NCBI GenBank assembly: GCA_022600975.1
Contig: JAHZJJ010000074.1
Span: 1-52,552, forward strand
Length of the DNA stretch: 52,552 nucleotides
DNA from: Gammaproteobacteria bacterium
Lineage (GTDB): Bacteria > Pseudomonadota > Gammaproteobacteria > Pseudomonadales > Cellvibrionaceae
Reading direction: 5' to 3'
Each line of letters starts with the position of its first letter. The first letter of the stretch is position 1. Of this stretch, positions 1-52,552 are shown in pieces. The position numbers and the translations under genes are program-made. Under the pieces are notes generated by a model that saw only the letters and a list, made by a program, of their open reading frames with translations, was not told the DNA's origin and made no database searches.

Positions 1-561
1 CAGCTTGTGGTTGAATGCCTCATTAACCTGTTCGAGGCTCTCATTAAGCTGCATCAAGTTAACCGCATCACGTTCATTCACACCTTGTGCAACATTAACA
101 ATACGGCGCTGGATGTCCGTTGACCCCACAGAGACGGTATTTTCTTCGATGGTGACCGCCCCCTCACCCAAAGCGACTGAATTTATACTAGTTGCTTTGG
201 CCCCATCCCCCAACGCTAAGGAAGAGCCGGCGTCTGCTGCGGCGAAGGAACCCAACGCAGTGGAGTTATCGCCACCGGCAAAAGCAAAAGAGCCTATGGC
301 AGTGGCATATTCTCCCTCGGCCGAGGCTCCGGCACCCAAAGCAACGGCACCAGCAGCAAATGCCTCTGCATAGCTTTCACAACCAACCACATCCTTCTCA
401 CCCGCAATGAAATTGACACACACAAACTGCCCTTGAGCAGCGGGTATAAATATCCCACTGATACTGGTTAAAAACAGCAACAATGTATTGCGGCAAACAA
501 CCTTTCTCAAGGTTGACGGCTTTTTAAAAGGGTCCAGATTTGAATGACCTTCAGCTTTCAT
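1..561 (-). CDS. Trimeric autotransporter adhesin (YadA-like), N-terminal part, truncated by window edge
   Basis: Manual minus-strand translation from ATG at 561: MKAEGHSNLDPFKKPSTLRKVVCRNTLLLFLTSISGIFIPAAQGQ...ATAIGSFAFAGGDNSTALGSFAAADAGSSLALGDGAKATSINSVALGEGAVTIEENTVSVGSTDIQRRIVNVAQGVNERDAVNLMQLNES. YadA head repeats (xAxAxGxxA) and the VSVGS..RRIVNVAxGVxxxDAVNxxQL neck motif. Open to position 1; absent from the ORF track. Confidence 0.85.
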   Translation of the reverse strand, partial: MKAEGHSNLDPFKKPSTLRKVVCRNTLLLFLTSISGIFIPAAQGQFVCVNFIAGEKDVVGCESYAEAFAAGAVALGAGASAEGEYATAIGSFAFAGGDNSTALGSFAAADAGSSLALGDGAKATSINSVALGEGAVTIEENTVSVGSTDIQRRIVNVAQGVNERDAVNLMQLNESLEQVNEAFNHKL

Positions 562-787
562 AATTACTCCCTTGTAATAAACTTGATTAAAAACGAATCA
601 ACGGCATGATTAAAAAAATTATTGCAGTATTAACAAGTGGGGGAGCATAACAAAAATAGTCACCTACTTTGTAAACTCAACGGATTTTAAAAATATTTAA
701 ACGCCACTATTTATTCAGCTTTCATTTTTCTGCTTACAAAATATAGAAACTACCATGGTTGAGCGAAAAACTAGCGGCACAAATACA

Positions 788-1009
788 GTTTTAGCAGGCG
801 ATATTGGATAGTGTCACTGCATTACTTGCACAACCGGATAAACGGGTAATCCAAGAGACATAAGTCCTCTCAGTCGCCCATGCCTTATTTTGACTGCGCA
901 TCATAATACGTAGCTGAGGAATCAGCCTGCCGGAGTTTGTATCAACCGGAAAAGGAATATCGTCCATAAAATCCTGCTGTTGTTTCATCAATGAATCCCA
1001 GGAACCCAA
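788..1009 (-). pseudogene. Truncated tyrosine recombinase / integron integrase N-terminus
   Basis: 72-aa ORF contains RLIPQLRIMMRSQNKAWATERTYVSWITRL, resembling the phage-integrase N-terminal SAM-like domain (xxxhxYSxRTExxYxxWIxRF) of IntI-type integrases. No catalytic domain follows. Orientation is divergent from the downstream cassette-like genes. Confidence 0.55.
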
Positions 1010-1303
1010 TACTGTTTAAATATACAGCAGTCTATTTCCGAATGCGAATATTTGCCGGTATATTTTCAGGGTTTTGAGTAAGTTGTTGTTTTTACAACCA
1101 ATTAACCCTGTGGGTAACATGGAGTTATGCGGCGGCTTGCTGTATAATTCTGAGCAGGAAAAATCAACAAAGTAAATAACTGATTGATTTTATAGCTAAA
1201 AATTAAAAAAATGCGAAATATAGATAAAAAATATACAGCAAATAAATATACGGCAACCGTCCGTAGAATACGCTGTTAGCTATCAATTACAAAGGAATAA
1301 TTT

Positions 1304-2827
1304 ATGAGCAATAAATTTACAACTCCCCTATTAAGCGCGTTGATATTCCTCACTGCGTGCGGTGATAACACAGCCACGAGTGTTGAGAAATCTTTTACCA
1401 CAGAAAACCAAAACCTCTCCCATCAAGATAGAGAATATCAATTGCTTGATACTCGAATTGGAATACTAACATTTGAAAATGATTATCTAGTCGGTGTTCC
1501 AACCGAAGAAAGCCGAGATGACATATTTAATGCCATCGACTTTCAGCGTGCATGCCAGGCATACATTTGGGCTGTGCCTATGGCTAGCTTTTATGCTTGG
1601 AAACAATCATTTTATGACATGGGCGGAAAAGATGGCCAGATTCACTACTTTGAAAGTTATGAATCAAAACTTGGCGGACTAACTTACAACACAAGCACGC
1701 CCTATGTATTGTCTTTCTTCGATGTCGCTAAGCAAGCTGTATTAATTACTATTCCCACCAATGAAGTACGCGGAGCTGTTCATAATGTATGGCAGATTGG
1801 CTTGTCTCAAATGACGGAACCAGGTGAATACCTCATCATTCAAAAAGGATCAAAAATTCCTGCTAATGCACCTAAGAAGGCAAAGGTTGTTGAATCTGAT
1901 AGTAACTATGTTTTCTTTGGTGTTCGACTCATGGCCAAAACTGCTGAGCAACGCAGCAAAGACCTAGGAAATCTTAAAATTACGCAAGTCGACGGAACAC
2001 CGCTTAGCAGTAACGACATAAATCGCCCTACAGTCGGGTTAGACGGTAAACATCCTCGCGGCATGGCCTATTGGACACTTTTAAATGAAGCTATCCAGAA
2101 TGAACCCGTGCATGAGAGAGACCGCATTATGCACGATATGTTACGCCCACTAGGCATTGAAAAAGGTAAGGCTTTTTCTCCTAACGAACGTCAGAAAGCC
2201 TTACTTGATGAAGCTGTCGTGGTCGGTGAAATCATGACAAAAAACATCGATTTCAGTAAAACAGGACGTTTGGAACAATCCGAATATGGACCTGAGGGTA
2301 ACCGATGGGAAATTGCCACTGCATCTGAGCCTAATCAAGATAGAGGCTACGGTATGGATCTCGATGGGCGTGCAGCTTGGTTTTATGAGGCGGTAACTAA
2401 CGATATTGCAATGCATGGCATGGATAATGGCGGCTGGGGGCAAGTTTACCTAGACAACTATCGAGACGAAAACGGCAAAGGTCTTGAAGGGGGCAAGCAT
2501 TACACACTCACTATTAAAGGCGATGTTAGCTATGCTGAGACATTTTGGACTGTGACGGTCTACAACATCGAGAACCGCGCCATCATTAAAAATAAGATAA
2601 AGCGAGCTGATGTAGGCTCTAATGTTCAAGGTACTGAAAAAAACGAGGATGGAAATTATGTATTCCACTTCACACCTGAAAAGCCAGACGGTGTAGCAGA
2701 AGCAAACTGGGTACAAACAAACCCCGGTGAAAATTGGTTTGTTTATTTCCGAGCATATTCGCCAAGTAAAGAATTCGTGGCACAAACGCCGGAAACTATC
2801 CTGCCTAATTTTGTACTGGTTGAATAA
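1304..2827 (+). CDS. DUF1254/DUF1214 domain-containing lipoprotein
   Basis: 507 aa; lipobox LTACGD; DUF1254-like TSTPYVLSFFDVAKQAVLITIP and DUF1214-like GDVSYAETFWTVTVYNIENRAIIKNKI; RBS aaaggaa upstream. Confidence 0.85.
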   Translation: MSNKFTTPLLSALIFLTACGDNTATSVEKSFTTENQNLSHQDREYQLLDTRIGILTFENDYLVGVPTEESRDDIFNAIDFQRACQAYIWAVPMASFYAWKQSFYDMGGKDGQIHYFESYESKLGGLTYNTSTPYVLSFFDVAKQAVLITIPTNEVRGAVHNVWQIGLSQMTEPGEYLIIQKGSKIPANAPKKAKVVESDSNYVFFGVRLMAKTAEQRSKDLGNLKITQVDGTPLSSNDINRPTVGLDGKHPRGMAYWTLLNEAIQNEPVHERDRIMHDMLRPLGIEKGKAFSPNERQKALLDEAVVVGEIMTKNIDFSKTGRLEQSEYGPEGNRWEIATASEPNQDRGYGMDLDGRAAWFYEAVTNDIAMHGMDNGGWGQVYLDNYRDENGKGLEGGKHYTLTIKGDVSYAETFWTVTVYNIENRAIIKNKIKRADVGSNVQGTEKNEDGNYVFHFTPEKPDGVAEANWVQTNPGENWFVYFRAYSPSKEFVAQTPETILPNFVLVE

Positions 2828-2840
2828 GAATTTCAATAGC

Positions 2841-2884
2841 TAATCGGGTAGCCAGGGGTATTTACCCCCCAGCCCCCACAACAC
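2841..2884. repeat. 40-bp repeat, copy 1 (5' end of a non-coding element of about 640 bp)
   Basis: taatcgggtagccaggggtatttaccccccagcccccacaacac, compared with copy 2 at 5496-5534 taatcgggtagccggagttacccccagcccccacaacac. Confidence 0.75.
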
Positions 2885-3528
2885 GGCTCCGCACAGGGCG
2901 TTTCCTAAAGATGTTTTAAAATAAGCTGGCCGATTATCTCCAACTTACCTCAATGCTGGTTACTGTTTTTGCGTCAATACTCCTAAACCCGGTCGGGTAT
3001 GGATAATTGAGCTGCACAGGCTCCTCATTGATCTTCAGGTTCAGGCCTTCACCCTGTCCTACCCATTACGATGGGCGTTGGGCTACTATGCCGTCTGCTG
3101 ACTTCTGCTTAGTCACATGCCGAGTTGCCCCGTCATGCGCTATCGGTTGTCATCTGATTCGCTCCTTCCGGTCGATGAGGCTGAAAGGCCAAGGCACTTG
3201 TAAACCAGAGCCTCACTGGTTAATGACCAATCGCGTGTTAAGCAGATCTCCCCAGATAAGAACATGAACTGTCCCTGCGCAACTGCATCATTTACGGTGG
3301 CCCTTAGATCACATGGCTTCGCTGTCTTGTGCCAACGCGCCTCCAGCCTACGCCTCATAGGATGTTTTTGTTCATCAGCTCGCAGTTTTGTGGCCGGCTT
3401 CCTTCAGACCAACCCTCGCGGGTAAGCCCTTGCCATTCGCTAGTAGTTATCGTCTAATCACAATAGGGTTTTCGACGGTGATCTTCCTACAGAGGACTTT
3501 CACCTCATTAGTTCATGCCTATGCTGGG
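2885..3528. other. Non-coding segment continuous with repeat copy 1; possible degenerate mobile element or structured RNA
   Basis: No convincing ORF in six frames (only short overlapping frames); GC-richer than adjacent cassettes; ends where the attC-like sequence begins. Confidence 0.35.
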
Positions 3529-3624
3529 CGTACACAAGCAGCTGCAATCTGACTCCGCAAACTGTCACGCTTTTTGTTCCAAAAAGCCCGCCAGCTTGCT
3601 ACGAAGTTGAACTGAGCGTTACAT
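3529..3624 (+). other. attC-like recombination site (degenerate at its 5' end)
   Basis: Shares ctgcaatctgac-tccg and actgtcac with the site at 4285-4399; internal complementarity (ctccgcaaactgtcacgcttttt against aaaaagcccgccagcttgctacgaag); ends in the same gcgttacat core. The left core is poorly conserved (gtacac). Confidence 0.55.
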
Positions 3625-3645
3625 TTTAAGTTAAGGATTCAAAGA

Positions 3646-4290
3646 ATGGAATCAGAAAAACAGAATGTGCTAAATACATTAATAAAATCACTTCCAGCAA
3701 AATACATATTTTTGTTACTAATAATTTTTCTTGCTTTCATCGGAGTAGAAATTTTATTTGCAATAAATGAAGGTGCTGATATTGAGCTTTATGGGCTCAA
3801 AATATCCTCGTCTTCTAATAATGAGAAAGTAAGAATAATTGCAGAGAATGAAAGCAAGTATGAGACCTTGCAGAACGAATATTCTAATGTATTGAATGAT
3901 AAGGCCATTCTTTATTCGGAGAATATACACTTAAATGAGAAAATATCTCTATTAGAAAAAACCATAAACAATAAATCTTTCTCCATGGAGTCCAATCGTA
4001 GGGAGCAAGCCTTTCTTCGAATAGATAATATAGAAGAAGAAAATAAAAAATTAAAAGTAGATCTTGCTGTTCAAATGAAAGCGCTTTCTGTTGCAAGACA
4101 AAGTTATAATTCTGAGAAGTCTCTTTGTGATAGAAAACAAAATATGTTTTATGGACGGCCCTGTGATATGGCGGGTAAGTATAAAGGAGCAATGGATGCG
4201 TTGCAGATGAAAGTTTCTCAAATTGAAAAAGAAATTCAAGTTAATGACCAAACAGTCATTGAGTTGGTCAAAACAACTGGGAAAATGTAA
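3646..4290 (+). CDS. Cassette-encoded membrane-anchored coiled-coil protein, unknown function
   Basis: 214 aa; N-terminal TM segment KYIFLLLIIFLAFIGVEILFAI followed by long charged coiled-coil; starts about 22 nt after the attC-like core and its TAA stop lies in the next attC R'' box. Confidence 0.7.
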   Translation: MESEKQNVLNTLIKSLPAKYIFLLLIIFLAFIGVEILFAINEGADIELYGLKISSSSNNEKVRIIAENESKYETLQNEYSNVLNDKAILYSENIHLNEKISLLEKTINNKSFSMESNRREQAFLRIDNIEEENKKLKVDLAVQMKALSVARQSYNSEKSLCDRKQNMFYGRPCDMAGKYKGAMDALQMKVSQIEKEIQVNDQTVIELVKTTGKM

Positions 4291-4399
4291 CCAGCGCCTG
4301 CAATCTGACCTCCGGCCACTGTCACCTTTTGTGAAAAAGCCGCACAAAAGGCGCACAAAAGGCGCCAGTAGACGGAGGCAGTTGAGGCGGGCGTTACAT
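4285..4399 (+). other. attC recombination site (59-base-element-like)
   Basis: R'' atgtaac (4285-4291) and R' gttacat (4393-4399) are perfect complements; imperfect palindrome ctgacctccggccactgtcaccttttgtg / cacaaaaggcgccagtagacggaggcag; the CDS stop lies inside R''. Confidence 0.7.
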
Positions 4400-4415
4400 G
4401 CACTAGGAAAGTAGA

Positions 4416-5498
4416 TTGAAGTTACGTAAAGGGAAGACTAAATCCATTCTTGACGCTTCTATTGATTCAGCGCTTTTAGCTGTTGAAATATACAACAAGC
4501 CAAGAACTACATTTCGTAGTGAAGGTTTCATCACCATGATGATCATGGCTTGGACGAAACTATTACATGCCCATTTTAACGCAAAAGGCGACCAGTACTA
4601 TTACAAAAAAAAGAATGGTCGTTTCGATACCGTTGACGGAGAAAGAAAAGCATGGGAACTTGCTACATGTATCAAGAAATATAATAAACTTTCTCTTGGC
4701 GTAGAATCAAATCTCAACTTCTTTATAAAGTTAAGAAATAAAATTGAGCATCGGCACATAGAAAAAAGAGAGGTTGATACTCTTATATTTGGGGAGTGCC
4801 AATCTTTACTTTTTAATTATGAAAGTCAGCTAATTGAGTTTTTTGGGAGTACCTATTCTATTAATGAAGCGTTAGTTTATAGTCTCCAGTTTTCCCAAAT
4901 ACGCACGCAACAACAAGAGCAGGCAAATAAATCTGTCTTGTCAAAAGATATATCAGAAATAGTGGCTTTTGTAGAGAAATACAGAAACACTTTAGATGAC
5001 GATACATATAGTTCCCAAGAGTACAGTATAAAGCTTATACAAATACCAAAAATATCAAATACTAACAGAGCCGATGCGGCTGTAGAGTTTGTGAGGTGGG
5101 ATACCCTTAGCGATGAGGATAAAGCTGCATATGAGAAGCTTAATATAATTATTAAAAATAAAACCGTAAAAATTGAAGCAGCTAATGTAGGCAGGCTAAA
5201 ACCCTCAGAGGTTGTTAAGAAAGTTAATGAAGGACTTAACGGTAAGTCCATCACTCAAAATCTTCATACTACCTTATACAAATTATTCAAAATCAGGCCT
5301 ACAAATGGTTCAGATGAACCATTTAATACACAGGCTGAATTTTGCCTTTATGATGAACCCCACACTGATTACGTGTATCAGGATGCTTGGGTCACATTCC
5401 TTATCCATTTTATGCAAACCACAGATTTAGAAGCGTCTGAGTTAAGACAAAAAGAGCGAAACGGAGAGAAGCTGGATGTCGACCAATATCGCATATAA
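4416..5498 (+). CDS. DUF3644-like protein, cassette-encoded
   Basis: 360 aa, TTG start just after attC with aggaaa RBS; ILDASIDSALLAVEIYNKPRTTFRSEGFITMMIMAWTKLLHAHF ... KLRNKIEHRHI resembles DUF3644. Confidence 0.7.
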   Translation: MKLRKGKTKSILDASIDSALLAVEIYNKPRTTFRSEGFITMMIMAWTKLLHAHFNAKGDQYYYKKKNGRFDTVDGERKAWELATCIKKYNKLSLGVESNLNFFIKLRNKIEHRHIEKREVDTLIFGECQSLLFNYESQLIEFFGSTYSINEALVYSLQFSQIRTQQQEQANKSVLSKDISEIVAFVEKYRNTLDDDTYSSQEYSIKLIQIPKISNTNRADAAVEFVRWDTLSDEDKAAYEKLNIIIKNKTVKIEAANVGRLKPSEVVKKVNEGLNGKSITQNLHTTLYKLFKIRPTNGSDEPFNTQAEFCLYDEPHTDYVYQDAWVTFLIHFMQTTDLEASELRQKERNGEKLDVDQYRI

Positions 5499-5534
5499 TC
5501 GGGTAGCCGGAGTTACCCCCAGCCCCCACAACAC
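5496..5534. repeat. 40-bp repeat, copy 2 (solo)
   Basis: taatcgggtagccggagttacccccagcccccacaacac, starting at the stop codon of the DUF3644-like CDS and directly followed by ttacatttta, the same sequence that follows the attC core at 3619. Confidence 0.75.
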
Positions 5535-5557
5535 CTTACATTTTAATGAATAGTTGT

Positions 5558-5633
5558 TGCGCACCTTTTTCTCATCGTACTTTGAACCAAATTATTCATC
5601 GTAGCATGTATCAAAATTTAACCAGTTTTACCA
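5558..5633. repeat. ~75-bp direct repeat, copy 1
   Basis: tgcgcacctttttctcatcgtactttgaaccaaattattcatcgtagcatgtatcaaaatttaaccagtttt, closely matching 7018-7092. Confidence 0.8.
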
Positions 5634-5656
5634 GTTTTACCAGTTTTACCAGTTTG
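5621..5656. repeat. 9-bp tandem repeat (accagtttt), 4 units
   Basis: accagtttt x3 plus accagtttg, read directly. Confidence 0.95.
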
Positions 5657-6602
5657 CTATCGTAGGATCTGAAACCCAGATCCAGGGAGCCAAACCTATG
5701 GCGGCTATTCAAAATGATCATCGTCAAGCGTGAGTTTGATCTGACTGTGCCCGAAACCCTAGAGCTAAGTGCCTGCGCGCCTCTTCTTGCAGCGAAAAAG
5801 GCGTTGTCTCGGATGTTGAGGTGCTTGCAATAGAGGAGATCGGTACTGCTTATGCGCCCATGCAAAAAAGTGCTGTGAAGTACCGTTTTGTGATAGGCCT
5901 GGCAATCTTTAAAGCAAGCTCAAGCTAAAAAAACTGCCCTTAGCGTTGCTGAGTTTTATTTTATATTGAATTTTTTAGAGGCTTTGACGATTTATATTTA
6001 ATTTATGGTATTTATTGTCGCCTAATGCCCTCACTTTAATTGCACTTCTCAAAAAAAGCGATTAATGTTGAGCATGCTGCGATAACACCTAAAGTAAAAT
6101 GCGGCACAAGCGATAAGAAAACGTAAAAAAAACCGTTTACTGGTGTTATGTAGCCCGCGAGGCACCAAGTAGCTAAAGCCCTCGCGGAAAACCAGCAACC
6201 GTACCAATATAGAAGAACCACAGCATGATTGTGTGAACGTAAGATAACGCCACCCCTCAGTGTTATCAGCACCGAGAGATGGCTAACCCCGAAAGATACA
6301 TTCCTATCTAGCGAGGCTATCTTGGATGATACGCTAAACACACGCTCGCCTTCAATAAAGTTGTTTGTTGCGCTGAGCAATTTCGTCCGCTCCCACCTTT
6401 GGTGCCGGAGTACGTTGTGGTGTAGCGCGAAAATAGGTGTGGTTCTCTACTTCAGCCGCGGCCCGCCCGTCCTCCCTCGTTATTCAAACATACCGTAAAA
6501 TAACCTTATATTTAATCCAGATGGATTACGCCTGTGACGAGCGTGCATTGTAAGCGTGTACGCGTTTTGAAATTTCGCGTCACAGGCTTTTTAAAGGAGA
6601 TT

Positions 6603-6863
6603 ATGAAAATGTTAGAAGTAGACTGTAAATTATTGCAATCTGTTCACCTGGGTAAAGTTTTTACCATCACGCCGGTATGGATGGGAAACAACATCGTAAA
6701 GCTATACATAGTGGCCCGCGATGGTGGCGAACTGACGATCGTTGAGCAGATTTTGCCCACAGCAAAAAAAGCCCAGCGACCAGAAGACCTGCAAAACGCC
6801 CAAAACTCTGGGGATGGCACACCCCCTAAACCTCCGAGCGATGATTCAAGTTCGCAACACTGA
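6603..6863 (+). CDS. Small hypothetical protein, possibly with a divergent CsrA-like N-terminus
   Basis: RBS aaaggag just upstream; (MK)MLEVDCKLLQSVHLGKVFTITPVWMGNNIVKLYIVARDGGELTIVEQILP plus Pro/Ser/Asp-rich tail; followed by a strong terminator. The track ORF starting at 6534 is probably over-extended. Confidence 0.65.
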   Translation: MKMLEVDCKLLQSVHLGKVFTITPVWMGNNIVKLYIVARDGGELTIVEQILPTAKKAQRPEDLQNAQNSGDGTPPKPPSDDSSSQH

Positions 6864-6893
6864 AGCCCAGAGTAAGTTCTAAGCAGTATAAAA

Positions 6894-6945
6894 GCACTGA
6901 CACCCCTGCGCTATGAATGGGGGGATGTCAGTGCGGTTTTTATTG
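6894..6945 (+). terminator. Rho-independent terminator
   Basis: gcactgacacccc...ggggggatgtcagtgc stem followed by ggtttttatt. Confidence 0.8.
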
Positions 6946-7017
6946 TAAAAAATTTATCTAAAGATTAAATTTAGAATAGTGAGGCACCTTTTTTTCTCGA
7001 AAGTCGAGAGAAATTGA

Positions 7018-7092
7018 TGCAGACCTTTTTCTCATCGCTCTTTAAAACAAATTATTCCTCGTAGCATGTGGCAAAATTAACCAGCTTATCCA
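7018..7092. repeat. ~75-bp direct repeat, copy 2
   Basis: tgcagacctttttctcatcgctctttaaaacaaattattcctcgtagcatgtggcaaaattaaccagctta, matches 5558-5633. Confidence 0.8.
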
Positions 7093-7239
7093 TTGATCAG
7101 CCTAGGAATATGCACTTTTATCCAATTAGAAAACGGTAAACTCTACAGGGAAATTGCGTTTGCCGAATTAGCGTTAGGCTGAAAGATTGGCGTACGACGA
7201 CAATTTGGCTGAAAAAGGTCGGATCGTTCGATATTAATT

Positions 7240-7489
7240 TGGTAAATAACAAAAAAGAGCGAAAGCTCCGTAAGCGCAGGCTAAAGGGTACTCGTGGCCA
7301 AGAAACATTCGAAAAATAAAAGCCACCGATTCTTGAAGTGACCCACAGAGGTGGTGAGTTTGTTATTCGTATGCTGGGAATGTTCAACAAAAGGCCATTC
7401 GCCCCATCATAAAAAAATGCGTTGCCAAAGGGGCGATTACCTACACGAATGAACACGATATGGGGTATGAGCGTCACTCAAAAATGCGA
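7240..7489 (+). pseudogene. IS1595-family-like transposase remnant (frameshifted)
   Basis: Plus-strand pieces in different frames: NNKKERKLRKRRLKGTRGQ, then KPPILEVTHRGGEFVIRML, then AIRPIIKKCVAKGAITYTNEHDMGYERHSKMRL; resembles the ISXO2-like domain (KPPIFGxxxRGG.V...IxPxI...xTDEY..Y). No intact ORF. Confidence 0.6.
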
Positions 7490-8326
7490 TTAGCCCGCGC
7501 TGAAACAACCCAGTGTCAGCCGTTGGTGATGACAATAGTCTCTACGGCTGCTCAGCTGATGTAAACCGACCGTTGCGAATAATTGATGTACGTCGGTTGC
7601 CTGCTGCCAACCATGTTCCACCATTAACCAACCCTGAGGAGACAAAAAATGTTTGCATTGCCGCGCAATTAACTTGATATCTCCCAGCCCTCGTTCCGGC
7701 GCTACCAGTGCCGAGTGTGGTTCAAAGCGCAGATCCCCCTGCTGCAAATGGGGGTCGGCAGCGTCAATATAGGGTGGGTTGCTGACAATCAAATCAAAAC
7801 TCAGCCGCGGTACATCAGCGAACCAATCGCTGCGCAAAAAGCGGACATTATTCAGTTTGAGTTGCTGACAATTCTCTCTTGCCAGCGCTAACGCAGCAAC
7901 AGACTTATCGGTGGCAATAATTTGCCAGCCGGGCCTTTCGCTGGCCAGTGCCAGGGCAATGGCGCCCGTCCCTGTACCGAGATCCAGAAGCCGCAACTGC
8001 TTTTGTGGGAACATTTCCAACGCCACTTCGACCAGCATTTCGGTGTCTGGTCTTGGAATCAGCGTGCTGTTATTCACTTTGAGGGGCAATGACCAAAATT
8101 CCCGCCTACCCACAAGGTGAGCAACCGGCTCGCCATTGGCGCGGCGCCTGAACAAAGCATCAAACTGCTGCTGTTCAATTTCGCTCAGGAGATATTCCGG
8201 CCAAGTGTAAAGCCAGCTGCGCGGCTGCTGTAAAATATGGCCAAGCAAAACTTCCAAATCGAGCCGCCCGCTATCGCTCTGCGAGAGCTCTCTACTGCGG
8301 CGTAGATTATCACTGACACTGCCCAT
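7490..8326 (-). CDS. prmC: Peptide chain release factor N5-glutamine methyltransferase
   Basis: LLDLGTGTGAIALALASERP and SNPPYI motifs; downstream of prfA. Likely start MGSVSDNLRRSREL at 8326; the longer track start overlaps prfA. Confidence 0.95.
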   Translation of the reverse strand: MGSVSDNLRRSRELSQSDSGRLDLEVLLGHILQQPRSWLYTWPEYLLSEIEQQQFDALFRRRANGEPVAHLVGRREFWSLPLKVNNSTLIPRPDTEMLVEVALEMFPQKQLRLLDLGTGTGAIALALASERPGWQIIATDKSVAALALARENCQQLKLNNVRFLRSDWFADVPRLSFDLIVSNPPYIDAADPHLQQGDLRFEPHSALVAPERGLGDIKLIARQCKHFLSPQGWLMVEHGWQQATDVHQLFATVGLHQLSSRRDYCHHQRLTLGCFSAG

Positions 8327-8330
8327 TACA

Positions 8331-9413
8331 TCATTCGCCGAGGCTAGCCAACAGGTCTGCTTGGTGTTCGGTACCCAGTGCTTCGATGACTTCGTCCATA
8401 GAACCCTGGAGAAATTCATCGAGTTTATAGAGGGTGAGCCCTATACGATGATCCGTAATCCGCCCCTGGGGAACATTGTAAGTGCGAATTCGTTCCGAAC
8501 GATCCCCACTGCCAACCAGATTACGCCGCGTATCAGAAAGCGCCTGAGCGGCGGCAGATTCCTGTGCGCTATTGAGTTTTGCCTGCAATAGTGCCATAGC
8601 TTTGGCCCGGTTTTTATGTTGCGAACGCTCATCCTGACACTCGACCACAATACCACTGGGAATATGAGTAAGGCGCACCGCAGAATCGGTTTTGTTAACA
8701 TGCTGGCCACCAGCGCCACTGGCACGATACGTGTCTATTCGCAAATCGGCCTTGTTGATATCTATGGCCTCGCGCTCGTCCGGCTCAGGCATCACTGCAA
8801 CAGTACAGGCAGAGGTGTGAATACGCCCTTGTGACTCCGTTTCCGGCACTCGTTGCACCCGGTGGGCACCGGACTCAAATTTCAATTTTGCATACACATC
8901 GGCGCCACTGACACGGCTGATAATTTCTTTATAACCACCGTGCTCACCACTATTTTCACTGATAATTTCAATCCGCCAACCTTGCTTTTCCCCATAGCGC
9001 GAATACATACGAAACAGATCACCAGAAAAAATCGCCGCTTCATCACCACCAGTCCCCGCGCGAATTTCCAGAAACACGTTTTTATGATCATTGGGATCCC
9101 GTGGCAACAACAAGGTTTGCAGCTCATGCTCTAGCAACGCAAGTTTTTGCTCTGCCTGTTGCAATTCCTCTTGCGCCATTGCACGCAGTTCGACATCATT
9201 ATCGTGCAACATCTCACTTGCTGTGGCCATGTCTTCTTGCAAATCTTTATAGCGTCTATAGCAGTCCACCAAAGTTTCAAGCTCAGCGTACTCTTGGGAT
9301 AATTCGCGGAATTTATGCTGGTTGCCAATGATGTCTGCATCACCTAGCAGCGCCGACACTTCTTGATGGCGCTCCAACAGGTGTTCGAGTTTATTTTGTA
9401 CTGATACTTTCAT
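8331..9413 (-). CDS. prfA: Peptide chain release factor 1
   Basis: [38 protein letters not shown]1 length and context. Confidence 0.97.
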
Positions 9414-10708
9414 TACTTAGGATTCTTTTGTGAATGCTCACTTGAGGGTAAATACTCAATGTCCGGTGCCTGTAATCCGATAACTTCATGAGTAATACGT
9501 AGCCGTTCGAGATCACCCGCGGAGGTCGCGCGACGCAGGCTAACAGTGGGGGCGTGAATAAGTTTATTGGTTAGCGTGCGCGCCAACTGCTCCAAAAGCT
9601 GCTGTGGGTCTCCACCACTGCGCAGCTGCGCCAGCGCTTTTTCTAACTCTTCCTTACTGATCGATTGCGCCTGCTGGCGATAATTACGAATAGAGTCTAC
9701 CGCTTTAAGCGCCCGATGTTTGCCCATAAACGCCTGCGCGGCGATATCGATAATCTCATGAGCAGCTTCGGCAGCCTTTTTGCGCAGGCGCACACCCTCG
9801 TCAACCACACCCCGCAGGTCATCCACGGTATAGAGATAAACATCGTCGAGCTCGGCAACCTGCGGTTCGATATCCCGTGGTACAGCAATATCTACCATAA
9901 ATACCGGTCTATGACGGCGCTGTTTAAGCGCCGTTTCCACTGCCCCTTTGCCCAAAATCGGCAATTGGCTGGCCGTGGAGCTGAAAACAATATCGGCCTG
10001 AGGCAGATATTCGGGAATATCTGCCAACAATATAGCCTTGGCGCCAAAATTTGCAGCCAACTGTTCCGCCCGTTCCAGGGTACGATTAGCCACAATCAGT
10101 CCCTTGACCCCCTTATCGAGCAAATGGCGGGCGACCAACTCAATGGTATCGCCAGCACCGATCAAAAGTGCAGTCTGCCGCCCCAAATCGGTAAAAATAC
10201 GCGCGGCCAGAGAAACTGCAGCAAAGGCAACAGAAACCGGATTTTCACCAATTGCGGTTTCAGTGCGTACTTTTTTGGCAATCGCAAACACCTGCTGAAA
10301 CACATTGTGTAACAGTGCACCAACGCTGCCGGCCTCTTGTGCTACCGCGTAAGCAGATTTCATTTGCCCGAGAATTTGCGGCTCACCGAGCACCAGCGAA
10401 TCCAACCCGCAGGCAACTTGCATCATATGACGTACGGCGGGGGCGCCAGAATACTGATAATGGCAAAGACGAAGTTGCTCTAGTGGCAACTGGTGATGAG
10501 CCGCAACCCAAGCGAGTAGCCTTTCAGGGCATATATCCCCATAAATCTCAGTGCGATTACAAGTGGAGAGAATAGCCAACTCGCGACAACTCAGGGCTTT
10601 GCGTGCTTCGCCCAGTGCTCGTGGCATAGATTCCGGAGTAAATGCCACCCGTTCACGCACCGCAACAGGTGCACTTTCGTGGTTGATTCCCAGGGCGAGA
10701 ATTGGCAT
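9413..10708 (-). CDS. hemA: Glutamyl-tRNA reductase
   Basis: [55 protein letters not shown] overlap with prfA. Confidence 0.97.
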
Positions 10709-11106
10709 AAGCTTCCGTTGACGATTGAATCCCGGCCCGTGGCCGGAGCGTTGCTGAAAATTAAGTGATGCCTGCCTTCACAGTAATGTTTCGGCTAGAT
10801 GCCAACCCAGCAAATCAACTCCTCGCTCGGCAAATTAATTTGCGGGCCGTCTGTTCACAAAAGCGTAAACACATCCTACGGCTGCCACTTGATGGGACGC
10901 ACATTGTCCGGGGGCAGAGCCTTAGTTGCAAGTAGTTGATTTTTCCACCAATACTGTTCTAGTTTAACCCGGTGCTAACTTTGCCTTGTGCCGTGCCAGG
11001 CGGCACCCAGGGCTAAAATACACGGCTAGAATAATAAGGTAATGGCTTGCGAGGCCGGATTACACATGCCCACATAGCTGCATCTTAGCCTACGGATATA
11101 CTTCCT

Positions 11107-12969
11107 ATGCATTTCCTTCCGGTTCCTTCCCCATACCTCTCGGGCCATAAGAACAGCAACCAACAGTACATAAACACTACCCGTAGCATCAGAGTGCTTT
11201 TAACTCTATCCATAATTGCGCTGATTACATTGCTGAGCAGCTGTGCCCAGCAAGCTCAGACACCAACCAAGCTGAAACTCCCAACTGACACACACTCTGA
11301 AGCAAAAAATCGGGGGCAAAACGAAACTAAGCCACAAAAAGCGTCAATAACCAGTCCACGGAGCTTCTCCGCGGATACGCTGTACACTTTGCTGGTGGCT
11401 GAGGTGGCCGGTAACCGCGAGCACTATCATCTGGCACTAGCCAATTATTATAATCAAGCAGTGCGCACCAAGGATGCGGGGGTAGCTGCACGTACTACGC
11501 ATATCGCGCGCTATCTGAATGCTCGCCCCGTTGCCCTCAGTTCGGCAAAGCTATGGGTGGAACTGGAACCAAGCAACCTTGAAGCGCAATTAGCCGCCAC
11601 CGTTGAGTTAACTTTGGCAGGCGATGTCAAAGACGCATTGGCGCATGCCGAAAGTGTTTTAGCCTTGGGCGGTGATGCTCCATTACAACCCCTAGCCATT
11701 ACAGCGACGTCCCAAAGCGAACTGACCTTACAATTGATACCAAAATTTCGCCGCCTGACTGAGCAGTATCCCCACAACAGTGAAGTGGCACTGGGGCTGG
11801 CCATCTTGCTCAAATCCAGTAAAAATTATCAAGAAGCACTCTCCATTACCCGCCGGGTTCAGCGACAACAGCCGAAATTATTCGATGCCCCGCTGCTTCT
11901 GTCACACCTGCTCATCGACCTGGAGCGCCGCGATGAAGCCCGCACGCTGCTGGAAGACCTACTCAAAATCCACCCCCAGGCGAGTCGTTTGCGACTGCAA
12001 TACGCACGCCTGCTGATTCGCGAAGATTTAACCCTGGCCCGACAGCAATTTGCCGAATTGGTTAAACAACGCCCGCAAGATGGTAATATGATTTTATCTC
12101 TGGCTCTGATCCAGCTCGAAACCGGTCATATTGATGAAGCACAGCCACTATTTGAACGCCTGTTGGAATTGGAACAACACGAATCAGCGGCCAATTATGC
12201 TCTCGGCCGCATCAACGAACAGCGTGGAAATATCCCCCTGGCTGTCGATCACTATCGCCGTGTGGACACCGACGGTGAGTATATGACTGCAATTACTCGC
12301 GGTACTGGATTACTGCTAGCCAGCGGTGATCCTCAAACTGCCAACTCCTGGTTCAACGAACTACGTCAACGCCACAATAACAAAGCGAAACAATTTTATT
12401 TGCTAGAAGCCAAACTTTTACATAAATTTGCTTTCCATCGTGAAGCTCGAATATTGTTAAGCCAGGCCTTGGAGGAGTACAGTAATAATCAGCAGTTAAT
12501 TTATGCCCATGCCATGGCCAGTGAGCAGCTCGGAGAGTACAGCGAATTTGAAGCTGGATTGCGCAAACTATTGTTGCACGAGCCAAATAATGCGAGCCTT
12601 CTCAATACCCTCGGCTATAATCTGCTCGCCGATGACAGCCGCCTTGAGGAGGCCCGCCAACTTATCGGCAGAGCACTGGAGTTGAGCCCCGAAGATCCGG
12701 CGATCATAGACAGTATGGGTTGGGCGCAGTATCGTTTAGGCAATCACCAGGAAGCGGTCAAGTTGCTGCGAAAAGCTATGCAACAGCTGCCCAATCATGA
12801 AATCGCCGCACATTTAGGGGAGGCTCTGTGGGCTCAAGGAAATCGTAAACAAGCCTTAGCGGTATGGAAACAGGGACTCAAACTCAATCCCGAAAGTAAA
12901 ATTATTCCCGAAACCATGCAACGCCTAAAAGGCGAACAAAATTTGGATCAGCAAATCAGTGAACGCTAA
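11107..12969 (+). CDS. TPR-repeat lipoprotein upstream of lolB
   Basis: 620 aa, multiple TPRs, lipobox LLSSCAQ, overlaps the lolB start. Confidence 0.85.
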   Translation: MHFLPVPSPYLSGHKNSNQQYINTTRSIRVLLTLSIIALITLLSSCAQQAQTPTKLKLPTDTHSEAKNRGQNETKPQKASITSPRSFSADTLYTLLVAEVAGNREHYHLALANYYNQAVRTKDAGVAARTTHIARYLNARPVALSSAKLWVELEPSNLEAQLAATVELTLAGDVKDALAHAESVLALGGDAPLQPLAITATSQSELTLQLIPKFRRLTEQYPHNSEVALGLAILLKSSKNYQEALSITRRVQRQQPKLFDAPLLLSHLLIDLERRDEARTLLEDLLKIHPQASRLRLQYARLLIREDLTLARQQFAELVKQRPQDGNMILSLALIQLETGHIDEAQPLFERLLELEQHESAANYALGRINEQRGNIPLAVDHYRRVDTDGEYMTAITRGTGLLLASGDPQTANSWFNELRQRHNNKAKQFYLLEAKLLHKFAFHREARILLSQALEEYSNNQQLIYAHAMASEQLGEYSEFEAGLRKLLLHEPNNASLLNTLGYNLLADDSRLEEARQLIGRALELSPEDPAIIDSMGWAQYRLGNHQEAVKLLRKAMQQLPNHEIAAHLGEALWAQGNRKQALAVWKQGLKLNPESKIIPETMQRLKGEQNLDQQISER

Positions 12970-13594
12970 AAAAATACTCTCAACGATACCACGATGCAAA
13001 CACACACGATTATTCTTCTGGGCTGTAGTGCTGTTATTTACAGGTTGCGCCAATCAGCCACAGTTACAACCATCACCGACTATTACAACTTCTAAACCAC
13101 AGATAGAACAGTTGCAAAACTGGGTAATCAAAGGCAAATTGGGCGTGCGCGGATCTCGTGACAGTGGTAGTGCTAACTTAATCTGGCAACAACTGGCACA
13201 AAATTATCGCATATATCTTAGCGGCCCCCTGGGCTCTGGAGCCACAGTAATCACCGGCTCTCCCAATGGAGTCAGCCTGCAACGCGGTGGCGATACCCCC
13301 ATCTTTGCCGCCACGCCAGAGCTGCTGACCACTGAGGTTATGGGATGGCCATTACCAGTGGCGAAAATGTTTTACTGGTTACGGGGCCTGGCTGCACCCG
13401 GCGCCAGCAGCAACCGCCAACAAAATGCCAACGGACAACTACAAAGCCTACGGCAGGCCGGATGGCAGTTAAGCTTCGACAAATATCAAACCGTAAGCGG
13501 CTATCAATTACCAACGCGTATAAAGGCTGTTAGCCATCAAGCCGGCGACCCGATCAATGTCACTTTGGTGGTTAAACAGTGGCAACCCCAATAA
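12959..13594 (+). CDS. lolB: Outer membrane lipoprotein LolB
   Basis: GTG start; FTGCANQ lipobox; WVIKGKLGVRG...SANLIWQQ...YRIYLSGPLGSGATVITG; adjacent to ispE. Confidence 0.9.
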   Translation: MNAKKILSTIPRCKHTRLFFWAVVLLFTGCANQPQLQPSPTITTSKPQIEQLQNWVIKGKLGVRGSRDSGSANLIWQQLAQNYRIYLSGPLGSGATVITGSPNGVSLQRGGDTPIFAATPELLTTEVMGWPLPVAKMFYWLRGLAAPGASSNRQQNANGQLQSLRQAGWQLSFDKYQTVSGYQLPTRIKAVSHQAGDPINVTLVVKQWQPQ

Positions 13595-13703
13595 TAGCTT
13601 GCCTCGGCACAAACGATTTTTTTCCTTGTCCAGATTTCCTAGCCTTCGCAACAGGCTAGCTGTTAGGACGCTTCATCCGGCACCAGCGTAGTTCAAAAAA
13701 TTC

Positions 13704-14591
13704 ATGTCCAGCCTGCAACTTCCCGCACCCGCCAAACTGAATCTAATTTTGAGAGTTCTAGGGCGCCGCACTGATGGCTACCATCAATTGCAAACCCTAT
13801 TCCAGTTGTTGGACTACGGCGACTCGTTGCATTTTAGCGTACAAAAATCTGCGGCAATTGAAGTCGATTGCAAAAACTTTTCGCTAAAGTTGCAAGACAA
13901 TTTGGTGTATCGCGCGGCGCGCTTGCTACAACAACACACCAATTGCCCCAAGGGAGTGCACATTCAACTGCAAAAAAAAATACCTTTGGGCGGCGGTTTG
14001 GGTGGTGGTAGTAGTGATGCCGCTACCACCTTGCTAGGATTAAACTCGCTTTGGCAATGTGGCTTAAATACCGAACAACTGGCACAACTAGGTGGTCAGT
14101 TGGGGGCTGATGTACCAGTGTTTGTGCACGGCCACTCCGCCTGGGCAGAGGGTGTGGGTGAGCTGCTCACGCCGGTCACCATAACCCAAAAGTATTATGT
14201 GGTACTGTTACCCGATTGCCATATAAGTACCACAGAACTTTTTTCCCATCCGGATTTGACAAGAGATTCCTCTCCAATTACATTTGCGCTTCTTCGCGGC
14301 AAGGCACTAGACAGTGACTGGCTGGCGCAGTACGCTGGGAATGATTTTCAACCTCTAGTGGAGCATATTTACCCGCAGATACGCAGTGCGAGGCAGTGGC
14401 TTGAGCAATTTTCCCAAGCTTATTTAAGCGGCAGTGGTAGCTGTGTTTTTGCCGCATTTGATTCGCACAATGATGCTCACGAAGTAATCGAACAAATACC
14501 CAAGCCACTGAGTGGCTTTGTGGCCACAGGAGTAAATCACTCTCCAGCACATCGACAACTGGCGCAAAGTGCAAATACCAACCAGCTTTAG
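13704..14591 (+). CDS. ispE: 4-diphosphocytidyl-2-C-methyl-D-erythritol kinase
   Basis: PAPAKLNLILRVLGRRTDGYHQLQTLFQLLDYGD, KKIPLGGGLGGGSSDAATTLLGLN. Confidence 0.96.
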   Translation: MSSLQLPAPAKLNLILRVLGRRTDGYHQLQTLFQLLDYGDSLHFSVQKSAAIEVDCKNFSLKLQDNLVYRAARLLQQHTNCPKGVHIQLQKKIPLGGGLGGGSSDAATTLLGLNSLWQCGLNTEQLAQLGGQLGADVPVFVHGHSAWAEGVGELLTPVTITQKYYVVLLPDCHISTTELFSHPDLTRDSSPITFALLRGKALDSDWLAQYAGNDFQPLVEHIYPQIRSARQWLEQFSQAYLSGSGSCVFAAFDSHNDAHEVIEQIPKPLSGFVATGVNHSPAHRQLAQSANTNQL

Positions 14592-14603
14592 TGATATGAC
14601 AAT

Positions 14604-14678
14604 TGGGGTGTAGCCAAGCGGTAAGGCAGCGGGTTTTGATCCCGTCACGCGTAGGTTCGAATCCTACCACCCCAGCCA
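14604..14678 (+). tRNA. tRNA-Gln (TTG)
   Basis: tggggtgtagccaagcggtaaggcagcgggttttgatcccgtcacgcgtaggttcgaatcctaccaccccagcca; cloverleaf, encoded CCA. Confidence 0.97.
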
Positions 14679-14871
14679 TATTCGCCAGCGGGGCAAGCAT
14701 GGTATTTTTTTCCTCTTTGCCAGTTAATTTGCAGCGTTGCATTTGCTCAGATTCATTTTGCTGGCAACTCTGCAATAATCACTGCTGCTCTTCCCCTACA
14801 ATTTTCAATGAATGGCAGTTTAAAATAGCCATTTTTCACCGCATTTTTCATTTTTTACGAAGGTAACCGCT

Positions 14872-15813
14872 GTGGCTGACTTAATGGTCTTTACCGGCAA
14901 CGCTAATCCGGAACTCACGCAAAAAGTTGTCAATCATCTGGCCATCCCTAAAGGTGAAGCGGAGGTCAAACGCTTTTCCGATGGCGAGATCGCAGTTGAA
15001 ATTACCGACAATGTGCGTGGTCGCGATGTGTTTGTATTGCAGTCTACCTGCTACCCAACCAACCGCAACCTGATGGAGCTCATTCTGCTCTCAGATAGCC
15101 TGCGCCGCTCTTCAGCCGGGCGCATCACTGCAGTGGTGCCCTATTTTGGTTATGCCCGCCAGGATCGCCGAGTGCGCTCTCAGCGCGTACCCATCTCCGC
15201 CAAAGTGGTTGCCGACATGATGGTAAGCGTAGGTATTGATCGCGTGCTTACTGTGGATTTACATGCTGAACAAATCCAGGGCTTTTTTGATGTGCCGGTA
15301 GATAATGTGTATGGATCTTCGGTGCTACTGGATGATATTGAGCGCCAGGGTTACGAAAACCTCGTTGTGGTTTCCCCAGATATTGGTGGAGTTGTGCGCG
15401 CCCGCGCTGTCGCTAAAAGCCTCAACTGTGACCTGGCCATTATCGATAAACGCCGCCCCGATGCCAATGTAGCCGAAATCATGAACATCATCGGCGACAT
15501 TGATGGCCGCACCTGCCTGCTCGTAGATGACATGGTCGATACCGCCGGCACCCTGTGTAACGCTGCCAGCGCCCTAAAAGAACGAGGCGCCACACACGTA
15601 GTGGCTTATGCTACTCACCCGGTACTTTCCGGTAACGCCATAGAAAATCTGAATAATTCGGTGCTTGATGAGCTAGTGGTTACCGACTCCATCCCTTTGG
15701 GAGACAAAATGTATCGCGCCCCCAAAATTCGCCAGCTGACCCTCTCTGGAATGTTGGCTGAGTCTATGCGCCGAATCAGCAATGAAGAATCTCTGTCTGC
15801 CATGTTTCGCTAG
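14872..15813 (+). CDS. prs: Ribose-phosphate pyrophosphokinase
   Basis: GTG start; [50 protein letters not shown]. Confidence 0.97.
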
Positions 15814-15893
15814 CAACTGCACTGCCTGTCAGGCTGCCTTGAGTCTGCGATTGCACTGGTACTCCTCGCTGTATTCTCTTAAACTACGCGCCC

Positions 15894-15919
15894 GCCCAGC
15901 CTTGCTGGGCGTTTATTAT
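15894..15919 (+). terminator. Probable rho-independent terminator after prs
   Basis: gcccag-ccttg-ctgggc followed by gtttatt. Confidence 0.5.
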
Positions 15920-16001
15920 TGGAGCTTTATCCAATTTATCATTTCCCCCAGAGTGTTCCGGTCGCAGGTCACTCTGGACAGACAAGCCAGAGGGTTAACC
16001 A

Positions 16002-16667
16002 ATGTCTGATTTAACACTAAATGCCAAAGTCCGCAGCGATGAAGGGAAAGGTGCGAGCCGCCGCCTGCGTCGCCTTGAGGCCCGAGTACCGGGTATTGTT
16101 TACGGCGGCACTGCTACTCCGCAATCCATCTCTGTACTGCAAAAAGATCTGTTTAAAGCACTGGAAAACGAAGCGTTCTTTTCATCTATTGTTACCGTTG
16201 ACGTAGAGGGTAAAAAAGAGACAGTAATCCTGCGCGACTTGCAGCGCCACCCCGCTAAGCCTGTACTGCTACATGTGGACTTTCAGCGTGTCAGCGCCAA
16301 TACCAAAGTAAGCATTAAAGTGCCCTTGCACTTTTTAAATGAAGAAGCTTGTAAAGGGGTTAAAGCTGGCGGTATCGTATCCCATACACTCACCGAGCTG
16401 GAGATCAGTGCACCGGCTTCTCAATTGCCGGAATTTATTGAAGTGGACCTGCTTGATCTAGACATGGATGCCACCATCCATATTTCCGACCTGAAACTGC
16501 CAGCCGGAAGCGAATCCGTTGCACTTACTCATGGGGCCGACCATGACCTGCTTATAGCCTCGGTACACAAACCCCGTGTTGCCATTGAAGCTGAAAATGA
16601 AAGCGATGGAAACGGCGAAAATGGCGAAAATGGCGAAGCCAACGGAAATGGTGAAGGCTCAGAGTGA
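16002..16667 (+). CDS. rplY: 50S ribosomal protein L25/general stress protein Ctc
   Basis: KVRSDEGKGASRRLRRLEARVPGIVYGG; L25/TL5 length with acidic Gly/Asn/Glu-rich tail. Confidence 0.95.
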   Translation: MSDLTLNAKVRSDEGKGASRRLRRLEARVPGIVYGGTATPQSISVLQKDLFKALENEAFFSSIVTVDVEGKKETVILRDLQRHPAKPVLLHVDFQRVSANTKVSIKVPLHFLNEEACKGVKAGGIVSHTLTELEISAPASQLPEFIEVDLLDLDMDATIHISDLKLPAGSESVALTHGADHDLLIASVHKPRVAIEAENESDGNGENGENGEANGNGEGSE

Positions 16668-16686
16668 GTTAACCTAGGCTTTCACT

Positions 16687-17283
16687 GTGAGCAAAGCGCC
16701 TGATACCCCAATTCAGCTGATTGTGGGCCTCGGTAATCCAGGTCCACAATATGACCATACACGCCATAATGCTGGCGCTGACTTTGTTGCTGAATTGGCG
16801 CGCTCTTGCAAGGTTGAGCTGGTGCTAGATGGCAAGTATCACGGCCACATCGGCCGAGTGCGGATCAATGGCCAGAACATCCGCCTGCTGATTCCTACTA
16901 GCTATATGAATCTCAGTGGCCGCTCAGTCGCCTCACTGGCAAACTTTTTCAAGATTCCCGCTGCAGCCATTCTGGTTGCTCACGATGAGTTGGATCTTCC
17001 TCCAGGCACAGCGCGATTTAAAAACAGCGGTGGTCACGGAGGGCATAATGGCCTACGGGATATTATTACCGCACTGGGCAATAACCGCGACTTTATGCGC
17101 CTAAGACTCGGCATTGGCCACCCGGGTAATGGCAGTGATGTGGCCAACTACGTACTGCAACGCGCACCTCACAGCGAGCGCGAACAGCTCGTCAGAGCCA
17201 TCGAACGCGCCATTGATATACTGCCTACAGCCGCCACCGGCGACTGGGGTACAGCAATGAAAACACTGCATACTGGCCATTAA
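16687..17283 (+). CDS. pth: Peptidyl-tRNA hydrolase
   Basis: [54 protein letters not shown]. Confidence 0.97.
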
Positions 17284-17306
17284 ACCCCGCCCGGGTTTAA
17301 GCAACC

Positions 17307-17374
17307 CTAGGAGCCTGTCGGACTTAACACTGGCCTACTGCGAAAAAGATCGGTTAAGACCGACAGGCTCCTAG
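17307..17374. repeat. Large palindromic (MITE/REP-like) sequence
   Basis: ctaggagcctgtcggacttaac ... gttaagaccgacaggctcctag: 22-bp inverted repeat with one mismatch, 24-nt loop. Confidence 0.8.
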
Positions 17375-17417
17375 ACGCATACCTTTCGGCATAACTTTAA
17401 CCAATAGGACTTCAACC

Positions 17418-18509
17418 ATGGGTTTTACTTGCGGCATAGTCGGCCTGCCTAACGTGGGCAAATCCACGCTGTTCAACGCCTTGACCAAGGCCGGTATCGA
17501 TGCGGAAAACTTTCCTTTTTGCACCATTGAGCCCAATGCGGGCGTAGTGCCGGTGCCCGATCCGCGCCTCGATAAGCTGGCACAGATCGTCAAACCGCAG
17601 CGGGTGTTACCCACTACTATGGAATTTACCGATATTGCCGGACTAGTGGCAGGCGCCTCCAAGGGCGAAGGGCTCGGTAATAAATTTCTCGCTAATATCC
17701 GCGAAACTGATGCCATTGCACATGTAGTGCGCTGCTTTGAAGACGAAAATGTTATTCATGTAGCCAATAAAATTCATCCTCTGGCTGATATCGAAGTAAT
17801 TAATACCGAATTGGCACTGGCAGATCTTGACACTGTAGATAAAGCACTGCAACGTTTCAGTCGCGCCGCCAAGGGCCAGGATAAGCAGGCCATCAAAATG
17901 AAGGCTTTACTGGAAAAAATTCAACCACATCTGGATCAAGCCAAACCATTGCGCTCCTTCACCCTCACCGAAGATGAACTCAGCGCTCTAGAAGAACTTA
18001 ACCTGTTAACCATAAAACCCACCATGTATATCGCCAACGTCGATGAAGAGGGTTTTGATAACAATCCTCATCTGGATACGGTCGCCGCCGTAGCCGCCGA
18101 GGAAAACGCTGTTTTGGTGCCCATCTGCAATAAGCTGGAAGCGGAGATCGCAGAATTAGACGACAGTGAAAAAAACGAATTTCTACAAGCATTGGGCATG
18201 GAAGAGCCAGGGCTTAATCGCGTCATTCGCGCCGGCTACCACCTGCTCAACCTTCACACCTTTTTCACTGCTGGAGTTAAAGAAGTGCGCGCCTGGACAA
18301 TTCCAGTCAATGCCACTGCACCTCAAGCCGCCGGTAAAATTCACACTGATTTTGAAAAAGGATTTATTCGCGCCGAAGTAGTTGGCTACAATGACTTTAT
18401 TACCAACAAAGGTGAAGCAGGCGCTAAAGAAGTCGGCAAATGGCGCCTGGAAGGCAAAGACTACCTAGTAGCAGACGGCGATGTGATGCACTTTCGCTTT
18501 AATGTGTAA
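17418..18509 (+). CDS. ychF: Redox-regulated ATPase YchF
   Basis: [43 protein letters not shown] domain C-terminus. Confidence 0.97.
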
Positions 18510-18630
18510 GCTGTGTCTTGCAGACTGGATTGAAGCCAACCCGGACAATGCCCTGCTCCCCCAAAAAAACCTAGGCCTCTAGTTTGGCCGGGCTCTATTA
18601 CTCTACACAGATCAGCAAGTCCTAGGTGCC

Positions 18631-19560
18631 ATGAAAGAATCCAACTGGAAAATCGGTTTACCGCTGGCATTGGTCACCGCATTTATGTGGGGACTGCTGC
18701 CCATTGCCATGAAAGGGCTATTGAACGACATTTCTGCCACCACAGTGACCTGGTTTCGCTTTACTGGTGCGGCGTTGATCGCCACTATTTTCTACAGCTG
18801 GAACCGACAACTCCAGCTGCGGACATTATTCCACCGCAGACTTCGCATTTACACTCTGATCGCAATAGCTGGGCTACTGGGTAATTATATCGCCTATTCC
18901 TCTGGCCTCAGATATATCCCCGCTGAATCTGTACAGCTCATACTTCAACTGGCGCCCATACTACTGGTGATCGCCAGCGTCATCTGGCTCGGCGAAAACT
19001 TTACACTGCGCCAATGGGTCGGAGTGGCAATGGTGGTCTTAGGTTTACTGCTATTTTTCAATCAACGCCTACATACATTAATCAATGGCACCGATAAACA
19101 GTATCTGATTGGTATAGGACTTGCGTTGGTGGCCGCCGTTGCCTGGTCTTTGTACGGTGTTATGCAAAAAAAAATTTCTGCCAGTGTCCGCCCTCACAAC
19201 TTATTGGTATTGATCTATCTAGCGGGCTTTCTGTGTTTTTTACCAATCTCAAGTCCCGGCAGCGTAGCACGCCTAGACGGCCTGGAATGGATGTTGCTGT
19301 TATTTCTTCCCGCAAACACACTTATTTCCTATGGAGCCTTTGGTAAAGCCATGATGCACTGGGAGGCATCCCGCGTCAGCGCCACCCTGGCTTTAGCACC
19401 GCTGATGACACTTCTATTCAGCGCCATTATCAACGTATTTTGGCCCACATACATCGAGGCGGAAACGCTCAACTGGGTCAGCTGGCTGGGTGCATTATGC
19501 GTTGTCTGCGGCTCTTTAAGTGCTGCCATTAGCAGGCGTGCTAAAAGCGTAAGCCACTGA
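18631..19560 (+). CDS. DMT superfamily (EamA-type) transporter
   Basis: 309 aa, about 10 TM segments, duplicated EamA-like halves (ALVTAFMWGLLPIAMKG / GLALVAAVAWSLYGVMQK). Confidence 0.88.
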   Translation: MKESNWKIGLPLALVTAFMWGLLPIAMKGLLNDISATTVTWFRFTGAALIATIFYSWNRQLQLRTLFHRRLRIYTLIAIAGLLGNYIAYSSGLRYIPAESVQLILQLAPILLVIASVIWLGENFTLRQWVGVAMVVLGLLLFFNQRLHTLINGTDKQYLIGIGLALVAAVAWSLYGVMQKKISASVRPHNLLVLIYLAGFLCFLPISSPGSVARLDGLEWMLLLFLPANTLISYGAFGKAMMHWEASRVSATLALAPLMTLLFSAIINVFWPTYIEAETLNWVSWLGALCVVCGSLSAAISRRAKSVSH

Positions 19561-19631
19561 TAGAACTACTGAAATAGGTATTGACACACCCCGCTTGGAG
19601 CCCGATAATGCGCGCCATTGATCGATGCAAC

Positions 19632-19708
<77 letters not shown>

Positions 19709-19765
19709 TTTTTTGCTAAAGAACAAATATAAAGTACTTTAGCAAAACTGAGGTTTTCACACTAT

Positions 19766-19840
19766 TGGGGTGTAGCCAAGCGGTAAGGCAGCGGGTTTTG
19801 ATCCCGTCATGCGTAGGTTCGAATCCTACCACCCCAGCCA
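19766..19840 (+). tRNA. tRNA-Gln (TTG), second copy
   Basis: Identical to 14604-14678 except one base in the variable region (cacgcg to catgcg). Confidence 0.97.
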
Positions 19841-20014
19841 TTTTAGAAAGTCATAATTAAATCTACTGTGGCGATTTTTCAGCAAAAACATGCAAAAAAT
19901 ATACGCTCCACTCTAGCGTGTAGCTTAACAACTCAAAACACTGTAATGACACAGCCGGCAATAGCCGATAAAATGCCAGCAAGCGATAGATCCCTTGCCA
20001 AAACAGTACTATGT

Positions 20015-20090
20015 GCCTCCGTCGGTTAACAGGATAAACCACGGACCTCCTAAGTCTGGACTGGTGGTTCGAGTCCACCCGGAGGCGCCA
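20015..20090 (+). tRNA. tRNA-Arg (CCT)
   Basis: gcctccgtcggttaacaggataaaccacggacctcctaagtctggactggtggttcgagtccacccggaggcgcca; anticodon loop ctCCTaa. Confidence 0.93.
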
Positions 20091-20098
20091 TCCTATTA

Positions 20099-22105
20099 CT
20101 ATGGATTCTCTAGCTTGAGTTCTGCGCAAGGCTTAATCTCAATCAACAACTGCCCATTGCGCAGTTGGCTTCCGGTATTTGCATGCACGGCAGTCACCAC
20201 GCCATTACAATTTGCACGCAATAGATGCTCCATTTTCATCGCCTCCATAAGTGCCAAGGTTTCTCCACGCCGTACCTGCATACCCGTAGCGACATGGATC
20301 TCGATCAGACTGCCATCCATCGGTGCCAATATTTTACCGTTGCCCAACTGCGGCTCACTGCTGGCAGGTTGGTAAGTGATATTACTAATGTGCCACTGAC
20401 ATTGACGATGAAACAGGTATAAAGCTTGTTGCTTGATTATACCTAAGGCGTTCTGACAAAGGCCATTCAACTCAAAGGTAATATTTGCACAATTTTGATG
20501 TAGTAAACGCGCTCGAAACGTTTGCTCTTGCACGGTAATTGAATAACTTTCAACACCATCGGCATCGCGCCCTAACGGTAATATCTGACAAGAATACGAA
20601 CTGGAATGGATGCCCAAGCGATAATTAAGCGGTAAAGGATTCACGCTGGTTCGCCAGTTAGCGCGGCCACTTTGCCTATCACCGGACTCAATAGCTTCTT
20701 CATGCAACAGTAAAACCGCTATAGCCAATGTATCCGCAGCGGGTTTTTTGCCTTCCTCACCCCCCATGAGCATTGGTATTTGTTGCGTTAAAAACCCACT
20801 ATGGACGGCACCCGCGATAAAGGCCGCGCTTTCAAGAATCTTATATAAAAAGAATTGGTTATTGACCGGCCCCAAATAGGCCAAATCATTTAAAGTAGCA
20901 CTGAGACGGCGGCGCGCTTGCTCGCGATTCTCTCCCCAACACAGTAGCTTACCCAACATAGGGTCATAGTAGTGGGAAATTTCCATACCCTCGGCAAGGG
21001 CATGATCCATACGTATACCTTCGCCTTGTGGCACTCTCCAATAATGCACTCGGCCTGTTTGCGGCAGAAAATTTTGTTGCGGATCTTCTGCGTAGAGACG
21101 CACTTCGATACAGTGTCCACGGTGGTGAAGCTGTTGCTGACTGAAAGGAAGTGGCTCCCCCCGGGCAACTTTGAGCTGCCAAGCCACCAAATCTACCCCG
21201 TAGCACATTTCAGTAACGCCATGCTCTACTTGTAAACGAGTATTCATTTCTAAAAAATAAAAATTGTTTTGCTCGTCCAACAAAAATTCTACGGTACCCG
21301 CACCTCGGTAATTGCAAGCGTTAGCAAGCTTGACTGCGGCTTTTCCCATATTCTGACGCAGTGTTTCATCGACACCGGGAGCCGGAGACTCTTCAATGAT
21401 TTTTTGATGGCGCCGTTGAATTGAACAATCCCGTTCGCCTAAATGTAGGGTATTGCCGAGGCTGTCAGAAAAGATTTGTATTTCAATATGCCTAGCATTT
21501 CGCAAGGCCTTTTCCATAATAATTTCGTCATCGCCAAAAGCACTTTGAGCCTCGTTTTTAACCGATTTTAACCCAGCTGTTAATTCATCTGTATCATTTG
21601 CCAGCCGCATCCCTCGTCCGCCACCACCACTGGCCGCTTTAAGCATAATCGGAAAACCAAGTTTTTTGGCTTCGTTTAACCATTGTTTGTTATCTTGATT
21701 GCCGTGAAAACCTGGGATGCAGCGGATACCTGCAGACTCGGCAAAGACCTTTGCTTGACGCTTATTCCCCATTAACGCAATTGTCGCAGCGTCTGGCCCA
21801 ATAAAACTCAAACCACCCTCTACACAAGCCTGCGCTAATCGTGGATTCTCGGACAAAAATCCATAACCCGGATGTATCGCATCTGCTCCTCCCTGCTTGG
21901 CAGCGGCAATAATTTTTTTAACATCCAAATATGCAGTTGCCGATGTGGAACCGCCAATAGCAATTGCAGCATCGGCGCTTCGCACATGAGGGGAATCGCG
22001 GTCGGCATCACTGAAAACTGCTAGGGTGCGGTACCCTTCCCGCTTGGCGGTATGCATTATGCGCAAAGCAATTTCACCGCGATTGGCAATCAATAATGTT
22101 AACAT
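20099..22105 (-). CDS. Acyl-CoA carboxylase biotin-containing (alpha) subunit
   Basis: Biotin carboxylase domain (LLIANRGEIALRIMHTAKREGYRTLAVFSDAD, ASGGGGRGMR, ERDCSIQRRHQK) and C-terminal biotinyl motif EAMKMEH. Confidence 0.93.
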   Translation of the reverse strand: MLTLLIANRGEIALRIMHTAKREGYRTLAVFSDADRDSPHVRSADAAIAIGGSTSATAYLDVKKIIAAAKQGGADAIHPGYGFLSENPRLAQACVEGGLSFIGPDAATIALMGNKRQAKVFAESAGIRCIPGFHGNQDNKQWLNEAKKLGFPIMLKAASGGGGRGMRLANDTDELTAGLKSVKNEAQSAFGDDEIIMEKALRNARHIEIQIFSDSLGNTLHLGERDCSIQRRHQKIIEESPAPGVDETLRQNMGKAAVKLANACNYRGAGTVEFLLDEQNNFYFLEMNTRLQVEHGVTEMCYGVDLVAWQLKVARGEPLPFSQQQLHHRGHCIEVRLYAEDPQQNFLPQTGRVHYWRVPQGEGIRMDHALAEGMEISHYYDPMLGKLLCWGENREQARRRLSATLNDLAYLGPVNNQFFLYKILESAAFIAGAVHSGFLTQQIPMLMGGEEGKKPAADTLAIAVLLLHEEAIESGDRQSGRANWRTSVNPLPLNYRLGIHSSSYSCQILPLGRDADGVESYSITVQEQTFRARLLHQNCANITFELNGLCQNALGIIKQQALYLFHRQCQWHISNITYQPASSEPQLGNGKILAPMDGSLIEIHVATGMQVRRGETLALMEAMKMEHLLRANCNGVVTAVHANTGSQLRNGQLLIEIKPCAELKLENP

Positions 22106-22208
22106 TTTGGCTTATACTCTGGGTAAGTTAGTACAGCAAACAACACAGATACCCACTAAATTTTGAAGTTTTTCTGTGATCAAACCTTTGCATTTTCACG
22201 GTGGTATT

Positions 22209-23366
22209 TTATTTAGATTTACCCGACCCTAGGCCCATCAATTTAGCAATAATACCCAACATAACTTCGTCAGCCCCACCGCCAATTGGCGTAAGGCGAA
22301 AATCCCGGTAGGCACGATTTACTGAGCTCTCTTCCATATAGCCCATACCGCCCCAAAACTGTAAACACTGATCGGGAATACTGCGTGCTAAGCGGCCAGA
22401 TTTTAACTTGGCCATAGACGCCAACCGAGTGACATTTTCTCCGCATATATAGTTCGCTATGGCGCGGTGGGTCAACGCCCGCAAACACTCCAGTTCAGTT
22501 TGCATTTCTGCCAGCGCAAACTGCACCGTTTGATTGTCGAGCAGTGGAGCCTTAAATACTTGGCGCTGACGTAGGTAATCAATCGTAGCGGCAATACAAT
22601 TTTCCAAACCTTTAATATTTAAGGTAGCCCCGGCGAGGCGCTCCTCTTGAAACTGGAGCATTTGCAGACGAAATCCACTGCCCTCTTCGCCAATACGATA
22701 GCCCTGGGGGATGCGCACATTATCGAAAAATACCGCTGCGGTTGGCGATGAGCGCATACCCAATTTTTGCAATTTTTCTCCAACACGCACGCCGGGAAGC
22801 CTGGCAGGAATAATCACCAGAGACTTATTGTCATGACCATGACCCTCACTAGTATTGACCAGGGTGCAAAAAAAATCCGCCAAGGGCGCATTGGTAATCC
22901 ACATTTTACTGCCGTTAATCAGATAGTCATCGCCATCTTTTACCGCTGTAGTAGTGATAGCGGCAACATCGGAGCCAGCATTCGGCTCAGAAACTGCGAT
23001 GGCCGCGACCATATCGCCGCGAATAGCTGGGCCGAGAAATTCTTGTCTTAATGTCTCGCTGCCAAAATTGGCGAGTGCGGGTGTGGCCATTGATGTCTGA
23101 ACAGCTATTGATAGGGGTACACCTCCACAGTGGGCCGCACCCAGCTCCTCGAGAAATACCGCCTCAAAACTAAAATCCAAACCCAGCCCACCGTAGCTTT
23201 CCGGCTTACCAATACCCAACAAACCCAATTGGCCGAGTTGCTGGAAAATGGATTTTATCGGAAACTGACCCGCTTGCTCCCACTCGGGAACCTGAGGGTT
23301 AATTTCCTGTTCGACAAAATTTTTAACAGTACGCTGTAACTCGCGATGCTGATCAGTGATATGCAT
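22209..23366 (-). CDS. Acyl-CoA dehydrogenase
   Basis: VSEPNAGSDVAAITTTAVKDGDDYLINGSKMWITNA; QCLQFWGGMGYMEESSVNRAYRD. Confidence 0.95.
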   Translation of the reverse strand: MHITDQHRELQRTVKNFVEQEINPQVPEWEQAGQFPIKSIFQQLGQLGLLGIGKPESYGGLGLDFSFEAVFLEELGAAHCGGVPLSIAVQTSMATPALANFGSETLRQEFLGPAIRGDMVAAIAVSEPNAGSDVAAITTTAVKDGDDYLINGSKMWITNAPLADFFCTLVNTSEGHGHDNKSLVIIPARLPGVRVGEKLQKLGMRSSPTAAVFFDNVRIPQGYRIGEEGSGFRLQMLQFQEERLAGATLNIKGLENCIAATIDYLRQRQVFKAPLLDNQTVQFALAEMQTELECLRALTHRAIANYICGENVTRLASMAKLKSGRLARSIPDQCLQFWGGMGYMEESSVNRAYRDFRLTPIGGGADEVMLGIIAKLMGLGSGKSK

Positions 23367-23376
23367 AGTTTTGCTC

Positions 23377-24975
23377 TTATAATCTGGCTACGCCAAAAGT
23401 GTTGTTGCGCAATACCTGGGTTTCTGCCGTCCGGCAAATTTCCAAAAGCAGCCCCAGCAGTTTGCGGGTATCGCGGGGATCAATAATACCGTCATCCCAT
23501 AATCTTGCGGTGCAGGAGAGGGCACCGGAACCCGCCTGAATAAAGGCACTGGTATCCTGTTCGAGTTTATCCAGTGCCAATTCATCAAATTTACCATCAC
23601 GTTGCATTTTTTGCTCGCTGAGAATCCGCATCACTTTGCCCGCCTGAGCAGCACCCATAACTGCGGTACGCGAATTGGGCCAGGAGAAGATAAAGCGTGG
23701 ATCAAAACCACGGCCACACATGGCGTAGTTGCCCGCACCAAAGGAGCCGCCAACCACAATGCTAATTTTGGCAACACGGGCATTGGCAACGGCCTGAATC
23801 ATTTTGGCTCCATGTTTAATAATTCCGGCCTGCTCAACTTCGGTACCGACCATAAACCCCGTGGTATTATGCAGAAATAACAAAGGGGTACCGCTTTGCT
23901 CACAAAGCTGGATAAATTGTGCGGCTTTATTGGCACCTTTGGGGGTTATCGGGCCATTGTTGCCGAGCACTCCGACGGGGAAACCTTCGATACGAATATG
24001 CCCACAAAAAGTTTGCCGATCAAATTCTGTCTTAAACTCCAGCATCGCAGAATTATCGGCAATACGTGCAAGAATTTCTTTAACATCGTAGGGCTTTTTA
24101 CTATCTGCGGGGATCAGGCCTAGCAATTGGTCTATGGAATAGCGCGGTTCCAGCCATGCAGCACCCCCTGAATCGGCCTGCTTGGCAATAGACAGGCTAC
24201 CAATAATGTCCCGCGCTAGACGAATCGCATCTTCATCATTTTCTGCCATATAATCGCCACTACCCGCCTCTTCTATATGCATTTTGGCACCGCCCAGCTC
24301 CTCTTCGCTGGCGACTTCTCCGGTAGCGGCTTTGAGTAACGGTGGGCCAGCCAGATACATGTTCGATTGCTCGCGGATCATAATGACATAATCCGACAAC
24401 CCGGGTTGATAGGCACCGCCAGCAGTGGCACTACCATGCACCACGGTAATTTGTGGTATGCCTGCTGCAGACAAACGCGCCTGGTTGGCAAAACCGCGGC
24501 CACCAGGGGCAAAGGTTTCGTTAGCGTACATTAAATTAGCGCCGCCACTTTGGGCCAGAGTGACCAGGGGCAAGTGATTTTCCAGTGCAATTTGTTGCAT
24601 ACGCAACGCTTTTTCCATTCCAGCCGGCGAAATGGTGCCGCCTTTAATGGTGTAATTATCCACTCGAACCAGACAGTGCACGCCACAGATCACACCGATA
24701 CCACAAATGGCACCGCCGCCAATACTGCCGTCGTAAAGCTTGTAACCCGCCAAGGCACATAGCTCTACAAACGGCGCCGCAGGGTCCAACAGGCGATTTA
24801 ACCTTTCTCGCGGCAACAACCAACCGCGACTATGATAGCGAGGAGCTTTTTGTAACTCAGCATCCACCAGTTTTTGCTCAATAGCACGAAAACCCTCAAT
24901 AAATTGAAGCATTCTAGTCTGGTTATGGTGGAAATCGGGCTGATTGGTGTCCAATTGAGATTCAAACGGTTGCAT
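23377..24975 (-). CDS. Acyl-CoA carboxylase carboxyltransferase (beta) subunit
   Basis: LLPRERLNRLLDPAAPFVEL, GSATAGGAYQPGLSDYVIMI, GGSFGAGNYAMCGRGFDPRFIFSWPNSRTAVMG. Confidence 0.93.
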   Translation of the reverse strand: MQPFESQLDTNQPDFHHNQTRMLQFIEGFRAIEQKLVDAELQKAPRYHSRGWLLPRERLNRLLDPAAPFVELCALAGYKLYDGSIGGGAICGIGVICGVHCLVRVDNYTIKGGTISPAGMEKALRMQQIALENHLPLVTLAQSGGANLMYANETFAPGGRGFANQARLSAAGIPQITVVHGSATAGGAYQPGLSDYVIMIREQSNMYLAGPPLLKAATGEVASEEELGGAKMHIEEAGSGDYMAENDEDAIRLARDIIGSLSIAKQADSGGAAWLEPRYSIDQLLGLIPADSKKPYDVKEILARIADNSAMLEFKTEFDRQTFCGHIRIEGFPVGVLGNNGPITPKGANKAAQFIQLCEQSGTPLLFLHNTTGFMVGTEVEQAGIIKHGAKMIQAVANARVAKISIVVGGSFGAGNYAMCGRGFDPRFIFSWPNSRTAVMGAAQAGKVMRILSEQKMQRDGKFDELALDKLEQDTSAFIQAGSGALSCTARLWDDGIIDPRDTRKLLGLLLEICRTAETQVLRNNTFGVARL

Positions 24976-25132
24976 CGGGATTTATATTCCATTTTAAATT
25001 ACAGACACTGAAACCGGTAAACAGGCGCTTACTCATAGTCCGAAATGTATTGAACTTCATATCAAAACCTTCACGCTGTGACGAGCCTAAGCGGCCCTGC
25101 CCATGCTTTATCGCGTCCAATATGCCAACGCT

Positions 25133-25150
25133 ACCAAGCAAGCGCTTGGT
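25133..25150. promoter_or_regulatory. Candidate TetR-type operator palindrome
   Basis: accaagc-aagc-gcttggt in the divergent region between the carboxylase cluster and tetR. Confidence 0.4.
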
Positions 25151-25201
25151 TTTCAATAGTTTTATGATAAGCTGATCAGGCAAGATGCCAAACAGGCGTA
25201 G

Positions 25202-25918
25202 TTGACCGCTAAAGTGAAATTCAAAACGAATGGGAGCTTCAACACAAAAGTGGGTAAATCAAACACGGGGGCCGAGACAGCAGAGACAAAAAATCTACTG
25301 ATTGCCGAGTTACTGGCCTCGGGACAAATTACAGATCCTGCCAGCCGTCGCGGTCAATTATTGAATGCAGCGGCACGACTATTTGAACAAAAGGGCTACA
25401 CAGCCACCACCGTGCGCGACATTGCTGCGGCAGTGGGCATACTTTCCGGCAGTATCTTCCACCACTTTTCCAGCAAGGAAGATATATTGTGTTGCACCAT
25501 GCAGGAGGTTACCAGGTTCGCCAGTGCACGTATGAGGGTTGCCATTTTCCAGGCGTCAAGTGCCGAGGACAAATTGCGGGCCTGCATTCGCTGTGAACTG
25601 GAGGCCATTCACGGCTTGGCGGTGCCGGGATTTTCCATCCTCGTCAACGAGTGGCGCAGCTTGTCGGCCTCCAGGCAAGCATTGGTATTGGGCCTTCGAG
25701 ATCACTACGAGCAGCTGTGGTTAGAAAGTCTCAGCGCAGTTCTTGGCACCCAGCGGCGCGATCTGCCTCTGGTGCGACGTTTGTTATTGGGGGCGCTCGC
25801 TCATACCCATAATTGGTTCAAGCCTGAGGGGAAGGAACTCACCTTGCCACAATTGGCAGAGCAGGTGTTCGTACTTTTTGTGCCTCAACCACCTAGCCGC
25901 CAACCAACTTCACTTTAA
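25202..25918 (+). CDS. TetR/AcrR family transcriptional regulator
   Basis: RGQLLNAAARLFEQKGYTATTVRDIAAAVGILSGSIFHHFSSKEDIL; TTG start or a later start possible. Confidence 0.9.
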   Translation: MTAKVKFKTNGSFNTKVGKSNTGAETAETKNLLIAELLASGQITDPASRRGQLLNAAARLFEQKGYTATTVRDIAAAVGILSGSIFHHFSSKEDILCCTMQEVTRFASARMRVAIFQASSAEDKLRACIRCELEAIHGLAVPGFSILVNEWRSLSASRQALVLGLRDHYEQLWLESLSAVLGTQRRDLPLVRRLLLGALAHTHNWFKPEGKELTLPQLAEQVFVLFVPQPPSRQPTSL

Positions 25919-26216
25919 GTTTTTTCTCTTCCAATGTCTGCTGTATTTGCTGACGCTTATCACCCTGAATTTCAATAACTCCGTTTTTCAAGGTACCGCC
26001 ACATCCGCAGTGCCGCTTTAGTTCAGTCAATAAAAGCTTAAGCTCCCCTTCCGTGCCGCTGAGCCCGCTGATACAGGTCACTCCCTTGCCTTTGCGTCCC
26101 TTGGTCTGGCGCTGAATACGTACAATGCCATCACCACTGTGGCGGGATTCAACCTTGACATCCTGCTTGATACGACCAAGATCCGTAGAATAAACCAAGC
26201 GGTTATCTTTTGACAA
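25893..26216 (-). CDS. yciH: SUI1-family translation factor (YciH-like)
   Basis: NRLVYSTDLGRIKQDVKV...VRIQRQTKGRKGKGVTCISGL...LKRHCGCGGTLKNGVIEIQGDKRQQI. TTG start at 26216 preceded by gggag; the track start at 26372 is likely over-extended. Confidence 0.88.
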   Translation of the reverse strand: MSKDNRLVYSTDLGRIKQDVKVESRHSGDGIVRIQRQTKGRKGKGVTCISGLSGTEGELKLLLTELKRHCGCGGTLKNGVIEIQGDKRQQIQQTLEEKKLKVKLVGG

Positions 26217-26347
26217 AATTATTGTGCTCCCAATCTCATAAACTCTAAAATAACCATTCGAATCACCAAGTTTTAATACCACACCGATGATTAACCTAGT
26301 ATTTAGTGCTAAAAAATATTCAAGTGCGGTAATTATCATCAACTCTG

Positions 26348-27346
26348 TTATGAAGCTGTTATTTTCTCCCAAGCCTCATCCGCTGTTACTTGCTGAGCAA
26401 CCAGTAATGCTCTACGGGAGGTGTCTCTTAAAGCCAATTTTCCTTTTCCAGTTTCCCATCGGCTAACACTCGCCCCACTGGTATTTAATAGCGCAGCAAA
26501 TTGAGATTTGTTCATTTGTAATTTTTTTCTCAAACGTTTTACAGCAGCTACGGTAAACGTTGGTAATTCTTCATGCCCTTTCAAATTGGCTACAGTATTT
26601 TTGCTAGATTTTTTAGTCAATACTTTTTTAACAGGGGACGGTACTTTTTCATCTGTATCCAACTCAATACCAAATACATCACTGATACTCCCTTTTAGTT
26701 TACGCCCTCGATTATTGCTGGAAGATGGCGAAAACTCTGCACTGATAAGTGTACTGTGATCAATGCTACGAAGTTTAAACAACAGCTCAGGCGACATATC
26801 CAATCTTGCACCAATACCGTATAAAACCGCAGCAATATGCTTACACATACCTGCCCAATCTGGGCAATTACAGCTGACTTCAATCTCCTTAACCTGAGGA
26901 AAAAGGCCTGATTTTGGATCAGTCACCTTTGCCATAATATTATCGGAAAACTTTCCTTGTAATAATTCCAGCATGGATCCTATGTGGCCAATACATGCAG
27001 TTTTAATCATTTTCCATTTTTTTTGCGCTAAAGGTTTAATTGTACCGTTAACCTTATAAATTTCCGAGCCACTCACTATCGCTTCAATAACACCCTCTTC
27101 AATCGACAAATGGCAAACAGAGCCATTGCGAACATAAGTTCGACCGCGGGGCAATCGATTACCATAATCACTAAATGACTCTATATGCTGACACCAGGCA
27201 TTACCCCAAAAAGTTTTGGTGATTTTTCTACCTTCGATTTCAACAGGCTGAATATTAACTCCTTTTTTACGGAGTTTATTCATTATTTGTAAAGTATTTT
27301 TCCTGCGTTTAGCGACCGGAACATAAGGGCTGTAACCATATTTCAT
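26348..27346 (-). CDS. SWIM zinc-finger protein with C-terminal XRE-type HTH
   Basis: SWIM motif CNCPDWAGMCKHIAAVLYGIG; C-terminal RLRKKLQMNKSQFAALLNTSGASVSRWETGKGKLALRDTSRRALL. Confidence 0.85.
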   Translation of the reverse strand: MKYGYSPYVPVAKRRKNTLQIMNKLRKKGVNIQPVEIEGRKITKTFWGNAWCQHIESFSDYGNRLPRGRTYVRNGSVCHLSIEEGVIEAIVSGSEIYKVNGTIKPLAQKKWKMIKTACIGHIGSMLELLQGKFSDNIMAKVTDPKSGLFPQVKEIEVSCNCPDWAGMCKHIAAVLYGIGARLDMSPELLFKLRSIDHSTLISAEFSPSSSNNRGRKLKGSISDVFGIELDTDEKVPSPVKKVLTKKSSKNTVANLKGHEELPTFTVAAVKRLRKKLQMNKSQFAALLNTSGASVSRWETGKGKLALRDTSRRALLVAQQVTADEAWEKITAS

Positions 27347-27368
27347 AATTTCTCTCTCAGATTTATTG

Positions 27369-30059
27369 TTAAAGGCCTACTTGATTGACATCCAGAGATA
27401 TCAAGTCAACCAATGCTTCATCGCTCATTTCGGTTAACAGGGTTTCTGCCCCGCCACTTAATAAGTCTTGCGCCAATAACTGTTTTTCCGAAATAAGCTT
27501 ATCAATTTTTTCCTCTATGGTACCGCGGCATACCATCTTGTGTACCATAACATTGCGCTTCTGACCAATACGAAAAGCGCGATCCGTTGCCTGATTTTCA
27601 ACTGCTGGGTTCCACCAGCGGTCAAAGTGAATAACATGAGACGCCTGTGTCAAATTAAGCCCCGTCCCGCCCGCTTTGACAGACAAAACAAAAAATGGCG
27701 GACCGGACTCCTGTTGAAATAAGTCGACACACTTTTTACGCTGCTTAACCGAGGTGCCACCATGTAGAATCAAGCCTGACTGGCCAAAACAGCTGCTCAA
27801 AAAATCACCTAAAGGTTTTGTTATTTCACGAAACTGGGTAAATACCAGTACCTTTTCCTGTCGCGAGGCAATCTCTTCACATAAAGTAGCCAACCGTAAA
27901 AATTTACCGCTATCTTTCGCCGCATAAGCCCCATCCCCAAGCCACTGTGAAGGATGATTGCAAATTTGTTTAAAACGTAGCAAAAAAGATAAAACCAAGC
28001 CTTTACGTTGTATGCCTTCGGCATCATTTAATAAAACAAGCAATTCCGATACTGCTTTTTTGTAATGCCCTGCCTGTTTTTTAGTAAGGTGGTAATAGCT
28101 ATTTACTTCGGTTTTTTCAGGAAGATCAGAAATAATACTTTTGTCTGTTTTTAACCGGCGAAGAATATAAGGTTGAACAAGCTTTCGCACAGGTCCATAA
28201 GGATCATGTTGCCTTGAAGCTAATGACTTAATAAAAGTTTGAAAACGCTTTGCTGAACCTAGTAAGCCGGGGCAAATAAAATCAAACAGCGACCACAAGT
28301 CACCCAAACGGTTCTCTACTGGTGTTCCTGTGAGTGCAATACGTGACTCTGAAACCAATTGCTTTACCGCTTTTGTTTGTTGTGTTCCAGCGTTTTTAAT
28401 CGCCTGAGCCTCATCAAGAATCAACAATTGCCACGAGCGCTCTTTTAACCAGGCCTGCCGTGTCAACATACCATAAGTGGTCAATACAAGATCACAACTC
28501 TCTAAATCCTCCTTTCCTGGTACCTTAACCCCTTGCGAAGCGTGTACAAAGATACAACGCAAACTTGGTGCAAACCTGGTAATTTCATCTTTCCAATTTG
28601 CCAATAGTGAGGCGGGAAGCACCAGTAGTGAAGGGGTATTCATCTTCTTTTGTTTAAGTAGCAGTAAAAGCGCAATAACTTGAATAGTTTTCCCTAGCCC
28701 CATATCATCCGCCAAGCAAGCGCCCAACCTAAGCTGGGTTAAGGTCCATAACCATTCCACCCCCCGCTGTTGATAAGGGCGTAAACTCGCCTTCAAGCCA
28801 CTCCTTAATTTTGTAAACTTTACCGCTTTAGGTTGCCGCAGCTCAGTCAGCAGTCGATTTAACCCTGCTCCGGCCTGGATGGAAGACCACTTGGGATCAC
28901 TAGAGATATTGGCATTGGATTTTAAATCCATCGACGCGCCGGCAAGCAACCGCATGCCCTCCGCAAAAGAAAGCCCTTCATCGGCTATAGAGTTCTGAAC
29001 CGTCTCCCAGTGATTTAAAGCCTCTTCAAGCTTCTTTTTATCCACCTCCACCCACTGGCCTTTAAAAAAAATTAAACTCCCCTCGGCGGACAACAATTCC
29101 TTCCACTCTCGCTGAGTGAGCGTCTTTCCATCCAGTGTTTTGGTAATACGTACATCTAACAATGCATCGACATTCAGTTTATTTTTGGCCTGGCTATCTA
29201 TACTCACGCTAATACTTGGGCGTGTTCGTTTTTTCCACCAATCTGGCAGTCGCACCGCCAACCCAGCCATCTCATATTGAGGTATTTCTTTAATGAATTG
29301 ATGCGCTTCATTAGCCGTCCAGGCTAATGGATGATAGATATCACCCGAAGATAACAACTCTTTCATTAACTCACTATGTTTTGACGCCAAATCAAGTGGC
29401 GATAACAAACGCACTAGCTCAAATTTATTTTTTTTATTTGAAAATAATTTTAATGCCTGCCCAAGTGGACTGTATTTTGGCGCACCCTGATTATTTAATT
29501 CACAAACATAGGTAGCCATAAAAGCAAAAGGGTACTCTGAATCATGCTTGTTTTCTGCAAGGTGTAAACATACTCGACCAAGCTGGTGCCATTGCGGTGC
29601 ATATTGAGCTAAAAATTCACTCAAAGAAAGGCGAGCACGTTCCACCTTTTCACACATATAATGATCAAGCTTTTCCCAGGCACTACTCAAAGTCGCCATA
29701 GATAAATACTCAGCACCCGACATAACTGGTGGGCAAGCAAGTAATTCAGAAAATTCCGGAAGATTAGAAAAAGAGACGCGAGTCAAACCAGGCTTTTCTT
29801 CTTTACTACCCAGGTCGGGCTCAAGACGACAACGGTATGCCATATAACCCTTTGCAAACGCCTGCCAATAGCGAAAAAGAGCAGAGAGATTGTCGTTATT
29901 TTCTATACAGACAAGCCGCAATAAGCCTTTCCCCAAATCCTCTTTAAAAGCATCAATCAACGATTTTGACAATTGGGCATCATCGGCTGATAAAAATTGC
30001 GCTTGCGCCCGCTCTTCAACGTGTAAATGCCCACTGGGAAAAATACTAAGTGTAATCAT
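27369..30059 (-). CDS. SNF2-family DEAD/DEAH helicase
   Basis: LRPYQQRGVEWLWTLTQLRLGACLADDMGLGKTIQVIALLL, LILDEAQAIKN, LTGTPVENRLGDLWSLFDF, TGLNLTQASHVIHFDRWWNPAVENQATDRAFRIGQ. Confidence 0.95.
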   Translation of the reverse strand: MITLSIFPSGHLHVEERAQAQFLSADDAQLSKSLIDAFKEDLGKGLLRLVCIENNDNLSALFRYWQAFAKGYMAYRCRLEPDLGSKEEKPGLTRVSFSNLPEFSELLACPPVMSGAEYLSMATLSSAWEKLDHYMCEKVERARLSLSEFLAQYAPQWHQLGRVCLHLAENKHDSEYPFAFMATYVCELNNQGAPKYSPLGQALKLFSNKKNKFELVRLLSPLDLASKHSELMKELLSSGDIYHPLAWTANEAHQFIKEIPQYEMAGLAVRLPDWWKKRTRPSISVSIDSQAKNKLNVDALLDVRITKTLDGKTLTQREWKELLSAEGSLIFFKGQWVEVDKKKLEEALNHWETVQNSIADEGLSFAEGMRLLAGASMDLKSNANISSDPKWSSIQAGAGLNRLLTELRQPKAVKFTKLRSGLKASLRPYQQRGVEWLWTLTQLRLGACLADDMGLGKTIQVIALLLLLKQKKMNTPSLLVLPASLLANWKDEITRFAPSLRCIFVHASQGVKVPGKEDLESCDLVLTTYGMLTRQAWLKERSWQLLILDEAQAIKNAGTQQTKAVKQLVSESRIALTGTPVENRLGDLWSLFDFICPGLLGSAKRFQTFIKSLASRQHDPYGPVRKLVQPYILRRLKTDKSIISDLPEKTEVNSYYHLTKKQAGHYKKAVSELLVLLNDAEGIQRKGLVLSFLLRFKQICNHPSQWLGDGAYAAKDSGKFLRLATLCEEIASRQEKVLVFTQFREITKPLGDFLSSCFGQSGLILHGGTSVKQRKKCVDLFQQESGPPFFVLSVKAGGTGLNLTQASHVIHFDRWWNPAVENQATDRAFRIGQKRNVMVHKMVCRGTIEEKIDKLISEKQLLAQDLLSGGAETLLTEMSDEALVDLISLDVNQVGL

Positions 30060-30264
30060 AATACTTAGGCCGCTAAAACTTTATACTGCTAGTTTTCTCA
30101 GAATGAGGCCGCTTCAACTCAGCTAGAGTGTCTCAATGAATTATTGTATAAGAGACTAGTTTGCCAATACAAACGTTGGAAAACAACTAACACTTACTTG
30201 TTAAGCTTTGCCCTAAACGGCTTGCTCTTCAATATCACCAGCCATTAATATTGAATTGAATTTT

Positions 30265-30299
30265 AAAAAAGAAAAAGCCGCCGAAGAAAACCTCGGCAG
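30265..30299 (-). terminator. Rho-independent terminator of pckA
   Basis: On minus strand ctgccgaggttttcttcggcggctttttcttttttaaaa, downstream of the pckA stop. Confidence 0.8.
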
Positions 30300-30350
30300 T
30301 TTTTAAATATGCAACCTCTCTATAATGTATACAGCGGTCAACCGATAAAT

Positions 30351-31898
30351 TTAGCCTCTAGGACCAGCAGCTTTGATGTTGTCGACAACTTCAAACTTCT
30401 CAATATTCTCTTGAAACAATACTGCCAGCTTTTTCGCGGCAGCATCATAGCTGGCAGCATCCTTCCAAGCACTGCGCGGGTTCAGGTAGGATTGATCAAC
30501 TCCAGACACTTGCACTGGAATATCCAGGTTGAGAATATCGAGATGCTCGGTCGGTGTATTTTCCAACGCGCCACTCTGAATAGCGGCAATAATCGCGCGG
30601 GTAACCGGAATCGGAAAACGCTGGCCATTATCACCAGAGCCACCGGTCCAACCGGTGTTTACTAGGTAAACTTTAGAGTTAAAGTCTTCAATGCGCTTCA
30701 TCAACAGGTCGGCGTACTCCCGCGGTGCCCGCGGCATAAAGGGCGCACCAAAACAAGCAGAAAAAGTCGGATGAATACCCGCTTTAGATCCAAGCTCTGT
30801 GGAGCCTACTCGCGCGGTATAGCCGGATAAAAAGTGATAGGCAGCAGCCTCCTTGGAAAGAATAGATACTGGTGGTAATACACCGGCAACATCGCAGGTA
30901 AGAAAAATTACGTTTTTCGGTTCGCCAGCGCGATTTTCCAACTGACGCTTTGCCACATGCTCCAGCGGGTAGGAGCAGCGGCCATTTTCAGTGAGGCTGG
31001 TATCATCATAATCAGCACGGCCATTAGCGTCGGTAGGTACATTTTCGACAATGGCGCCAAAGCGAATCGCGTCCCAGATTACAGGTTCATTTTTCTGACT
31101 CAAATTAATTGTCTTGGCGTAACAACCACCTTCAATGTTAAACACCGCACCCTTGGCCCAGCCGTGCTCGTCGTCACCGATGAGATAACGTTCCGGGTCG
31201 GCAGAGAGCGTGGTTTTACCTGTGCCCGAAAGACCAAAAAACAGGCAGGTGTCGCCATCTTTACCCACATTAGCTGCACAGTGCATAGACATTACATCTT
31301 TTTCCGGCAAAAGAAAATTTTGCACTGAGAACATGGCTTTTTTCATTTCACCGGCATAACGCATGCCGGCCAATAATATTTTGCGTGCCGCGAAATTAAT
31401 GATCACGCAACCTTCAGAATTGGTACCATCGCGTTCGGGATCACAATTGAAGTTGGCTGCGTGTAAAACTTGCCACGCCTCTTTGTTTTTGGGGTTATAT
31501 TTCTTCGCACGGATAAACATATTGCGTGCAAATAGCGCATGCCAAGCAGTTTGCGTGGTTACCTGAACCGGCAAATAGTGATCTTCATCCTGGCCCACAT
31601 GTAGCTGCTGGGTGAAACTGTCACTGCTGGCTACAAAGGCTTTAACCCGATTCCACAGTGCATCGAACTGCTGCTGGGGAAATCTGCGGTTGACATCACC
31701 CCATTCGATACTGTCACTGGTAGAGGGCTCATCCACTACAAAGCGGTCAGCGGGAGATCGGCCGGTACGGGCTCCAGTAGTAGCTACTAAGGCGCCTTTG
31801 TCGGAAAGCTTACCCTCGCCACGCACCAGCGCCTGTTCGATCAATTGCGCGGATGCCAGATTCTTGTGTACTTGAGCCATATCGTCAATCTGTGCCAT
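30351..31898 (-). CDS. pckA: Phosphoenolpyruvate carboxykinase (ATP)
   Basis: [57 protein letters not shown]. Confidence 0.97.
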
Positions 31899-32134
31899 TG
31901 GTTGGTTACCCGTGAAGTTAGATCGGTAAAAAATTTAAGCCAAGCCGCCACCAATTGGCAGCTACCAGAAGCAAATTAGGGGCGCGCATTATGGCAAAGT
32001 TCAACGGATGACGATAGTTTAAGTGGCAAAAAGCTGTAATAACACCATTTTTTTACCTTTTATAGGGCAAGTATTGTGCGAATATTGCCTAAGAAACAGC
32101 CGTCAGTATGTATTTTTTACGGATAGCACTTTGG

Positions 32135-33004
32135 TCAGTGCATTGTGTGCGGTGGCGGGTTAAATAGCGCTTCCACCTGTGCCTGATTAAAACGATACCG
32201 TCGGTTGCAAAACTGGCAGTCCGCCGTGATTTCCCCAGACTGCTGGCTTAGTAGTTGATAAACCTCCTCCGCTCCCATGGCAATCAACGCACGGGCACTG
32301 CGCTCTGGTGAACAGCTGCATTTAAAGCGAAATTTGGAGCTGCCAAAACTCCTCGGCCCAAGCTCGTGGAACAGCCGGTGCACTAGGACTTCATGGGCCA
32401 GCTGCTGCAATTCCGTCGCGGTAACCGTAGCCGCCAGTTGTGCGGCAGTTTCCCAAGTTTCACGACTGTCGGCATCATCACTGCCCGGCAAGGCCTGCAA
32501 CATCAGACCCCCTACCGAATCTGTGCCAGCTTCAATCCAGAAACGCGTCGCCAGTTGCTCTGATTGGCTAAAGTAATCCTCCAGACATTCCGCCAGGGTA
32601 CCCCTTTGCAGCGGCACCACCCCCTGATAGCGTTCACCCCGCTGTGGAACTATCGTGATCATCAGTGCACTTTTATCACCCACCAATTGATGCAGTGTCG
32701 CGCCCTCTGTTATTTCGGCGCCTTTAGCCAATCGAGCAATGCCGCGCAGATCGCGATGATGCGTACACTCGGCCACAATCATCGGCACCTCACCTTCACC
32801 GCTGGCCTGTAGAGAGAGTGTGCCTTCAAATTTTAGGGTGGTAGAAAGCAGACAGGCTGCAGCGAGAAACTCCCCCAACAATTTTGCCACTGTTGGCGGC
32901 AATGGGTTGTGGCTGAGGATCTCACGGTAACTGTCACTGAGTGTAATCAATTGACCACGAATGTCGTGTTGAGAAAAAATAAAGCGTTCCAGCTGGTCTG
33001 ACAT
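32135..33004 (-). CDS. hslO: Redox-regulated chaperone Hsp33
   Basis: DIRGQLITLSDSYREIL; C-terminal FKCSCSPER...DCQFCNRRY zinc motif. Confidence 0.95.
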   Translation of the reverse strand: MSDQLERFIFSQHDIRGQLITLSDSYREILSHNPLPPTVAKLLGEFLAAACLLSTTLKFEGTLSLQASGEGEVPMIVAECTHHRDLRGIARLAKGAEITEGATLHQLVGDKSALMITIVPQRGERYQGVVPLQRGTLAECLEDYFSQSEQLATRFWIEAGTDSVGGLMLQALPGSDDADSRETWETAAQLAATVTATELQQLAHEVLVHRLFHELGPRSFGSSKFRFKCSCSPERSARALIAMGAEEVYQLLSQQSGEITADCQFCNRRYRFNQAQVEALFNPPPHTMH

Positions 33005-33320
33005 AAATCTTAGCCCTCAAGGCGCAACCTGATAGCAGACTGCGCAATCAGTAGTTCATTAAGCACGGGAGTTTAGGTTGAGGGCAATTTTAATGGTAGC
33101 TGCTTTAGCTTGAAAGCTACTGCGCCTCCTGCTGGAAGCTTTAGATTGCCTGTACTTTGCATTGGGGTCGGCCGCGCTAGCGCAAAGCAAAAGCCGGCCC
33201 AGCACAGAACTGTTCAAACCGACACCCCTAATCGCTGAGACCTTCCCTCCATAATTGCAGCTACAGACGCTAGTTAAAACTATCTACAGCGATACTAAAA
33301 AAACCAACCGCAGGCTACCC

Positions 33321-34826
33321 TCACTCACCACCCTTGGCAAAGGCAGCGAACAAATCCGCTGAGTGGCGGCTGGGGATCTGGTAGGTCTGTAGAATAAAAG
33401 GTTGCTGCTCCTGGGCGAGGCTGGCATCCAGCACCATGCGATAGCCTGCATTGTCTCGCAGATCTACATAAGAAGCTCGATTATCCTCTAATAATCGTGC
33501 GAACTGCTGAAAATCGGTGATTTTTTCACCGTTAAGAGTTTCGATAATCCAGTTTTTCCAGTCGTGATAGCCAAGATTAACTGGGGCTGGCAACACTCTG
33601 AGTGCCACCACCAGCTCACGCTGCTCTTGGGTCGCCCACTGGCCGCGGGCGAACAAATATTCTATTGGCGCCTTGGAGTGCCAGTTATTTCCCCAGCGCT
33701 TAATCAAATTCATATTCAGTGGCACAAATACCACACCCCCGTAAATAAAATAGCGCGGCGGCTGATCGTATTGCTCACCGAGCACCAATGAGCGTGTTAG
33801 CGGGGCCGCTGTCAGGGTGATTTTTGTGCGCTGCTGTTGACCATTGCGTACAAAGCGAATCGGCAGCTCATCATTAACATGGTGCTGGTCCACCGTATAA
33901 TGATAGTTGGTACGTTGGTTTTTACGCCATTCAATTGTGCGATCTGAGGCTATCTCATAGCCATCTATCTCCAGCAGTACATCCCCTGGCTGCAATACGG
34001 CAGCAGCCGGGGCATCGGCAAACACTTTAATAATCAATGCCCCTTGCTGGTCTTCATTGAGCCCCGCGGCACGCTTCATCGACGGGCTTTCAAGACTTTG
34101 AGTAACCACCCCCAATTCTGCAAAGCCTTGATGCGAGCCGTCAGCAGCGTCACTCAGCACGTGCTCAATGACGCTTGGCGGCACAAAATAACCGAGATTT
34201 TCCGTATTTTGACTGTGATGAGCCTGCATTGCTACGCCGACAATACGACCATCAGAAATAACCGGGCCTCCACTGTTACCAGGATTGATCGCCGCATCTA
34301 TTTGCCCAGCCATCAGGTAGCTGCCAGCATGAGCGTAATATTGGTGTTCCACTCTCGACAATACGCCGCGGGTAATTGACAGAGATTTCCCTCCAATAGG
34401 GTAGCCATATACTGAGACTTCCTGCTGCAGCTCGGGCAATTCACCCAGCGCCAGGGGGCGTGTGCCCTCAAAAAACTGTTCTTCCTCGAGGGTGAGCAGG
34501 GCTAGGTCAGCATCGTGAGAAATAAATGCCACCCGCGCGCGAAATTTCTTGGCATCGCCGTGACGCTGGACCTGAATGTAGCTGCCATTGGCCACCACAT
34601 GGGCGTTAGTCAAAATACGCTTGCCACTAATTACCACGCCAGAGCCACTCAACTGCTGGGCGTTGAGCAACGCCCAGGGGTTAAAGTAATCCGGCGCGGC
34701 AGCGGTGGTATAAATTTTAATAATCGAGCGCTTGAGCTGCTCCTGCTCTTGCACTTCGGCGCTGGCAGCCTCAATAGCGTACAAAAACAACAAACATAAT
34801 GCGGGCAGAGCAAAGAAGTTTTTCAT
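33321..34826 (-). CDS. Trypsin-like serine protease with PDZ domains (DegP-like)
   Basis: Signal peptide; GSGVVISGKRILTNAHVVANG, DADLALLTL, INPGNSGGPVISDGRIVGV; PDZ-like QPGDVLLEIDGYEI. Confidence 0.9.
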   Translation of the reverse strand: MKNFFALPALCLLFLYAIEAASAEVQEQEQLKRSIIKIYTTAAAPDYFNPWALLNAQQLSGSGVVISGKRILTNAHVVANGSYIQVQRHGDAKKFRARVAFISHDADLALLTLEEEQFFEGTRPLALGELPELQQEVSVYGYPIGGKSLSITRGVLSRVEHQYYAHAGSYLMAGQIDAAINPGNSGGPVISDGRIVGVAMQAHHSQNTENLGYFVPPSVIEHVLSDAADGSHQGFAELGVVTQSLESPSMKRAAGLNEDQQGALIIKVFADAPAAAVLQPGDVLLEIDGYEIASDRTIEWRKNQRTNYHYTVDQHHVNDELPIRFVRNGQQQRTKITLTAAPLTRSLVLGEQYDQPPRYFIYGGVVFVPLNMNLIKRWGNNWHSKAPIEYLFARGQWATQEQRELVVALRVLPAPVNLGYHDWKNWIIETLNGEKITDFQQFARLLEDNRASYVDLRDNAGYRMVLDASLAQEQQPFILQTYQIPSRHSADLFAAFAKGGE

Positions 34827-34910
34827 AAAGGATTGAACTTGGATTTATGGCTAAATTGCAAATAGGTGCCTGGCGAGTCTAGCAGTTCAGAACCCTATAA
34901 GCATCGGTAT

Positions 34911-35291
34911 TTAAGCATTATTCGCGTGGATAAAACGATGTATTTGCCGTCGTTGCTTTTTATTGGGCTTTTCGCCGCGAATACCACTATGACTGGCTCG
35001 GCGCTCTTCAAGACGCTGTGCCCGCTGTACTATGCTGGCCTCGGTTTCACGGTACAATGTCTGTGCAATGTCGGCACCACGGCGCTGCTCTGAGAGTCGC
35101 AAAATCTCCACCTCACACTGGTCAACCCCCCGGCGCAAGCTCAATATAATTCCACAATGAATTTCTTTACTGGCTTTAACACGTTGCCCCCCAATGCGTA
35201 CTTTACCGCTTTCAATGGCCTGTTTGGCGAGGCTGCGAGTTTTGTAAAAACGTGCAGCCCAGAGCCATTTATCAATACGAAGCTTTTCCAT
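34911..35291 (-). CDS. hslR: Heat-shock ribosome-associated protein Hsp15
   Basis: S4 domain MEKLRIDKWLWAARFYKTRSLAKQAIESGKVRIGGQRVKAS. Confidence 0.93.
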   Translation of the reverse strand: MEKLRIDKWLWAARFYKTRSLAKQAIESGKVRIGGQRVKASKEIHCGIILSLRRGVDQCEVEILRLSEQRRGADIAQTLYRETEASIVQRAQRLEERRASHSGIRGEKPNKKQRRQIHRFIHANNA

Positions 35292-35300
35292 AGTAGTTGT

Positions 35301-35981
35301 TCATAGTGCTTTGGCGATCTGGAGATGGGTGTCGTTGAAAATTTCGTCAAAATCGCAAATTGCTGGGAATTCGCTAATGTCGCGCAGTGGGCCACGGCTG
35401 TCCGGCTGGCGAATACAAAGTAAATGGGCAATACCATAGTCCCGGGCGGCAGCCAGCACACTGAGGTTGTCATCAATAAACAGTGTTCGCGCCGGATCAA
35501 ACACTACGCGCTGGCGCAACGCTGGCCAAAAGGCCGCCTGCTCTTTGGCATGATGCAGATGATGAGAGGATATAATCTCATCCAACCACTGATTAATGCC
35601 TGTATATAAAAGCTTGTGGTTGAGGTTGTCCGGGTGTGCATTGGTGACCAACAAAGTATATTTGTCGAGCTTGCGCACACCGCGAAGAAAGTTCGCGGTG
35701 TGTGGGCGCAACGCGATACGATCCTCTATTTCGCGGTAGATGGCAGGTACATCTAGCTGTAGTTCCCGAGACCAGTAGTGCAAGCAGTACCAGTTGAGAC
35801 TGCCGCGCTGGGATTCCAGCTGCGCAAACAACTTCTTTTCAGCCTCGAGCAGGGAAATGCGATGAACCTCAGCGTAGCGCCCTGGGAGGTAACTGGTCCA
35901 GAAGTAATTGTCGTAGTGAAGATCCAACAAAGTGCCGTCCATGTCCAACAATACAGTATCTATCTGTTTCCAATCCAGCAT
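35301..35981 (-). CDS. yrfG: HAD-family GMP/IMP nucleotidase (YrfG-like)
   Basis: VLLDMDGTLLDLHYDNYFW; next to hslR and hslO as in gammaproteobacteria. Confidence 0.88.
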   Translation of the reverse strand: MLDWKQIDTVLLDMDGTLLDLHYDNYFWTSYLPGRYAEVHRISLLEAEKKLFAQLESQRGSLNWYCLHYWSRELQLDVPAIYREIEDRIALRPHTANFLRGVRKLDKYTLLVTNAHPDNLNHKLLYTGINQWLDEIISSHHLHHAKEQAAFWPALRQRVVFDPARTLFIDDNLSVLAAARDYGIAHLLCIRQPDSRGPLRDISEFPAICDFDEIFNDTHLQIAKAL

Positions 35982-36022
35982 TTATGCCTCGCTTACCCGC
36001 TGTGTTTACCCAAGAATTGGCG

Positions 36023-36724
36023 CTAGTATACCCGAGCGCGAATGATGCCATACAGCAATGCCAATTGTGCGCTGTAATAACTGAGCATAATACTGATAGT
36101 GGCAAGCGGCAGTGGTATAACAAAACGATTAAGGGCAATTAGCGTATCGGAGACTATAAAGGCGATGGCGCCGATAAATAGTAACGTGGAATTACCACGA
36201 TGAGCAGCGGCAGTGAGCGCCATCACTAAAATAGCTACTAAGTATGCAGCTACATAGCCCGCTTGAGTGCCAGCTGCAGGCAGCAGTTGCAACGCCAGCA
36301 ATGAGGCTACGAGCAACAATGGCACAGCGCGTAATGCAAAGCGCAGACAAAGAAAATTGGCAGCGTGCACAAAAGTGGCAGCATAAGTCAATTGTGCCAA
36401 TAAAAAGGCACCGAGACCAAAGCTAAATTGATTGGGAATATCCAGTGCTAAAAATACATCGCCAAGGGCCGAAAAGGTCAACGCCACCAACATCAAATTG
36501 CGGCAACTACTCGGGAGGCGTTTTACGGTAATACCCATCAACAAAACAATCGGTATTATTTTCACTGCCGCCATCCAGTTGCCGGCAAACCCACGGGCAT
36601 CCAAAAGTATATAGCAAGCGCCACTCAGCATAAAAAGTATCAGGACAGTTTTAGATCGCGGTGCAGCGGCTGTAGAAGTCGTTACCAAGCGGCCTGTTTG
36701 CGGGGTTAATGGGGCCCTGCTCAT
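36023..36724 (-). CDS. YhhN/lysoplasmalogenase family membrane protein
   Basis: About 8 TM segments; LTFSALGDVFLALD..FSFGLGAFLLAQLTYAATF, GAIAFIVSDTLIALNRF. Confidence 0.85.
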   Translation of the reverse strand: MSRAPLTPQTGRLVTTSTAAAPRSKTVLILFMLSGACYILLDARGFAGNWMAAVKIIPIVLLMGITVKRLPSSCRNLMLVALTFSALGDVFLALDIPNQFSFGLGAFLLAQLTYAATFVHAANFLCLRFALRAVPLLLVASLLALQLLPAAGTQAGYVAAYLVAILVMALTAAAHRGNSTLLFIGAIAFIVSDTLIALNRFVIPLPLATISIMLSYYSAQLALLYGIIRARVY

Positions 36725-36904
36725 AGCCTTTCTCCATTATTGTGTAGTTGGCGAAATATACAGAAACACTGTCAGATCGCGTCAGTATTGAGTAAAGTTG
36801 ATAGCGGCGCAATTGATATCTGCAATTTTGCTTACTAAGCGCCCGCTGTCGAACCGCTGCCTGGACAGCTTGTTTTTTTACCAACATTAGGAAAATACTT
36901 CGCC

Positions 36905-37822
36905 ATGAAAGCCAACACGATTCTCGATACTATCGGTAACACACCTCACGTTAAAATCAACCACCTGTTTCGCCCCGACATCGAAGTGTGGATGAAGGTG
37001 GAACGATTTAACCCCGGTAGCAGTATTAAAGATCGCATCGCGCTGGCGATGATCGATGACGCTGAAGCCAGCGGCAAACTAAAATCCGGCAGTGTAATTA
37101 TTGAGCCTACCTCCGGCAATACTGGTATAGGCTTAGCAATGGTCGCCGCAGTACGCGGCTACCGGCTGATTCTCACTATGCCGGAATCCATGTCCGTGGA
37201 ACGCCGCATGATTATGCAGGCAATGGGCGCAGAACTTGTGTTAACGGAAAAAGAAAAGGGTATGCCCGGCGCCATCGACAAAGCCTTCGAGCTGCTCGAT
37301 GAGGTGGACAACAGTTGGATGCCACAACAATTTAACAATGCCTCCAACCCGCGCGTGCACCGGGAGATCACGACGCAAGAAATTCTCACTGACTTCCCCG
37401 AAGGGTTCGATTATCTCATTACCGGTGTTGGTACCGGCGGCCATATTACTGGCTGTAGTGAAGCGCTAAAAGCCTCTTTCCCCCACATGCAAACGCTAGC
37501 GGTTGAACCGCAACAATCTGCCGTAATCAGCGGTGGTGAAAAGGGGCCACATCGCCTACAGGGTATTGGTGCTGGCTTTATTCCCGAAGTCCTCAACACC
37601 GATACCCTCGACGGCATCATAAAGGTCAGCGAAGAAGACAGCTTTGCCATGACTCGAGAGTGCGCGCGTAAAGAGGCCATTTTTGTCGGCATTTCCTCCG
37701 GTGCCACCCTTGCCGCGGTGAAACAAAAGCAGGCAGAGCTTGCGCCGGGCAGTCGGATATTGGTATTTAGCTATGACACTGGCGAGCGCTATTTGTCAGT
37801 TGATGGCTTATTTAACCACTGA
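36905..37822 (+). CDS. cysK: Cysteine synthase (O-acetylserine sulfhydrylase)
   Basis: [58 protein letters not shown]. Confidence 0.93.
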
Positions 37823-37888
37823 TAAAAAACCACGGTCGTTATATCCAAGAAAACTGACAGTGCTTTATCTAAATATAAGGAAAACTGA

Positions 37889-38725
37889 GTGAATAACAGA
37901 ACAAGCGAAAAGACATTATTGCAACGTGCAATTGAAATTTCCGTAGAGGCGGGACGCGCCATTCTCAAGGTGTACCACAGTAGCATAGATATTGCCGTAA
38001 CGACCAAAGCAGATAACTCACCACTGACTATCGCGGATCTGGCCGCACACCGGGTGCTGGTATCCGCACTGAGTGATTTGCTGTCGGTGCCAGTATTGTC
38101 TGAAGAAGAGGCTCCACCACCTTTTGCCGAACGCAGTCAATGGCAACGCTACTGGCTTGTTGATCCACTGGATGGCACTAAGGAGTTTGTTCAGCGATCA
38201 GGTGAATTCACCGTTAATATTGCCCTAATTGAAAATGGTGTACCTGTGCTGGGAGTGGTGCATGTGCCTGTGCTCGGTATCACCTATGCCGGAAGCCAAA
38301 ATAGTGGTGCGATTAAATTGAATACCGCAGGCCAAACATCCATTCAAGTACGCAAGCTACAACCGCGGATCACTGCCGGTGAAGCAGTTGAAATGGTCGC
38401 TAGCCGCAGCCATGGTAAAGGTGCCGTTGGGGGTTTAATCACACAAATTGAGTCCAAACTCGGCTCCATTGCCCTTAAAAATATGGGCAGCTCTCTCAAA
38501 TTGTGCCTAGTGGCCGAGGGAGCCGCCGACCTGTACCCCCGCCTCGCACCCACTTGTGAATGGGACACTGCCGCGGCGCAGGCGGTGGTGGAGGCGGCTG
38601 GCGGTATTGTTGTAGACGAACATTTCGAACTGCTGCGTTACAACCGCAAAGCATCACTGCTTAACCCCTATTTTTATGTTATCGGCGATCAACAATTTAA
38701 TTGGCGTCAGCTGCTCAGTAAATAA
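37889..38725 (+). CDS. cysQ: 3'(2'),5'-bisphosphate nucleotidase
   Basis: KADNSPLTIADLAAH, WLVDPLDGTKEFVQRSGEFTVNIALIENG, CEWDTAAAQAVVEAAGG. Confidence 0.95.
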   Translation: MNNRTSEKTLLQRAIEISVEAGRAILKVYHSSIDIAVTTKADNSPLTIADLAAHRVLVSALSDLLSVPVLSEEEAPPPFAERSQWQRYWLVDPLDGTKEFVQRSGEFTVNIALIENGVPVLGVVHVPVLGITYAGSQNSGAIKLNTAGQTSIQVRKLQPRITAGEAVEMVASRSHGKGAVGGLITQIESKLGSIALKNMGSSLKLCLVAEGAADLYPRLAPTCEWDTAAAQAVVEAAGGIVVDEHFELLRYNRKASLLNPYFYVIGDQQFNWRQLLSK

Positions 38726-38822
38726 AGCTCCTTACCGAGCTCTATCCGGCTCCAGCCTAAGAGGAACGGTAGCGCAGAAGTCACCTGCTCCTTATTTTTC
38801 CATGCGCCTTTGCCTTTACTAA

Positions 38823-41800
38823 TCAGGCATTTTCCAAACTGACAAGCTCGGCCTGCTGGGTTGCACTAACACTTTTTCTAATTCGCAGTGTTTCAATCAC
38901 TTTGTATAAGTTAGGCACTAATACCAACGTTACAAAAGTGGCGCAGAGCACGCCAAAGGCAAGACTTATCACCATTGGAATTAAAAATTTCGCCTGCATG
39001 GAACGCTCAAACATAATCGGCATCAGACCCACAAACGTGGTCACTGAGGTGAGAATAATCGGCCTAAAACGATCGCGCCCCGCTTGTACCACCGCGTCCA
39101 TGACCACCATACCCTTAGCGCGCAGTTGATTGATACGGTCCATCAACACCAGATTGTCGTTGACGACAACTCCCGCAGCCGCCAGGAAGCCAAGCATCGA
39201 CATTATGTCGATGTTGTAGCCGAACAATAGATGGCCGAGAACCGCACCAAAGAAACCGAAAGGAACCGCAGTGAGAATCAGCAGTGGCTGCAAATAAGAG
39301 CGAAAGGCAATGGCCAACAACGCATAAATAGCAAACAGAGACAGCGCAAAAAAGGCCAAAATTGCGCCGTTGAATTCTTCTTGTTCTTGCATTTCACCGG
39401 ATGCTTTAAGCAAAAACCCACTAAATTGCTTTTCCCATGCAGGTAAATGGGTTTTTCTTATCTGCTGTAAAATCTCCTGTGCGGAGGCATTGCCCGGCGT
39501 CAATTCGGCATTGATTCGCACGGTACGTTTGCGGTCATTGCGGCGAATGGTGGTGTATCCAGGCACATAGATCGCTTCGGCCACAGCACTAAACGGCACT
39601 TCACCTTTACTCGTGCGAATACGTATGCGGTTTATCTGCTCCTCACTAGCCCGCTCTTCCTTTGGATAACGTACCATCACCCGTACATCTTCGCGACCGC
39701 GGGGTATGCGCTGTACTTCTTCTCCATAAAACCCCTGACGCACCTGACGCGCAACCTCTTCAAGACTAATGCCCATATTAGTGGCGTGGGGTTTGAGTAG
39801 AATTTCGATATCCTGACGTGCGCTAATCAGATTATCACGCACATCGTAGACACCAGCGTAGCTGTCAAGCTGCGCTTTGACCGCATCAGCAGCCGCACGC
39901 AATTCATTAATGTCACCAGACGCAGTGCTCAAGTTGAGCTCCATCCCCTGGTTCCCATTATTCAGGGTATGATGAATATCTATCTCTTCAACACTCGCTG
40001 GAAGTTCACCGATATATTCTCGCCAACGCAATGCCAGCGTCTGTGAACTAACGTCCCGCTCTTCACCATCTACCAGCTGCAGTAATACTTGGACGTTATT
40101 GCCCCACGAAAAAGCCATGATATTTTTCAAAAATGACGCACCATTATTTTGTGTCAACATTTCTGAATCTTCAGCTAACTTCTGCCCGGCGCGTTCAATT
40201 TGTTGCATCACACGCTGTGTCTCTTCAAAAGATTCACCCGTGGCAATGGTAATCTCCAATTCTAATAGGTCAGAAGAAATCCCCGGGGCAAATGCAGAGC
40301 CTACATAACCACTTTTATACAGTGCAAATGACAACCCCAGTGCCATCACAAAAACCATCACCGTACTACGGCTATTATTCAATGTTTTTTGCAGTAACGG
40401 CGAATAATATTGATCTCCCGCCTTTTGCATACCGCCAGCAAACTTCCCTCGTAGCTTTTGTAACTGCATACCGAATTTACTGGTGGCTGTTTTTTCCGGT
40501 TTCATATGCACTAGGTGGGCCGGCAGAATTAACAGAGATTCCACCAATGAAAAAGCTAGGCACAGCAATACCACTATCGGCAACGAGAGCACCATCTGAG
40601 CAGTATTGCCGGGCAAAAACAACATCGGCACAAAAAATATCATGGTGGAAATTACTGCAAAGAGCACCGGGGCAGAAACTTGTTTGACACCTTCTTCGGC
40701 CGCTGCCAGGCCAGTTTTGCCGCGGTCGTGGGCAGCATGCACCGCCTCACCGACAATAATTGCATCATCCACCACAATGCCGAGAATCAGCAGGAAAGCA
40801 AACAGCGATAGCATGTTTAAGCTTACACCGGCAACGGGTAACAGCCAAAAAGCGCCCATAAACGCCACTCCGATGCCAATAGTCACCCACACCGCCAGCA
40901 ACGGACGCAAAAACAACATCAACAGTACAAATACCAGCACTAGGCCACCGAGGGCGTTACTGATAAGCAGATCCATACGGCTGGCATAGGTGTCAGAAAA
41001 ATCAAACCAGATTTCAAATTCCATACCCGGCGGCAATTGTTCACGGGTCTCAGCCATAAAGCTCTTGATCGCTTCGGCCGTATCAACCACATCTAGCGGC
41101 TGGCCCTGCAGTATACGCAGGTTCATTCCCGGTTTGCCGTTGAAACGAATTATTGAACCCTCCTCTTCAAAGCCATCGTGAATTTTTGCTACATCTCCGA
41201 GCAGTAACTGGGTACCATCGCTGCGGCTAAGCAGTGGAATTTTGGCAAAGTCCGCAGCTGTATAGGCCTGGCCACGAGTTTGTACCTGAATATCGCCACG
41301 CTCGGAGCGCACCATGCCTGCGGGCAGATCGAGCGAAGAACGACGCACCGCCGCAACCACAGCGTCAAAGCTAAGGTTGTGACGACGTAAGTTCAACTCG
41401 GGAACCTCTATCGAAACTTCATCTGCACGATCGCCCCATATATCGACCCGGCGTACCCCGGGCAGCAGGGTAAGCTGATCACTCAAATCCATTGCTGTTT
41501 CCTTGAGCTGACGCGGTGTTACCAGACCGGCCAAGGCGATCATCATCATTTGAGTTTCCCATTCCTGCAGCGCAATAACCGGGCGCTCAATATCACCGGG
41601 AAAGGTACTGATACTGTCGATCTCTGCCTTGATATCATTCAACATGCGCAATTCGTCATAGCCATCCACCGCCTCAATTATGACGACACTGTGGCTGCGG
41701 CGAGAATAGGAGTTTATCTCTTTAATTCCCTTTACTTCAGCGATCGCCTCCTCAACGCGTACAGTGACTTGTTGCTCCACTTCCGCAGGGCCGGCACTAG

Positions 41801-41957
41801 GATAGCTGATATCAACCCTTACAATGCCCGGATTAATTGAAGGAAAAACCTCACGTCCAATGTGTGAGAGACCAAATATGCCGCCGATTACGATCATAAT
41901 CATCAACAAATTGGCAGCTCTGCTGTTGCGTACGAACCATTCGATAATACCCTGCAT
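38823..41957 (-). CDS. RND-family efflux transporter permease
   Basis: 1044 aa AcrB/MexF-like; FPSINPGIVRVDISYPSAGPAEVEQQV, LGIVVDDAIIVGEAVHA, GVVVNDNLVLMDRINQLRAKG. Confidence 0.95.
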   Translation of the reverse strand: MQGIIEWFVRNSRAANLLMIMIVIGGIFGLSHIGREVFPSINPGIVRVDISYPSAGPAEVEQQVTVRVEEAIAEVKGIKEINSYSRRSHSVVIIEAVDGYDELRMLNDIKAEIDSISTFPGDIERPVIALQEWETQMMMIALAGLVTPRQLKETAMDLSDQLTLLPGVRRVDIWGDRADEVSIEVPELNLRRHNLSFDAVVAAVRRSSLDLPAGMVRSERGDIQVQTRGQAYTAADFAKIPLLSRSDGTQLLLGDVAKIHDGFEEEGSIIRFNGKPGMNLRILQGQPLDVVDTAEAIKSFMAETREQLPPGMEFEIWFDFSDTYASRMDLLISNALGGLVLVFVLLMLFLRPLLAVWVTIGIGVAFMGAFWLLPVAGVSLNMLSLFAFLLILGIVVDDAIIVGEAVHAAHDRGKTGLAAAEEGVKQVSAPVLFAVISTMIFFVPMLFLPGNTAQMVLSLPIVVLLCLAFSLVESLLILPAHLVHMKPEKTATSKFGMQLQKLRGKFAGGMQKAGDQYYSPLLQKTLNNSRSTVMVFVMALGLSFALYKSGYVGSAFAPGISSDLLELEITIATGESFEETQRVMQQIERAGQKLAEDSEMLTQNNGASFLKNIMAFSWGNNVQVLLQLVDGEERDVSSQTLALRWREYIGELPASVEEIDIHHTLNNGNQGMELNLSTASGDINELRAAADAVKAQLDSYAGVYDVRDNLISARQDIEILLKPHATNMGISLEEVARQVRQGFYGEEVQRIPRGREDVRVMVRYPKEERASEEQINRIRIRTSKGEVPFSAVAEAIYVPGYTTIRRNDRKRTVRINAELTPGNASAQEILQQIRKTHLPAWEKQFSGFLLKASGEMQEQEEFNGAILAFFALSLFAIYALLAIAFRSYLQPLLILTAVPFGFFGAVLGHLLFGYNIDIMSMLGFLAAAGVVVNDNLVLMDRINQLRAKGMVVMDAVVQAGRDRFRPIILTSVTTFVGLMPIMFERSMQAKFLIPMVISLAFGVLCATFVTLVLVPNLYKVIETLRIRKSVSATQQAELVSLENA

Positions 41958-41960
41958 ACT

Positions 41961-43199
41961 TTAGCCCTCGCCGTTAGCCAAAACCGCGGTTGAAATTAAA
42001 CTTCCGTTAACCTTCGGGCTAAATGTATGCAAATTCAGGCTTGGGGGTTTTTCATTCAAAGGGTTTGGGGTTAGGGTCATACCCTCATAGGCATAGCCTA
42101 GGCTGGATACCACAATTTGCTCTCCACTGGCAAAATCGCCCCGCAGCCACACCTCGTCGCCAATGGTTTGTAACAGTTCTACAGTTTTGAACACCAGCTG
42201 ATTTTCATTGTTCAATATCAATACACGATCACCCTCGTGTAGCGCCTGGCGCGGCAGCCGGGTAATGTCTTCTAATGTTTTACCAGAGATTTGGGCTTCC
42301 ACAAACAAACCGTTGATCAATGGTGCGGCACCAGCATAGGGTGCCTCTATTTGCGCCACGGCGTAGACAAAGCGGCTGTTTGGGTCAATATGCGCCTCTG
42401 TGCGCACCAATTTGCCGTGCCACTCTCGACGTTGACCGGCGATCGTTGCCGACAAACGCACTGCCAGGCCGCTTTCCAATGCTCTACCCAAAGGCAAATC
42501 CAGCAATGCCAATTGGTGATCTGTCAGCGGTAGGCGCACTTCGGCAATATCAGTGCTGTGCACCCGCGCTAATGTAGTGCCAACGGTGACATATTGCCCC
42601 AAATTCACAAAGGTCTCACTCACGCGACCAGCAAAAGGCGCCTCCACCTGAGTGCGCTCCAAATCCAGCTGGGCCTGATCCCGATTGGCTCTGGCAGCCT
42701 CCAGACCCGCTTTGGCAGTACTGAGCTGAGGTTTGCGCAAAAATAAGTCATTAGCACTGGAGTTACCCAAGTCACGCCATTCACGCTGGGCTTGCCTGGC
42801 TTGCCCCTGCTCTTGAGCCAGGGCTGATTCCGCCTTAGTCAAATCTGCTTGTTTGAGGGTTAATAAGTGGTGGTAGTCTGCCGCTTCCAGCTGTACCAGT
42901 GTTGTCCCTGGCTGGAAAAAGCCTCCGGGAACAAAGCTCTCGTCGACCATTTCAATAACGCCGTTAACACGTGCGATCACATCAATTTCATAGCGTGCAT
43001 GCACTGACCCCTGGCTCGGCACCACCAGGGTGTGGCGGCCGGGTTCAGCGTAAACTACGTCCGCAATCGGTGGCACTGTAGCTTCGGCAACTTTTTCCTG
43101 CGGCTTTGGGGCCAACAAGACCACCAACGTAATAACAGCAGCCCCAACGGCAACTACAGCCCCTAGCAACTGGTTTTTTCTCGATAACTTCATGAACAC
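41961..43199 (-). CDS. RND efflux periplasmic adaptor subunit (MFP)
   Basis: N-terminal TM; RVNGVIEMVDESFVPGGFFQPGTTLVQLEAADY, QLDLERTQVEAPFAGRVSETFVNLGQYV. Confidence 0.93.
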   Translation of the reverse strand: MFMKLSRKNQLLGAVVAVGAAVITLVVLLAPKPQEKVAEATVPPIADVVYAEPGRHTLVVPSQGSVHARYEIDVIARVNGVIEMVDESFVPGGFFQPGTTLVQLEAADYHHLLTLKQADLTKAESALAQEQGQARQAQREWRDLGNSSANDLFLRKPQLSTAKAGLEAARANRDQAQLDLERTQVEAPFAGRVSETFVNLGQYVTVGTTLARVHSTDIAEVRLPLTDHQLALLDLPLGRALESGLAVRLSATIAGQRREWHGKLVRTEAHIDPNSRFVYAVAQIEAPYAGAAPLINGLFVEAQISGKTLEDITRLPRQALHEGDRVLILNNENQLVFKTVELLQTIGDEVWLRGDFASGEQIVVSSLGYAYEGMTLTPNPLNEKPPSLNLHTFSPKVNGSLISTAVLANGEG

Positions 43200-43611
43200 C
43201 CCTAACTCCTGAACCTTCCATTGATTAATAAATCATCGGCTGTACATTTTGCAGGGGTTCATACCAAAAAAGAATGCCCACCGCTACGCCGCCAAATGCG
43301 CTCTCTCACAAACTATGAAATGATTGATGTAAAGATCTACGGGTTAACTTTAACTGCAGAATACAGCTTCCTATTTACTTCCTGAATAATTTTGATACCT
43401 CCTTTAACAACCTCTTTTTATGGTCTAATCGTCCATTTTTTAGCTCTGCCATTAAATAATTTATTGTTTCGGCAAGCTGACACAATATCAGCAACTTCAA
43501 AGAGAGTGATTCAAGCGTACAAGCAAAAAGTCGATAATATTCTATTAAAGAGCAGCTACTAACTTATGAAAGGCGTAAAATGCTGGTTTCTATATTATGA
43601 CCTATCAACAC

Positions 43612-43776
43612 TTAATCATTAACGCAGGCTCCGAGTATACCAAGCTTTTGGTCAATAGCCATAGTTTTTTTAAAAGTGTAGCCACCAAGCCCCACTTCGA
43701 GCCCAAATAATAATCTAAACCCATCAAAAATATTCTGCTCCACCACATTAGAATTATTTTTGATATTTTCATTCAA
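43612..43776 (-). CDS. Possible small ORF or gene remnant, unknown
   Basis: Below the track cutoff; manual translation from TTG: (M)NENIKNNSNVVEQNIFDGFRLLFGLEVGLGGYTFKKTMAIDQKLGILGACVND. No clear RBS. Confidence 0.25.
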   Translation of the reverse strand: MNENIKNNSNVVEQNIFDGFRLLFGLEVGLGGYTFKKTMAIDQKLGILGACVND

Positions 43777-44076
43777 CCTTTCTCTCGAACACGGGCAGCC
43801 TTAGAATAAAAAAATTCTCTAATATTTATCTTTCCTCGCTCGGCTGTGGTTAACTATATACATCAAAGCCTTGCGAACCATGCCCCCTAGAACTGAAACT
43901 CATAAAATTTGTTTTTAATAGAGCGATCTAAACTTGGCCTCTAATCGATAACTTCTTGAATAACAAAGATCACAGGTTATTCTTATCAATGTTGGCGTTT
44001 AATTCTTTCAACTCTCACACAGTTGCAAAATGTTTTCTTTATTTGCTATATGCAACAGTCAAAGGTCTTACTACCC

Positions 44077-44484
44077 ATGAAAAAATTACTGATACCACTG
44101 ATTATTCTCTTGCTGATTATCGGTTTTTTTATGTCGAGAGAAAGGCGCGAACAGGCGGAAGATGCCCACAATACCCTCGATCAGCCAAGCTCTGAAACTA
44201 CTGAGAATAGCCAAAATAAAGCCAGCCCGAATGGTGACACAATGAAAGGGGCAACAGAAGATGCCAGTGAAAGCTTAAAAGATGTCGGCAAGGAGGTTCG
44301 CGATACCGCCGAATCTGCCGTGAATAAAATACGCGGTGAGAAAAAAAGTGAAGATAGCAGCAACACGCAAAATGGAGATGACAGCAACAATACACAGAAT
44401 GCAAATGGCAGCAACGACACACAAGATGGAGATGACAACAGCAACACACAGAATGGAAATGGCAGCAACGGCACCAATCAATAG
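44077..44484 (+). CDS. Small membrane-anchored protein with Asn/Asp/Ser/Gln-rich repeat tail
   Basis: MKKLLIPLIILLLIIGFFMSRERR TM anchor; SSNTQNGDDSNNTQNANGSNDTQDGDDNSNTQNGNGSNGTNQ; first ATG of the track ORF probably too early. Confidence 0.65.
   Translation: MKKLLIPLIILLLIIGFFMSRERREQAEDAHNTLDQPSSETTENSQNKASPNGDTMKGATEDASESLKDVGKEVRDTAESAVNKIRGEKKSEDSSNTQNGDDSNNTQNANGSNDTQDGDDNSNTQNGNGSNGTNQ
44345..44475. repeat. In-frame coding minisatellite
   Basis: Repeated agcaacacacagaatgga(gatga)-type units encoding (S)NTQNG/GDD/NGSN motifs. Confidence 0.7.
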
Positions 44485-44685
44485 TTCGGGCAAAAGGGGC
44501 AGCTTCTCGAAAAGTTTCAACTGCATTTATACAGAGAGATAACGGTAAGATTGATCTAGCGATAACTGAAATGTTAAAGCTAGAAGCCGTAGTTGAATCA
44601 CGCAAGTCTGCACAAGTTCTTGGTGTGCATGTTTGTAAGTTTGTAACTAGCCTTTTGGCAGATTAAAAAGTCTCTGCGATCAAAG

Positions 44686-45066
44686 TTGAATGAATCGATG
44701 CTCAAACACTGGTGGCACAGAAATTATAAGGTATTGGAAATTTGCCCGTTGGAAAAATTGCACAACGGCGACTTTCTTGGATTAAGATTCCAGGTTGACC
44801 CCATCATCTGTGAATACGGGACACTAAGAGGATTATTGATCGATGCTGAAGATTTTTACGGCTGGGAAAGCTTTATCACACGTGTGCCATACTGCGTTTT
44901 TACCCAGGAGCAGCACAAACATATTCAGCGTATAGCCCTGATCTCGGACCGCATGTTATTGAACTTTATGCCCCAGCTTGTCGAGCACTTTTTAAGTGCT
45001 GAGGTGCGACCATTTCCTAGATCCGAATATGATTCAGCACTAGACTGGCTCGCCAAAGCCGGTTAG
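44686..45066 (+). CDS. Hypothetical protein
   Basis: 126 aa, no recognised domain; coding-like composition. Confidence 0.55.
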   Translation: MNESMLKHWWHRNYKVLEICPLEKLHNGDFLGLRFQVDPIICEYGTLRGLLIDAEDFYGWESFITRVPYCVFTQEQHKHIQRIALISDRMLLNFMPQLVEHFLSAEVRPFPRSEYDSALDWLAKAG

Positions 45067-45149
45067 ATCAAAGTTATTTAGCAAGCTTAAAGTAAAACCA
45101 TTGCCTGCAATGGAACAGAAAACAAACTAATTCCCCCTCTCAACCATTT

Positions 45150-46694
45150 TTAGTCTTCGTGTTCTCCCTCTCGTTGTGGCATTTCCGTCACTGTACTATC
45201 AGAGCCACTTTCACGCAGCTCTTGTGATTCAACTGCAGGAAAGTCTGGGCTTTCATCTGCCGTGGCCCCTACCGAGGTTGAGGTTTGCGACGGTATTGCC
45301 TGCTCCTCAGGTGGCATGCTTGCTTCGCTGCCAGCAGTCACTTGGGCCGGCGAGCTAATTTGTTCTTCTGGTGCTTGAATGCCGATATGATAGGCGGCAA
45401 AGCCCGGCTGTACCACTTGGTTCATCGCCATGCCGATAACCATGCCATTATACTCTGAGCGAATCTCTTTGCGCACATTGGTAATCGGGTTGGTAACAGT
45501 GCCGAGCAAATCACCCTTGCGAACATTTTCTCCCAGAGATACATCGCTAAATATAATACCGCCGGTGGTGGCGCGTTGCCAGGTGGAATTGTAATACACC
45601 GGTTCCGGATCCCCCCACAGACGGAATTTACTCACCATATCCAATTGGTTTAACAAGGTACGGATACCTTTTACACTGTGGTTAACCGATTTTTCATCGA
45701 GTATCATCGGCGCTCCCGCTTCCAGAGTAACTGCTGGAATACCCGCGTTGACCGCAGCCCGACGCAAGGTGCCATCGGCACCTCTGCTGTGCAGCACCAC
45801 TGTGGAGCCAAAGCCCCGAGTCATTTCCACTACCTTGGGATTACTCAAATCACCCCGCAACTGGGGCAAATTGGTACGGTAAAAAGAGCCGGTGTGCAAA
45901 TCCACTATAGCGTCGCAATGGGTCACTATTTCATCAAAAAATGACTTGGCAATACGCGCTGCAGACGAGCCATTAGCATCGCCGGGGAAGTGGCGATTAA
46001 GATCTCGACGGTCCGTTAAATAGCGGGAACCGCGGTGAAACCCCTGCAAATTAACAATGGGCACCCCGATCACAGCACCGTGCAATCCATCGGCATCAAG
46101 TTCATACACAACTTTACGTACTGTCTCAATTCCGTTAAGTTCATCACCGTGAATCGCCGCAGTTAAGCACAGCGTGGGGCCCGGTTTGGCGCCGTTAACT
46201 ACCAGAACCGGAGTCGAACTATAAACGCCTTCAAAGTGTTGACTGGGAGACCAAGCCAAGCGAACAGAGGTTGCCGGTAGCACTTCAGTTCCTAACAGGC
46301 GTAACACCTTGTCGGTGCCAATACTCGGATTCCCCTCTTCTTTACTGACATCGGAATCAGCAGCTTTTTTATCTGCCTCTGTCACTTCCCTACCCCCTGC
46401 TGAAGCTTCTGGCCCTGACTCTTCCGTTGCCAAAGGCTCAGCCGGAGTTCCACAAACGGAGTTTTCTGCAATAGCAGTACATTCATTAGCAGCTGTTTTC
46501 GACCCCAAAGCATTGGTCTCTGCTCGAGGCAAACCATCTGTATTCTTTGGTGGCTTGGCTTTTTCTACAACAGCTGTCTCGATGGAATCAGCAGCGGGTA
46601 AAGGCGTCTCTTCTGCCAATGTAAATGTCGCTAGAACCAATAAAAAGAACAACAAAATAAGGCTCGGTGAGCGCGACAACATAAATGGCTCCAA
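45150..46694 (-). CDS. Secreted succinylglutamate desuccinylase/aspartoacylase (M14-like) family protein
   Basis: LCLTAAIHGDELNGIETVRKVVYELD, RDLNRHFPGDANGSSAARIA, CDAIVDLHTGSFYRTNLPQLRGDL; signal peptide; low-complexity N- and C-terminal extensions. Confidence 0.9.
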   Translation of the reverse strand: MEPFMLSRSPSLILLFFLLVLATFTLAEETPLPAADSIETAVVEKAKPPKNTDGLPRAETNALGSKTAANECTAIAENSVCGTPAEPLATEESGPEASAGGREVTEADKKAADSDVSKEEGNPSIGTDKVLRLLGTEVLPATSVRLAWSPSQHFEGVYSSTPVLVVNGAKPGPTLCLTAAIHGDELNGIETVRKVVYELDADGLHGAVIGVPIVNLQGFHRGSRYLTDRRDLNRHFPGDANGSSAARIAKSFFDEIVTHCDAIVDLHTGSFYRTNLPQLRGDLSNPKVVEMTRGFGSTVVLHSRGADGTLRRAAVNAGIPAVTLEAGAPMILDEKSVNHSVKGIRTLLNQLDMVSKFRLWGDPEPVYYNSTWQRATTGGIIFSDVSLGENVRKGDLLGTVTNPITNVRKEIRSEYNGMVIGMAMNQVVQPGFAAYHIGIQAPEEQISSPAQVTAGSEASMPPEEQAIPSQTSTSVGATADESPDFPAVESQELRESGSDSTVTEMPQREGEHED

Positions 46695-46902
46695 TTTTTA
46701 ACTTTCAATACTCCGGCAGTGCAAGCTCATATTCCATACACACCGCTCAGCAAGATGACGACAAATTCCCAGCAGTCCAATAGCCGTTTTCAAGAGCCTT
46801 TAAAGAGAGGGGTATACTGAATACTCCGATGGTCCCTTATGTTAAAGCAAAGTATAACGAAGGGCTAAGCGCCAGTTTAAGCGGTGATTGTGAAGCAAGG
46901 TT

Positions 46903-48261
46903 TTACACCATAATTTTCTGAAGGCTTTTGCCACTGACCCGCCAGAAGCGCAACCCCAGCAAAATCGACGCCGCACCGAGGCCGATACAAATCCCCACCC
47001 AGTAGCCGTATACTCCCCAATATGCTTCTCCCAACCAATAGGCACAAGGAAGACCAATTAGCCAATAAGAAATAATCTGCAAACACATAGGTACGCGGGT
47101 GTCTTTATAGCCCCGCAAGGCGCCCCAAGCCATGGCCTGAGCCACATCCACCAGCTGGAAGGCTGCGCACAATAGCAATAAATTACTCGCCACCACAATA
47201 ACGGCAGCATCACTGGTATACGCCATAACCAATAAATGGCGCAATGCAATCAAAACGATACCCGTAAACAGGGCATAAACCATGCCACTGCCAATGCCGA
47301 CATAACTTACAAAACGCGCTTTGTCGGGGCTTTTTTGCCCCAAGGTCCAGGCAACGCGAATACTTACTGCCTGAGCCATCGCCAGAGCCACTAGATAAAA
47401 AGCCGAGCCGATATTCAATGCTATCTGATGGCTGGCGACAATGACGGCGCCATAGGATGCCAGCAAGATCGTCATACTGGCAAAAAAGGTCACTTCACTG
47501 GCAGCGCCAATGCAAATTGGCAAGCCAAGAGCCAGCAAATGGCGCAAGGTAGGCCAATGAGGTCTGGACGGAAAAAGCTTCAACTTCAGCACGCGGTAAG
47601 CCGGGACTTTACCGAGATGCCAGAGCAGAGCGAGTGTAATGCACCAATTGATGATACTGGTTGCCCAACCGCAACCGACGCCACCCATGGCTGGAATGGG
47701 CCCGGCGCCAAATACCAGTAGTATGTCCAAAGGAATATTAAGCAGTGCGGCAAAAAGGTAAATTCGCATCACCGCACTGACCTGTGCCATACCTTCGCAA
47801 TAACCACGCACTGCGATGCCAACAGCAAAGGGCAGAACACCGCTGACCAATGCCTGCAAATATCCCTGCATAACTTGGCGCACAGGTTCTTCAGTTTGAA
47901 TCCACTGACTCCACCAGGGCACCAAAAGTAACAGCAACGCTATCACCAGCGCGCCGCTCAAGGCAATCCACATCGCCTGGCGCAACTGATTGGCGCAACC
48001 AAGCTCATTACCCGCGCCACGCATATGCGCCACTACCGGTGATACTGCCGCCAGCAAGCCAATCAAAGTGACCGCGCATATCGCCCAGACCCCAGAGCCC
48101 AGAGCCAGACCAGCCAAGTCTACCCCGCTGGCATGACCGGCAACCATTGTGTCCACCATACCTATGCTCACCACCGCCAGGTTGCTCACCGCCAATGGTC
48201 CACCCAAAATAGCAAGCTGTTTAAGTTCGCCCCCTATAACAATACTGTAAAATCTGGCCAT
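46903..48261 (-). CDS. MATE family efflux transporter
   Basis: 12 TM; LGGPLAVSNLAVVSIGMVDTMVAGHASGVDLAGLALGSGVW. Confidence 0.93.
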   Translation of the reverse strand: MARFYSIVIGGELKQLAILGGPLAVSNLAVVSIGMVDTMVAGHASGVDLAGLALGSGVWAICAVTLIGLLAAVSPVVAHMRGAGNELGCANQLRQAMWIALSGALVIALLLLLVPWWSQWIQTEEPVRQVMQGYLQALVSGVLPFAVGIAVRGYCEGMAQVSAVMRIYLFAALLNIPLDILLVFGAGPIPAMGGVGCGWATSIINWCITLALLWHLGKVPAYRVLKLKLFPSRPHWPTLRHLLALGLPICIGAASEVTFFASMTILLASYGAVIVASHQIALNIGSAFYLVALAMAQAVSIRVAWTLGQKSPDKARFVSYVGIGSGMVYALFTGIVLIALRHLLVMAYTSDAAVIVVASNLLLLCAAFQLVDVAQAMAWGALRGYKDTRVPMCLQIISYWLIGLPCAYWLGEAYWGVYGYWVGICIGLGAASILLGLRFWRVSGKSLQKIMV

Positions 48262-48472
48262 AAATACAACTCAAATGAAGTGGCTATACTGACGTAGAAA
48301 GCATCTGAATTTCGCTGTGAATCGGTGCCACACAGAGCGAATGAGATTTAGTGGGTTGGACTCTAAGTCTTTCAAATGAGCCATCGACGGATAGCCCTTT
48401 TAGAGTACTCGCGGTTTGCGTACTAAGTTAAGGCAAAATATGCGCCAGCATCGACCAAAAACGGAGTGAATT

Positions 48473-49108
48473 ATGAGTGGTATCTTCAATTGGTTCAATC
48501 GGGCTTACTGTTGTTTTGTGAAATTTTTACGCCCTCTAGATGGCTTGGGTCCGCTGGCCCTGCGGCTATTTCTGGCTCCCATATTTATTCTCGCCGGGCT
48601 TAATAAACTCGACAGTATTGGTGAAGTTGCCGCCTGGTTCGGAAACCCCGACTGGGGCTTAGGGCTACCGGCCCCACTATTACTAGCTTGGCTAGCGGCG
48701 CTAACTGAATTTTTGGGAGGCATTGCCCTGCTGCTGGGATTGGCCGTGCGGCTGATATCGATACCCCTGTTGGTTACGATGGCAGTAGCGGCGATAACCG
48801 CTCACTGGCAGTACGGTTGGCATGCACTGCCAGAACAAACCTTGGTGGTACCCTGGGAATGGCGCAATGACCTGATTGGAGAGGTCATTATACGCAAAGA
48901 GAGAGCCATAGATCTGCTTAAAGAGCACGGCGATTATGATTGGTTGACCGAAAGCGGCAACATCACAATACTAAAAAACGGTATCGAGTTTGCTGCAACC
49001 TATTTTGTCATGCTACTGGCACTGCTATTTTCCGGCGGCGGACGCTTTGTGAGTTTGGATTACTGGATCGCCCGCCGGGCCTGCGGCAAGTCTGACATAA
49101 ATCCGTAA
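48473..49108 (+). CDS. DoxX family membrane protein
   Basis: LALRLFLAPIFILAGLNKLDSI..VAAWFGNPDWGLGLPAPLLLAWLAALTEFLGGIALLLGL. Confidence 0.9.
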   Translation: MSGIFNWFNRAYCCFVKFLRPLDGLGPLALRLFLAPIFILAGLNKLDSIGEVAAWFGNPDWGLGLPAPLLLAWLAALTEFLGGIALLLGLAVRLISIPLLVTMAVAAITAHWQYGWHALPEQTLVVPWEWRNDLIGEVIIRKERAIDLLKEHGDYDWLTESGNITILKNGIEFAATYFVMLLALLFSGGGRFVSLDYWIARRACGKSDINP

Positions 49109-49164
49109 GCGCTAACCTATTTCGCATCTGGTGTAGCAATAGGGCTACAGACCTAGGCAGGCTA

Positions 49165-50280
49165 TCACTGCTTTTGTGGCGGCTCAATACCAACCCACAG
49201 TGGAGTACCGGCAACGATTTTAAGATCGAACTGCCGGTACTGCCCATTAAAAACGGCATAGGGGCCTATTAAAGCTTCATCAATATCTGGAATCGAGAAT
49301 ATCATTAAGTCATCGTAACGATGCTCAACGCCGCTGGGGCAAACACCAGCAATATTATCGCTCGGGCGATAAGCACATAAAGTAGATGATTGCGCTGATG
49401 AAGGCGGACAGACACAGTAACCCTCCCCCGATATATTTTCGGCACAATTGCCGATATCACCTGGAAAGCGAACAGTATTGACCCGGTTTTCTGCAAAAAA
49501 ACGGTTTGACGTCTGAGTTGATAGGTTACCAGTACAGATATTGATACGGCTATTCGCCTGAAGATCGACGATGCGTTGAATCCTGACCAACTCAGTGGCC
49601 GAAGCGCAACGGTCATTCGCCACACAGGGGCGGTCATCACTACTGCTGGGAATAAACGCATACTGCGCACTCGAAGAAACCACACAGGAAAATAATCGAC
49701 TATCACGGCGGCGCAAACCTTCCGTTTCTCCACCGAGAGCATTCACCTGTTGTATGTAATCGCAGCTACCATTATTGAGCGCCGTAGTAAAATTAAAAGG
49801 CGGTGCAATCTCTATATCCTTGCGCTTAATCGCCACCTTATAGTGGTCGCCCAGTTCCTCAAAAATTGCATTTTCAAGCGCCTCGCTGGCACGGGAAAAA
49901 TTAGTCGTATCCCACGGCAACGGCTGATAAGAAAGGGTACAACGATTGATTTTCGCCTGCTGTAAAATAATTTTAAAATTTCCCACAGGATCGCTAGGAT
50001 ACTGGGTCGTTTGCGGGTCGGGCAAACAATCGGCCTGATTAACAAAAATTTCATAAGAAGGGGTGCCCTGAGGAACTGCAAAATAGCTGGGGTCGGCCAA
50101 AACCTGCTGATATCGCCCGCTTCGCAATACCCGCACCCAAGCCGCGTCTATTGCCTGAATAAGCTGCCGCTGGCCTTTTGCGATGGTACTCTCGATAGCA
50201 TTTTCTTCTGCCATGAGCGTAGTTGCCACCAGTGAAAATAACGAAAGTGCCGCTGTTACCCATAAACGTTTGAATTGCAT
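49165..50280 (-). CDS. Periplasmic protein, possibly solute-binding-protein-like, with Cys-rich insert
   Basis: Signal peptide MQFKRLWVTAALSLFSLVATTLMAEE; AIDAAWVRVLRSGRYQQVL resembles SBP_bac_3 helices; many paired Cys residues. Confidence 0.55.
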   Translation of the reverse strand: MQFKRLWVTAALSLFSLVATTLMAEENAIESTIAKGQRQLIQAIDAAWVRVLRSGRYQQVLADPSYFAVPQGTPSYEIFVNQADCLPDPQTTQYPSDPVGNFKIILQQAKINRCTLSYQPLPWDTTNFSRASEALENAIFEELGDHYKVAIKRKDIEIAPPFNFTTALNNGSCDYIQQVNALGGETEGLRRRDSRLFSCVVSSSAQYAFIPSSSDDRPCVANDRCASATELVRIQRIVDLQANSRINICTGNLSTQTSNRFFAENRVNTVRFPGDIGNCAENISGEGYCVCPPSSAQSSTLCAYRPSDNIAGVCPSGVEHRYDDLMIFSIPDIDEALIGPYAVFNGQYRQFDLKIVAGTPLWVGIEPPQKQ

Positions 50281-50770
50281 AGCTAACTCCTAAATTTATT
50301 TTAATGAAATTTAAATGCCAAAAGCTTTATTAGAAATACATTAACTCTGCACAACTTCTGTTCTCACTACCCACCTACCTCCTTGAAAAACTGATGCCTT
50401 TATATATACCATCAGTTAGTAAACGCTTGCCGGGCTATTGCTGATACCACAACGCCCATTATCATCATTTTAATAGAGTGCACAGTTGCAAAAAGCACTG
50501 CGTGACGTTAAATCAAACCTCACATAAAAACTTTTGCCAATAAAACCACCCTAAATTTAAAAATACAGACCTCCTGTTCTCGGAAGATTTGCCAAAGTAA
50601 CTTTTGTCGATTACAAGCGGATTCCAATCTAATAATTGCCTTAAACCCCCTATCCACCAATAAAATCTCTAGCAGCCCCAATCCAAGTCTCAGACTCTGC
50701 GTTATAGCAATAAAAATCATCGCACCATTGGATTGACAATATCACGACACAATCATGGTACAATGGGCAA

Positions 50771-52279
50771 TTGTCTAGCCATTTTTGGAGTATGCATTTG
50801 ATCGCTAAGTTCTTTCGTCGCAACGCTGGCGAGCCTGATGGCCATGCGGTCACTACCGACAACCCCGGCTCCAACAACCAATCTGATAATAAATCCGGCG
50901 ACAACCCCCGATCTCGCAACACCAATCAAAAAGGGCGCTCACCCAATCGCAACCGCTGCCAATCCACCACACCCTGGTCGCTTGAGCAATTTCCGGTAGC
51001 CGAGCTGCCCGATCAAGTACGATTTCACGATCTCGATCTGCCATTGCCACTAATGCACGCTATTGCCGACTTAAGCTTCCAATATTGCTCGCCAATTCAA
51101 GGGCGTACGCTGCCACACACCCTCAATGGCCACGATTTGGTGGGTAAGGCACAAACTGGCACTGGAAAAACTGCCGCTTTTTTGGTCACCATTATTGACG
51201 CACTGCTAAAAAACCCCCTTAAAGAGCAGCCCTATGCCGGTGAGGCTCGCGCATTAATCATCGCACCTACCCGCGAGTTAGTAATGCAAATTGCCGAGGA
51301 TGCCAAGCATCTGTGCAAATATACTGAGTTAGAAATCCATACTTTGGTAGGCGGCATGGATTATCAAAAGCAACAGCGCAAGCTGAATGAGCGCCTCGTG
51401 GACATTCTGGTTGCCACCCCCGGACGGTTACTGGATTTTGCCAGCAATCAAGACTGTTATCTCGATCAGGTGGAAATACTAGTAATTGATGAAGCCGATC
51501 GTATGCTGGATATGGGATTCATTCCCCAGGTACGCCGTATTGTGCGCCAAACGCCGAGCAAAGATTATCGCCAGACTATGTTTTTCTCAGCGACCTTTAC
51601 ACCCGAAGTCGAATCCCTTGTCGCTCAATGGACTCAGAGTCCAATTACAATTGAAATAGAACCGGAACGAGTGGCCACTGAAAGCGTAGAACAGCATGTA
51701 TACTTAGCCGCAAGCGATGAAAAATTTACCCTTCTCTACAACATCTTGAAAAGTGCTGAGGTTGAAAGCCTGATTGTTTTCGCCAATCGCCGCGACCAAT
51801 GCCGACGCCTACACGAAAACCTCACAGCCCACGGTTTCAAAGCCGGCCTGCTCTCCGGAGAGATCGCTCAAAACAAGCGTGTGAGTACCCTTGAGGCCTT
51901 TAAAAAGGGCGCCATCAAAGTACTGGTAGCAACGGACGTTGCCGGGCGCGGAATTCATATCGACGGCATCAGCCATGTAGTTAACTTTACTCTGCCAGAA
52001 GAGCCCGAAGATTATGTGCACCGCATTGGCCGCACCGGTCGCGCAGGTAAAACTGGCACTTCAATCAGCTTCGCCTGCGAAGACGATGCCATGCATATAG
52101 AGCCGATTCAGAAACTATTGGGCAGCCCCCTTAAATGCGAACAACCTCCGCTAGCCTTACTTCAAAAACCGCCCCAGGTGCAAATTCAACGCCATCGCAG
52201 CGAAAATGACCGCCGCGGCGACAGACAAAACCGCTCCCGTAACAGCGGAAGCCGCGGGCCCTACCGCCAACGTCGCTAA
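50771..52279 (+). CDS. rhlB: DEAD-box ATP-dependent RNA helicase (RhlB-like)
   Basis: [68 protein letters not shown]; basic C-terminal tail. True start probably 50792 or slightly downstream. Confidence 0.9.
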
Positions 52280-52285
52280 TCAAGA

Positions 52286-52310
52286 CCCCTGAAATCAGGA
52301 TTACAGGGGG
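52286..52310 (+). terminator. Weak hairpin after the DEAD-box helicase gene
   Basis: cccctg...caggggg stem just after the stop; no strong T-run. Confidence 0.35.
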
Positions 52311-52552
52311 TTACTAAAAAGTCAATCTTAGCGCGTAGCGGTCAGCTATTCCCGCTACTTGTACTCGGCAAATAGCATTACGGATAACTATATTCAAACC
52401 AAAAGTCACCTGCCAGACCTAAAAGACCGGGATAGAGTTATTATCAATATATGCAACACACTACACAGAAACGTTATTCAAGCCAACATTTGATCATTCT
52501 CGACCCATTATGACGTATCAGGAGATAATATTGATTTTTTAAACCCGTAAGC

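Follow-up and report, generated by a model that had tools for sequence, protein, structure and literature searches.

The sequence considered here (the window, 52,552 nt) is contig C139 of a Microbulbifer MAG that comprises 2.81 Mb in 179 contigs and is 81% complete; the relatives of its prmC gene that have a species name belong to Microbulbifer. Integrons are bacterial gene-capture devices in which the integrase gene, intI, is divergent from attI and the cassettes. On the minus strand of the window, an ORF of 72 aa at 791–1009 had been read in the initial annotation, as 788–1009, as resembling the N terminus of an integrase. Because the family libraries (Pfam, NCBIfam) are too weak for an ORF of this length, we used sister Microbulbifer to build a profile of full-length IntI ORFs (n = 32; some come from overlapping loci, making the number of independent sequences smaller). 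The profile recognized the ORF with 37 bits (E = 1.3e-10) over residues 3–49 of 352, and this was the sole match among 1,234 reading frames of the window (next frame, E = 1.1). The start region (MDDI) and the motif ATERTYVSWI both lie within the alignment, and tblastx comparison of the fragment with an intact IntI gave 48% identity over 42 aa. Hence, the check proposed for this peptide succeeded with the genus profile and fell short with Pfam, where Phage_int_SAM_4 remained below threshold (E = 0.016); a search of the ORF against NCBIfam gave no match. The surviving 5′ end of intI occupies 842–979 (–) and corresponds to approximately codons 1–46 of ∼340, these being all that remains of the gene, and the frame runs on to 791 without homology. 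The start codon is probably ATG at 967 or 988, not TTG at 1009. The start of a YadA-like adhesin gene (1–561, –) lies at the contig end and adjoins the intI stub.

The attI region (968–1278, +) adjoins the stub, is divergent from it, and ends at the recombination junction GTTA. Window positions 832–1278 are repeated with 93% identity in contig C102 of the same MAG. The identity stops exactly after GTTA (1275–1278) and different cassette genes lie beyond, as predicted if different cassettes were inserted at one attI. This comparison confirms both the placement of attI near 1010–1300 and the choice of GTTAGCT at 1275–1281 as the first cassette junction. A promoter scan of attI gave results at chance level.

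Relics of IntI or attI are found on four other contigs of the MAG (C102, C31, C116 and C73). In C102, the attI shared with the window (type A) is accompanied by an IntI stub that is longer and is fused to a second type, B. An attI of type B is present on C31, C116 and C73, with an IntI-B stub on C31 and C116 and none in the alignment of C73. No IntI stub on these other contigs reaches the family cut-off.

Cassettes and attC sites

Downstream of attI lie the three plus-strand genes described initially, each of which proved to belong to a cassette. Cassette 1 (1276–3618, +) starts at G^TTAGCT, ends at the G of GTTACAT at 3618, and is interrupted by an intron; its gene (1304–2827, +) encodes a DUF1254/DUF1214 protein of 507 aa (Pfam DUF1214, E = 2.7e-30; DUF1254, E = 4.8e-9). 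Cassette 2 (3619–4393, +), bordered by GTTACAT at 3618 and 4393, holds an ORF (3646–4290, +) for a membrane/coiled-coil-like protein of 214 aa, for which Pfam, NCBIfam and PADLOC searches gave no family above cut-off. Cassette 3 (4394–5541, +) starts at G^TTACAT (4393) and ends, degraded at its 3′ end, in a deleted attC. Its gene (4416–5498, +) encodes a DUF3644 protein (Pfam, E = 1.1e-54) that scores 513 bits with PADLOC PDC-S19, by sequence a candidate anti-phage defense family. The first cassette gene of C116 is likewise PDC-S19 (450 bits), with 26% identity to the cassette 3 protein over 150 aa, and candidate anti-phage genes (DUF3644/PDC-S19) are thus carried by two relic platforms within one genome. 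The core GCGTTACAT, noticed initially ahead of two of the genes, occurs on the plus strand at 3616 and 4391 only (0.2 occurrences expected), ∼20 nt before the start codons.

An attC finder based on sequence rules gave many false matches in chromosomal DNA, and a covariance model (R1), trained on 24 attC sites of sister species and none from the window, was used instead. On the plus strand, the model matched 4285–4399 with 72.7 bits (E = 5e-17) and 3528–3624 with 34.7 bits (E = 7e-7); the sole further match in 52.5 kb was a weaker reverse reading of 4285–4399. The first of these, attC2 (4285–4399, +), is an intact VCR-like site of 115 bp, with a predicted folding energy of –34.2 kcal/mol versus a mean of –13.8 for shuffled sequences. 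In cassette 2, R″ (ATGTAAC, 4285) is fully complementary to R′ of the same cassette (GTTACAT, 3618). The second, attC1 (2838–3624, +), is split by an intron into part of the R″ half-site (2838–2842) and the remainder (3534–3624). With the intron set aside, the site reads AGCTAACAAG, and its R″ half-site (AGCTAAC) is complementary to GTTAGCT at attI (1275–1281). Two attC sites thus lie in the same, plus-strand orientation, with a third present as a remnant. With two attC sites and no integrase above the cut-off in the MAG, the array qualifies as a CALIN.

Group II introns in the attC sites

Group II introns are self-copying elements. Two matches to Rfam group-II-D1D4, at 3261–3425 and 3044–3139 (–; 118.8 and 63 bits, respectively), mark a group II ribozyme core and show that attC1 is interrupted. 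Together with comparison of several copies, which places the boundaries between AGCTA and ACAAG within R″, these matches define an ORF-less group IIC-attC intron of 691 bp (2843–3533, –), lying in the bottom strand of the attC. Its 5′ end is GTACGCCC at 3533, and its 3′ end is CCCGAT at 2843. A copy of 95% identity is carried by contig C38 in a different attC-like site. Domain 5 of the attC1 intron appears shortened relative to an intact sister copy (L191), making the activity of this intron doubtful. A second intron is represented by a remnant of its 3′ end (5498–5534, –), which lies in R″ of attC3 and shares 82% identity with the 3′ end of the first. Both insertions lie directly behind cassette genes. 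A promoter scan of the intron gave chance-level results. The truncated remnants at window position 5534 and at position 10048 of another locus (L052) both end in CACAACAC, followed by CTTAC.

The intact copy L191, a full-length relative from sister genome G042 (1988–3926), adjoins an attC match and encodes a reverse transcriptase (TIGR04416, 361 bits), whereas the window copy has no ORF. Among solved structures, this reverse transcriptase is closest to the GsI-IIC enzyme (409 bits, versus 139 for LtrA), and it is 79% identical to proteins adjoining class 1 integron genes on plasmids. An E. coli plasmid has the same architecture, with the order dfrA16, antisense intron, qacEdelta1, and a Photobacterium plasmid holds an ORF-less relative of the intron. 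On two E. coli plasmids (L217 and L193), relatives of the full-length intron adjoin resistance-integron genes.

Six sister genomes (G010, G030, G031, G044, G045 and G046; L184–L190) carry cassette arrays whose group II introns lack ORFs. The introns are about 470 or 705 bp long, mostly one per cassette, and are in a single orientation within each slice. Each slice of 15–20 kb contains 4 to 11 intron 5′ ends, for a total of 59 over 131 kb. Matches to the attC model, some of them weak, accompany part of these introns. We estimate that in several sister species most cassette attC sites contain an intron.

Proposed history of the integron and comparison with known systems

The suggestion of a relic integron in the initial annotation is upheld, as an IntI N terminus and two attC sites lie in the right place and orientation, contrary to both outcomes that had been named as counting against it (no recombinase similarity and no attC matches). 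It did not notice the group II introns, the defense-gene cassette or the remaining relic platforms. We hold with high confidence that 788–5541 is a relic chromosomal integron with intron-interrupted attC sites. The homologies, junctions and intron positions are observed; the order of events, the mobility of the introns in trans and the loss of function are what we infer. Weighing against the relic reading are the size of the integrase fragment (∼46 aa), the 81% completeness of the MAG, by which an intact integrase elsewhere may have been missed, the lack of an orthologous complete integron at the locus in the relatives examined, the score of attC1 when split (34.7 bits) and the state of attC3, of which a remnant is left.

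The most likely history is as follows. Originally, a minus-strand intI would have faced away from attI and the plus-strand cassettes, and IntI would have placed circular cassettes into attI at G^TTAGCT (1275). Later, intI would have been lost beyond its first ∼46 codons, its place being taken by the upstream region of the YadA-like gene, leaving the three remaining cassettes without a local integrase to shuffle them. Introns of the ORF-less group IIC-attC kind, presumably mobilized by a reverse transcriptase acting in trans, would have entered attC1 and attC3, in each case in the bottom strand of the R″ half-site. The locus would thereby display an order of decay, in which the integrase is lost first, attI and the cassettes persist for longer, and the recombination sites become occupied by introns.

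Since attI and attC2 look intact, retaining their sequence features, an IntI coming from elsewhere could in principle act on them. It is conceivable, if unlikely, that the array is not dead and that an intact IntI encoded in the missing 19% of the genome acts on these two sites in trans. Full-length IntI is carried by sister species, and many sister genomes have more than one IntI. In line with the relic reading, IntI exceeds the family cut-off in 43 of 49 genomes of the genus. The MAG (G000) is not one of these: within its 81%, no integrase above the cut-off was found, all IntI matches are N-terminal pieces, and one has an internal stop. Moreover, attC1 and attC3 are interrupted, which again argues against a live array.

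Intron-driven cassette formation was reportedly proposed by Leon and Roy in 2009. By such a route, the introns themselves would have joined genes to attC arms, with no invasion of a finished cassette, and this idea fits the location of the introns, which lie directly behind stop codons and separate each gene from its attC arm. We nevertheless consider it very unlikely. In cassette 1, 4/4 variable positions immediately left of the intron agree with the complement of the R′ that this cassette has at attI. The sister arrays point the same way: at least 3 of 4 positions of R″ match the cassette's own R′ in 23 of 39 cases, versus 9.8 expected with permuted R′, and the hexamer to the left of the intron matches the complement of the own R′ with a mean of 2.64/4, versus 1.99 for permuted pairs; neither the count of 23 nor the mean of 2.64 was reached in 5000 permutations. 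This excess complementarity supports the insertion of introns into existing attC sites. That the relic platforms are assembly or binning artifacts, with strain variants misjoined, is very improbable: several relics do lie at contig ends, and the MAG is in 179 contigs, but the intI fragment of the window ends ∼800 bp inside its contig, and C102 holds chromosomal genes (comEC, psd and rsgA, as read from ORFs) and is 7% divergent from the window copy.

Returning to the relic integron, its closest parallels include chromosomal integrons with inactivated intI, such as those of Xanthomonas (PMC12444791), in which intI is truncated or lost and a small stable array is kept. The window is alike in both respects. 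Unlike those integrons, its genome has several relic platforms and introns in attC sites, and a shared conserved neighbor gene was not found. CALINs, attC sites with no functional integrase nearby, have been proposed to be degraded integrons (IntegronFinder, PMC9024848); the window shares these features but keeps attI and the intI stub, leaving its history readable, unlike that of a CALIN. Known group IIC-attC introns, such as S.ma.I2, insert in attC with an orientation opposite to that of the cassette gene (reviewed in PMC8876359 and PMC4424553). The introns described here resemble them in attC insertion and antisense orientation, and the reverse transcriptase of the L191 copy may be of class C type; in contrast to S.ma.I2-type introns, the copies here are ORF-less, and in sister genomes most attC sites within an array hold one. 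In halophile integrons and CALINs (PMC7923331), group II introns also occur inside a CALIN in a genome lacking intI, but those reported include group IIB and occur once or twice per array.

Taken singly, integrase decay, CALINs and IIC-attC introns are familiar; it is their combination that seems to be new and undescribed. In the open literature covered by our search, we found nothing joining Microbulbifer, attC and group II introns, and no description of arrays with an intron in most attC sites. More tentatively, we suggest that in this Microbulbifer group ORF-less IIC-attC introns may have colonized most attC sites of integrase-less arrays, locking the cassettes in place, and that the window may represent the eroded end stage. 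If true, integrons could die, or turn into fixed gene islands, through intron invasion. The sister arrays offer a natural progression, running from living integron through intron-filled array to relic, on which it can be tested whether introns inactivate integrons.

Rearrangement and repeats at the locus

In the relatives (named Microbulbifer species), prmC, which lies on the 7490–9413 side in the window, is followed by orthologs of window 45153–52276. This arrangement indicates that the locus has been rearranged, with a breakpoint at the relic integron. The search of relatives for a complete intI here, as proposed initially, was accordingly negative; none of the relatives examined yielded an orthologous complete integron at this position, and genes flanking 20 living integrons of relatives had no match on the MAG contigs examined. 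The genus also has a groEL-linked integron site; the 12 kb downstream of groEL in the MAG showed no trace of IntI.

Beyond the cassettes, a dispersed repeat (R, 6009–6865) gives ∼40 partial matches across the MAG, many of them located at the ends of contigs, and adjoins the type B IntI stubs. It contains an 86-aa ORF lacking a Pfam match and is bracketed by direct repeats of 75 bp (5554–5628 and 7014–7087; 84% identical). A short core of repeat R (window ∼6315–6361) is present in about 11 sister genomes.
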